Origin: Candidatus Eiseniibacteriota bacterium
GTDB taxonomy: Bacteria > Eisenbacteria > RBG-16-71-46 > CAIMUX01 > WJJG01
NCBI GenBank assembly: GCA_023129715.1
Contig: JAGMBO010000075.1
Coordinates: 1-44,732, forward strand
DNA length: 44,732 nt
Direction of reading: 5' to 3'
The notes beneath the pieces are model-generated. The model was not told where the DNA came from, made no database searches, and was given only the letters and a program-made list of their open reading frames with translations. This document shows, piece after piece, positions 1 to 44,732 of the stretch. The position numbers were made by a program, and so were the translations under genes. Every line of letters begins with the position of its first letter. Positions within the stretch are counted from its first letter, which is position 1.

Positions 1-17
1 GGATCCATTCTCATTAG

Positions 18-629
<612 letters not shown>

Positions 630-674
630 CCAACGCGCGTCCGCGACGCACAGGCCTATCAATGCCAAGTGCGG

Positions 675-704
675 AGTCTAGGACTCAGCGCGCGCGACTG
701 TCAA
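675..704 (-). promoter_or_regulatory. Sigma-70 promoter of the tRNA gene
   Basis: On the minus strand, TTGACA (699-704) and TAGACT (675-680) are 18 bp apart. Transcription would start near 668, about 40 bases before the mature tRNA 5' end. From here to the end of ftsB at 784 nothing else was recognised. Confidence 0.6.
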
Positions 705-783
705 GCGACGAATCTCCCACTTGCGCTGTGCCTTGCAGGAGGGAAGGCTGCGAGCTTCGGGTGTCCTGCCGCGCCTCGCCGGG

Positions 784-1305
784 TCAATCGCTCGCGGCGC
801 CCTCGGCCGGGGCATCCCGCCGGTCGCTGAAGCGGTCGGCGCCGGCGATCTCGGCGCGCTGCAGGCAGCGCTCGTCTTCCGCATCGGCGGGCAGGAGGTA
901 GATGCGCTCGTTCTCGCGCGCAAAGCCGAATTCCTCCCGGGCACGCTTCTGCAGCAGGAAATCCTCACGCCGGTCGAGTTCCCCGAGGGCGTGATCGAGG
1001 GCGGCCTTGCGGTTGCGCAACTCGCTCAGCTCGCCGCGCAGCGTGCGCACCTCGCTGCGCAAGGAGGTGAGCTGCAGCCAGCCATGGGGACTCAAGATCA
1101 GCGCGTAGAGCGCCCAAAGTCCGAGGGCCAAGATGGCGAAGCGGCGCCAGCGGTTGCGGGTCGAGTGCCAGAGCTTGCGCAGGAAGAGCGCCTCGCCACC
1201 GGAGATACGCCGCCCACCCGGCGCGCGATCCTCCGATCCGCCGCGCGATTCATGCGGCGGGCGCCAGAAGCCCGATTCCGGCCGCTCCCTGGCCATGGTC
1301 CCCAT
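784..1305 (-). CDS. ftsB: Septum formation initiator, FtsB/DivIC family
   Basis: A 173-residue single-pass membrane protein. An Arg-rich cytoplasmic tail (1-55) is followed by one transmembrane helix (about 56-72, FAILALGLWALYALIL). Next comes a heptad coiled coil (about 78-115) and the REEFGFARENERIYLLP segment typical of the family end. FtsB/DivIC proteins act with FtsL and FtsQ in the divisome. The gene starts 22 bases after enolase on the same strand, the widespread eno-ftsB arrangement, so the two are probably co-transcribed. The N-terminal tail is longer than in E. coli FtsB (103 residues); a second Met at residue 4 is an equally possible start. The last ~35 residues look unstructured. 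Confidence 0.85.
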   Translation of the reverse strand: MGTMARERPESGFWRPPHESRGGSEDRAPGGRRISGGEALFLRKLWHSTRNRWRRFAILALGLWALYALILSPHGWLQLTSLRSEVRTLRGELSELRNRKAALDHALGELDRREDFLLQKRAREEFGFARENERIYLLPADAEDERCLQRAEIAGADRFSDRRDAPAEGAASD

Positions 1306-1327
1306 CCTTGGTCTCTGTCGGCGGCGG

Positions 1328-2825
<1,498 letters not shown>

Positions 2826-2985
2826 TTGCCGAGACTTCCATGTAACATATTGTCTGTCAAGAAGATGCAAGCGGAGTAGCACCCGGCGGGCGAGGGGGGC
2901 TTCGGGGGCACGGCGGGGCAGGCTGGAAACTATCCCGAGACCCCCTCGTATGTTCCTGTGCGATCAGGGCCCGGGAGGGTCGTCA

Positions 2986-3579
2986 GTGCACAAGACAAGT
3001 GACGACCTGGCTCTGGTCCGGCTCGGCCTGAAGGGCGATGAGCGGGCGTTCGAGGAGCTGGTCAGGCGCTACGAGAACGCCCTCTATCACCTCGCATGGC
3101 GGATGCTGCGCAACGACGAGGAAGCGCGAGATGTGGTCCAAGAGGCTTTCCTGCGCGTCTACCGCTCGCTCGACACGTTCGACCAAAGCAGGAAGTTCTC
3201 GACCTGGGTCCTGAGGATCGCAACCAATCTGTGCATCGATCGGTACAGGCGGCGGAAGGTCTGGTTGCTCTCGATCGATGTCGACGCGGAGGATGAACAG
3301 CGCCGCCCGATCGTTCTGGTGGATCAGGGTCCCGACCCGGCCGCGGTGCACGGGAAGACTTCGCTGGCCAGGTCGCTGGATCGGATGACCCAGCGGCTGC
3401 CGCCGATCTACCGGACGATCATCGAGCTGCGCTACAAGCAAAGCCTGGCTTACGAGGAGATCGCCGAGGTTCTCGATGTGCCGCTGGGAACTGTGAAGGC
3501 CCGTCTCCATCGCGCACATCGGCACCTGAAGGATCTGCTCTCCGAAGCCGGGATCGGTCCCGAGGCTTGGGATGCGTGA
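2986..3579 (+). CDS. RNA polymerase ECF-type sigma factor
   Basis: 197 residues. Sigma region 2 is clear (ERAFEELVRRYENALYHLAW, then DVVQEAFLRVYRSLDTF and FSTWVLRIATNLCIDRYRRR). Region 4 is also clear (LPPIYRTIIELRYKQSLAYE, EIAEVLDVPLGTVKARLHRA). Regions 1 and 3 are missing, as in the ECF class. I choose the GTG at 2986 because GGGAGG sits 7 bases upstream and family sequence begins there; an in-frame ATG at 2950 has no good ribosome-binding site. Thirty-three bases separate it from a zinc-type anti-sigma gene, which is likely its partner. Which signal it senses is unknown. Confidence 0.93.
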   Translation: MHKTSDDLALVRLGLKGDERAFEELVRRYENALYHLAWRMLRNDEEARDVVQEAFLRVYRSLDTFDQSRKFSTWVLRIATNLCIDRYRRRKVWLLSIDVDAEDEQRRPIVLVDQGPDPAAVHGKTSLARSLDRMTQRLPPIYRTIIELRYKQSLAYEEIAEVLDVPLGTVKARLHRAHRHLKDLLSEAGIGPEAWDA

Positions 3580-3612
3580 GCATCCCCTGAGGCTACGGCC
3601 CCTGAGGTTGAC

Positions 3613-4239
3613 ATGGCTTGCCCGCAACGACAGAGGGCATTGCAGGAGTACCTGTCGGGTGATCTGCCCCCGGTAGCGGCGCGGGAGCTCGAGGCGCATC
3701 TCGAGAGCTGCGCCGACTGCGCCCGCGACCTGGCGGCCTACCGGCGGCTGATGGCCGCGCTGTCCGAGCTGCCCGACGCGCCGCCGGTGCCGGGGCTGCA
3801 TCGGGATGTCATGGCCGCGCTGCGGCCGCAGCTCGTCAAGTGGCGTCACCGCCGCGAGACTCGCACGCAGCTTGTCATGCGCCGTGGCCTGAGCGCGGTG
3901 CTCGCCGGCGCTTTCGCTCTCTCGCTCTCCGTTGCGCTGTGGGGCTGGATGGGACGGATCGGCTCGGTGGCGACCGCTCGCTTCTCCCGTGATCTCGTCG
4001 GGCTGTGGAAATCGGCCCAGGAACTCTGGCAGCTCGTGCGGCTGTTCGGGGATGTCCTGCGAACCTTGGAGCCGGCGGCCCTCGGGCTATGGGAGGCGCT
4101 GCGCAGCTCCGCGGCGCCGCTGGTCCCGTGGGGTCCGTTGATCCTGGCCTCCTATGCGGCCGTTGCGGTGCTGGGCGGATGGCTTTGCTGGCGGGCGTTC
4201 CACGCGCTCAAGGAAGGGGATCTGAGTCATGCATCCTAA
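3613..4239 (+). CDS. Membrane anti-sigma factor with zinc-binding ZAS motif
   Basis: 208 residues. The N-terminal ~45 residues carry the anti-sigma zinc finger: Cys3, then HLESCADC with the His-x3-Cys-x2-Cys spacing. In known ZAS proteins this domain holds an ECF sigma factor inactive. Two hydrophobic segments follow, about 97-115 (AVLAGAFALSLSVALWGWMG) and about 175-196 (WGPLILASYAAVAVLGGWLC), so the protein should span the membrane twice with a mostly amphipathic region between. It follows its presumed sigma partner and overlaps the next gene by 11 bases, indicating one operon. Confidence 0.85.
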   Translation: MACPQRQRALQEYLSGDLPPVAARELEAHLESCADCARDLAAYRRLMAALSELPDAPPVPGLHRDVMAALRPQLVKWRHRRETRTQLVMRRGLSAVLAGAFALSLSVALWGWMGRIGSVATARFSRDLVGLWKSAQELWQLVRLFGDVLRTLEPAALGLWEALRSSAAPLVPWGPLILASYAAVAVLGGWLCWRAFHALKEGDLSHAS

Positions 4240-5734
4240 CCCTGCGACGACTCCTATCCGCGCCGATCGGTCCGGGGCTCTCGGAAAGCGCTCCCGGCGG
4301 CGGTGTCGGCCCGCCCCAGGCGTGCGCGCCGGTTCGCGCGCCGGTTTGTTCGGACTGGCCGGTCTGCTCGGGCTGGCCGGGCTGCTCGCGCTCGCCGGTG
4401 CGCCGGCCATGGGCGCCGATCGCATCGTCGTGCTCGGTGACAACGAGCGGGATTCGACCAGGGCGGGCATCGAGATCTCGGTTTCGCCCAACGAAGAAGG
4501 CGGCGTGCGGATCAGTCTCGATGGGGACTTCAGCGGACGGATCGCGAGCCTCGACTCGGTCGCCGGCGCCCTGCGGCGGGCGCAGCGCGAACACTCCGAT
4601 GCCCTGCGCAAAGCTCGCCGCTACGACGCCAAGCGCACGAGCGAGATCGTTTCCTTCGGGCAGGGCATCACCGTCGAGCGGGATCAGATCGTCGACGGCG
4701 ATGTCGTCTGCTTTCTCGGCTCAGTTCGTGTCCGGGGCATGGTGCAAGGCTCGGTGGTTGCCCTCGGTGGGGGGGTCGAGCTCGCGCCCGAGGCGATCGT
4801 GCACGGCGATGTCGTCTGTCTGGGCGGCGATGCGATTCGGGTCAGCGCGGGCAGTGTCATCGCCGGAGAGGCGGTCGCGATCGGTGGGCGGATCATCGAA
4901 CGCCCCGGCGCCCACATCGGCGACCGCATCGAGTTGACGTTCATCCCCGCGGTCGGTGGCCCGCCCATCTTCTGGGGGCCTGGCGGCGGGTCACTCGTTC
5001 TGCTGCTGCTGCTGCACATCGTCTTCATCGGGTTGATCGGCCTGATCCTGGTCAAGCTCGGGACCCGGCGCTGGGCGGCCAGTGTGGCCACGCTCAAGGT
5101 GCGCGGCTGGGAGTCGCTCTTCGCCGGATTGGGCGCCGGCATCCTGTTTGCGATCGTCGGCATTCCACTACTGCTGGTCATCATTCTAGCGCTGATCGCG
5201 CTGGTGGTCGGCATTCCGCTGGCGCCGTTGGTTGCCTTTCTCATGCTCGTCTTTCCCATTCCCGGCTACGTGATCACCGCGACCCTGCTCGGTGGGGCGC
5301 TGCGCTCACTGCCGCCGACCGATCCGCGCAGCCCGGTGCAGCCGGGCCAGTGTGGCTTCTTCCTGCTCGGCCATCTGGTGTTGATGATCCCCTGGATTCT
5401 GGCGACCCTGATCCATGGAGCGTCGGGGGGGATGGTCTGGCCGGCGGGACTCCTCCTGCTCCTGGGCTGGGGGGTGGTCGGACTCGCCATCGCCTTCGGG
5501 TGGGGTGCCTTCCTGCTCTCCCGCTTCGGAAGCCGGGTGCCGCAGCGTGCGCTGAACGCCATGGCGACCCAGGGGGGGCCGCCCGGCTCTCCGCCGCCGG
5601 TCTACCCGCCCGGCTCTCCACCGCCGGCGGCGCCCGGCTCTCCGCCGCCGGTCTACCCGCCCGCCTCTCCACCGCCGCCGCCGCCCGGCTCTCCACCGCC
5701 GGCGCCGCCCGAGGAGCCCCCCTCTGGACGGTAG
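4229..5734 (+). CDS. Bactofilin-like repeat membrane protein with Pro-rich tail
   Basis: 501 residues. After a hydrophobic signal or anchor (about 38-60), residues 140-235 form short beta repeats (DGDVVCFLGSVRVRG, GSVVALGGGVELAPEA, GDVVCLGGDAIRV, GEAVAIGGRII) like those of polymer-forming bactofilin-type domains. Four or more hydrophobic helices follow (about 254-450), then a tail of repeated PGSPPP/PVYPP units (about 455-501). The start overlaps the anti-sigma gene by 11 bases, so it is the third gene of the sigma operon and a likely target or sensor of that system. The 3' end overlaps rlmN by 82 bp tail to tail. The domain call rests on the repeat pattern; the function is unknown. Confidence 0.7.
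   Translation: MHPNPATTPIRADRSGALGKRSRRRCRPAPGVRAGSRAGLFGLAGLLGLAGLLALAGAPAMGADRIVVLGDNERDSTRAGIEISVSPNEEGGVRISLDGDFSGRIASLDSVAGALRRAQREHSDALRKARRYDAKRTSEIVSFGQGITVERDQIVDGDVVCFLGSVRVRGMVQGSVVALGGGVELAPEAIVHGDVVCLGGDAIRVSAGSVIAGEAVAIGGRIIERPGAHIGDRIELTFIPAVGGPPIFWGPGGGSLVLLLLLHIVFIGLIGLILVKLGTRRWAASVATLKVRGWESLFAGLGAGILFAIVGIPLLLVIILALIALVVGIPLAPLVAFLMLVFPIPGYVITATLLGGALRSLPPTDPRSPVQPGQCGFFLLGHLVLMIPWILATLIHGASGGMVWPAGLLLLLGWGVVGLAIAFGWGAFLLSRFGSRVPQRALNAMATQGGPPGSPPPVYPPGSPPPAAPGSPPPVYPPASPPPPPPGSPPPAPPEEPPSGR
5579..5720 (+). repeat. GC-rich coding repeat (Pro-Gly-Ser-Pro tail)
   Basis: Imperfect repeats of CCCGGCTCTCCGCCGCCGG and CTACCCGCCC encode the Pro-rich tail of the bactofilin-like protein. 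The right half is also the 3' end of rlmN on the other strand, where it reads as Gly/Glu-rich sequence. Confidence 0.8.
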
Positions 5735-6798
5735 GCGGTCGAGAGCTGGCCGCAGGCCGCCCGGATCTCCACCCCGCGGCTCTCGCGCAGGGTCACCGCG
5801 GGGGCGATCGGCAGCATGGCGGCATGAAAGGCGTCGACCCGCTCGGCGGGCGAGGCCTGCAGGGGCGTGAGCGGATTGGGGTTGAAGCGGATCAGGTTGA
5901 CCTTCGCGCCGACCTCGCGGGCCATGCGCGCCAGGCGGCGGGCATCGGCGAGCGAGTCGTTGACATCGCGGATCAGGACATATTCGAGGGTCACCCGGCT
6001 GCCCGTACGTTCCCCATACTCGGTCAGCGCCGCCAGGACCTCCTCGATCGGGTAGCGTCGGTTGACCGGCATCAGGGAAGAGCGGGTCTCGTTGTCGGTC
6101 GCGTTCAGCGAGAGGGCCAACCGCACGGCGACCGGCTCGCGGGCGAGCGCGCGGATGGCGGTGGGGAGGCCGACGGTGGAGACGGTGATCCGGCGCCGTC
6201 CGACCCCCAGGCCGAAGTCGTCGTGGAGTACGCGGATGCCGGCGACCACCGCGGCGTAGTTCGCCAGCGGTTCCCCCATGCCCATGAAGACGAGATTGAA
6301 GAATCCGGTGGCGCCGAGCCCGGCGAGCGCATCCCGGATGACGAGCACCTGCGAGATGATCTCATGGGGATTCAGGTTGCGCCGCAGCCCCATCGCCCCG
6401 GTGGCACAGAAGCGGCAGCCGTAGGCGCACCCCGCCTGGGTCGAGATGCAGATCGTATCCCGGCGTGGGGCCCGCAGGAGCACCGCCTCGATAGCCTCGC
6501 CGTCGGCGAGGCGGAAGAGGAACTTCACCGCGTCACCGTCGCGGGAGGCCTCCCGGGTGGCGACCGGCAGCCGCTCCAGGCTGTGGTCGGCCGCCAGGCG
6601 GTCGCGGAGCTCGCCGGGGAGGTTGGTCATCTCCGAGAAGTCCCGGGCCCCCTTGCGGTAGATCCAGGAGGCGATCTGCCGCGACCGAAAGGCGGGCTGG
6701 CGCGCCATCACCGGAAGGCGCGCGATCTCGGGAGCGCCTGCCCCGACGAGACTTCGGGGGGGCTCCCAACCGTTCTCGGATGTGTTGGGCTTCGGCAT
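5653..6798 (-). CDS. rlmN: 23S rRNA (adenine-2503-C2)-methyltransferase RlmN
   Basis: Radical-SAM enzyme that methylates A2503 of 23S rRNA, and A37 of some tRNAs. 381 residues. The iron-sulfur motif CAYGCRFC supplies Cys124, Cys128 and Cys131. The two catalytic cysteines of the family are present at Cys117 (TICIS) and Cys349 (AACGQL). Other family blocks are GMGEPLANY, RRITVSTVG, LALSLNATDNETRS and LIRFNPN. RlmN normally ends shortly after AACGQL; here about 25 Gly/Glu/Ser residues follow, read from the reverse of the neighbour's Pro-rich repeat. That tail is probably a by-product of the overlap rather than a functional domain. GGGGGG lies just before the start. Confidence 0.97.
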   Translation of the reverse strand: MPKPNTSENGWEPPRSLVGAGAPEIARLPVMARQPAFRSRQIASWIYRKGARDFSEMTNLPGELRDRLAADHSLERLPVATREASRDGDAVKFLFRLADGEAIEAVLLRAPRRDTICISTQAGCAYGCRFCATGAMGLRRNLNPHEIISQVLVIRDALAGLGATGFFNLVFMGMGEPLANYAAVVAGIRVLHDDFGLGVGRRRITVSTVGLPTAIRALAREPVAVRLALSLNATDNETRSSLMPVNRRYPIEEVLAALTEYGERTGSRVTLEYVLIRDVNDSLADARRLARMAREVGAKVNLIRFNPNPLTPLQASPAERVDAFHAAMLPIAPAVTLRESRGVEIRAACGQLSTAYRPEGGSSGGAGGGEPGGGGGGEAGG

Positions 6799-6835
6799 CG
6801 CCCCCCAGCATGCCAGAGGGGGCTCATCAACGGCA

Positions 6836-6852
6836 AGGGGCTCGGAGCCCCT
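6836..6852. other. Perfect 17-nt palindrome upstream of rlmN
   Basis: AGGGGCTC-G-GAGCCCCT lies 38 bases upstream of the rlmN start, within the 364-bp gap (6799-7162) between rlmN and the small exported-protein gene. The gap also holds the promoter at 7034 and the leader hairpin at 7115; otherwise nothing was seen in it. Confidence 0.4.
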
Positions 6853-7033
6853 GCCGCCCGCTCCCCCCCCCCGACAGCCTCATCCGGGCGGAAGCTGCCG
6901 ATCACCGGCCTATCTGCCGATCTAGGAACAGGGAACCCCGGGTGGTGCGAGGTGGTGCCAGTGGGGGAGGCGGGAACCACCACCGGATCACGCGGAATTG
7001 TTGTCGGGCAAGGGGATTATGCCTTCCCAGCTC

Positions 7034-7062
7034 TTGACAGCAGGGCGGAGTTGCCCTACATT
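7034..7062 (+). promoter_or_regulatory. Strong sigma-70-type promoter
   Basis: A perfect TTGACA (7034-7039) and TACATT (7057-7062) are 17 bp apart. It would start transcription near 7070 and drive the small exported-protein gene at 7163 and the sigma-54 activator gene behind it. Confidence 0.65.
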
Positions 7063-7114
7063 CATAGGTAACAGGGGTACTCCCTCCTGCGGAAGTATCC
7101 GGTGGGTTCGTTTC

Positions 7115-7133
7115 CTCCCAAAGTTTTTGGGAG
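7115..7133 (+). promoter_or_regulatory. Leader stem-loop before the exported-protein gene
   Basis: CTCCCAAA (7115-7122) and TTTGGGAG (7126-7133) form a perfect 8-bp stem with a 3-nt loop in the predicted 5' leader, 22 bases before the ribosome-binding site. There is no T-tract after it, so a leader structure is more likely than a terminator. Confidence 0.45.
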
Positions 7134-7162
7134 CGGCGAGGCCCGGAGAGGTGAGAGGAGGC

Positions 7163-7471
7163 ATGGCGATGCTTGGGCTGGTGCACTTCCCATGGCGAAA
7201 GGTGATCGGCCTTGCCCTGATTGCACTCCTCCTCCTGCCCGTCCTTGAGCAGGCTGCGGCAGCACCGCGGGCGAAGGCACCGGCCGGAGAGGTCGCCGTG
7301 ATCGGTGAACGCGCCGGGGATCTGCCGGGAGCCCTGGACAAGAACGAGGGAGGTGGAGACGACAAGGACACGCCCTGCGTCCCCACTGACGGGGAGGGCG
7401 ACCCGGACGACTACGGCTTTCTTCCGCCGCTGATCGAACGGCTGTTGTTCTTCCTGCGGCTCATCGGCTAG
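7163..7471 (+). CDS. Small exported protein of unknown function
   Basis: 102 residues; family not recognised. A signal peptide is clear: a positively charged start, a hydrophobic core (about 15-29, GLALIALLLLPVL) and an AAAAP cleavage region. The mature part is acidic with one Cys (DKDTPCVPTD) and ends in a hydrophobic amphipathic stretch (LPPLIERLLFFLRLIG). The ATG at 7163 has GGAGG 2-6 bases upstream of it and AGAGGAGG overall; the open frame further upstream (from 6998) has no sign of being coding. The gene ends 23 bases before the sigma-54 activator gene on the same strand, behind the same strong promoter. An exported peptide paired with a TPR/GAF activator could be a signal or a regulated output; this is inference. 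Confidence 0.65.
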   Translation: MAMLGLVHFPWRKVIGLALIALLLLPVLEQAAAAPRAKAPAGEVAVIGERAGDLPGALDKNEGGGDDKDTPCVPTDGEGDPDDYGFLPPLIERLLFFLRLIG

Positions 7472-7494
7472 CCGGCGACGCAACGAGCAGGTCC

Positions 7495-10400
7495 GTGATG
7501 CCAGGCGAAGATCCGAAAAGGAGCCAGGAAGTCACGGGTCGAGGTTGGAGGTCCCCCCGATCCTCTTCCCGTGAAGAGCACGCCGACCGGGAATTCCCGG
7601 AGGTGGAGCACTTGCTACGCGTCGCGTCGGTCCACCAAGCGGCCGACAACCCGATCGCCGCCCTCGAGGCTCTCGAGCAGGCGGCCGTTTTGTTTGCGGA
7701 GGCCTCGGCGCCGATTGCCCTGCGCGCCGAGGTGATGCTGAAGACCGCCGATTGTCTCCGGCGCCGCGGCCTGCTCGAGGAGGCCCTCGAACAGGCCACC
7801 GCGGTGCTGAGCCTGATCGGTTCCGCCGGCGGTGCGGTGCTGCGCGGCCGTGCGCTCTCCCGCCTCGGCGATATCCAGGGGGGGCTCGGTCGCTACGATG
7901 AGGCCCTCGCTGCTTGCGAGGAGGCCTATCAGCTCCTGCGCTCGACCGACGAGCATGCCGACATCGGATTCCTCGAACTGGCCCGCGGGACGATCCACGT
8001 GCGGCGCGGCGAAGTCGTGCGCAGCCGCGAGTGCTTCGAGAGCGCGCTCTTCTCGTTCCGCCGCATCGATGACCGCGAAGGCATTGCCCTCGCGCTCAAT
8101 GCCCTCGGGCTCGCGCTCAAGAACGGCCCCCACTGGGCCGACGCACGTGATTTCCTCACCCGGGCGCTTGCCGTCAGCGAGGCGGCGGGCAACTACACGC
8201 GGGTGGCGACTCACTCGGTCAACCTGGGGATCCTCTACACAAAGCTCTGCGACTTCGAGTTGGCCGCGCATCACCTCGACCGGTCGGTTTCGATCAACCG
8301 GGAGGTCGGCAACAGCTACGCGCTGGTCAAGGCGCTGTTGGCGAAGGGGTTGATGTACCGCCGCTGCGGACAACTCGAGCGGGCGGCGGCGCTCTATGGC
8401 GAAGCCCTCGAGCTCTGCACCGAGCATGGCTACGGGCGTGAGCTCGTCCTGGGCCATGAATTCGAAGGTGAGTTGCTCGGTGATCAGGGACGCTTCGCCG
8501 ATGCGCGGTCACGGCTGAACGCCGGATTGGATCTCGCCCTCGAAGTCGCCCCCGAGGGCGATCTCGTGCCGGAGATCAAACGGCGCCTCGCGCAGTTCGC
8601 GCTCGCTGAGGGGCAGGCGGAGAACGCGCGCCAGCTGGCGCGTGAGGCTCTGCGTGGGGCTCGGCGGCTGGGCGATAACACCGAGGCGGGAGTGGCGCTG
8701 CGGATTCTCGGGGAGGCCTCCGCGCGCCTGGGCCACGAAATGGCTGCCCGCAGACTGCTGGAACGTTCCCTCGGCCTGCTCGAGCGCACACCCGAACGCT
8801 TCGAACAGGCGCTCTCGCAGGTCGCGCTGGCACGCCAGCTCGCGCGACTCTGGTCGAGCGATCGCGAGGCTGCCGGCGAGGGTAGTCCTGAGCGGGCGGT
8901 CGACCTGATCCAGAAGGCCTGGGCCTTCTTCGCGGGTGTCGATCTGCAAGAGAAGGCGACCGAGGTGCTCGTCGATCTCGCCGATGTGCGGCTCGTGCTC
9001 GGCCAGCTCGATGACGCCTTGCGCGACATCGCCCGCGCCAGCGCCTTGGCGGAGCAGGTCGGGCGACGCGACTTGCTGCGGCGGCTTGAGAGCCTGCGCG
9101 AGCGGCTCGAGGAGCATTCGGCGAGGACGGCGCGGCTGGCGACGCCCGAGGCCGACTTGATCGCCGAGTGGGCCAAGCTTTTCGGGGACAACCAGGCGAG
9201 TGAGGCCTGTCTGCAGAAGATGCTGCAGTTCGTCGCCCAGCGCTTGGAGAGTAGCTCGGCAATGATCGCCGCCCCCGATGGTCAGGGGGGGCATTGTATC
9301 GAAGCGGCCGTCGGCCTCGCGCCCGAGGCGGCGGCGCGAATCCTGCCGATCGTGGCACCCTTGGTCGGGAGCAATGGGATCTGCCTGGCGACCGAGCTCT
9401 CCGCCGACCCGCGCTTCTCCGCTCACGCCGACCGAACCCTCGCCGGGGTCTGTGCGCTGGCCGCGCTCGCCGTGCGGTTGCCCGAGGGCGAGGGGATCCT
9501 CTACCTCGACCGCCGCGATGCGGGTGCGCGCCCCTTCGGTGCCTCGGCGCTGCACATGCTGAGCCTGCTGACCGGCCTGCTCGGGCTCGGGCTCGTCCAG
9601 GTGCGCCGTGAACGGGAGATCGAACGCTCTCGCCGCTCGCGACTCGATGCCACCTCCGTAGGCCCCTTCGCCGACTATCTGACCAGCCATCTTCCGCTCA
9701 AGCAGATGTTCACCCATCTCGCCCGTGTAGGCGAATCACCCGCCAGCATCCTGATCCTCGGCGAGACCGGGACGGGCAAGGGCCTGCTCGCGCAGTGCAT
9801 TCACAGCGCAAGCTCGCGGCGGGAGCGGCCATTCGTAACGGTCAACTGCGCCGCGTTGCCCGAGCCGTTGCTCGAGAGCGAGCTCTTCGGTCACGTGCAG
9901 GGCTCCTTTACCGGGGCGCACCGCAGCAAGCGGGGGCTGTTCGAGGCGGCCGACGGCGGAACCCTGTTGCTCGATGAGATCAGCCGCGCCAGCCTGGCCG
10001 TCCAGGCCAAGCTGCTGCACGTGCTCGACTCGAAGGAAGTGCGCCCGGTCGGCGCGACGCAGGGCAAGCGCGTCGACGTGCGGGTCCTCTGTGCGAGCAA
10101 CGCCGACCTGCGCGAAGCGATCCGCCAGGGGCAGTTTCTTGAGGATCTCTTCTACCGGCTCAATGACTTCAGTGTCCTGCTGCCGCCACTGCGCGACCGG
10201 CGCGAGGACATCCCGCTGCTGTTGACCCACTTCTACGATGAGGCCTGCCGCGAGATGGGGCGCCGCCCGAAGGGCATCGCGCGGGAGGTCATGTCCCTGC
10301 TGCTCGATCACCAGTGGCGCGGCAACATCCGCGAGTTGCTGCAGGTCGTGCGGCGCCTAGTGGCGCTCAGCGAAGACGGCGCTTGGATCACCACCGACCT

Positions 10401-10656
10401 GCTCCCGGCCGATTTCGCCTCGGCGACGCCCGCCGTAGTGCCGCCTGCGGGAGCCCCGATTCCCGTGGGGACGAATGGAGGCGGGCTCCACGGGGCGGTC
10501 GAGCAGCTCGAGAAGAAGATCCTGGCTGCGGCGCTTACCGAGAGCGGGTGGAACCGCTCCGAGGTTGCCCGGCGTCTGGAAATCAGCTACCCGACCGTGC
10601 TCGCCAAGATCAAGCGCTACCGCCTCCATCCACCCGAGGGCAGTGCGAGCCGCTAG
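7495..10656 (+). CDS. Sigma-54-dependent activator with TPR and GAF sensor domains
   Basis: 1053 residues. Residues ~40-540 are tetratricopeptide-type helical repeats, ~560-690 look like a GAF domain, and ~725-955 are a sigma-54 AAA+ domain. Walker A is GETGTGKG at 756, Walker B is LLLDEIS with Asp827/Glu828, and the arginine-finger region is FYRLNDFSVLLPPLRDR. A Fis-type HTH ends the protein (GWNRSEVARRLEISYPTV). The sigma-54 contact loop reads GSFTGA (803-808) rather than GAFTGA; the essential Phe-Thr is kept. The start is GTG 7495 or the adjoining ATG 7498, both behind AGCAGG. There is no receiver domain, so input should come through the TPR or GAF part. A sigma-54-type promoter lies 270 bp past its stop and is the natural target candidate. 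Confidence 0.93.
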   Translation: MMPGEDPKRSQEVTGRGWRSPRSSSREEHADREFPEVEHLLRVASVHQAADNPIAALEALEQAAVLFAEASAPIALRAEVMLKTADCLRRRGLLEEALEQATAVLSLIGSAGGAVLRGRALSRLGDIQGGLGRYDEALAACEEAYQLLRSTDEHADIGFLELARGTIHVRRGEVVRSRECFESALFSFRRIDDREGIALALNALGLALKNGPHWADARDFLTRALAVSEAAGNYTRVATHSVNLGILYTKLCDFELAAHHLDRSVSINREVGNSYALVKALLAKGLMYRRCGQLERAAALYGEALELCTEHGYGRELVLGHEFEGELLGDQGRFADARSRLNAGLDLALEVAPEGDLVPEIKRRLAQFALAEGQAENARQLAREALRGARRLGDNTEAGVALRILGEASARLGHEMAARRLLERSLGLLERTPERFEQALSQVALARQLARLWSSDREAAGEGSPERAVDLIQKAWAFFAGVDLQEKATEVLVDLADVRLVLGQLDDALRDIARASALAEQVGRRDLLRRLESLRERLEEHSARTARLATPEADLIAEWAKLFGDNQASEACLQKMLQFVAQRLESSSAMIAAPDGQGGHCIEAAVGLAPEAAARILPIVAPLVGSNGICLATELSADPRFSAHADRTLAGVCALAALAVRLPEGEGILYLDRRDAGARPFGASALHMLSLLTGLLGLGLVQVRREREIERSRRSRLDATSVGPFADYLTSHLPLKQMFTHLARVGESPASILILGETGTGKGLLAQCIHSASSRRERPFVTVNCAALPEPLLESELFGHVQGSFTGAHRSKRGLFEAADGGTLLLDEISRASLAVQAKLLHVLDSKEVRPVGATQGKRVDVRVLCASNADLREAIRQGQFLEDLFYRLNDFSVLLPPLRDRREDIPLLLTHFYDEACREMGRRPKGIAREVMSLLLDHQWRGNIRELLQVVRRLVALSEDGAWITTDLLPADFASATPAVVPPAGAPIPVGTNGGGLHGAVEQLEKKILAAALTESGWNRSEVARRLEISYPTVLAKIKRYRLHPPEGSASR

Positions 10657-10701
10657 CCGGATTCACCTCCTGTCTCCCGTTCCGCCGCGGGGTTGTCAGG
10701 T

Positions 10702-10715
10702 TGCTTTATAAAGCA
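10702..10715. promoter_or_regulatory. 14-bp perfect palindrome, possible activator site
   Basis: TGCTTTATAAAGCA lies ~220 bp upstream of the sigma-54-type promoter. A second inverted pair, AACCGTTT (10729-10736) and AAACGGTT (10871-10878), lies between them. Sigma-54 activators bind upstream at this range, so these are candidate enhancer sites; binding is not shown. Confidence 0.35.
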
Positions 10716-10925
10716 CGTTTCCATATCTAACCGTTTGCTGTGGATACAGTTGTCGCGTCTAGACTCCAGGCTATCAAGCGCCTTGTCATTTCTGGTCTCG
10801 GATGCCGCTGGCGCATCCCGGCTAGACGACAGGGCGGCACTGCAAACGTCCAACTAACTTGTTGTATTCCAAACGGTTGCCTGGCTGATGCGAAACTTCG
10901 GGGAAGCAGGGGGCACTCGCCGTTG

Positions 10926-10940
10926 TGGCATGCAATCTGC
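10926..10940 (+). promoter_or_regulatory. Sigma-54 (-24/-12) promoter
   Basis: TGGCATG-CAAT-CTGC matches the sigma-54 consensus TGGCACG-N4-TTGC at 13 of the 15 positions (the four N positions included), with the required GG-N10-GC spacing (GG 10927-10928, GC 10939-10940). Transcription would start near 10952. No long ORF follows within 560 bases; a structured segment does. Confidence 0.6.
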
Positions 10941-10951
10941 CATGTAGGTTC

Positions 10952-11200
10952 TGTGGAGGGGGGACCTCCATGAAGACCTCAGGGGCCGGGCGGCACTGAC
11001 TCAGACGGACCGCAGGTAGGGAGTCGAAGGCAGGACCGGTCGGCCTCAGCAGAAAAAGGGGGTAGGCGGCCAGGCGGTGCCAGACCAAAGGATGGGGGAT
11101 GTCCAGGCTGTCCCGGATCTTGGTTCCGCCTACCTCCTTGATCGATACGCAAACCCGAAACCCGCCACCCGATGAGGCCCGCCACCCGGCGGGCCTCGTT
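10952..11200 (+). ncRNA. Candidate sigma-54-driven structured small RNA
   Basis: Between a sigma-54-type promoter and a terminator hairpin lies a ~250-nt segment without a credible gene but rich in pairings. A 5' hairpin is GGAGG 10955-10959 with CCTCC 10965-10969. GACTC 10998-11002 pairs with GAGTC 11021-11025. A 14-bp stem pairs 11056-11069 with 11126-11139 (one G-U), continued inward by ACCAA 11084-11088 with TTGGT 11120-11124, and GAT 11091-11093 with ATC 11117-11119. The last hairpin is the terminator at 11174. A nine-codon frame (10970-10999) starts right after the first hairpin; it could be a leader peptide, with its Shine-Dalgarno inside the hairpin. No known RNA family was recognised. 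Confidence 0.4.
11174..11200 (+). terminator. Terminator-type hairpin
   Basis: GAGGCCCGCC (11174-11183) and GGCGGGCCTC (11188-11197) form a perfect 10-bp stem with a 4-nt loop, followed by GTTCTCT. The T content after the stem is modest. The rest of the gap to 11517 shows no gene; a short stretch near 11310 (CCAAGTTCTCC and a G run) resembles a decayed copy of the repeat found at 34-43 kb. Confidence 0.5.
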
Positions 11201-11517
11201 CTCTGCCCCTCTGTCCTGGTGCCCCACTGCCTCTCCCGGTCCCCTTTGTCCGTCACTCCTGCCGGTCTTCGCATCCATCTCCCCGGAAGGTTTCGTCCCG
11301 AGTCCCTGGGCCAAGTTCTCCAAAGGGGGGAGTGAACACTTCGCCCGCTAGGCGTGTAGTATGATCTGGATCGTTTGGTGGTGGTGGTCGTCGCGGAGCG
11401 CTGCGGGAGGTTCCCGGAGTGGCGACCGCCGAGCATGTGCGCACGGTCGGCGGACGCAGCGGGGTTCGACCCCACCGGCGCCGGCGGCGCTGAGAATCGT
11501 GAGGAAGGAGGCGCGGC

Positions 11518-12417
11518 ATGAGGGCCCACACTGGCGGGACGATGCCTGGAGTCGGAGGCGCCCGGCGCGAGGGAGGTCGGCAGAGATGGTCGCCCCTGAT
11601 CGTTCTGCTTGTCCTCGGGGCGGTCTGCTTGGGTCTCTCGGGGTGCAATGACGACGATGATTGCATCTGCTGCGGCCCGGATACGCGCGCGCCCGCGGCG
11701 CCACGCGGTCTCTACTCGATTACCGGCGACGATGAAGTCATCCTCGTCTGGCTCTCCAACACCGAAGAAGACCTCGCCGGCTACTACGTCTGGTGGAGCG
11801 ATGACTACGCCGGCACCTATCACTTCATCGAAGAAGTCGCCGCCCGCGACTGCTACACGATGGAGTTCATCGATCACGAGGCGGCCAATGGCGAGACCTA
11901 CTTCTACGCCGTCTCGGCCGTCGACTACGCCGGGCACGAGAGCGAGCTGAGCATCGAGGAGGTGTGGGATACGCCCCGGCCCGAGGGCGTCGCCGCGGTG
12001 ACGAGCATGAGTATCGAGTTCGGATTCGAGACGGCGGGTTTCGATCTGAGTGCTCCGACCGCCCACCAGCTGGTGGCGGCCGACAGCCGCCATGCCGACT
12101 TCTACTTCGACGTCGATGAGTTCGGTCCCGTCATCTACGCCGGCAGCCAGTACTACGGCATCGAAGATCTGACCGATATCCAGGACATGGGCTATACCAA
12201 CGATTTCGATGAGATCGACTTCGCTCCCGACAACATCGGCTGGTCGCCGTTGCGCTATGTGGAGGCGGTCGCGGGACACACCTATGTGCTTTTGACGCGC
12301 AACAATCACTATGCCAAGATCCGGCTGCAGGAAGTCCATGCCGACGAGCTCATCTTCCAGTGGGCCTATCAGACCGATGAGTGGAACCAGCAGCTGAAGC
12401 ACCCGGTGGCGCCGTAG
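11518..12417 (+). CDS. Lipoprotein with fibronectin type III-like domain
   Basis: 299 residues. The signal peptide has lipobox LGLSGC with Cys43, so the mature protein should be a lipid-anchored envelope protein. After the anchor comes an unusual stretch of four Asp and then CICC. A fibronectin III-like domain follows at about 55-150 (APAAPRGLYSITGDDEVILV, then AGYYVWWSDD and YFYAVSAVDYAGHES). The C-terminal ~150 residues are rich in Tyr, Asp and Phe and were not recognised. The start at 11518 has AAGGAGG upstream. It is followed after 57 bases by the PorV-like gene, perhaps as one unit. Function unknown. Confidence 0.75.
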   Translation: MRAHTGGTMPGVGGARREGGRQRWSPLIVLLVLGAVCLGLSGCNDDDDCICCGPDTRAPAAPRGLYSITGDDEVILVWLSNTEEDLAGYYVWWSDDYAGTYHFIEEVAARDCYTMEFIDHEAANGETYFYAVSAVDYAGHESELSIEEVWDTPRPEGVAAVTSMSIEFGFETAGFDLSAPTAHQLVAADSRHADFYFDVDEFGPVIYAGSQYYGIEDLTDIQDMGYTNDFDEIDFAPDNIGWSPLRYVEAVAGHTYVLLTRNNHYAKIRLQEVHADELIFQWAYQTDEWNQQLKHPVAP

Positions 12418-12474
12418 CATACAGATCTGGAGCAGGGTCGCGGGGCGGCCGATGCCCTTAGGGTGAGGAGAAGC

Positions 12475-13443
12475 ATGCAAAGCCTCAAACGATCGATCGG
12501 ATGGGCAGCGGCACTTGCCGCCGTTGTCGGCGTGGTGTTCGGCCTGGTCATCGCGCCGGCGGTGCCGGCCGGGGCGGCCACCGGGGTGGCCTTTCTGAAG
12601 AGCGGGGTCGACGCGCGCGCCGCGCTGCTCGGGCACGCGGTGACTTCGAGCGTCGACGATGCCTCCGCCTGCTTCTGGAACCCGGCGGGACTCGCCGCGG
12701 CGGGGCGGCCGGAGCTTCTGCTGACCCACACGGAGAGCTTTGCCGATCTGCGTCACGAGTATTTCGCCGTGACCCAGCCGCTGGGTGAGCTGGGGCCCCT
12801 CGGGGGAGCGGCGACAGCGGGGCTCTCCTTCAATGGTATCTGGACCGACAACCTCGAAGGCTATGACGAGGCGGCCAATCCGACCGGCAGCTTCGGCTAC
12901 TCCGCCTACGAGGCGGCGGTGGCGCTGGGCAGCGAGGTCCGCTGGGGGCTGACCATCGGGGGTTCCTTGAGCTACTTGCGGGAGGACATCGGCAACTACA
13001 GCGCCACCGGCTGGACCGGAGGAGTCGGTGTCCAGTGGAAGCCCGAGGTCTGGGGCGCGGGTGGCGCGCCGGTGAGTTTGGGGCTGGCGGTGCGCAACAT
13101 CGGCCCCGGGATGACCTACATCAGCGAGGAGTTCGAGTTGCCGCTGACCGTGCAGGGCGGCGTCACCTGGACGCACCGACGCCCCGGCCGGGCGAATTCG
13201 GTGCGGATCGCCGCCGAGGTCCGCCACGTGCGCGACGAGGGCAGCGCCTTTCTCGCCGGCGCGGAGTATGGCTTCCTCGATCTGCTCAGCCTCGGGCTCG
13301 GCTACCAGACCGCCCATGACACCCGCGATCTGAGTGTCGGGCTGGGGGCCCACCGGGGCGGCTTCGACCTCCACTGGGCCTATGTGCCGTTCAGCGAGGA
13401 CCTTGGCGACGAGCACCGCTTCTCGCTGCGCGTTGGGCTCTAG
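12475..13443 (+). CDS. PorV/UPF0164-like outer-membrane beta-barrel protein
   Basis: 322 residues. A signal peptide ends near AGAATG. The conserved N-terminal block of PorV/PorQ-type proteins follows: GVAFLKSGVDARAALLGHAV, then DDASACFWNPAGLAAAG. The rest alternates short beta strands (AAVALGSEVRWGLTIGGSLS, LSLGLGYQTAH) and ends in a terminal strand, FSLRVGL. These proteins sit in the outer membrane; PorV itself helps type IX secretion, but many paralogues have no known job. The ATG at 12475 has GAGGAG upstream. The stop lies inside a 35-bp tandem duplication shared with the end of lpxH. Confidence 0.8.
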   Translation: MQSLKRSIGWAAALAAVVGVVFGLVIAPAVPAGAATGVAFLKSGVDARAALLGHAVTSSVDDASACFWNPAGLAAAGRPELLLTHTESFADLRHEYFAVTQPLGELGPLGGAATAGLSFNGIWTDNLEGYDEAANPTGSFGYSAYEAAVALGSEVRWGLTIGGSLSYLREDIGNYSATGWTGGVGVQWKPEVWGAGGAPVSLGLAVRNIGPGMTYISEEFELPLTVQGGVTWTHRRPGRANSVRIAAEVRHVRDEGSAFLAGAEYGFLDLLSLGLGYQTAHDTRDLSVGLGAHRGGFDLHWAYVPFSEDLGDEHRFSLRVGL

Positions 13444-13495
13444 GGGAGACCTACGAATCGTTGCGCGTCGGGCTCTAGGCGGGACCTACGAATCG
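13426..13495. repeat. 35-bp tandem duplication at two converging gene ends
   Basis: 13426-13460 and 13461-13495 are the same 35 bases with four differences. Each unit holds the end of the PorV-like gene including its stop (GGGCTCTAG). The second unit also forms the last codons of lpxH on the other strand. The duplication thus lengthened the space between converging genes. Confidence 0.9.
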
Positions 13496-14280
13496 GGTTC
13501 CAGGCCGTCGGGCCAGGGGGTGGCCGGAAGAACGGTGGGCGCTTCCGTGTCCCGGAACTGCTCCAGGGTGAAGCGTCCCTCCTCCAGGCGCACATAGGTG
13601 AAGAACTCGAGCCAGTCTCCCACGATGAGGAACTCTCGGTTCCGGTCGTCCCGTAGATGTTGCGGGTCGTGCACATGGCCGACGATGACCGCATCGTGCC
13701 CTTCGGCGAACGCGGGGGCGACCAGGTAGCGGGACATCTGGCGCAGATAGAAGGTCCGCCCCTTCGTGTGGCGGCGGCTGGTCCCCGAGACGCGGTGGGC
13801 GAGCGGGATGCCCAGATCGGGATGGAGCATGCGGTAGCCGGCGATCGCGAGGGGGTGGCGCAAGATCCGCTTCAGCAGGCGATAGCCGAGGTCACCGGGG
13901 CCGATGCCGTCCCCATGAGCAAGCAGCAGCCGGCGTCCCTGGTGCTCAACGCGGATGGGATGCTGATGGACCTCGAGTCCGACCTCGCGCTCCAGGTAGC
14001 TGCCGCACCAGAAATCGTGATTGCCCCCCAGATAGACGACCTGCACACCCGCATCGACTAGATCGGCCAGGGCGCGCAGGATGCGGAAGTGGCCCTTGGG
14101 CACGGCGTGGCGGTACTCGAACCAGAAATCGAAGAGATCGCCCAGGATGTAGAGATGACTGGCGTGCTCGCGGAAGCCATCAAGGAGGCTCACCAGGCGG
14201 GCGCAGCGTTGATCGGAGTCAGGCCCGCTGCCCAGGTGGGCATCGCTGATGAGGAAAACGCTCGGCCGTGGTATGTTCAC
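13486..14280 (-). CDS. lpxH: UDP-2,3-diacylglucosamine hydrolase-type phosphoesterase
   Basis: 264 residues. It has the calcineurin-like metallophosphoesterase motifs in order: SDAHLG (Asp13, His15), GDLFDFW (Asp48), GGNHDFW (Asn87, His88), AHGDG (121-125) and GHVHD near residue 197. This arrangement and length fit LpxH, which removes UMP from UDP-2,3-diacylglucosamine to give lipid X in lipid A synthesis, at the inner face of the membrane. The start is GTG at 14280. The last few codons come from the tandem duplication. LpxH is favoured over other phosphoesterases by GDLFDFWFEYRHAVP and the long C-terminal lid, but a homologue of different specificity cannot be excluded. Confidence 0.82.
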   Translation of the reverse strand: MNIPRPSVFLISDAHLGSGPDSDQRCARLVSLLDGFREHASHLYILGDLFDFWFEYRHAVPKGHFRILRALADLVDAGVQVVYLGGNHDFWCGSYLEREVGLEVHQHPIRVEHQGRRLLLAHGDGIGPGDLGYRLLKRILRHPLAIAGYRMLHPDLGIPLAHRVSGTSRRHTKGRTFYLRQMSRYLVAPAFAEGHDAVIVGHVHDPQHLRDDRNREFLIVGDWLEFFTYVRLEEGRFTLEQFRDTEAPTVLPATPWPDGLEPDS

Positions 14281-14343
14281 GCGGCGGAGTGTACCAGAGC
14301 GCCCGCGGGGGCGCCAAAGGCATGATCGACGAGGAGGCTGGAG

Positions 14344-14856
14344 ATGGAGGAGAGCCTGGGGACTCGCTTGTTGAGGCAGATCAAGGAGGTCTGCGAAATC
14401 GCCGGGATCAAGACCGAGGAATACGCCCGGATCAGCCGCAAGCGGATCGACGTGCTGAGTCTCGATCGCGAGATCGGCAAGGAAAAGGGGTCGCTCGGCG
14501 ATCGTGTCTTTGCTTTGGCAGAACGTGAGGATCCGGGGGCGGTGCTCGCGGATGTCACCGTTCAGGCGGTCCTGACCCGCATCCGCAACCTGGAAGCCTC
14601 GCTCGGGGAGTGCGCCGAGGAAATCGCGACGCTGCGGGAGTCGGCGCGGGCGCGCGCAACCGAGATCCGGCGCAAGTACGAGGCCGAACGCAGCGCCTCC
14701 TGGTCGCCGGAGGGCGCCACCTCATCGCCGGAGACGGCGGCGTCCGGATCCGCGCCCGCCGGGGCTCGCGAGGGCACGGCGCTGGAGTCGCCTCCGCCGG
14801 CGGCCCCCCAGGCGCGGGCTGCGGAGAAGGCGCCGGATGGGGAAGCAATCCCTTGA
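14344..14856 (+). CDS. Coiled-coil protein of unknown function
   Basis: 170 residues; family not recognised. There is no signal peptide or membrane segment. The N-terminal ~115 residues are helical and charged, with heptad-like spacing (LLRQIKEVCEIAGIKTEEYA, then LTRIRNLEASLGECAEEIAT). The last ~50 are low-complexity Ala/Pro/Glu/Ser. GGAGG lies 12 bases before the ATG. It is divergent from lpxH (63-bp gap) and followed by the M23 peptidase gene, whose promoter overlaps its stop codon. Confidence 0.6.
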   Translation: MEESLGTRLLRQIKEVCEIAGIKTEEYARISRKRIDVLSLDREIGKEKGSLGDRVFALAEREDPGAVLADVTVQAVLTRIRNLEASLGECAEEIATLRESARARATEIRRKYEAERSASWSPEGATSSPETAASGSAPAGAREGTALESPPPAAPQARAAEKAPDGEAIP

Positions 14857-14881
14857 CAGCCCGTGGGTCCATTGCTAGCTT
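14853..14881 (+). promoter_or_regulatory. Sigma-70-type promoter for the M23 peptidase gene
   Basis: A perfect TTGACA (14853-14858) and TAGCTT (14876-14881) are 17 bp apart. The -35 box overlaps the stop of the coiled-coil gene. The leader to 14968 would be about 80 bases. Confidence 0.5.
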
Positions 14882-14967
14882 GCCGGCGTTTGTATGGGGG
14901 AAACCGCGTCGGCTGCTTGGTGGTTGATCTGCGGAGAGTTTAGGCAGCGCAGGGAGCACGTGCCCGA

Positions 14968-15882
14968 ATGGCCAGAGAGTATTTCGATGTCATGTTCATT
15001 CCGGAAGGCGGCGGAGAACTCCGTCGCTATCGTCTTCCTCGCCTGTCGCGCACCCTGCTGATCGGTGTTGCCGCCGCACTGATCGTGGTGCTGCTCGGCG
15101 CCGGGGCCGCCTATCTGCGCTACTTGCAGGTCAGTCAAGAGAACGATTTGCTCTACTGCGAGAACGAGGCGTTGCGGCGTGAGCTGGTCGGGTTCGGCGG
15201 CGAGATCGACCGGCTCGACGAGACGGTGCGCGGGCATATCCGTCTGGCCAATGACGCCCGCCTGCTCGCCGGCCTGTCGCCCTTCAGCGCGGAAGTGGCG
15301 CTCCTGGGCATCGGCGGTGTCGAGGGAGCCGCGGTGCTCGAGAAGCACGTGGGACTCTCGAATCCCGTGGCGCGCACTGTCGGCCTCTATCACGATCGCC
15401 TGGAACGTCTCGATCGTCAGCTCGCCTTCCAGGAGGGCAGCTTCGTCGAGGTCAACCAGGTTGTCTCGGCCTCGAAGGAGAAGCTCGATCATATTCCGAC
15501 GATCGATCCGGTTGTCGGTCCCCATTATTTCAGCAGTGGTTTCGGGGCGCGCCGTGATCCCTTCACGGGTCAGCCGGCGTTCCACAATGGCCTCGATCTC
15601 TCGGCCCCTCGCGGGACGCCCTTCTGCGCTCCGGCCGACGGGCGGGTCATCTATGCCGGGCGTCAGGGGCGTCTCGGCAATGTGATCAAGATTGATCATC
15701 GCAACGGCTTTCAGACCATCTTCGGCCACGCCGATCGCCTCCTCGTCGAGAAGGGCCAGGACGTTCGCCGCGGAGATGTCATCGGAGAGGTGGGCAGCAC
15801 TGGGCGCTCAACCGGAAGCCATCTGCACTACGAGATCCACAAGGACGACCGCGCGGTCAACCCGAGGAACTACATCCTCTGA
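14968..15882 (+). CDS. Membrane-anchored M23 (LytM-type) peptidase
   Basis: 304 residues. A cytoplasmic start is followed by one transmembrane helix (about 29-51). A coiled coil lies at about 55-90, a linker extends to ~180, and the M23 domain runs from ~185 to the end. Zinc ligands fit FHNGLDL (His206, Asp210) and SHLHYEIH (His285/His287); His254 is in FGHADR. All catalytic positions are present, so it should cut peptidoglycan cross-bridges in the periplasm, unlike the degenerate activators such as EnvC. It lies 5' of DUF523 and an amidase gene, making a cell-wall cluster. Confidence 0.9.
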   Translation: MAREYFDVMFIPEGGGELRRYRLPRLSRTLLIGVAAALIVVLLGAGAAYLRYLQVSQENDLLYCENEALRRELVGFGGEIDRLDETVRGHIRLANDARLLAGLSPFSAEVALLGIGGVEGAAVLEKHVGLSNPVARTVGLYHDRLERLDRQLAFQEGSFVEVNQVVSASKEKLDHIPTIDPVVGPHYFSSGFGARRDPFTGQPAFHNGLDLSAPRGTPFCAPADGRVIYAGRQGRLGNVIKIDHRNGFQTIFGHADRLLVEKGQDVRRGDVIGEVGSTGRSTGSHLHYEIHKDDRAVNPRNYIL

Positions 15883-15924
15883 CGCGCCGCGTGACGGTGT
15901 TTGCTGCACCCTGGGAGCAGAGTC

Positions 15925-16356
15925 GTGAAGGCGATCAGCGCGTGCCTGCTGGGTCTCGCCTGTCGCTATGACGGGACTCCGCTGCCCGCCGAGAAGCTCC
16001 TTTCTCCTGCGGCCGGCGACTGTTGGGTGCCGGTCTGTCCAGAACAGCTTGGGGGCCTGCCGACCCCGCGCACTCCGGCGGAGATCGAGGCGGGGACGGG
16101 GGAAGATGTGCTCGCCGGACGGGCGCGGGTCGTTTCGCTCGAGGGCGGCGATGTCACGGCCGCCTTCCTACGTGGCGCGCACCAGACCCTGGCGCTCTGC
16201 CGGTGCCTGGGGATCAGGGAGGTGGTCCTGAAGTCCCGTAGCCCGTCATGCGGCGTCGGCCGGATTTACCGCGCCGGGGCCTTGGTTGCGGGCAATGGGG
16301 TCACGACGGCGCTGCTGCAACGCGAGGGAATCGATGTGCGGGTTTATCCCGATTGA
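15925..16356 (+). CDS. DUF523 family protein
   Basis: 143 residues with the family's Cys motifs: ISACLLGLACRYDG, WVPVCPEQLGGLPTPR and KSRSPSCG. The function of the family is not established; the conserved cysteines suggest metal or sulfur chemistry. The start is set at GTG 15925 because the family N-terminus begins there and GGGAGC lies upstream. The gene ends inside the amidase gene (23-bp overlap), so translation is probably coupled. Confidence 0.88.
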   Translation: MKAISACLLGLACRYDGTPLPAEKLLSPAAGDCWVPVCPEQLGGLPTPRTPAEIEAGTGEDVLAGRARVVSLEGGDVTAAFLRGAHQTLALCRCLGIREVVLKSRSPSCGVGRIYRAGALVAGNGVTTALLQREGIDVRVYPD

Positions 16357-17584
16357 GCCGATCGGCCCGCCGGCGGCGCGTCCGGGCCGACACTCATCGC
16401 GGCGCAGAGCCGGATCCTGCGCCCGGCGTTTCCTCCCGCTCCTCGCCCCGCTCGCCTTCCTGATCACGAATCTCCTCACCCCACCCGCCGCCGCCGGCGG
16501 TCGGCTCACCGACGTGCGCGCCGCGCCCTGGGACGACCGCTTCCGAGTCGTGCTCGATCTGACCGGCGAGGTCGACTACCACCCCTGGGTGCTGACCGGT
16601 CCCGATCGGATCGCCATTGATCTGCGCCACACGCCGGGCGATGAGTTCCGGCTTCCGCGGGTCAACGACTGGCTGGTCGTGCGCCTGCGACTCAATTACC
16701 TGCGCAGCGGCACCGCGCAGGTCGTCCTCGATCTCTCGCGCGCGGCGAAGTACAAGGTCTTCACGCTTCCCGCAGGCAATGGGAAGCCCCACCGCATCGT
16801 CTGCGATGTCTTTCGTCCCGCCGAGCCCGAGGATGGCGCAGCCGGACGTCCCTGGGTCGTGGTCATCGATCCGGGGCATGGGGGCCGCGATCCGGGGGCG
16901 GTAGAGGGCCGTCTGCACGAGAAGACGATCGTTCTCGATGTCGCCCGCCGGCTCGCCAAGCGGCTCAACGAACAGCCCGATGTGATCGCCTATCTGACCC
17001 GCGAACGGGATGTCTTCATGAGCCTCCAGCGCCGCGTGCGGAAGGCACAGGCGGCGGGGGCGGATGTTTTCATCAGTGTCCATGTCAATGGTTGCCGGGC
17101 ACGCTCGGCGCGGGGGGCGGAGGTCTTCTACCTGTCGCTCAAGGGGGCGACCAATGTCGCCGCCCGCGAGCTGGCGGCGCTCGAGAACAAGGAGGCGGTC
17201 GAAGAGGAGGACCCCTTGCTCGGTGAGATCGCCGACCTGCCCTTCGCCGTCGATCTGATCAAGACCGACACCGTCCGGCGCAGCAGCCTGCTCGCCGAGG
17301 CGGTGCTCGATGCGCTCTGCGCCGGGGGGCTCGCCGCCTCGCGCGGGGTCAAGCAGGCCAACTTCGTCGTCCTGCGCTCCTGCCGGGTTCCCTCGGTGCT
17401 GATCGAACTCGGCTTCATCTCCAATCCCCTCGATGCCCGCCGGCTTGCCTCGGAGTCCTATCGCCAAGCCCTGGCCGAGAATATCGTCTCGGGCCTGCTC
17501 GAATACCGCCAGCGCTATGCCCGCCGGAACGCCGGGGTGGATGTGCTCCCCAGTGCCGGAAGAACGGCTTTGCAGTCAAGGTAA
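16334..17584 (+). CDS. N-acetylmuramoyl-L-alanine amidase (Amidase_3)
   Basis: 416 residues. A signal peptide (about 30-55) is followed by an AMIN-like beta domain (about 57-160: VVLDLTGEVDYHPW, RIAIDLRHT). The zinc amidase comprises about 173-400. Zinc and catalytic residues are in place: His182 (DPGHGGRDPG), Glu196 (LHEKT), His250 (ISVHVNG) and Glu358 (LIELGFISN). Like AmiC it should remove the peptide stem from muramic acid in the periplasm during cell separation. The start at 16334 is chosen for its GAGGGA site and for overlapping the DUF523 end; an ATG at 16286 is possible but less likely. There is an AmiC-like insert after FYLSLKGA. Confidence 0.92.
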   Translation: MCGFIPIEPIGPPAARPGRHSSRRRAGSCARRFLPLLAPLAFLITNLLTPPAAAGGRLTDVRAAPWDDRFRVVLDLTGEVDYHPWVLTGPDRIAIDLRHTPGDEFRLPRVNDWLVVRLRLNYLRSGTAQVVLDLSRAAKYKVFTLPAGNGKPHRIVCDVFRPAEPEDGAAGRPWVVVIDPGHGGRDPGAVEGRLHEKTIVLDVARRLAKRLNEQPDVIAYLTRERDVFMSLQRRVRKAQAAGADVFISVHVNGCRARSARGAEVFYLSLKGATNVAARELAALENKEAVEEEDPLLGEIADLPFAVDLIKTDTVRRSSLLAEAVLDALCAGGLAASRGVKQANFVVLRSCRVPSVLIELGFISNPLDARRLASESYRQALAENIVSGLLEYRQRYARRNAGVDVLPSAGRTALQSR

Positions 17585-17603
17585 TCCCATCCCGCGACGA
17601 TAA
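17577..17603 (+). promoter_or_regulatory. Possible sigma-28 (flagellar) promoter
   Basis: GACGATAA (17596-17603) matches the sigma-28 -10 box GCCGATAA at 7 of 8 positions. Eleven bases upstream CAAGGTAA matches TAAAGTTT at 4 of 8. It lies just after the amidase stop and 65 bases before the HPt-motA-motB genes, which makes a flagellar promoter plausible. Confidence 0.35.
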
Positions 17604-17667
17604 TTACGTATCGAGAGGCGAACCTTCTTGGAGACCGCCCGTTGCCGGCGGGAGAGGGAGGATGCGT

Positions 17668-18111
17668 ATGGACGCCAACAGCCCGTTCACCGAACAGGAA
17701 ATGGCCATGCTGCGGCCGGTCTTTCTAACCTCCGGACGCGAGCACCTCGAGACCATGGGGCGGCTTCAAGGCGAGCTGCCGGGCTTGGTTCCGGATGGAG
17801 ATGCGCTCAAGCAGTTTCACCGGGCGATTCACAGTCTGAAGGGGGCGGCCCTGCAGATGGGTTTCCTGCAGATCGGTGGGCTCGCCGGCCTGCTCGAACG
17901 CGTCGTGCTAGTCCTGCAAGAGAGCATGCCCGATGACGACGGGCGCTGGCAGACGCTGCTTCAGCAGGGACACACTGCCCTCGACACGGCGTTGACGGCC
18001 ACCGAGCAGGAGACGGGGTTCACCCCCGCTGGTGAGCTCGTCACCGAGCTGGAGCAGTGGCTGGCGCAGTGCGAACAGAGCGCGTCCGGCGAGCAGTGCG
18101 CTAGCGGCTGA
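17668..18111 (+). CDS. Histidine phosphotransfer (HPt) domain protein
   Basis: 147 residues, one helical-bundle domain. The HPt signature is HRAIHSLKGAALQMGF, with His55 as the expected phosphorylated residue. HPt proteins relay phosphate between receiver domains and have no catalytic activity themselves. The ATG at 17668 is chosen over that at 17662 because GGGAGG (17656-17661) would touch the earlier start. It is 121 bases before motA on the same strand, so a role in the chemotaxis or flagellar phosphorelay is likely. No kinase or receiver gene lies in the window. Confidence 0.82.
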   Translation: MDANSPFTEQEMAMLRPVFLTSGREHLETMGRLQGELPGLVPDGDALKQFHRAIHSLKGAALQMGFLQIGGLAGLLERVVLVLQESMPDDDGRWQTLLQQGHTALDTALTATEQETGFTPAGELVTELEQWLAQCEQSASGEQCASG

Positions 18112-18232
18112 CGGCGTCGGACAACCCGGCGACCGTGAGTCTCCGCAGCACTGCGCTCGCGGGGAGCTGCCTTCTGAAGGGTGACACGTACGGTGGAGAC
18201 GAGCGCGTGCGCCGGCGGGTTGGGGGATGGCC

Positions 18233-19018
18233 ATGGATCTGGCGACGATCATCGGCATCATCACGGGGCTGCTCTGCATCGTCTCAGCGGTCTTCATGGG
18301 GCCCGCGCCGATCGCATTTCTCAACCTCCCCTCGGTGTTGATCGTCATCGGGGGCACGATCGCGACGACCTTCGTCCGCTTCCCGATGAGCATTGTCTTC
18401 TCGACGATGAAGGTCGTGCGCAATGCCTTCGTTGCCAAGCTGAGCCCGGTCCCGAAGCTGATCGAGGAGATCGTCGGCCTGGCCGAGAAGTCGCGGCGCG
18501 ACAGCTTGCTCTCGCTCGAAAACGCTCCGGTCAGTGACAGCTTCCTCGAGAAGGGCGTGCAGCTTTGCGTCGACGGCACCGAACCGGAGGTCGTGCGCTC
18601 GACGCTGCGCACCGAATTGGAAGCGTTGATCGAGCGGCACAAGCGCGGGCAGCGCATCTTCCGCGGCATGGGCGCCTCGGCGCCGGCCTTCGGGATGATC
18701 GGGACCCTGATCGGTCTGGTGAACATGCTGGTGAAGATGGACGATCCTAGCGCCATCGGTCCGCAGATGGCGGTGGCCCTCTTGACGACTTTCTACGGCG
18801 CGTTGATCGCCAACCTGATCTGCATCCCGATCGCCGACAAGCTCGCCGAACGATCGGCAGTCGAGATGCAGAGCAAGGAGATCGTCATCCAAGGCATCAT
18901 GGGGATCCTGGCGGCCAACCATCCGGGGATCGTCCGGGAGCGCCTGCTTTCCTTCATCGAGCCGAGGAGCCGCGCGCAGGTGATCGCCCAGACGAGCCGC
19001 CAGCGTAAGGCGGCGTGA
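18233..19018 (+). CDS. motA: Flagellar motor stator protein MotA/PomA
   Basis: 261 residues. Four membrane segments are visible (about 3-22, 30-48, about 148-170 and 180-200). The cytoplasmic loop lies between the second and third pairs, and the C-terminal tail is charged. The block RGMGASAPAFGMIGTLIGLV carries the family Pro and Gly residues near the ion path. MDLATIIGIITG resembles PomA of sodium-driven motors, which is why I start at 18233 (GGGGGA at good spacing) rather than at the ATG two codons earlier. It forms the stator channel with the MotB encoded 15 bases downstream. The sodium versus proton choice is an inference. Confidence 0.92.
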   Translation: MDLATIIGIITGLLCIVSAVFMGPAPIAFLNLPSVLIVIGGTIATTFVRFPMSIVFSTMKVVRNAFVAKLSPVPKLIEEIVGLAEKSRRDSLLSLENAPVSDSFLEKGVQLCVDGTEPEVVRSTLRTELEALIERHKRGQRIFRGMGASAPAFGMIGTLIGLVNMLVKMDDPSAIGPQMAVALLTTFYGALIANLICIPIADKLAERSAVEMQSKEIVIQGIMGILAANHPGIVRERLLSFIEPRSRAQVIAQTSRQRKAA

Positions 19019-19033
19019 GGCGAGGCGTAGCAC

Positions 19034-19810
19034 ATGCCCGACAGCGAACTCTCCCAGGACCAGCTGGCGGAAGCCGAAGGCGCCCAAGAGGAGGAACAGC
19101 GTCCATCCAAGGATCAAGAGGAAGAAGGCACTCCTCTATGGATGACCACCTTCGCCGACATGATGACGCTGCTGCTCTGCTTCTTCGTGTTGATCGTCTC
19201 CTTCTCGACGATGGATGTGATCAAGTTCCGCAATATGGTCGGCTCCCTGCGCGAGGCCTTTGGGGCGGTCCCCTCCGCGGCGATGGATTTGATTCCGGGT
19301 CAGATCTCCTCGCTCAAGCTCGGCGAGGGTCTGCTCGGCGATGAATCGCTCACCGATGAGGAACTCGAGCACGAGCTGAGCTCGGCGGTCGAGCAGGAGG
19401 GGCTGACCGGGGACGCCTCGCTGCGCCGCACCGACCGGGGGATCGTGCTGAGCCTGCGCGATCAAGTGCTCTTCGAGCCCGGGACGGCCGAGCTGCGGCA
19501 GAGCTCGCTGCGCCTGATGCGCAAGGTGGCGCGCGTGTGCCGCCAATTCCCGCGCACGGTCAAGGTCGAGGGACACACCGACAACATTCCGCTGCAGAGT
19601 TCGGTGTTTCCCTCGAACTGGGAGCTCTCGGCGGCGCGCGCCGGAGCGGTGGTGCGTTACCTGCTCCAGGTCGAGCACAACGCGCCCGAGCGGTTCGTCG
19701 TCAGCGGCTATGCCGCCACCGCGCCGATCGCGAGCAATCTGAGGCCCGAGGGTCGCGCGGAGAATCGGCGCGTCGAGTTCGTCTTCTCGCGCGGTCTGCC
19801 CGAAGACTGA
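19034..19810 (+). CDS. motB: Flagellar motor stator protein MotB/PomB
   Basis: 258 residues. An acidic N-terminus (1-33) is followed by one membrane helix (about 35-57: PLWMTTFADMMTLLLCFFVL). Asp42 in FADMM is the conserved ion-binding Asp of MotB. A linker extends to ~140, then an OmpA/MotB peptidoglycan-binding domain (about 147-255: VKVEGHTDNIPLQS, NWELSAARAGAVVRYLL, RAENRRVEFVF). It anchors the stator to peptidoglycan. The gene is followed by a 63-bp repeat and then by the converging regulator gene. Confidence 0.93.
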   Translation: MPDSELSQDQLAEAEGAQEEEQRPSKDQEEEGTPLWMTTFADMMTLLLCFFVLIVSFSTMDVIKFRNMVGSLREAFGAVPSAAMDLIPGQISSLKLGEGLLGDESLTDEELEHELSSAVEQEGLTGDASLRRTDRGIVLSLRDQVLFEPGTAELRQSSLRLMRKVARVCRQFPRTVKVEGHTDNIPLQSSVFPSNWELSAARAGAVVRYLLQVEHNAPERFVVSGYAATAPIASNLRPEGRAENRRVEFVFSRGLPED

Positions 19811-19852
19811 TCCGCCTTCTGCTATTCCCCTGCAAGAGCGCCCTTGAAGCGA

Positions 19853-19915
19853 CGGGTCCGGATGGGGCCGTCGGGAACGGCGCGCCGGAGCTTCCCATGA
19901 CCGGAGGCGCGCGCC
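19853..19915 (+). repeat. Intergenic hairpin repeat, copy 1
   Basis: 63 bases nearly identical to 23854-23915. The first 36 bases are the same, then a few changes, and both end GAGGCGCGCGCC. GGCGCGCC near the middle can pair with the GGCGCGC at the end. It lies between the converging ends of motB and the next gene and could end transcription from either side, though no T-tract follows. Confidence 0.75.
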
Positions 19916-19922
19916 GGAGGAA

Positions 19923-21719
19923 TCAGTTCTCGGACCAGGCGGGCATGGCGTGCATATGACGACTAGCGCGCTGCCGCGCCTCCTCGGGCGAGATCGACCT
20001 TACCCAGTGCGCCATCCAAGCGGCCAGGATCCGCTCGACCTCATCGCACGGCTTCAATTCTCCGCGGTTGTCGCTACAGAAGCGGCAGTAGCGATCGGAA
20101 GCTCCGCGGTGACGAGGAGAGCCGAGCGAGATCGCGCAGGAGCGGCAGTAGGTCGATTCTCCGGCGCGGCGTTGCTTGAGTGCACTCGTCAGAGCCGGCC
20201 GCCAGGCGACGGGCATCAAACGCTCGGCGTGCATCGGGGTTGCTCGTGCGACCTGCCGGCGCAACTCCGCAGGCGAGCCCGCCTCGCGACGGCCGGCCTG
20301 ATGAGCTAGCAATCCCTCCTCGAGTAGCTCCAGAAGATGGTCGGCCAGTCGCTGGGGGAATGCTTCCGGAACCGGCGCAAAGGCCTCAGGGCGCCACAGC
20401 CCGGCAGCGGGTTCATGATCGAGAATATCCGCCGTCGGAGTCTCGAAGAGCGAGACAGCAAGCAGGTTGGCGTAGAGGGCTGCGGTTTCCGTGGTGGCGC
20501 TGCCCAGAAGAGCATGCTCAATCGCCAGGGAGAACCAGTGGCTCCAATCAGGTGCGCGCTCCGGATAGGCGATCGCCAGGGGGAAGTGGGGCGCCTCCTC
20601 CGGCAGATCGGACATCAACGTGGGAGCAAGTGCCGTGGGCATGTCCGCATTGCGCTGCAGTTCCCTGATCGTCGCGCGGCAGGTCTCTTCATCGCAGACC
20701 AGGAACGTCTGCCGAGCGGGGATTCTGCTGCACGCGGCGAGCAACTCGCGGGCGAGGCCGAAGGGTGTCGTCTCGTCGCTGACGTCGAGACGTTCCGGCG
20801 GGAGGCCGGTCTGACCCAGCAGATGATCGTGGGCGATGCCGGCGGCGGTGACCAGGAACGTCGTTCGATCGGGGTCGGACGGGTGGGTGGCCTGACTCCA
20901 CGAGGGCGGCGGGCGCCCCTCGCGAGCATCCCGAAGCGTGACGGCCGCTAGATGGAGCCGCAGACCGGGAATCGGTGTGAAGGCCAGGCCGGAGGCGCGC
21001 CGCGCGACGGTGTCGAGCAGACCGATGCCGATCGGAAGCCTGCGCTCGCCGGCGATCAGGGCGGCGGCGAGTCGCTCCGGATCCAACTCGCGGGCGGGGA
21101 GCATCGCGCCGGGAACGACGGCACCGAGCACCCGGCGGGCGAAGGTGTGCAGGAACGACTCGCGGGATCCGTAGAGGGGACGCGCGAAGATGCCCCCCGC
21201 GGCGATTCCAATGTGATCACGGACCGCTGAAGGCTCCGCCGCTCGCGCGGCCGCCAGGAACTCGGGCAAGGGTGGAAGGGGCGATCGTGACGAGGCGGAG
21301 GCGGCTCGGGCACCGGCGGGATGCCGGCTCCCTGCCGCGTGGGGCGATGCCTCACGGCCGGCAGTCTCGATGGCTCGGGTTGCGATGCGACGGATCTCTT
21401 CGTTCCAGGGGATGCCGACCGCCTCGAGCCAGGCGCGGGGCTCATGGCCGAAGTAGTTGGCGAGTCTGGCTAAGGTGCGCGTCCAGGCATGCCGGACCCG
21501 GCGATTGGTGTCCCGGTGGAAATCGGGCGCGGTTCCGTCGACGAGAATCCGTTGGATCGTTTGGGTGGAGACGCGCAGGGAGCGGGCGAGCACCTGCCGG
21601 GATGCATGGTGCTGGTTCTCCTCGCTGAGGAGCCGCCAGATCCGCGCATAGCCGGCGGGCAAGCGTGCCGGCGGCCCGCGCAGACCGCGTGGCCGGTCGG
21701 GCCGGGGGGATGCGTCCAT
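19923..21719 (-). CDS. HTH regulator fused to solute-binding-like and zinc-ribbon domains
   Basis: 598 residues. Residues ~24-66 are an HTH (QVLARSLRVSTQTIQRILVD). Residues ~150-470 look like a type 2 solute-binding fold (PIGIGLLDTVARRASGLAFTP; HWFSLAIEHALLGSATTETA), a reading from sequence style, not certain. Residues 524-598 are a zinc ribbon (Cys525, 528, 545, 548) followed by SPEEARQRASRHMHAMPAW. This matches the putative zinc-ribbon family I know as PF12674, which ends in a similar EEAR...W helix. There is no signal peptide, so it is cytoplasmic. I start at 21719 (GAGGG nearby) since the open frame to 21785 adds only low-complexity residues. It is divergent from the FG-GAP gene and may control it or itself. 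Confidence 0.65.
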   Translation of the reverse strand: MDASPRPDRPRGLRGPPARLPAGYARIWRLLSEENQHHASRQVLARSLRVSTQTIQRILVDGTAPDFHRDTNRRVRHAWTRTLARLANYFGHEPRAWLEAVGIPWNEEIRRIATRAIETAGREASPHAAGSRHPAGARAASASSRSPLPPLPEFLAAARAAEPSAVRDHIGIAAGGIFARPLYGSRESFLHTFARRVLGAVVPGAMLPARELDPERLAAALIAGERRLPIGIGLLDTVARRASGLAFTPIPGLRLHLAAVTLRDAREGRPPPSWSQATHPSDPDRTTFLVTAAGIAHDHLLGQTGLPPERLDVSDETTPFGLARELLAACSRIPARQTFLVCDEETCRATIRELQRNADMPTALAPTLMSDLPEEAPHFPLAIAYPERAPDWSHWFSLAIEHALLGSATTETAALYANLLAVSLFETPTADILDHEPAAGLWRPEAFAPVPEAFPQRLADHLLELLEEGLLAHQAGRREAGSPAELRRQVARATPMHAERLMPVAWRPALTSALKQRRAGESTYCRSCAISLGSPRHRGASDRYCRFCSDNRGELKPCDEVERILAAWMAHWVRSISPEEARQRASRHMHAMPAWSEN

Positions 21720-21833
21720 AACCCTCGTTCCTATTTGTCCTTCCGCAGAAGGTCCAGGGCGGGGTGGGCCCACCACAAGCTCCATTCTTCGATAGACGCA
21801 AGCGGAAGCCTCCGGAGAGCCACTCCATTTCTA

Positions 21834-21863
21834 ACAATAGCTCCAGACTTGAGTTCCTGTCCA
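21834..21863 (-). promoter_or_regulatory. Possible promoter of the HTH/zinc-ribbon gene
   Basis: On the minus strand, TGGACA (21858-21863) and TATTGT (21834-21839) are 18 bp apart, giving a start near 21827 and a leader of ~108 bases. The boxes are weaker than those of the opposing promoter at 21909. Confidence 0.3.
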
Positions 21864-21908
21864 GATCATATTGATGGATCGATGTGTTTTTCAGGCAATT
21901 AGATGATA

Positions 21909-21965
21909 TTGACGATCGGGCTCGGTAGGGCTATGCTATTTCTGGAAATGGTATCATTTCTGGAA
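21909..21965 (+). promoter_or_regulatory. Sigma-70-type promoter with direct repeats
   Basis: TTGACG (21909-21914) and TATGCT (21932-21937) are 17 bp apart. Directly after the -10 box, ATTTCTGGAA occurs twice (21938-21947 and 21956-21965), 18 bp apart. A protein bound there would block initiation, so an operator is plausible. The divergent HTH regulator is the obvious candidate. The remaining 325-bp gap (21720-22044) is AT-richer than its surroundings and has no gene. Confidence 0.5.
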
Positions 21966-22044
21966 TTCAACCCATCCGACCGCGGCCGTGTGCACCTCCC
22001 CCGCTGGCTGGGGAGGTCGGGTTGGAGAGGAAGGAGGCAAGGAG

Positions 22045-23802
22045 ATGCGCAGCTGGGTGCTTTGTCTGGTTGGGGTCCTGGCTCTGGGCGGTGCGGGACT
22101 CGTGTCTCTCGCGGCGGCGACGTTCGCCGAGGAGTCGCAGTTCGGTCAGGGGCACACCATACCGGTCGCGTGGGGCGACTACGACAACGACGGCGACCTC
22201 GATCTGGCCGTCGGCGAGTTCGGACAGCAGAACAGCCTCTACATCAATCAGGGGGATGGGAGTTTCGTGCGTGAGGAGCTCTTCGGGACGGGATCGACCT
22301 TCGCCGTCACCTGGGGCGACTACGACAATGACGGTGACCCCGATCTGGCCGTGGCGAATGGCAACAACGAGACCAACACGCTCTACGTCAACAATGGGGA
22401 CGGGACCTTCGACGCAGGTTCCGCCTTCGGCGCCAAGCGCACCAATGCCGCCGCCTGGGCCGATTACGATCTCGACGGCGACCTCGACCTCGCCATCGGC
22501 AATGGCCTGCTCGGTCTCGATCAGCAGAACCAGCTCTTCGTCAATAATGGGGACGGGACGTTCACGCGCGTGGCCCAATTCGGGAGCGGACAATCGGCGT
22601 CGCTCGTCTGGGGCGACTGCGATCTGGACGGAGACCCGGACGTCGCCGTCGGCAACGGGGGATTCGGCTACGAGCAGCAGAACCAGCTCTACATCAACAA
22701 TGGCGACGGCACCTTCACCGAGCAGGCCGCCTTCGGCGGCGGGGATACCTCATGTCTGGTCTGGGGCGATTATGACAACGATGGCGATCTCGATCTGGCC
22801 GTTGCCAACTGGAATGCGGGGCAGAACTATCTCTACGTCAACAACGGCGACGGCACCTTCACCGAAGAGCCGCAGTTCGGCACCCGCGATCCCAACACGT
22901 TGGCCTGGGGCGATGCCGACAACGACGGGGATCTCGACTTGGCGGTGGGTAACGGCGACTTCAGCTCAGCCGACCAGAACTACCTCTACCTCAACAACGG
23001 CGATGGCACCTTCACCGAGCAGGCCGAGTTCGGTCTAGGCAGCACCGACGCGCTCGCCTGGGGCGACTACGACAATGACGGGGATCTCGATCTGGCCACC
23101 GGCAACGAGCACTCCCCGACGCAGAACTACCTCTACGTCAATGGGGAGAACGACGGCGACTTCCTGATCCTGCAGCTCGTCGGGCAGAGGCACAACCTGG
23201 GTGCCGGGTACTCGAATCGCGACGGCATTGGGGCGAAAGTCGCTGTCTATGCATCCGGCTCGCTTGGGGATCCCGAATACCTGCTCGGCTTCCGGGAGAT
23301 CGCCGCGCATGGCGGTTTCGCGGCCCAGAACGCCGTCGCGGGGCACTTCGGGCTGCCCGGGGCGGCGATCGTCGATGTGCGGATCACCTGGCCCGGATCG
23401 GATGAGACACACAGCGTTCAGGATCTCCCTGGTCTCTCCGTGGGGCAGCGGCTGACCGTCGTCGAGGAATCCGTGCAGGGGATCGATGGTGACAACCACG
23501 GTCCTCTCGATGGCGGGATCCTCTTCCGTGCAGTTCCCAATCCGACCTCGGGTGCGACTCGGCTTGCCTGGGCGCGCGAACTGGGTTGCGGAGGGTCGGC
23601 CGGGGAGGGCGGCTTCGCCATCATCGGGCCCAGCGGCCGCATCGTTCGCATTCTCGTTGCACGCGCGGATGCCAGGGGGGGGTATCGCGCGCATTGGGAT
23701 GGCCGGACCAACACTGGGGCTCTTGCTCCGGCCGGTATCTACCTGGTCCGAGGGCCACGGGGATACGCGGGAGCCTCGGGCAAGCTGATGGTGGTGCATT
23801 AG
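22045..23802 (+). CDS. Exported FG-GAP/ASPIC-UnbV repeat protein with FlgD-like tail
   Basis: 585 residues. A signal peptide (about 1-25) is followed by seven FG-GAP/VCBS-type repeats of ~50 residues, each with a calcium-loop-like DYDNDGDLDLAV and NNGDGTF. An ASPIC/UnbV-type domain (about 375-470) has GIGAKVAVYASG, HFGLPGA and VRITWPGSDE. The last ~90 residues (VPNPTSGATRLAW to GIYLVRGPRG) resemble the FlgD-Ig-like or sorting-domain tail common on exported proteins of FCB bacteria. The protein is probably secreted or surface-bound and calcium-binding. The ATG at 22045 has AAGGAG upstream. The two lamin-tail and barrel genes that follow may share its export route. Function unknown. Confidence 0.85.
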   Translation: MRSWVLCLVGVLALGGAGLVSLAAATFAEESQFGQGHTIPVAWGDYDNDGDLDLAVGEFGQQNSLYINQGDGSFVREELFGTGSTFAVTWGDYDNDGDPDLAVANGNNETNTLYVNNGDGTFDAGSAFGAKRTNAAAWADYDLDGDLDLAIGNGLLGLDQQNQLFVNNGDGTFTRVAQFGSGQSASLVWGDCDLDGDPDVAVGNGGFGYEQQNQLYINNGDGTFTEQAAFGGGDTSCLVWGDYDNDGDLDLAVANWNAGQNYLYVNNGDGTFTEEPQFGTRDPNTLAWGDADNDGDLDLAVGNGDFSSADQNYLYLNNGDGTFTEQAEFGLGSTDALAWGDYDNDGDLDLATGNEHSPTQNYLYVNGENDGDFLILQLVGQRHNLGAGYSNRDGIGAKVAVYASGSLGDPEYLLGFREIAAHGGFAAQNAVAGHFGLPGAAIVDVRITWPGSDETHSVQDLPGLSVGQRLTVVEESVQGIDGDNHGPLDGGILFRAVPNPTSGATRLAWARELGCGGSAGEGGFAIIGPSGRIVRILVARADARGGYRAHWDGRTNTGALAPAGIYLVRGPRGYAGASGKLMVVH

Positions 23803-23853
23803 TATCACCACAATCTGACCATCTACGGCTTGGTGGCGGCCTACCGCGGTGGG

Positions 23854-23934
23854 CGGGTCCGGATGGGGCCGTCGGGAACGGCGCGCCGGGCCTCCCGAGA
23901 CCAGAGGCGCGCGCCTTCGGTCCGACCGCGCGCC
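23854..23934 (+). repeat. Intergenic hairpin repeat, copy 2, with GC-rich stem
   Basis: 23854-23915 repeats 19853-19915. In this copy GGCGCGCG (23906-23913) can also pair with CGCGCGCC (23927-23934), followed by CTCTTC. It lies 50 bases after the FG-GAP gene and may act as a terminator. Confidence 0.75.
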
Positions 23935-23980
23935 CTCTTCGGCATGCCCCGCGCTATTCCTCTAGGTAGCGCTCGATCGA

Positions 23981-23996
23981 CGTTGATCGATCAACG
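23981..23996. promoter_or_regulatory. 16-bp perfect palindrome before the lamin-tail gene
   Basis: CGTTGATCGATCAACG lies 17 bases before the ATG at 24014, immediately upstream of the ribosome-binding site (TGGAGGAAG). It could be an operator or an mRNA hairpin controlling ribosome access. Confidence 0.4.
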
Positions 23997-24013
23997 CCTG
24001 GAGGAAGACCGCG

Positions 24014-25900
24014 ATGGCCTGGCACAACACGCCGGGACGCGCGCGGCGGCGGCTGCCACGATCCCCGGCTCCGTCGCCGCGCGCGGGCATCGGACTCGCG
24101 CTTGCCCTTATCCTCAACGGCCTGCTCGGCCTGCCAGGGCAGGCGGCAATCGTGGCGGGGGCAGTGACGGAGGCGGCGGGTGCCCATGGCGATCCCGCGT
24201 CGGGCACCCATGGCGGTGCCGCGTCGGGCGTCCATGGCGGTTCCGCGTCGGGCACGGGCGTCTGCATCAATGAGGTCCTCTACGATCCCGTCGGTTCCGA
24301 TGCGGGTTACGAGTTCGTCGAACTCTTCAATCCCCTGCGGCAACGGGTCAGCCTCGCCGGCTGGCGGCTCGAGGCGGGCAATGGCGCGCGCCCGGGCGAT
24401 TGGCGGCTGCAATGGGAGGGGGGCGCGAGCGACGGAATCGCGGCGGGTGGGGTGTTCCTGATCGCTGGGCAAGAGGTCGCTGCCGAAGCGGATGCGCGTG
24501 TCTCGCTGGTCCTCCAGAACGGCCCCGATGCCGTTCGACTGACCGCACCCGATGGCGGCAGCGACTGTCTCGGCTGGGGCTCCCACACCAGCGCCGAGTA
24601 CTACGAGGCGCAACCGGCCCCCGATGCGCCCGCGGGTACCTCGCTCGCCCGCCTGCCCGACGGCCACGACACCGACAGCAATGCCGCCGACTTCGAGCTG
24701 CGCGCGCTGCCGACTCCCGGGATGCCGAATGCCACCCCCAATGCGCTGATTCTCGAGGGGCTGCGCTGCGATCCGCCGCTGGTCGATCCGGGCGGCATCG
24801 GGACGATCACGATCACCTTGAGCAACGCCGGCACCGCGGAGCTCGATTTCGCCACGCTGCACTGGAGCCTCGCATGCCCCGGGTTCGAGAACCTGGCCTC
24901 GCCCTCATCGCAGGGCACGCTGGCGCCCGAGGCGTCCGCGGATCTCACCTGGACGCTGCGGGCGCAGGATGAGAGGGGCAGCACTTCGCTGCGGATCGCA
25001 CTTGTCCGTGACGGGGAAGCCGTCGGTGAACTGACCGGCATGTGGCGCATCGGCCGTGGCGCGCTGGTCATCTCCGAGATCCTCTACGACCCCCGGGAAG
25101 AGGAGGGGGAGTGGATCGAGCTGTGGAATCGTTCCGATCACCCGATCGCGCTCAGTGGCTGGCGGGTTCGCGATGGGTCAGGGCAGGAGACAACACTCGG
25201 CGCTGCGGCGCTGCCGCTGCCGGCTGGAGGATGCGTGATCGTGGCGGAAGATCCCGCCGCGCTGCGCCGGGTTCATCTGTGCCTGGATGAAGAGTTGATC
25301 GCGCCACGCCAGGGGAGCTGGCCGCGGCTCAACAACCAAGTCGATCGTGAGCGTGGCTACGCCGATGAAGTCGTCCTCTGTTCACCCGATGGTTTGGCGG
25401 CCGATTACGTCCGCTATGTCACCGGCGATCTCGATGGCGACGGGGTCTCTCTGGAACGCTGGATCGAAGGCGGCATGCTCGTCGACCCCGATGTGCTGGT
25501 GCCCTGTCCGGCGCCCGCAGGCAGCACGCCCGGAGCGGCCGGACTGAGCGGTGGGGGGCAGTCGGGGGGCGGGTCAGGGGGCTTCTTGCAGCCCGATCCC
25601 GTTCCCTTCTATCCCGACCGTGAGGGGGAGCAGCGCTACTGCCGATTGCGAATTCCCGCCGTGACTCCGGTGGGGGGGAGGGTGAGCGCGGAGGTCTTCT
25701 CACTCGCCGGGCGGCGGGTTGCGACGCTCACCGCGGGGGCGAAGACCTCGGGCCCGACGATCCTCGTCTGGGATGGATGCTCGGCGGCGGGCCGGCCGCT
25801 GCCGAGCGGGCTCTATCTGATCCGCGCGGTCTTGCACGACCCGGCCAGCGGTGAACGTGCCCAGCACGTCTGCCCACTTGCGCTGATCCGGGGTTCCTGA
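24014..25900 (+). CDS. Exported protein with two lamin-tail domains and FlgD-like tail
   Basis: 628 residues. An Arg-rich start and hydrophobic segment (about 24-47) form a signal peptide, followed by a short octapeptide repeat (57-82). Two lamin-tail-type domains are visible: about 83-190 (CINEVLYDPVGSDAGYEFVE, LAGWRLEAGNG) and about 345-470 (VISEILYDPREEEGEWIELW, LSGWRVRDGSG). A CARDB-like beta domain lies between them (about 248-345). The end (RLRIPAVTPVGG to GLYLIRAVLHDP) is a FlgD-like Ig tail. It should be an exported, surface or extracellular protein. It is separated by 1 base from the next gene, with a third gene overlapping that, forming a three-gene unit. Function unknown. Confidence 0.82.
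   Translation: MAWHNTPGRARRRLPRSPAPSPRAGIGLALALILNGLLGLPGQAAIVAGAVTEAAGAHGDPASGTHGGAASGVHGGSASGTGVCINEVLYDPVGSDAGYEFVELFNPLRQRVSLAGWRLEAGNGARPGDWRLQWEGGASDGIAAGGVFLIAGQEVAAEADARVSLVLQNGPDAVRLTAPDGGSDCLGWGSHTSAEYYEAQPAPDAPAGTSLARLPDGHDTDSNAADFELRALPTPGMPNATPNALILEGLRCDPPLVDPGGIGTITITLSNAGTAELDFATLHWSLACPGFENLASPSSQGTLAPEASADLTWTLRAQDERGSTSLRIALVRDGEAVGELTGMWRIGRGALVISEILYDPREEEGEWIELWNRSDHPIALSGWRVRDGSGQETTLGAAALPLPAGGCVIVAEDPAALRRVHLCLDEELIAPRQGSWPRLNNQVDRERGYADEVVLCSPDGLAADYVRYVTGDLDGDGVSLERWIEGGMLVDPDVLVPCPAPAGSTPGAAGLSGGGQSGGGSGGFLQPDPVPFYPDREGEQRYCRLRIPAVTPVGGRVSAEVFSLAGRRVATLTAGAKTSGPTILVWDGCSAAGRPLPSGLYLIRAVLHDPASGERAQHVCPLALIRGS
24185..24256 (+). repeat. Three tandem 24-bp coding repeats
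   Basis: Units at 24185, 24209 and 24233 share CATGGCG and CCGCGTCGGGC and encode HGDPASGT, HGGAASGV and HGGSASGT just after the signal peptide. Copy number may vary between strains. Confidence 0.85.
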
Positions 25901-25901
25901 G

Positions 25902-26714
25902 GTGGACGCCGACGGGGAGCGGAGCGGGGCGTGGGGTGGGCGGCGCGGCGTTCCCTGCGGTGTGCTTCTTGGATTGATCACCGCGATGCTCCCGGCCGCA
26001 GCGCTGGCAGCCCATGAGTGGCGGGCCGCCTGGGGGGCGCCCTACCCGTTGCCGCACATCGAGGAGAGCGCCGCCGGCGGGAGCGACAGCCTGCGAATCG
26101 GATTCGCGCTGGAGCGCCCCTTCGGGCTCACCGAGCTCTCGTTTCAACGGGTCCGGCTGGCGTTGCCGCTGATCGATGCCCAGGTGCACGGGGGAAGTCT
26201 CGCCGCGCCCGCCTATCGGGAGTGGCACATCGGTGTGGGGCGCTGGATCCAGCTCGCGGAGCACGCGGAACTCCTGGTCGGTGGTCGCCTCTTTGGAATC
26301 GCGGCTGGGAATGAGACGCACGCACTGCATGGCGCCGGAACCCTGATCGGCCGCGCGCGCCCCCCGAGGCTTGGATTCATGCGGATCGAGGGTGGCCTGG
26401 TCGACTTCGGAAGCCCAGCCGATGCGGGCGGGCCGCGCATGGTCGCCCTCTGCCGAATCGGCCTGCAGGCGGCCGGGAGCCGGGTGGTGATCGAGCGACT
26501 GGTGCTTCCGGGAACGACTGCCGAGACGAACCTCGCCGTTTCCTTCGACCACCACGGACTGCGCTTCGGTTGCGCGCTGCGGTGCGGTATCGGCGAGGCG
26601 AGTCTCGCACTCGCCCTGCGGCGTCATTCTCTGGAGGTCGCGATTGCGCAACGATGGCATCCCCAACTCGGCTGGACCCCGGTGGTCGGCCTGGGCTGGT
26701 CTGGTGGTGAGTAG
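25902..26714 (+). CDS. Probable exported beta-barrel protein
   Basis: 270 residues; family not recognised. There is a signal peptide (about 17-36: GVLLGLITAMLPAAALAAHE), then alternating short hydrophobic strands without long helices (LRIGFALERPFGLTELSF, AELLVGGRLFGIAAG, LRFGCALRCGIGEASLALAL) and a final strand VVGLGWSGGE. The pattern suggests an outer-membrane barrel. The GTG at 25902 starts one base after the lamin-tail stop. It overlaps the next gene by 8 bases. Together with the neighbours it may make a surface complex; this is inferred only from position. Confidence 0.6.
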   Translation: MDADGERSGAWGGRRGVPCGVLLGLITAMLPAAALAAHEWRAAWGAPYPLPHIEESAAGGSDSLRIGFALERPFGLTELSFQRVRLALPLIDAQVHGGSLAAPAYREWHIGVGRWIQLAEHAELLVGGRLFGIAAGNETHALHGAGTLIGRARPPRLGFMRIEGGLVDFGSPADAGGPRMVALCRIGLQAAGSRVVIERLVLPGTTAETNLAVSFDHHGLRFGCALRCGIGEASLALALRRHSLEVAIAQRWHPQLGWTPVVGLGWSGGE

Positions 26715-28524
26715 GCTGGCGTGCAACCGATCCCATAGGACCGGTGCGGTTGCAGCGGTCGGGATCGTCTGTGCGCTCGGGCTGATCCTTGCCGCCCTGC
26801 CCAGTCCGGCATCGGGATCGATGTCCTTGCGCGGTTTGGTTAGTTTGGAACGTCGATGGCTCGACGGGCTGGCCGGTTCGGCCGGCACATGCGGCACAGC
26901 CTGCACAGTCGGCACAGCCGGCACGTGCGGCACAGTCGGCATGTGCGGTACAGTCGGCACAGCCGGATCAAGCGGGTCTTCCTCCGGATCAAGCGGATCC
27001 TCCTCGAAGGGAGGACTCGGTCGCCTGGATCTCGCCTACGATCTCGGCGGTCGGCTCTCTCTCTCCTCCATTGAACTGGGTGCGCGCTGGCGTGGGGACG
27101 AGCCCCGCGAGTTCGCGGCTGGGGGATGGGGCAAGCAGGGGCGCTGGGCCGCGGGAGAGATCGAGCTGCAGTGGGGCGCAGGCTGCCTGCTCTCCGCAGA
27201 ACGCGTCTTCTCACGTCTCGTCCTGGGGGGATTCCGGGGGGCGGAGGGAGGACCCTTCTATCTGCGCGGGACGACGGCCTGGCGGAGCAGGCCGTGCCAG
27301 GGAGGCGCGCTTCAGATCCCGGTTGGTTCGCTGATCATGCTTGGCTGGGCGGGCCGCTGGGATCAGGGCCCGTGGCAAGCAGGCCTTGGTGCCTGGCACG
27401 CCGGCTGGGGTGGGATGATCAGCCTGTGCGGCCGCGGCGAGCGGCGAGCGAGTTGCTGGTCGCTATGCTGGGCGCCGCGAGGGAGGCGTGTCGCCGGTAT
27501 CCTCTCAACCGCTCGTGGCCGGGGTGCCTCGCTTGGTGAATCCGGTCGCAACGTCGCACCCGCCCACGGCGGCACGAGCAGGGCAAGCGATCAACGCAGG
27601 GAAGACGCTGCAGTACTCATCGAACTCGCCGGTCGGGCTCCCTGGACGGTTCTCACTTCTGGAGAGGTGGTCAGCGGTTCAGCCTCGGCGGATGCGATCG
27701 GTGCAACATGGCGTACACCTTCATCCGCTCTGCTCGGACGGTTGACGGGCGATCTCCATTGGCGGCGCGAGGATCGCGATCTCAGCGATTGCGGGCGAAC
27801 AGAGGACGGCTGGCAGCTCGATTGGGAACTCCCCGTCATGCGCGGCATGCTGCCCTCTCTGACGCTTCTCCTGCAGCGCCGTTCGGCGGCGCGCGACCCC
27901 ATCCCACGCATCGAGCGTTCGCTGCGATTCTCGCTGCATGCGGCCCCTTGGTCGGGAACCGATCTGTGGCTGACATTGGGAACGCAGCGCGAGGAAAGCT
28001 GCCGGAGCAATCCGGATGATGATGGGGAGCGCGCGTTGATCACTGCCGGGCAATCGTTGCTCGGCTTGCGCGCGCGCATTGAACTCTCGCCCACGCTCCG
28101 GCTCTCGCTGCGTTTTCGTGAGTCACAGGCCTCCCTGACGCTCGATGAAGAGGGCTTGCCGCTTGGGCTGCCGGGCCAGGCGGTCGAGTCGCTGGAGTCG
28201 GCGCCGGGCGAAGGACTCACCCACTGGTGGGACCGAGGGGCAGGGAGTCTGGCGCAGCTCGAACTGGAGCGGCGGGGGGCGGCACGCTGGTCGGCCGGGA
28301 TCGCCCTGGCAGCGGCGCCGGGTGAGCGAGCCGGCGCGGTCAGTGTGCGCCGCCCCCCCCGTCAACATCAGTGGCGCACGCTCGCCGCCGGGGCGTGGCT
28401 GGGGGAGTTCTGGGTGGCCCACCGCGCGGGAGGGCGGCAGTGGGAGAGCGTCGTGCGCATGATCGGCGGAGCTGAGCAGCCCCTGCGTCTCGTCTTGCTG
28501 CTGGGGATGAGGGTGGCGAGTTGA
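26707..28524 (+). CDS. Probable exported beta-rich protein with Gly-Thr-Cys repeats
   Basis: 605 residues; family not recognised. The start is taken as GTG 26707, which overlaps the previous stop and directly precedes a signal peptide (VCALGLILAALPSPASG). Earlier in-frame starts lie inside the previous gene. Residues ~60-90 are Gly-Thr-(Cys/Ala/Val) tripeptide repeats, followed by a Ser/Gly linker. The long remainder has barrel-like strands (GRLSLSSIELGARWRG, ALIELAG-like segments, LRLSLRFRESQASLTL) and ends LRLVLLLGMRVAS, a typical terminal strand. Probably outer-membrane and linked to the two genes before it. There are many Cys for an exported protein. Confidence 0.5.
   Translation: MSRLACNRSHRTGAVAAVGIVCALGLILAALPSPASGSMSLRGLVSLERRWLDGLAGSAGTCGTACTVGTAGTCGTVGMCGTVGTAGSSGSSSGSSGSSSKGGLGRLDLAYDLGGRLSLSSIELGARWRGDEPREFAAGGWGKQGRWAAGEIELQWGAGCLLSAERVFSRLVLGGFRGAEGGPFYLRGTTAWRSRPCQGGALQIPVGSLIMLGWAGRWDQGPWQAGLGAWHAGWGGMISLCGRGERRASCWSLCWAPRGRRVAGILSTARGRGASLGESGRNVAPAHGGTSRASDQRREDAAVLIELAGRAPWTVLTSGEVVSGSASADAIGATWRTPSSALLGRLTGDLHWRREDRDLSDCGRTEDGWQLDWELPVMRGMLPSLTLLLQRRSAARDPIPRIERSLRFSLHAAPWSGTDLWLTLGTQREESCRSNPDDDGERALITAGQSLLGLRARIELSPTLRLSLRFRESQASLTLDEEGLPLGLPGQAVESLESAPGEGLTHWWDRGAGSLAQLELERRGAARWSAGIALAAAPGERAGAVSVRRPPRQHQWRTLAAGAWLGEFWVAHRAGGRQWESVVRMIGGAEQPLRLVLLLGMRVAS
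26884..26964 (+). repeat. Nine tandem 9-bp repeats
   Basis: GGCACAGTC-type units repeat nine times in frame and encode Gly-Thr-Cys/Ala/Val. GGATCAAGC and TCCTCC units follow to 27007. Gains or losses would keep the frame, so the segment could vary in length without inactivating the gene. Confidence 0.85.
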
Positions 28525-28541
28525 ACGGTGTCGGGGGCAGT

Positions 28542-28580
28542 ATGGGCTTGCAGGTGCGACCTGCGTTGCGTCCAGCCCAT
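28542..28580. promoter_or_regulatory. Nested inverted repeats before the toxin-antitoxin genes
   Basis: ATGGGCT (28542-28548) pairs with AGCCCAT (28574-28580). Inside, GCAGGT-GCG-ACCTGC (28550-28564) is a second palindrome. It lies between the barrel-protein stop and the antitoxin start. It may be an operator for toxin-antitoxin autoregulation or a terminator of the upstream unit. Confidence 0.45.
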
Positions 28581-28616
28581 GGTGCGCCGATCACCCCGAT
28601 ATGCTAGGATGAATTC

Positions 28617-28841
28617 ATGGCGAATGATCCCGCGAAGATCCTGCAAGAGGCATTGAAGCTGCCTCCCGAGGCACGAGCTGCCCTCGCCGGATGGCTTCTC
28701 GATAGCCTGGACAGCGTTTCTGATGACGACGCTGAGGACCGCTGGAGTGATGAGATCAGTCGCCGGATCCAAGAACTCGATAGCGCAATCGTCAAGGCCG
28801 TTCCTTGGTCCGTTGCCCGCCGCACCATCTCGGATGCATGA
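28617..28841 (+). CDS. Antitoxin of the addiction-module component family
   Basis: 74 residues. It matches the short helical family often annotated as putative addiction module component: ILQEALKLPPEARAALAGWL, then LDSLD and a repeated EISRRIQELDS segment with acidic residues. It would bind and neutralise the RelE/ParE-type toxin encoded next and repress the operon. AGGA lies 8 bases before the ATG. Its stop overlaps the toxin start by 4 bases (ATGA), the normal coupling of such pairs. Confidence 0.85.
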   Translation: MANDPAKILQEALKLPPEARAALAGWLLDSLDSVSDDDAEDRWSDEISRRIQELDSAIVKAVPWSVARRTISDA

Positions 28842-29137
28842 TGGCAAGCTACCTGGTGGAATTCCATCCGGCTGCAGTTGAGGAGGGGCGAGCGGCGCGG
28901 GAGTGGTACGAGCAACGGAACACCTCTGCTGCCGCCGCATTCCTGGCCGAGTTGGACAAGGCCATCGCCAAGATTTCAGAAACCCCCGAGGGGTCGCCCA
29001 GCTACGTTCATGGTACGCGGCGCTTCCTGTTGCGGCGATTTCCGTTCTATGTGGTGTTCCGTGTCTGCAGAGACAGGATCGTCATTGTGGCCATTGCCCA
29101 CGCCCGGCGGCGCCCGAACTACTGGAAATCACGCTAG
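28838..29137 (+). CDS. RelE/ParE-family toxin
   Basis: 99 residues with the RelE/ParE fold signature: YLVEFHPAAVEEGRAAREWY, then FLLRRFPFYVVFRV and the final IVIVAIAHARRRPNYWKSR. Homologues either cut mRNA at the ribosome or poison gyrase; the sequence does not say which. Arg and His residues near the C-terminus are kept, so it looks active. Start at ATG 28838, overlapping the antitoxin stop. Confidence 0.88.
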   Translation: MMASYLVEFHPAAVEEGRAAREWYEQRNTSAAAAFLAELDKAIAKISETPEGSPSYVHGTRRFLLRRFPFYVVFRVCRDRIVIVAIAHARRRPNYWKSR

Positions 29138-29312
29138 CGCTTCTGCGCGGCCGCCCACATGTCGCGTTTGCTTGACCCGGAGGACATGCGGGCCTTCGGT
29201 CTTCGGATGGGGCTTTCTGAGAGGGTCGTCGAAGAGGACATTCTCAGACAGCGTTTCTGGGGTTCCCGCAAGGGCTCCAGTGAGATCATCCTCAACCGAG
29301 GGAGGAAGACGA

Positions 29313-30848
29313 TTGGCACGGGGTGAACTGATCGACCGCATCGCCGGGCTGGCGGAAGAGCGGGACGGGGAGATCGCCGCCGAGACGATCGCGCGCGACT
29401 GCCTGCGCCTCGCCGGACCGGGCGGCGCCGCGGCGGCCGGACTGGTGCGCGCCCTGCTGCGGCAGGATGCGCGCTTCACCGAAGAGCGGCCGGGTCAGTG
29501 GACCTTCCGGCGGCCGACGCCGGAGCGGCTCGAGCCGCCCGTGCTGCTCGCCGCGATCGAGGTCCCGCGCGGGTTTGAATCACAGCCCTGGCAGTGGCGC
29601 GTCAGCGGGCGGCTGTGGGGGCAGGAGACCCGGCTGTTGCAGCACTCGGGCGCGGAACGGACCCCGGAGCTGGAGGGGCTGCTCGATTGGCTCGGCGCCT
29701 GCCCCGCCGCGACCGATCGTCCCGGCGCGCTCGGCCGCTGGCTGGGGGCGCAAGAGCGTCTACATGCATTGCCGGAGATCGAACGCGAGATCATCGATCT
29801 GCGGGGTTGGCGGCGGCTGCTGGCCGGGGTCGAGGGAGGCGACAGTGACCAGTGTGTCTCGGTGCGCGGGGCGGATGCGGATCCAGGCGCGAGTGCGAGC
29901 CGGGGCGCCGGAGCGGCGGCGGATGCGGACACGGATGGATTGAATCGGATCGTCGAGGATCTCGAGAACCTCGGCAGGCAGCTCGAGCGCGTGGTCGCCG
30001 TCGCCCGCGAGCGGGGTCTGGACTCCTGGAGTCAGGTCGCCCTGGCTCCGGTGTTTGCCCAGCAGGCCGCGCGCGATCGTGTCTGGGAGACCGAACGCGA
30101 TTTCGGGCGCGAGCAAGTAGAGGAGTTGCCCGAGGCGCCCGGGATCTACCGCTTCTTCGATCGCGCCGGCCGCCTGCTCTATATCGGTAAGTCGGCCAAT
30201 CTCCGCCGGCGGGTGTTCTCCTACTTCCGGCCCCTGGACGTTCGCTCGGCGCGCCGGGCAGAGCTGCTCGGCCAGCTCTACCGATTCGAGGCCGAGACGA
30301 TGGGCAATGAGCTGGAAGCGCTGATCCGCGAGCTAGTCGAGATCCGGCGCCGGAAGCCGGAGTGGAACGTGCAAGTCGATCTGGGGCGTGAGCGGCAACG
30401 GTTCCTGCCGGGGGAGCGGGATCTCCTGCTTCTGCTCCCGAACAGCGACGGCAGTCGCAGCCTCTTTCTGCTCTCGGGCGAGCGCGTCGCCCGCGCGCGG
30501 CTCACGCCCGATGCCGATGCCGCCTGGCTGGGGGAGGCCCTCGGAGCCTTCTTCACCGGCGGGCGGCTGGACGCCGGCATTGGTGAGATCGGCGCCCCCG
30601 AGCGCCAGCTCGTGCGCCGTTGGCTCGATTGGGAACGGCCCGGAATCACGGTGCTGCGCGTCGTGGACTTCTCCGGATTCGGGGCCATCGCGGATGCGGT
30701 TGCAGTTCATGCGGATACGGTTGCAGCCCACGCGGGTGCGGGGCGCGGCGTGCCGGGAGATCATTCGGTGGCCGCGGACTATCCGGAAGGAGTGCAGGAG
30801 AGCACGCTCCTGCGCGACGGGGGCCTGGGGGCGCAGGAGCGCCGCTAG
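29313..30848 (+). CDS. GIY-YIG (UvrC-type) nuclease with unusual N-terminal region
   Basis: 511 residues. The start is TTG 29313 with a strong GGGAGGAAG upstream; the frame stays open to 28878 but without coding character. Residues ~270-352 are a GIY-YIG nuclease like that of UvrC: APGIYRFF, LLYIGKSANLRRRVFSYF and MGNELEALIRE. Arg299 and a Glu near 333-335 fit the catalytic set. Residues ~75-175 occupy the place where related fusions carry a DEDD (DnaQ-like) exonuclease, but the acidic metal residues are not apparent. An Asp/Ala-rich linker (about 185-208) separates the two. Bacterial DnaQ-GIY-YIG proteins are poorly understood; a repair role is inferred. The last 3 codons overlap the converging membrane gene by 4 bases. 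Confidence 0.75.
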   Translation: MARGELIDRIAGLAEERDGEIAAETIARDCLRLAGPGGAAAAGLVRALLRQDARFTEERPGQWTFRRPTPERLEPPVLLAAIEVPRGFESQPWQWRVSGRLWGQETRLLQHSGAERTPELEGLLDWLGACPAATDRPGALGRWLGAQERLHALPEIEREIIDLRGWRRLLAGVEGGDSDQCVSVRGADADPGASASRGAGAAADADTDGLNRIVEDLENLGRQLERVVAVARERGLDSWSQVALAPVFAQQAARDRVWETERDFGREQVEELPEAPGIYRFFDRAGRLLYIGKSANLRRRVFSYFRPLDVRSARRAELLGQLYRFEAETMGNELEALIRELVEIRRRKPEWNVQVDLGRERQRFLPGERDLLLLLPNSDGSRSLFLLSGERVARARLTPDADAAWLGEALGAFFTGGRLDAGIGEIGAPERQLVRRWLDWERPGITVLRVVDFSGFGAIADAVAVHADTVAAHAGAGRGVPGDHSVAADYPEGVQESTLLRDGGLGAQERR

Positions 30849-31477
30849 AAGAGCTCGGCCGTCCCGCGCACGACGTCGATGAAGAGATAATTCATCCGAC
30901 CGATCAGGAGTGAGATGCGCCCCATCACCGTGTAGCCGAAGGCCGCACCGAAGCTGAGCATCAGGAACCAGACCCCGAGCCGCGAGACCGCCCCGACAGA
31001 ACCCTTGTGCTCGATCGAGAAGTAGAAGTAGACCAGAACCGCCAGTACCCCGACGATCATGATCAGGTTATCGACCGGCGTGTAGGTGCCGCCGATCGGG
31101 TTCATGATCGTCGAGCCGAGTTGCGGGACGACCTCGCCTTGCAGCTTCTGGACCATGTTGATCCCGACGTAGTAGGCGATGTAGACGGCGAGCGAGAGGC
31201 GCGCCATCCAGGCGATCTTGGGGATGAAGCGCGTGTAGAGGTTCAGGCCCAGCAGCAGCGGGATCATCAGGTGCCAGTGCGTGCCGAAGTCGGAGAACAA
31301 CGGACGGAACAGATTGGGTGCGAGCGTATTGACTGAGACGATGCCGATGTAGTAGCCGAGCGAGATGCCGGCGAAGAGGCTCTCGGCGAAGCGGAAGAAC
31401 GGGTTGTCCCGGTAGAGGAAGCTGAAGATACAGAGCGTCAGAAACGCCCCGATCCAGAGTCCGATCGCCTCCGTCAT
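30845..31477 (-). CDS. Polytopic membrane protein of unknown function (module gene 4)
   Basis: 210 residues; family not recognised. About six hydrophobic helices are visible (AIGLWIGAFLTLCIFSFLY, SLFAGISLGYYIGIVSV, HLMIPLLLGLNLYT, LSLAVYIAYYVGINM, NLIMIVGVLAVLVYFYFSI, LGVWFLMLSFGAAFGYTVMG). GGGGAG precedes the start. It is the last gene of a four-gene minus-strand group of membrane proteins, separated from gene 3 by 225 bp that include 36-bp tandem repeats. Its stop overlaps the nuclease stop by 4 bases. Confidence 0.7.
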   Translation of the reverse strand: MTEAIGLWIGAFLTLCIFSFLYRDNPFFRFAESLFAGISLGYYIGIVSVNTLAPNLFRPLFSDFGTHWHLMIPLLLGLNLYTRFIPKIAWMARLSLAVYIAYYVGINMVQKLQGEVVPQLGSTIMNPIGGTYTPVDNLIMIVGVLAVLVYFYFSIEHKGSVGAVSRLGVWFLMLSFGAAFGYTVMGRISLLIGRMNYLFIDVVRGTAELF

Positions 31478-31587
31478 TCCGTTGCTCTCCCCATCCGCTC
31501 TCGTGAGCGCCCCGGGGCGCTCGTGTTATCTGCCTTCGTCGTCCGTGCAGGCCTACCTCTGCGGCGCCCTGCACCGTGCTTGGTCCC

Positions 31588-31728
31588 TTCTCGGCTAGCG
31601 TTGCTCCTCTGCCTGAGTCCGGGCTCTCGGCTAGCGCTGCTCCTCTGTCTGGGTCCGGCTTCTCGGCTAGCGTTGCTCCTCTGTCTGGGTCCGGCTTCTC
31701 GGCTAGCGTTGCTCCGCTGCTTGGCGCC
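31588..31728. repeat. 36-bp tandem repeats at the end of membrane gene 3
   Basis: Units at 31588, 31624, 31660 and a partial one at 31696 share TCTCGGCTAGCG and GCTCCTCTGTCTGGGTCCGG. The last unit contains the stop of the membrane gene that ends at 31703. Read on the minus strand, the same EEQR-stop coding end is therefore repeated in the same frame three more times. The two middle units are almost identical, so the expansion is recent. Confidence 0.9.
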
Positions 31729-32605
31729 GTTCCTGCCGGCGCATCAGGAAGTAGATCGTATTGCCGAAGAGGATGAAGATCATGATGATCGCATGGTCGA
31801 CCGTCTGGGCATCCATGCCCTTCATCGCCGTGTAGACCCCGGGGCGCTCGTAGCGCGGGATGAGCTGCGGATAGGCGTCGAGCAGCAGGCTCTCGTATTC
31901 CGATGCGCCTTTCAGTCCCCCGAGCATGCCCATCATCTGCCCCGAATCCAAAAACGCGTAGTACTTCGGCGCCGAGACCGCTGTCGTGCCGACCGCCACC
32001 GGTGTCCCGAACTGGGCGTTGACCAGATTGGCCCACCACTCACCGATGATATTGGTCGAGAAGCTGACGATGAGAGCGATGTCCTCGTAGTTGGTGACCC
32101 GCTGCATCAGGGGCAGCTCGCCCAGGGGTGTGCCGGCATAGTCGGTTGGGAAGACGCCCTCGAAGGCAACCCCCATCTGCTTCATTGCCGCCTGGGCGCC
32201 GTCCTTGTACCCGATGAAGGCGTAGTCCTCGCCCTCGATGAGCTGCGGATACTCCGCGGTGACATCGCCGACGACCTCGCCGGCCATCGTGAGTCCGCCG
32301 ATCGGGAAGAGGGCGACGACGACGAGCTTGATCTGCCGTTCGAAGCAGTGGCGCATGACCGCCTCGGCCATCGGGGTGTTCTCCGGGGCGGTCGTCGGGC
32401 CGTAGTCGAAGGAAACCAAGACGACATCCTCGGGGCTGAGGCTTTCGATCTTCGCGAAGATGCTCTCTACCGGGGGTGTCGTCGAGACGGGGAAACCGAT
32501 GCGGAAGAGGATCGGCAGGATCGTGCCGAGGGCGATCAGCAGATAGACGATCCGCCGGTCGAGGTTGACCAAGCGCTCAAGCCTGCTCTTCTGCCCGCCC
32601 GCCAT
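31703..32605 (-). CDS. Membrane protein with soluble central domain (module gene 3)
   Basis: 300 residues; family not recognised. One helix lies near the start (about 19-37: IVYLLIALGTILPILFRIGF). A soluble alpha/beta domain of ~210 residues follows (DVVLVSFDYGPTTAPENTPM, IKLVVVALFPIGG, IALIVSFSTNI), and a second helix ends the protein (HAIIMIFILFGNTIYFLM). The domain is probably outside the membrane between the two helices. Its start overlaps the stop of gene 2 (TAATG), so translation is coupled. It is likely a subunit of a complex with the other three gene products. Confidence 0.7.
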   Translation of the reverse strand: MAGGQKSRLERLVNLDRRIVYLLIALGTILPILFRIGFPVSTTPPVESIFAKIESLSPEDVVLVSFDYGPTTAPENTPMAEAVMRHCFERQIKLVVVALFPIGGLTMAGEVVGDVTAEYPQLIEGEDYAFIGYKDGAQAAMKQMGVAFEGVFPTDYAGTPLGELPLMQRVTNYEDIALIVSFSTNIIGEWWANLVNAQFGTPVAVGTTAVSAPKYYAFLDSGQMMGMLGGLKGASEYESLLLDAYPQLIPRYERPGVYTAMKGMDAQTVDHAIIMIFILFGNTIYFLMRRQERRQAAEQR

Positions 32606-33315
32606 TACTGCTCCTTGATCCCCAGGTAAGAGCGTTCGATGCCTAAGATCACCCGCAGCGAGAGACTCGCGGCACCCAAGGCAGCACCAATGATAATGCC
32701 CCGCTGGGCGGCGGTGTTGGGTACTGCCATGATCCAGTCGGTGACTCTCGGAAGCCAGGTCTCGCCCCCCGGGGCCCAGCTAAAGGCATACTCGCCGAGG
32801 GGCGTGCGCCCGAGCATGACGATGAAGGCGGCCACAAGCAGGATCGTCGCCTCGACGTTGCGCACGCGGAAGGCGCGGAATGCGGCCGAGGCGACGTAGA
32901 AGGCGAGCAGGCTGAACATCGCCGCCTGCAGGGGATTGAACATGTTGCGCGTGAGCCAAAAGAAGGGCGTATCCGAGCCGTCCGGGGCGGTGAGCAGGCC
33001 CTGGAAGGGGCCGACACGGATCGCGCTCAAGATTCCGAAGGTGCCCATCACGATCAGGCCCACCAGCAGGCTGATCGCGAAGGGCCAGCCGGAGCGGCGG
33101 TGTTCGATCTTGCGCACGCTGCCCTGGATGACATTGACGACCCCGAGCAGGAGCGCGAAGCCATAGATGATGACCATGTAGCGTTCGACGGTATCGCGGA
33201 CGAAGGGCACGGCGGGACCGATCACCGGAATGCGATCAGTGAGGAAAAAGGTGACGATCGGCACGAGGCCGACGAAGAACGTCAGGACGAGCGGCAACCT
33301 GAGTTTCCAGAACAT
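32605..33315 (-). CDS. Polytopic membrane protein of unknown function (module gene 2)
   Basis: 236 residues; family not recognised. About six hydrophobic helices (LVLTFFVGLVPIVTFFLTD, MVIIYGFALLLGVVNVIQG, FAISLLVGLIVMGTFGILS, LQAAMFSLLAFYVASAAF, ATILLVAAFIVMLG, GIIIGAALGAASLSLRVIL). GGGAGG precedes the start. It is coupled to gene 3 by a one-base overlap and follows gene 1 after 79 bases. Confidence 0.7.
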   Translation of the reverse strand: MFWKLRLPLVLTFFVGLVPIVTFFLTDRIPVIGPAVPFVRDTVERYMVIIYGFALLLGVVNVIQGSVRKIEHRRSGWPFAISLLVGLIVMGTFGILSAIRVGPFQGLLTAPDGSDTPFFWLTRNMFNPLQAAMFSLLAFYVASAAFRAFRVRNVEATILLVAAFIVMLGRTPLGEYAFSWAPGGETWLPRVTDWIMAVPNTAAQRGIIIGAALGAASLSLRVILGIERSYLGIKEQ

Positions 33316-33394
33316 CGTTGCGGCTGTCCTCCCGTTTCTTGCCGTGTCGCGTCCGGCGGTCGCCGCCGTGAGTGACCCGCCGCCCTCGCAGGCA

Positions 33395-34321
33395 CTAGCG
33401 GATCGTCATGAACTCCCGCAGCCAGTGGACACCAAAGATCTCGAGGGCGATGCCGAGAACCAGATAGACGATCAGCGCCGCCTTGGTGAAATCCTGTCCC
33501 TTGATACTACCGAGCATCGCCGGCTCGCGCGAGACATAGGCGCCGGCGGCAAAGAGCTCTTCTCCCATCAGGGTGTAATCGCAGACGACCGCGAAGAAGG
33601 GCAGCTGGGTCACTTCCGCAGTGCCGGCGATCTGGATCGCGCCGGTCATCTGGCCCGTCTCGGCGAGGAGGAGTGATTCGGCATGAAAGGTGCCGATCAG
33701 GAAGTTCGCCGCCGGCTTCTCGCGCACCATATAGCCGGTCACTGCCGCCGTGAAAGCGAACTGGTCGTAGGTGACATAGCTGACGATCTCGTCGGTGTAG
33801 AGATCAGGCCGGCCCGCCTGCATGTAGGCTTCCCGGACCGTCTCGCGGGCGGCGGCGAAGGTAAGCGGGTCCTTGTTGAGTACGGCCAGGTCGGCGCCAT
33901 AGCGGGCCGAGAGGGTGGCGACATGCCGCATGACCGCCAGGCTGGCAATCGTCTGGATGTCTTCCAGGGCGCCTCCGCCGGGGAGATAGAGGACTTTCTT
34001 GCCCAGCTCGGTGGCCCGTCCGACAGCCTCTTCCATGGCGGCGATTCCGGCAATGCGACGGATGAAGAGCTCGTGGCCCTGGCGCGAGCGCCGGATGAAG
34101 TAGAGCACCAGGATCGAGAAGACGATGAAGACCGCCAGGGGAGCACGGGTGCGGGCCGGGTCGAACCAGCCCTGGGCCTCACCTCCCTGGGCGAGGGCGA
34201 CAGTAGGGCCGAGGGCCAGGACAAGGAGGGCGATGCCGAGCAGGCCGAGAACGGCGATCAGGGTAGAAGATTGGGCCTGGCGTTGGGTGCCGGGGTGGGG
34301 TCGCATGTGCTCAGCGGGCAT
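33395..34321 (-). CDS. Membrane protein with cytoplasmic domain (module gene 1)
   Basis: 308 residues. A signal or first helix lies at about 19-44, a second helix at about 62-78 (LAVFIVFSILVLYFIRR), and a soluble domain of ~190 residues follows (VLYLPGGGALEDIQTIASLA, ADLAVLNKDPLTFAAARETV, VTYDQFAFTAAVTGYM). A final helix is at about 282-300. From memory the soluble domain resembles the uncharacterised family DUF6754; this needs a profile search. GAGGAG precedes the ATG at 34321. It is the first gene of the four-gene unit; genes of this make-up without enzymes nearby suggest a structural or sensing membrane complex. Confidence 0.65.
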   Translation of the reverse strand: MPAEHMRPHPGTQRQAQSSTLIAVLGLLGIALLVLALGPTVALAQGGEAQGWFDPARTRAPLAVFIVFSILVLYFIRRSRQGHELFIRRIAGIAAMEEAVGRATELGKKVLYLPGGGALEDIQTIASLAVMRHVATLSARYGADLAVLNKDPLTFAAARETVREAYMQAGRPDLYTDEIVSYVTYDQFAFTAAVTGYMVREKPAANFLIGTFHAESLLLAETGQMTGAIQIAGTAEVTQLPFFAVVCDYTLMGEELFAAGAYVSREPAMLGSIKGQDFTKAALIVYLVLGIALEIFGVHWLREFMTIR

Positions 34322-34387
34322 CCAGGCTCCTCAGTTGGGCCGCGGGGCGGGCCATCGTGGTCGGGCCGCGACTCACTCCGGTCACAA

Positions 34388-34403
34388 GGCTAGTAGTCTA
34401 GCC
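34388..34403. other. Small inverted repeat upstream of membrane gene 1
   Basis: GGCTAG-TAGT-CTAGCC forms a 6-bp stem 67 bases upstream of the start at 34321. It may be an operator or marks the left border of the repeat region. Confidence 0.35.
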
Positions 34404-34479
34404 ACGATTGAGGCAGGCATCAACCGAAAGAGGGCAGACGGGGGGATTGGAGGGCTGTTCACCGGAAGGGCACAGGTTC

Positions 34480-34840
34480 GTACTCGTCTCGGGGAGGCGA
34501 GAGGAGGTGGTGGGGCGGCTGGTAGATAGAGTGGTTGACGCACGCGCCTGTGGCGGCTGCCGCGAGGTCGGCGCATATCCCTAATAGCTGGTGGCAGTTG
34601 CAGATCGGGCAGCGCGGCTCTGGTCTCCGCTCAGGGCCGTCGATACCCTGCCCGCGCCACCCATGAGCCCCCTCACCTCCCCACCGCCCCAAGTTCTCCG
34701 CGCTCTCTGTTCTTAAGGCCCGAGTGGTTGACGCTCTTCACCTTCTCGGGGGGGCGAGAGGAGGGGGGGCGAACTGGTCGCCCATGCTCATCACAACTGC
34801 AGTGAGATCGATCGGATGCAACCTTCGGGACGCACACAAG
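34480..34840 (+). repeat. Spacer block A of the gene array
   Basis: Most of the 567-bp gap 34322-34888. From 34687 it holds CCCCAAGTTCTCC, CTTAAGGCCC and AGTGGTTGACGCTC. The hairpin TCTCG (34744-34748) with CGAGA (34755-34759) around a G loop follows, then a tail resembling TTCGGGACGCACA near 34824. It ends 49 bases past the kinase gene stop. A second partial unit (TCTCGGGGAGGCGAGAGG and GAGTGGTTGACGC) lies at 34483-34550. No gene is visible. Outer borders are approximate. Confidence 0.75.
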
Positions 34841-34888
34841 CCAGGTGAGACGGTTGCGGCTCGACTCAATGTCTTGCCACACAGCAGG

Positions 34889-37800
34889 TCACCACAGCCG
34901 GACGGTCTTGTCCCAAGAGCCTGAGACGATCCACCTACCATCCGGGCTAAACGCAATTGAGCAAACGTCGTCCTCGTGCCCCACAAGGGTTGCCAGCAAC
35001 GCACCCGAAGCGGCGTCCCAAATCCGGATTGTTTTGTCCTCAGAACCTGAAGCTATTCGAGTACCGTCCGGGCTGAAGGCTACGGGCCACACGTAGTCCT
35101 CGTGCCCGGAAAGGACTGCCAAGGGTTCTCCCGACATCGCGTCCCAAAGTCGTACGGTCCTATCATGTGATCCAGAGGCGAGCCGGGTACCGTCTGGATT
35201 GAACGCGACTGACATCACCCAGTCATCATGCCCGGCAAGAGTCGCCAGGGGCTCTCCCGATGTTGCGTCCCACAATCGAACGGTCTCGTCAGAGGAACCT
35301 GTGGCGATCCGCGTACCGTCTGGGCTAAAGGTGACCGAGCAAACCCAACCCTCGTGTCCCAACAGGGTCACCAGCAACTCACCCGATGTGGCGTCCCAAA
35401 GGCGTGCGGTCGTGTCCTGAGAGACGGAAGCGATGCGAGTACCGTCCGGGCTGAAGGCAGCGCAGTACACCGCACCCTCATGCGGCGGAAGGGTCGCTAA
35501 CAGCTCGCCCGTCGTTGCATCCCAGAGCCGCACGGTCTTGTCATCGGAACCCGAGACGATTCGGGTACCGTCCGGACTGAAGGCGAGAGAATTCACTTCA
35601 TCTTCATGCCCTGTCAGAGTGGCCAACGACTCACCCGATGCCGCGGCCCACACCCGTACGGTCTTGTCCCTTGAGCATGAGGCGATCCGCCTACCGTCAG
35701 GGCTGAAGGCAACCGAGTACACTCGATCCTCGTGCCTTGCCAGAATCCCCGGCCACTCACCCGATATCGTGTTCCACACCCGCACGGTCTTGTCCATAGA
35801 CCCCGACGCAATCCGTGCACCATCCGGGCTGAAGGCAACGGCGATCGCCCAGTACTCGTGTCCAGCGAGAGATCCGAGCAATTCGCCGGACGTGGCGTCC
35901 CACAGGTGCACCGCCTTGTCTGCTGAGGCTGTTGCGATCCTCGTTCCGTTCGGGCTGAAAGCAACAGCGATCGCTTGATGATCATGTTCCAGGATTGCCA
36001 GTAGCTCGCCAGACTCTGCATCTCGAAGATGCACAGTCTTGTCCCGGGAGGCCGATGCGACATGCCTACCGTCTGGGCTGAAGGCCACGGACAAAATCGT
36101 TCGCTCGTGTTCTCCCAGAGTCGCCACGAGTTCGCCCAAGGTGGTATCCCAGATTCGCACGGTATCGTCTTCATAGGCTGCGACAATCCGGGAACCGTCA
36201 GGACTGAAGGCAGCAGTGAACACATCAACGTCAAGTTCCAGGGCCGACTGCAGTTCGCCTGAAGAGGCGTCCCACAGCCGCAGGTCGTCGTGCTCGGCAG
36301 CCGCGGCTATCTGCGAACCGTCGGGGCTGAAGGCGACGAAGAACCCGGGGGCTCCAAGCTCTAGAGTTAGCAATAAGTTACTCGAGGACGCATCCCACAG
36401 ACGCACTGTCCCGTCCCAGCACGCTGAACCGATCCGCTTGCCGTCTGGGCTGATCGCGACCGAGGGCACTTCACCGTCATGCCGCAGGATCGCAAGCGGC
36501 AGGCCTGATGTTGCGTCCCATAAGCGCACGGTGCTGTCAACGGAGGCTGAAACGATCTGTCTCCCGTCCGGACTGAAGACAACCGCGTAAACATGGTCAG
36601 TATGACCCACCAATGTCATCTCGCTCAGGTCAGTTCTGTCCTCAAAGTGGAACCACTCCCAACCTCGAAGCTCTGGCGGGCATAGCGACAACTGACGCTT
36701 CGCGCGCCCGACTTCGCCGAGCATTAGACTCGCTTCGGCAGCGGAGATGTTGGCAACATAACTCTGCCACGTTGCTTCTTGGCGCAACACCTCCGCTTCC
36801 CGCCGCCGGGACTCTGCCTTCAGGCCGAAGACCGTCGAGACCACCGCTCCGATCAGTAATGCCAGCACGACTGCCGAGGTGGCCACCACAACCGCACGGT
36901 GCCGGACCGTTAGCTTCTTCAGCCGATATGCGAAGCCGGGCGGTCCGGCCAGGACGGCTTCGGCGTGAAGGTATCGTTCGATGTCGGCCGCGAACTCCGA
37001 GGCCGATTGATAGCGCCGCGTCCGATCCTTCTCCATCGCACGTACCGTAATCCAATCGAGCTCACCTCGGATCTGGCGTGTGAGAACATCCGGAACCGTC
37101 CTTCGGCTGGCCGCAACATCCGTGGCCTTGTCCCCCAGCGTGCTGATCCGTGAACTTGGAGTGGGCGGATCAACCTCCCGAATGACGCGATGGATCCCCT
37201 CTACCCCACCGTCCAGTAGCTCACGGGGATCGAACGGCAGGGCTCCAACCATCAGCTCATAGAGAAGTACGCCCAGCGAGTACACATCGGTCGTCGTGTC
37301 GATATTGAGCCCGGTCATCTCGGCTTGCTCAGGACTCATGTAGGCCGGAGTGCCAATCAGGCGCCCCAGTTCGGTATAGACCGTTCGCTCCGTGAGGCGC
37401 TGGTCAATCGCCTTGGCCACCCCGAAGTCGATCACCTTCGGAACAGGCGTCCCATCCTGGATCGCCACGAGCACATTGCTCGGTTTGATGTCTCTGTGGA
37501 TGATCCCCTTTTGGTGCGCGTGGTGGATCGCTTGACATACGGGGATGAAGAGCTCCAGACGCTCTCGTGTGCTCAGGCGGTGTCGATCGCAGTAGTCGGT
37601 GATTGGGACACCGGGCACATGCTCCATGGCGAAGTACGGTCTGCCCTCTTCAGTAGCTCCGGCATCGAACACCTTGGCGACGTTGGGATGGTTCATGATC
37701 GCCAGCGCCTGGCGTTCGGACTCGAAGCGCGCAATGACCTCCTTGGTGTCCATCCCGAGCTTGATGATCTTGAGAGCGACACGGCGACGAATGGGGTGTT

Positions 37801-37948
37801 CCTGCTCTGCGAGGAAAACCTCTCCCATGCCCCCCTCGCCAAGAGTCTCGAGGATGCGGTAGGGGCCGATGCGCTTGGGAGGGGGTTCTGAGGTGGGGAC
37901 GGGGCGCGTCGTAGACTTGTCAGGGGGACGGGACGCACCATCGTTCAT
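34889..37948 (-). CDS. Membrane Ser/Thr protein kinase with 14 WD40 repeats
   Basis: 1019 residues. The PknB-type kinase domain (about 29-328) has the glycine loop LGEGGMGEVF, Lys60 (VALKIIK), HRDIKPSNVL (Asp153), DFG (Asp174) and TPAYMSPEQAE; all catalytic residues are present. One membrane helix (about 352-374) is followed by the linker SLCPPELRGWEWFHF, seen in planctomycete-style proteins. Residues ~448-1019 are 14 WD40 repeats of ~42 residues (FSPDGTRIASGS, DKTVRLWDATSGELLATL), enough for two seven-bladed propellers outside the cytoplasm. The last repeat stops directly after its RLW. The ATG at 37948 is preceded by GGGAG; the frame upstream to 37996 is not coding-like. The gene lies between spacer blocks A and B. 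Confidence 0.95.
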   Translation of the reverse strand: MNDGASRPPDKSTTRPVPTSEPPPKRIGPYRILETLGEGGMGEVFLAEQEHPIRRRVALKIIKLGMDTKEVIARFESERQALAIMNHPNVAKVFDAGATEEGRPYFAMEHVPGVPITDYCDRHRLSTRERLELFIPVCQAIHHAHQKGIIHRDIKPSNVLVAIQDGTPVPKVIDFGVAKAIDQRLTERTVYTELGRLIGTPAYMSPEQAEMTGLNIDTTTDVYSLGVLLYELMVGALPFDPRELLDGGVEGIHRVIREVDPPTPSSRISTLGDKATDVAASRRTVPDVLTRQIRGELDWITVRAMEKDRTRRYQSASEFAADIERYLHAEAVLAGPPGFAYRLKKLTVRHRAVVVATSAVVLALLIGAVVSTVFGLKAESRRREAEVLRQEATWQSYVANISAAEASLMLGEVGRAKRQLSLCPPELRGWEWFHFEDRTDLSEMTLVGHTDHVYAVVFSPDGRQIVSASVDSTVRLWDATSGLPLAILRHDGEVPSVAISPDGKRIGSACWDGTVRLWDASSSNLLLTLELGAPGFFVAFSPDGSQIAAAAEHDDLRLWDASSGELQSALELDVDVFTAAFSPDGSRIVAAYEDDTVRIWDTTLGELVATLGEHERTILSVAFSPDGRHVASASRDKTVHLRDAESGELLAILEHDHQAIAVAFSPNGTRIATASADKAVHLWDATSGELLGSLAGHEYWAIAVAFSPDGARIASGSMDKTVRVWNTISGEWPGILARHEDRVYSVAFSPDGRRIASCSRDKTVRVWAAASGESLATLTGHEDEVNSLAFSPDGTRIVSGSDDKTVRLWDATTGELLATLPPHEGAVYCAAFSPDGTRIASVSQDTTARLWDATSGELLVTLLGHEGWVCSVTFSPDGTRIATGSSDETVRLWDATSGEPLATLAGHDDWVMSVAFNPDGTRLASGSHDRTVRLWDAMSGEPLAVLSGHEDYVWPVAFSPDGTRIASGSEDKTIRIWDAASGALLATLVGHEDDVCSIAFSPDGRWIVSGSWDKTVRLW

Positions 37949-38109
37949 GTTCACGTCTCCCGGGGGTCGCTGCCTGCAGCAATGAGACGCAGCCATTATG
38001 CGAGCCTTGGTGCCCCACGGCCAGACGTACTTTCGCGGGGGCTGAGAGGAACTGCTCTCGCTGAAGACGGCGACGACGGTGGACGGTGGGCCCGATGGAG
38101 GTGGCTACG

Positions 38110-38428
38110 AGACCTGCGCATATCCCGCACGGGGGCAGAGAGTTGCGAGGGTGTGGAGGGGGCCGGGGTCTCCACCCTCAACCCTCGATGGCCTGCCTTT
38201 GCGCCCAACCCATCGGTCTCTGGCCAACCAACCCCAAGTTCTCCCCGCTCTCTGTTCTTAAGGCCAGAGTGGTTCAACGCACTTCACCATCTCGGGGGGC
38301 GAGGCGAGGAGCAACAAACTCGGGGTCGGAGGCCCGGCAAAGACGGTCATTGGGTCGGCAATCCGGCCGCTCTTATTGCGGCGCAACTCCAGCAGTCGAT
38401 GGGCGATGTAGTTTTCGAGACCCACAGG
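38110..38428 (+). repeat. Spacer block B of the gene array
   Basis: Most of the 496-bp gap 37949-38444. It shares GCGCATATCCC and a GGTCTCC stretch with block A. From 38232 it has CCCCAAGTTCTCC, TTCTTAAGGCC, GAGTGGTT and the hairpin CTCG/CGAG at 38291-38303. It ends with the tail GGCGATGTAGTT to CCCACAGG (38402-38428), 16 bases past the stop of the next gene. No gene is visible in it. Confidence 0.8.
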
Positions 38429-38444
38429 ACCGACAGACGTGATT

Positions 38445-39263
38445 CTAGTACCCTGCCGAGAAGATTCCCCCACTGATCTCCACATCGGGGGCGCCCGACC
38501 TTTCAAGGACAGCGGAAAACGTCCCTCGAACGACTTGATACATACCAGTCAGAACAGCCTCATCTATGGTGACCGTAGCGCTCCTGACCGTGTGGTAGTC
38601 GGGGTAGCTGAAGTACAGCACGCCGTCGCCATATGTGTATGTTCCAGGCGCGATTCCCCCTTCCGCCAAAGCCAATCTGATGCGTAGCACGTCATCGGAC
38701 TCCTTCGTTGGCCCTCCGGTGATTTCACTGCTAGTCTCATCGATATGGAAGTAGCAGAAGTCCCATGTGCTTTCTGAGCCGTTCACTGTCAACGTCATGT
38801 GCGTGACGATCTGATTGCCGTAGATCTTCCATTCGGATCCAGCCTTCCGCAGGATGTGAACCCCCATGTCATAGTCAGCGGGGTGATCTCCTTCGTAATC
38901 GAGCTCACCGTCCTCGAAGAACTTCCCGTGAAAGGAGCACGTGGCCACAGTTCCTTCGACCGAGGGAGTGATGGCCGACAACTGCACCGTGTAGGACGAC
39001 TCATCAATGCCCTCGAGAAACTCTGGATCATCTCCATCGAATTCTGTGGCCCCATTGTGGAGGAAATCGTCATCGAAATAGCCCCAAGCGGCAGTAAGGT
39101 CCCCGGAGTTGTAGGCCGCTGCCAGCCCCTGGAAGAGCGTGACGATCTTCTGCTCCTCCGTCGTGGCGGGTTGCTTGCCATCGTCACCACTGCAGCCCAA
39201 GGATCCGGCGACCGCAGCTACCGCAAGATACAGATAGAGAATCCAAACGGAACGAGTGCTCAT
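38445..39263 (-). CDS. Lipoprotein, NTF2-like
   Basis: 272 residues. The signal peptide has lipobox GSLGC with Cys24, then SGDDGKQP. Residues ~36-130 (IVTLFQGLAAAYNSGDLTAA, then FHGKFFEDGE and WKIYGNQ) have the look of a SnoaL/NTF2-like domain. The C-terminal ~120 residues are beta-rich (GTYTYGDGVLYFSYPDYHTV, YQVVRGTFSAVLERSG). GGGAGG lies 9 bases before the ATG. It is lipid-anchored; function unknown. It sits between spacer blocks B and C, with the same orientation as the other array genes. Confidence 0.75.
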   Translation of the reverse strand: MSTRSVWILYLYLAVAAVAGSLGCSGDDGKQPATTEEQKIVTLFQGLAAAYNSGDLTAAWGYFDDDFLHNGATEFDGDDPEFLEGIDESSYTVQLSAITPSVEGTVATCSFHGKFFEDGELDYEGDHPADYDMGVHILRKAGSEWKIYGNQIVTHMTLTVNGSESTWDFCYFHIDETSSEITGGPTKESDDVLRIRLALAEGGIAPGTYTYGDGVLYFSYPDYHTVRSATVTIDEAVLTGMYQVVRGTFSAVLERSGAPDVEISGGIFSAGY

Positions 39264-39289
39264 TCTTCGGTCCTCCCTCTGGACGTGTG

Positions 39290-39703
39290 ACCCGATCCCA
39301 CACCTCGTACTACGCTCATCCTCACGCCGTCCGATCCACGGGAACAGACCGGGAGGTTCCGGGTCCGGCGGTGGATACTCTGAAGAACCGTGTGGTCTGA
39401 TCTGATGGTACCTCCGTCACTGTCGCGCTGCTAGCTATTCATCCTGGAGCTTGCATCTTCCGGGCGATTCACGTCTTGCCCAACCTTCTCCTCCCCACCC
39501 CACCGCCCCAAGTTCTCCGCGCTCTCCGCTCTTACGCCCCAAGTGGTTGACGCTCCTCACCGCCTCGGGGGGGCGAGGAGGTGAAATGCGAACATGAGGG
39601 CAGAGGCTCTGCGAGAACAGTCGGCCGGACAGCACTCCTGCCTCATCTCAATGTGGGGTGGCCTCAGCGGTCGCCGGGCGATGTAGTTTCCGGGACCCAC
39701 AGG
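39290..39703 (+). repeat. Spacer block C of the gene array
   Basis: Fills the gap 39264-39663 and runs 40 bases into the next gene. It has ACGCTCATCCTCAC (39312-39325, identical in block D) and a ~150-bp stretch alignable with block D. From 39506 come CCCCAAGTTCTCC and AGTGGTTGACGCTC. The hairpin CCTCG (39563-39567)/CGAGG (39574-39578) follows, then the tail GGCGATGTAGTT to CCCACAGG (39677-39703). That tail encodes the last residues of the 39664 gene. Confidence 0.8.
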
Positions 39704-40212
39704 TCGGGAGTTTCCTGACAATCAGCTTCTGCGAATCGGACAACCTTGCCCACGATGACATGATAGCCTGGGCCGGTTGGACCACAGGCTGGCTTCTGGA
39801 AGCGGTGCCCGCGTTCAAGCTCCGCTGCTCGGGCTGCGCCCAACTGCTGTGCACTGGGAGCGGGCAAGCCTCCAGTATGGGAGGCCGCTGGGCGGACACG
39901 TTCCGTACATTGGATGACGGCATCGCCTCCCATTTCGCGTACGCGTTCTCGCATCCGTTCGAGCATGCCGTCTCTGTCCACTTCCTTGGACCAAACGTCC
40001 ACCCATCCGATGACTTCAAGGCTGCACGCAGGAGCCGATTCATAGATGGGGATCGCACGGTCACCTGAACTCGAATGCCGGGTTGCGGGATCCAGACCCT
40101 CGACGAATCCGGAGTGGACGATGGGAGCCGCGCCGCAACCCAACACACTTGCGACTACTGGTACCAGGGGCGCGACTAGAATGAGTGTCCAGATCGTCTC
40201 GCGTTTCCACAT
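39664..40212 (-). CDS. Small lipoprotein of unknown function
   Basis: 182 residues. Signal peptide with lipobox SVLGC (Cys26). The segment AIPIYESAPACSLEVIGWVD, then MRERVREMGGDAVIQC, resembles a widespread small lipoprotein or exported type in which an YES/SAP-C pair precedes an ADAV-type helix; function unknown. The ATG at 40212 is chosen as the start of the signal peptide, although its ribosome-binding site is poor. The frame stays open upstream, and an in-frame ATG at 40275 lies in a motif shared with block C. The final DLWVPETTSPGDR is encoded by the tail of spacer block C, so the repeat supplies the protein's end and stop. Confidence 0.65.
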   Translation of the reverse strand: MWKRETIWTLILVAPLVPVVASVLGCGAAPIVHSGFVEGLDPATRHSSSGDRAIPIYESAPACSLEVIGWVDVWSKEVDRDGMLERMRERVREMGGDAVIQCTERVRPAASHTGGLPAPSAQQLGAARAAELERGHRFQKPACGPTGPGYHVIVGKVVRFAEADCQETPDLWVPETTSPGDR

Positions 40213-40254
40213 ATGCGTTGCTGGCGGGTAGCACGAGAGCACTGTAGCCCTCCC

Positions 40255-40683
40255 TGTTCTTCGCGGCACGCTCATCCTCACACCACTGGGGCCACAGGAA
40301 CGGGCCAGATGGCCTCCAGTGCCGACGGTCGATGGCCTAGAGAACTGTGCGGTAGGATCAAATTGTACTCCCGCTGGGCTTGCGTCGCCAGCTATCCATT
40401 CTGGGAAGCGCATCTGCGGGCCGCATTAGGTCTTGCCCGGCCCTCGCCCCGCGGCCGTCTCGGGGGGGGTGGGAGGCTTCGCCAGCGACGCCCGGTCGGC
40501 TGCCATCGCCACCCATCCGCGCCCTCTCTGCTCGCTCGCCCTCAGCGGCCCCCGCTGCTCGGCGGCTCGGGGGGGCGAGGGGAGGGAGTGTAAACTCAAG
40601 GCGAGGGCTTGCAGAGAGACATCGTTAGATCGACGATCCCGGCGCTTCTCTGACCGGAGCAAGTCCAGTAGCTGAAAGGCGAT
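40255..40683 (+). repeat. Spacer block D, left part (interrupted by the IS element)
   Basis: It starts with ACGCTCATCCTCAC (40267-40280), followed by ~150 bp alignable with block C. 40440-40530 is alignable with block E (CCAGCGACGCCCGGTCG, ATCGCCACCCATCCG). The hairpin CTCG/CGAG is at 40566-40579. It breaks off after GGCGAT at 40683, where the IS begins; the remainder is at 42061-42081. No gene is visible. Confidence 0.8.
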
Positions 40684-40690
40684 TGATGAC

Positions 40691-40705
40691 ATGGACTCCT
40701 CCCGC
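40691..40705 (+). repeat. Left subterminal inverted repeat of the IS
   Basis: ATGGACTCCTCCCGC. Its GGACTCCTCC (40693-40702) is also the exact complement of GGAGGAGTCC at 40755-40764, which carries the transposase ribosome-binding site, so RNA entering from outside could hide that site. Confidence 0.85.
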
Positions 40706-40767
40706 GGCATATGCGGCATCATGGTGCCAGGCCGCATTACGGTCCTCAGGACCAGGAGGAGTCCGCC

Positions 40768-41799
40768 ATGAAGCATACCGTCTTTGCCCTCGATCTCGCC
40801 AAGTCGATTTTCCAACTCGCCGTCTCGCATCACCCCGGCCGGGTCAGCCAGCAGCGCCGGATGACCCGCAGTCAGTTGCTCCGTTTCGTAGGCCAGCAGC
40901 CACCGACCGTCATCCTCATGGAAGCCTGCGGCACGGCGCATCACTGGGGACGCGAGTTCCGACGCCTGGGCCACGACGTCCGGCTCCTGCCCGCTCATGA
41001 TGTGGCCCGCTATCGTCGGGGAAGCAAGACCGACGCGAGCGACACCCAGGCGCTGCTGGAAGCGGGACGCAACGAGGCGATCCGACCCATTCCGGTGAAG
41101 TCGACCGAACAGCAGGCGCTTACCGCGCTCCACCGGCTTCGCTCTCGATGGCTGGCCACCCGGACCGCACGGATCAACACCCTGCGGGGGATTCTGCGGG
41201 AGTTTGGCCTGTTCATTCCCCTCGGCGCCCGAAGAGTGACCCCCCAGGTCCGGGCCTGGGTCGATGATCCTGAGGTCTCCATTCCGGCTCCGTTGTCTAG
41301 TCTTCTGCTCGAGGCGTGCGAGGAGGTCGGGGAACTGGAGCGCCGGATTGGCCTGGTGGAGGTTCAGCTCGAGACGCTCGGGAAGCAGATCGATGTTGTG
41401 GCTCGCCTGCGCACGATCCCCGGCGTCGGCCTGCTCACCGCCACCGCACTGGTCGCCTCCGTCGGGAACATCGCCCGCTTTCCCTCAGGCCGCCACTTCG
41501 CCAGCTTCCTCGGCCTGACGCCTCGCGAACGCTCCTCCGGATCGATCCGACGTCTCGGCCGGATCAGCAAGCGTGGGGATGTCTATCTCCGGATGCTTCT
41601 GATTCATGGCGCACGAGCCGTCCTCCTCCACGCGAAGCGACGGGAAAACCCCGGTGCGCTCCGCCACTGGGCCCTGCGCCTCGAGAAGACCCGCGGTCAC
41701 AACATCGCCACGGTGGGCCTTGCGAATCGACTTGCCCGGATCGCCTGGGCGGTCTGGCTTCGAGACCAGGATTACAGGGAGAGATGCCTGACGAACTGA
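40768..41799 (+). CDS. IS110-family transposase (DEDD recombinase)
   Basis: 343 residues, full length. The N-terminal RuvC-like domain has Asp9 (FALDLAKS), Glu52 (ILMEACG), and Asp89 and Asp92 (KTDASDTQAL), the DEDD set. The C-terminal Transposase_20 part has LRTIPGVGLLTATALVASVG, HFASFLGLTPRERSSGS and the family's conserved serine region followed by KRGDVYLRMLLIHGARAVL. The ATG at 40768 has GGAGGA upstream; an ATG at 40711 has none. No frameshift or stop was found, so it should be active. IS110-type enzymes work with an element-encoded guide RNA. Confidence 0.96.
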   Translation: MKHTVFALDLAKSIFQLAVSHHPGRVSQQRRMTRSQLLRFVGQQPPTVILMEACGTAHHWGREFRRLGHDVRLLPAHDVARYRRGSKTDASDTQALLEAGRNEAIRPIPVKSTEQQALTALHRLRSRWLATRTARINTLRGILREFGLFIPLGARRVTPQVRAWVDDPEVSIPAPLSSLLLEACEEVGELERRIGLVEVQLETLGKQIDVVARLRTIPGVGLLTATALVASVGNIARFPSGRHFASFLGLTPRERSSGSIRRLGRISKRGDVYLRMLLIHGARAVLLHAKRRENPGALRHWALRLEKTRGHNIATVGLANRLARIAWAVWLRDQDYRERCLTN

Positions 41800-42042
41800 C
41801 ATCTCTCCCCAAGCGATACCTGTCCGCTGAGCTGCTCGGAGAACGGAAGAAGAGATGGCAACCGGTCTGACCGGCGCGGGGAGAAGCCGACGAAAACTCT
41901 GGCCTGCTAGGCCGCGCGATCGATTGGCACCCCGCGCGCATGTTCCATCATGGCCCGGAGTCCACACGGCTCCACACAGAGGCCGGATATACGGCTGCAG
42001 TCAGACCTAACCGCCACCCTCTTCCAGCTCTACAAAGCGCTT
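41800..42042 (+). ncRNA. Candidate guide (seek/bridge) RNA region of the IS
   Basis: About 240 bases between the transposase stop and the right inverted repeat, without a gene. In IS1111-type elements the target-choosing RNA is encoded downstream of the transposase. The call rests on position; I did not establish the fold. Its target-binding loop should match the restored junction in the spacer block. Confidence 0.45.
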
Positions 42043-42057
42043 GCGGGAGGAGTCCAT
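42043..42057 (-). repeat. Right subterminal inverted repeat of the IS
   Basis: Perfect complement of the left copy at 40691-40705, followed by ATA before the element ends. Confidence 0.85.
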
Positions 42058-42060
42058 ATA

Positions 42061-42081
42061 GGAGTTCTCGGGACGCACAGG
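42061..42081 (+). repeat. Spacer block D, right part
   Basis: GGAGTTCTCGGGACGCACAG and one more G match the tail of blocks B and C at 17 of 21 positions. It ends 27 bases before the stop of the acyltransferase gene, the same placement as in blocks A and B. Confidence 0.8.
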
Positions 42082-42108
42082 AAGTGGGGCGGCTAAGAAG
42101 GGTGGAGG

Positions 42109-42777
42109 TCACGGGGCTACGCCGATCGTCTTGGCACCCCTCTTATCAACCTCCCTTGCTGGTACACCGAGCACAGTGACATTGGGTCTGACATCCCTTA
42201 CAACCACTGCTCCCGCACCGATAACGCTGTTCTCGCCAATCTCAACACGCTCCTTGATGATGCACCCGGCCCCGAGGTATGCACCCGATCTCACTGCGAT
42301 GTGCCCGCACATGTTCACTCCGGCAGCAATGTAGACATGGTCCTCCACGATGATGTCGTGTCCCAGGATTGCCTGGGTCCGCACGACACTATGATTCCCA
42401 AGGAGAATGTTCGCCCCCAAGTAGACGCCGGCACTGATGGCGACATCTTGGCCAATGCTTGCGTATGACATGTCGACAGTCGGATGTATGAGTGAAGCGA
42501 ATTCACAGCGTTCTCTCATCAGCATCTCCGAGATCGCTCTCCTTGCCGAAGTCGTCGAACACACGTTGTTGAAAAACTGCGCGTTGTCCCGGGAGAGGTC
42601 AGCGATGCTCTCTCTGCCGCCTAGAATCGGGGAGTCCATGAAGATCAACCCTCGCTTCTCAGGGGTGTCATCCAGGAAGCCTCGGATGTTCCAGGTCTTA
42701 TCCACGGAATTGATCGCATTCACCAGCTTGATGACTCCAGGGAACCCTGCTCCATAGATGATCAGATTCCTAATCAC
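42109..42777 (-). CDS. PglD/NeuD-like sugar O- or N-acyltransferase
   Basis: 222 residues. An N-terminal Rossmann-like domain (about 1-90: LIIYGAGFPGVIKLVNAINS, IRGFLDDTP, ILGGRESI) is followed by left-handed beta-helix hexapeptide repeats (about 95-215). The latter include IHPTVDMSYASIGQDVAISA, GHDIIVEDHVYIAAGVNMCG, GAGCIIKERVEIGENSVIGA and GVPAREVDK. The layout is that of PglD and NeuD, trimeric acetyl-CoA-dependent enzymes that modify bacillosamine or sialic acid. His residues in GHDI and the NMCGH segment fit the active site. No other glycan gene is near, so the substrate is open. It is part of the minus-strand array, between spacer blocks D and E. Confidence 0.85.
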   Translation of the reverse strand: MIRNLIIYGAGFPGVIKLVNAINSVDKTWNIRGFLDDTPEKRGLIFMDSPILGGRESIADLSRDNAQFFNNVCSTTSARRAISEMLMRERCEFASLIHPTVDMSYASIGQDVAISAGVYLGANILLGNHSVVRTQAILGHDIIVEDHVYIAAGVNMCGHIAVRSGAYLGAGCIIKERVEIGENSVIGAGAVVVRDVRPNVTVLGVPAREVDKRGAKTIGVAP

Positions 42778-43184
42778 TGATAGAATCCTCTCTCACGCAA
42801 CGTTCGGCCGGATGGGCACCCGAGTCCGGAGCGCCCAGCAGACAGCGCCAGGACAGGTGAAGATCCGCGAGATCCGGTTGCTGTCGGACAGGACCGCGCT
42901 CACGCTGTTGCGTATCAGACTCAGTGGGGGACGGTCCAGCCCTAAGCTGAGAAACACCCCCACGCAACCATAGCATGCTGATGGAGGTGGTACGAAGCAT
43001 GGGGCAGGCCAGGTGGTGGTGACTGCCGGCCTCGTCTATATCACCCTGTCCGTCCCGAGAATCCCATCCGCCGCCCTCATCGCACCTTGCCCATCCAGCT
43101 CGAGGAAGTTGTCAGGCGGTAACTGGCCTGGCTGGCCAAGCTTCGGCGGCTTGAGTTCTCATGGTCTGCTGCCCCCGCGCAGAG

Positions 43185-43345
43185 CACGGCCCTCGCCCAT
43201 CGCCCGTCTCGGGGGGGTGGGGGCGGGGGGCTCCGCCAGCGACGCCCGGTCGCCTGTGATCGCCACCCATCCGCCGCGCTGTCCGCTCTTAGGCCCTCAG
43301 TGGTTAACGCTCATGACCGTCTCGGGGGGGCGAGACGAGGGGGGG
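43185..43345 (+). repeat. Spacer block E of the gene array
   Basis: Lies in the 764-bp gap 42778-43541. 43185-43275 aligns with block D. Then come GCTCTTAGGCCCTCAGTGG and TTAACGCTC. The hairpin GTCTCG (43319-43324)/CGAGAC (43331-43336) around a G loop follows. GATGGAGGTGG near 42978 resembles the start of block B. No tail and no minus-strand gene follow to the right. The rest of the gap shows no gene I can support. Confidence 0.75.
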
Positions 43346-43541
43346 GCAAACCGACGACCGCAGCATGAGACCCGCGGGCCACCGCGCCAGTCCTCGACCC
43401 GACCAGGAAGCTATGATCGCCGCGGCACTGCCCTGGGCTGTGGGCCCTTGACAGTCTCAGCGGCCAATCGTAGCCTCAATCCGAACGACGGTTGATTCGC
43501 CGCAAAGCCAGGGTGGGATTCAGGGACGAGGAGGGGCGGGT

Positions 43542-43850
43542 ATGGGCTCCGAGCTTCTCAAACTCATACCCTTGGCTTTCGCCATCCTGTTCGCCTACTT
43601 GTGCTCGTCCGGGGCCAGGTCAAAGGGGCACAACCCTTGGCTTTGGGGGATTCTCGGTTTCTTCCTTGGCATCTTTGCCATCATTGTCGTGCAGTTATTG
43701 CGGGACAAGGAACTCGAGGGGCGACGTACGGCGAGACTGGAGGGCTACGGATCGAAGACCGCAAATCCGAGACCGAGCAGTGAGCCCGCCAAGCCACTAT
43801 GGAAGCGGCTGGCGGAAGAACAGCACAAAGCCAAGGGTCCGGGCGCGTAG
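43542..43850 (+). CDS. Small membrane protein of unknown function
   Basis: 102 residues; family not recognised. Two hydrophobic helices lie at about 3-22 (ELLKLIPLAFAILFAYLCSS) and about 31-52 (PWLWGILGFFLGIFAIIVVQ), joined by SGARSKGHN. A charged cytoplasmic tail ends in KPLWKRLAEEQHKAKG. GAGGAGGGG lies upstream of the ATG. The next gene starts 11 bases after its stop, so they are probably one unit. Unlike the array genes it lies on the plus strand. Confidence 0.65.
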   Translation: MGSELLKLIPLAFAILFAYLCSSGARSKGHNPWLWGILGFFLGIFAIIVVQLLRDKELEGRRTARLEGYGSKTANPRPSSEPAKPLWKRLAEEQHKAKGPGA

Positions 43851-43861
43851 AACGGAAGCCC

Positions 43862-44572
43862 GTGCGCAACGCCTTTCAGGTAGAGTCGGATGGGGCCGCC
43901 CCAGGGAGCGCACTTGAGCAGGGGGAACGGTTGACCCCAGGCAGACCCCAGCCCGTTCTCGCCGTGATCGCCAATTGGTATGTGCTAGCGTTCGGACTTG
44001 GCGCCCTCCTCGCCCTGATTGTCCGCGCTACCCATTGGTCGCCTCAGCTGGCACTCAGCTTCTTGATCACGTTCCTGTTGCTCGCGGCCGCCATCCTCTA
44101 TCAGGCTTTGTTTGCCTCTCGGCTGAGCTGGATCTCTCCGGGGGAGCGCATGTGTGGCCGAGAGGTTCTCGATGGAGGGAAGACTTGGTGCAATCCGTAC
44201 GGCACCAATCGCTGGGCACTGTTCATCGTGCTCTTTCTGCCCCTGGCGCTCGTCGGGAACCACTGGGATGGTGTCTTCGAGGGTGCCGTCTATCCACTCC
44301 ATCGAATCGCGATCCAGGCACTCTTGGGATACTTGGTCATCGCAAGCGTCATTGTGATTGGCTCGGGCGATCCGCGTCCTAGTTGGATGCTGCTTCTTTA
44401 CTACATCCTGCAGGCATTGGGTTCCTTCGCTGGGCGGGATCCCTCCGACAGCGTTGTTTCAGGCATAGCACAAGTGCTTTCGGTCCTCCTGTTTGCACTT
44501 GGGTTGATGACAATGATTGTGATCCGACTCTACGACCGACGGCGATTGCGGAGGGGCGCTTCTTCGAGCTAA
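43862..44572 (+). CDS. Polytopic membrane protein of unknown function
   Basis: 236 residues; family not recognised. About six hydrophobic helices: VIANWYVLAFGLGALLALIV, LALSFLITFLLLAAAILYQA, WALFIVLFLPLALVG, IAIQALLGYLVIASVIVIG, WMLLLYYILQALGSF and VLSVLLFALGLMTMIVIRLY. A ~40-residue loop after the second helix has GERMCGREVLDGGKTWCNPY with two Cys. The start is GTG 43862, just after the previous stop, with GGAAG nearby; an upstream ATG at 43799 would overlap the previous gene. From its stop to the window end (44573-44732) nothing was recognised. Confidence 0.6.
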   Translation: MRNAFQVESDGAAPGSALEQGERLTPGRPQPVLAVIANWYVLAFGLGALLALIVRATHWSPQLALSFLITFLLLAAAILYQALFASRLSWISPGERMCGREVLDGGKTWCNPYGTNRWALFIVLFLPLALVGNHWDGVFEGAVYPLHRIAIQALLGYLVIASVIVIGSGDPRPSWMLLLYYILQALGSFAGRDPSDSVVSGIAQVLSVLLFALGLMTMIVIRLYDRRRLRRGASSS

Positions 44573-44732
44573 TGGATTGGATTCGCTGTCCTCGGCAGAT
44601 GGCCGTCCATTCCAGCAGTCCCATCTGCGAGTACACCGACGTTGACCTGACTCCCTGGAATCGGTCCAGGTCGTGGGGTAGACTCGACGATGGGATGTGC
44701 CTCTAGCCCGAAGTTCCCAGTTGAAATGCACT

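Follow-up and report, generated by a model that had tools for sequence, protein, structure and literature searches.

A conserved structured RNA, probably regulatory, behind a sigma-54 promoter and an activator gene in Candidatus Eisenbacteria

The Qrr small RNAs of Vibrio are driven by sigma-54, adjoin the activator gene LuxO, depend on Hfq and are often present in multiple copies. In Pseudomonas, the small regulatory RNAs CrcZ and CrcY are transcribed from sigma-54 promoters, with the activator CbrB binding to upstream sites, and they sequester Crc (PMC6296734). The enterobacterial sRNA GlmY is, according to two reports, sigma-54-dependent, preceded by activating sequences for QseF and genetically linked to this activator; its locus with QseE/QseG/QseF (GlrK/GlrR) includes the lipoprotein gene qseG (PMC6075780, PMC8745638). 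Our search of the literature for RNAs of Eisenbacteria and for structured RNAs under sigma-54 returned nothing relevant.

The stretch of DNA analysed here, the window, is a contig of 44,732 nt from a Candidatus Eiseniibacteriota bacterium. On its plus strand a sigma-54 promoter, TGGCATGCAATCTGC, is situated at 10926–10940 with an exact GG-N10-GC match in the -24/-12 element. From the spacing to the -12 element the transcription start is predicted at 10952. Only a few nucleotides further the 5'-terminal hairpin P1 begins (10955–10969, GGAGG-GGGGA-CCUCC with a G-rich loop), followed in the window fold by a variable middle stem domain, P2 (10980–11047). The 3' hairpin P3 (11052–11144) consists of an outer stem of 14 perfectly complementary base pairs, 11056–11069 (AAGGGGGTAGGCGG) with 11126–11139 (CCGCCTACCTCCTT), and an invariant apical core, CAGACCA...GGGGGAUGUCCAGGCUG; our covariance model of this hairpin, R1, matches it with an E value of 8.5e-22. 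At 11175–11198 the sequence GAGGCCCGCC-ACCC-GGCGGGCCTC forms a terminator-like hairpin with perfect 10-bp pairing and a weak T-run, and comparable hairpins come after P3 in three other genomes (G001, G003, and G004). The promoter, the 5' hairpin, the 14-bp stem and the terminator hairpin had all been named in a preliminary description of this DNA, and each was found as described, the last one with the reservation concerning its T-run. The RNA of the window would be about 200–250 nt long. Its predicted fold is only moderately more stable than that of shuffled sequences (z = -2.55; 4 of 200 shuffles were equally good), and therefore the case for this RNA rests on its relatives. An antisense ORF of 864 aa (10822–13416, minus strand), which spans the RNA together with the genes downstream of it, looks like a spurious, GC-rich frame.

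A syntenic locus was found, always as a single copy, in 44 of the 47 genomes of the class. Forty genomes were recognized by the motif of promoter plus 5' hairpin, which occurs once per genome, and four more by way of the activator gene and an upstream dyad: three genomes of the family f9 whose 5' hairpin is changed, and G006, in which the element reads GG-N10-AC. As to the remaining genomes, in G002 the activator gene reaches the end of the contig, and in G009 and G031 no clear ortholog was found. The layout is common to the loci: a gene for a TPR/AAA+/Fis sigma-54 activator of about 1040 aa on the same strand, a gap of about 200 bp with the dyad, the promoter and then the RNA, whose length ranges from about 140 to 480 nt. 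The GG-N10-GC element is exact in 43 of the 44 loci, as it is in the window, and lies almost always 13–16 nt ahead of the 5' hairpin; the RNA begins with GGAGGGGG(G)ACCUCC in 41 loci, P1 being present in these 41 of the 44.

BLASTN detected homologs within the same family and traces within the same order and class. Besides the -24/-12 element, the loci have in common GGAGGGGGG(G)ACCUCC and the core CAGACYA...GGGGGAUGUCCAGGCUG. With the model R1, members were recovered in further families, all of them with promoter and 5' hairpin; two weak matches (L029 and L030) were false. When the pattern of promoter plus 5' hairpin was run against 84,980 species, it matched at 34 places, 28 of which belong to Candidatus Eisenbacteria, including one record labelled Latescibacterota. 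The remaining six fall here and there in taxa unrelated to one another, which by a rough estimate is about the number expected by chance, and a spread beyond Eisenbacteria was rejected. Likewise, in 385 genomes the P3 model gave matches in the Eisenbacteria class only. A multi-copy mobile RNA is ruled out by the single copy per genome, and a phage-borne element was discarded as viral contigs gave no match to the pattern.

The preliminary description had proposed to look for covariation in homologous gaps, and in the 3' hairpin it was found. Among 25 aligned P3 sequences 86.8% of the cells are paired, compared with 33–44% when the partners were slid against each other; changes on both sides occur in 27 of 29 pairs (16–19 in the slid controls), and the covariation score is 0.613 versus about 0.1. 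This is a model-fitted alignment with at least one mis-hit, L117, and possibly also L118; a seed alignment of six sequences, made with MAFFT without model fitting, agrees with the covariation. Compensatory changes are seen in the RNA bodies of families f7 and f1 as well. The f7 RNA is a molecule of about 135 nt made of P1 and P2 and ending in a T7–9 terminator; it comprises 38 pairs, 97% paired, 9 of them with compensatory changes. In f10, f11, and f9 the counterpart of P2 is a conserved stem of about 90 nt, CUGGGCUAGCCGG...CCGGCUAGCYUGG. Since P1 is nearly invariant in sequence, the support for its pairing is its complementarity together with two of the three f9 genomes, in which P1 is altered and the G-rich hairpin nonetheless kept. 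The stems are maintained in relatives, syntenic homologs of the locus occur across the class, and a chance structure is ruled out by conservation and covariation. From family to family, however, the body of the RNA differs strongly. The families f7, f9, f2, and f3 have lost P3, and, P1 being altered in f9, no single conserved target-binding element is evident. T-run terminators close the RNA in f7, f6, f5, and f9 and in several f10 members.

The large activator gene reported directly upstream is indeed present. It extends over 7495–10656 on the plus strand and ends 270 bp ahead of the -24 box. The encoded protein of 1053 aa combines MalT-like TPR repeats, an AAA+ sigma-54 interaction domain (Sigma54_activat, E 3e-63) and a Fis-type HTH; a receiver domain was not found with Pfam. 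In essentially every locus with enough contig the ortholog lies on the same strand and ends about 200–290 bp ahead of the -24 box. This includes several f10 genomes in which the clustering had the ortholog masked by an antisense ORF. The palindromes noted earlier in the gap proved to be a real element conserved across loci, with the consensus TRTMAA-N5-TTKAYA. In the window this dyad region comprises 10690–10730; the best match, TGTCAGGTTGCTTTATA, is at 10694–10710 (11 of 12 positions), and TATAAAGCACGTTTCCATA is a further one. Relative to the -24 box the dyad stands at about -190 to -230 in most loci, and the mean match is 10.8 of 12 positions compared with 8.3 in shuffled sequences. Exact sites number 29 in the 47 genomes, 14 of them at the RNA locus; in several f10 loci the dyad is weak. 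It lies where a binding site of the activator would be expected and is putatively this site. RpoN is encoded in 45 of the 47 genomes. In the order to which the window belongs, some genomes of the families f1 and f3 carry two divergent rpoN-type genes (G000 on C50 and C138, G003, G004, G006, G009, and G010). As there are many sigma-54 activators per genome (22 matches to the activator P0001 at E ≤ 1e-40 in that of the window), the neighbouring activator can be named only as the probable regulator.

The RNA was compared with known families. A scan with Rfam 15 gave no gathering-level match in the window except a tRNA, and no credible weak match in the window region or in loci from nine of the eleven families of the class, in agreement with the earlier remark that no known RNA family could be recognized. 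CrcZ, GlmY/GlmZ, Qrr, 6S, CsrB and the other Rfam RNAs were rejected on this basis. Hfq (PF17209) was detected in none of the 47 class genomes, the control genomes being positive. This makes a classic Hfq-dependent base-pairing sRNA less likely, and this candidate was dismissed.

We consider it probable that the locus represents a stand-alone gene for a regulatory RNA in Eisenbacteria, driven by sigma-54, controlled by the neighbouring activator and acting in trans. The conserved promoter, structure, synteny and dyad, the single copy and the presence of RpoN argue for this reading, and a covarying RNA without an ORF next to an activator gene with a conserved putative binding site is what an activator-linked sigma-54 sRNA should look like. 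The regulatory RNA under the adjacent activator, as originally suggested, is supported by the joint conservation of promoter, structure and activator neighbour; from these we infer transcription, direct control and action in trans. In such a circuit sigma-54 RNA polymerase would sit in the closed state at the GG-N10-GC promoter until the activator, a protein with a sensor-like TPR part, an AAA+ part and a Fis HTH, binds to the dyad some 190 bp upstream and, in the presence of its signal, opens the promoter. A short structured RNA would be made, of the length given above for the window and for the other loci. The 5'-terminal G-loop hairpin may protect the RNA, and its own 3' hairpin or terminator would end it. 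It could then act in trans by binding a protein or by base pairing via conserved unpaired parts, for which the two G-rich loops and the apex of P3 are candidates.

Alternatively, the structured region could be a long cis-regulatory leader (5' UTR) governing read-through into the next gene at 11518–12417 (plus strand). The product of this gene is secreted or lipoprotein-like and appears, as read from its sequence, to be fibronectin-III-like; no Pfam match was obtained. Homologs of the gene adjoin the RNA in 29 of the 40 clustered loci and the T-run of the window terminator is weak, both of which speak for a leader. However, at many loci the gene is missing, replaced or on the opposite strand, and in the window 310 nt separate the terminator-like hairpin from its start codon. 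The strong terminators of the f7, f6, f5, and f9 RNAs and the separate TGGCAY-N6-TGC sigma-54 promoter that the downstream lipoprotein-like gene often has (for example in G021, G015, f7, and G006) make a cis leader unlikely, and we regard it as rather improbable. A transcript continuing into the 11518 gene had been named as an outcome that would contradict an RNA gene; what is found in relatives are clear terminators, for example with 7–9 T's in f7, and the gene probably lies outside the transcript. A second possibility is that the region acts as DNA only, as a regulatory region under the control of the activator with an incidental transcript. P1 is near-invariant in sequence, as could be expected of a DNA element, and its distance from the promoter is fixed. 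Against this stand the numerous compensatory changes seen in P3 as well as in the RNA bodies of f7 and f1, the position of the structure, which is downstream of the predicted start, and the presence of intrinsic terminators; we regard this explanation as highly improbable. As regards the downstream region itself, the own sigma-54 promoter of the lipoprotein-like gene (L134, L135, L140, and the f7 loci) hints at a larger envelope regulon, and two genes downstream, at 12463–13443 (plus strand), a UPF0164-type outer-membrane protein with weak PorP/PorV-like relatives is encoded, which is often conserved in the vicinity of the locus.

The remaining rival concerns the mode of action. The RNA could be a decoy whose loops, GGGGGA in P1 and ACA-UGGGGGA-UGU in P3, sequester CsrA by the GGA they contain. 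The P3 sequence resembles the CsrA consensus RUACARGGAUGU, a string that occurs in the CsrA literature (e.g., PMC7652899). CsrA is encoded in 34 of the 47 genomes; the f9 genomes have neither CsrA nor Hfq, and both G-rich loops are missing from their RNAs as well. On the other hand, the enrichment of GGA or ANGGA by which a CsrA sponge would be recognized was not found: GGA occurs 327 times compared with 326 in shuffled sequences, and ANGGA is even depleted (47 versus 64, sd 7), which leaves the decoy a minor rival. Moreover, there are two loop sites only, the loops are longer than the canonical hexaloop, and eight genomes have the RNA without a CsrA match, which incomplete assemblies may partly explain. 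We therefore judge a CsrA decoy to be unlikely.

A search beside related activators, also suggested in the preliminary description, had a divided outcome. Full-length activator homologs with 31–36% identity are present in three distant genomes. Downstream of the activator homolog in G183, and likewise in G320 of the same genus, there are a sigma-54 promoter and an RNA-like segment of about 105 nt, 84% conserved and with a terminator. No obvious RNA follows the homolog of G145, and in G181 a sigma factor gene takes this place. The G183/G320 segment (GGCGGGUGAGUAAGCUU...CUCGCC plus terminator; L145:1820–1960 on the minus strand, L152, and L155) has no Rfam match and looks unrelated to the Eisenbacteria RNA. 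Elsewhere in G183 a portion of the segment is repeated with 91% identity over 45 nt. In G181 (L146) the homolog lies just upstream of a gene for a sigma-70-family factor with a sigma-54-like promoter, a possible sigma cascade. The association between activators of this type and an RNA may therefore predate the class, a suggestion that rests on one genus. More tentatively, one may speculate that a regulatory module of two parts, the TPR/AAA+ activator and a sigma-54 RNA dedicated to it, is widespread and extends beyond Eisenbacteria with fast-evolving RNA bodies. Within Eisenbacteria this module would be a core riboregulator, present as a single copy and independent of Hfq, whose mode of action would be new and centred on the 5' and apical G-rich loops.

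Taken together, the RNA seems to represent a new structured family that has been conserved over almost the whole of an uncultivated bacterial class. Promoter, likely regulator and putative binding site can all be read from the sequence, which yields a concrete and testable riboregulatory circuit; none was found for the phylum in the literature searched. The proposed circuit sits in genomes in which Hfq was not detected.

By analogy, the arrangement works like that of a sigma-54 sRNA beside its activator, as in CrcZ/CbrB and GlmY/QseF, the RNA belonging by sequence to neither. With CrcZ/CrcY it shares the sigma-54 promoter under a sigma-54 activator and the near-complete conservation within one clade, but it has no sequence or structure match to them in the Rfam scans, its hosts lack detectable Hfq, and its activator carries TPR repeats, unlike the two-component set-up of CbrA/CbrB. 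GlmY is likewise a sigma-54 sRNA linked to its activator with a lipoprotein gene in the locus, comparable to the lipoprotein-like gene found here; the RNAs are unrelated, however, the GlmY activator is a two-component one, and there is no sign of a RapZ/GlmZ circuit in Eisenbacteria. Like the Qrr RNAs beside LuxO, the RNA adjoins an activator gene, but Qrr RNAs need Hfq, often occur in several copies and show no structural resemblance by Rfam. With CsrA decoys of the CsrB/RsmZ type it has in common a structured RNA with GGA in hairpin loops, whereas GGA is not enriched, the loop sites are only two and no Rfam match exists. The best reading is that the Eisenbacteria RNA combines a known organisation, that of the CrcZ/CbrB and GlmY/QseF type, with a new RNA family.
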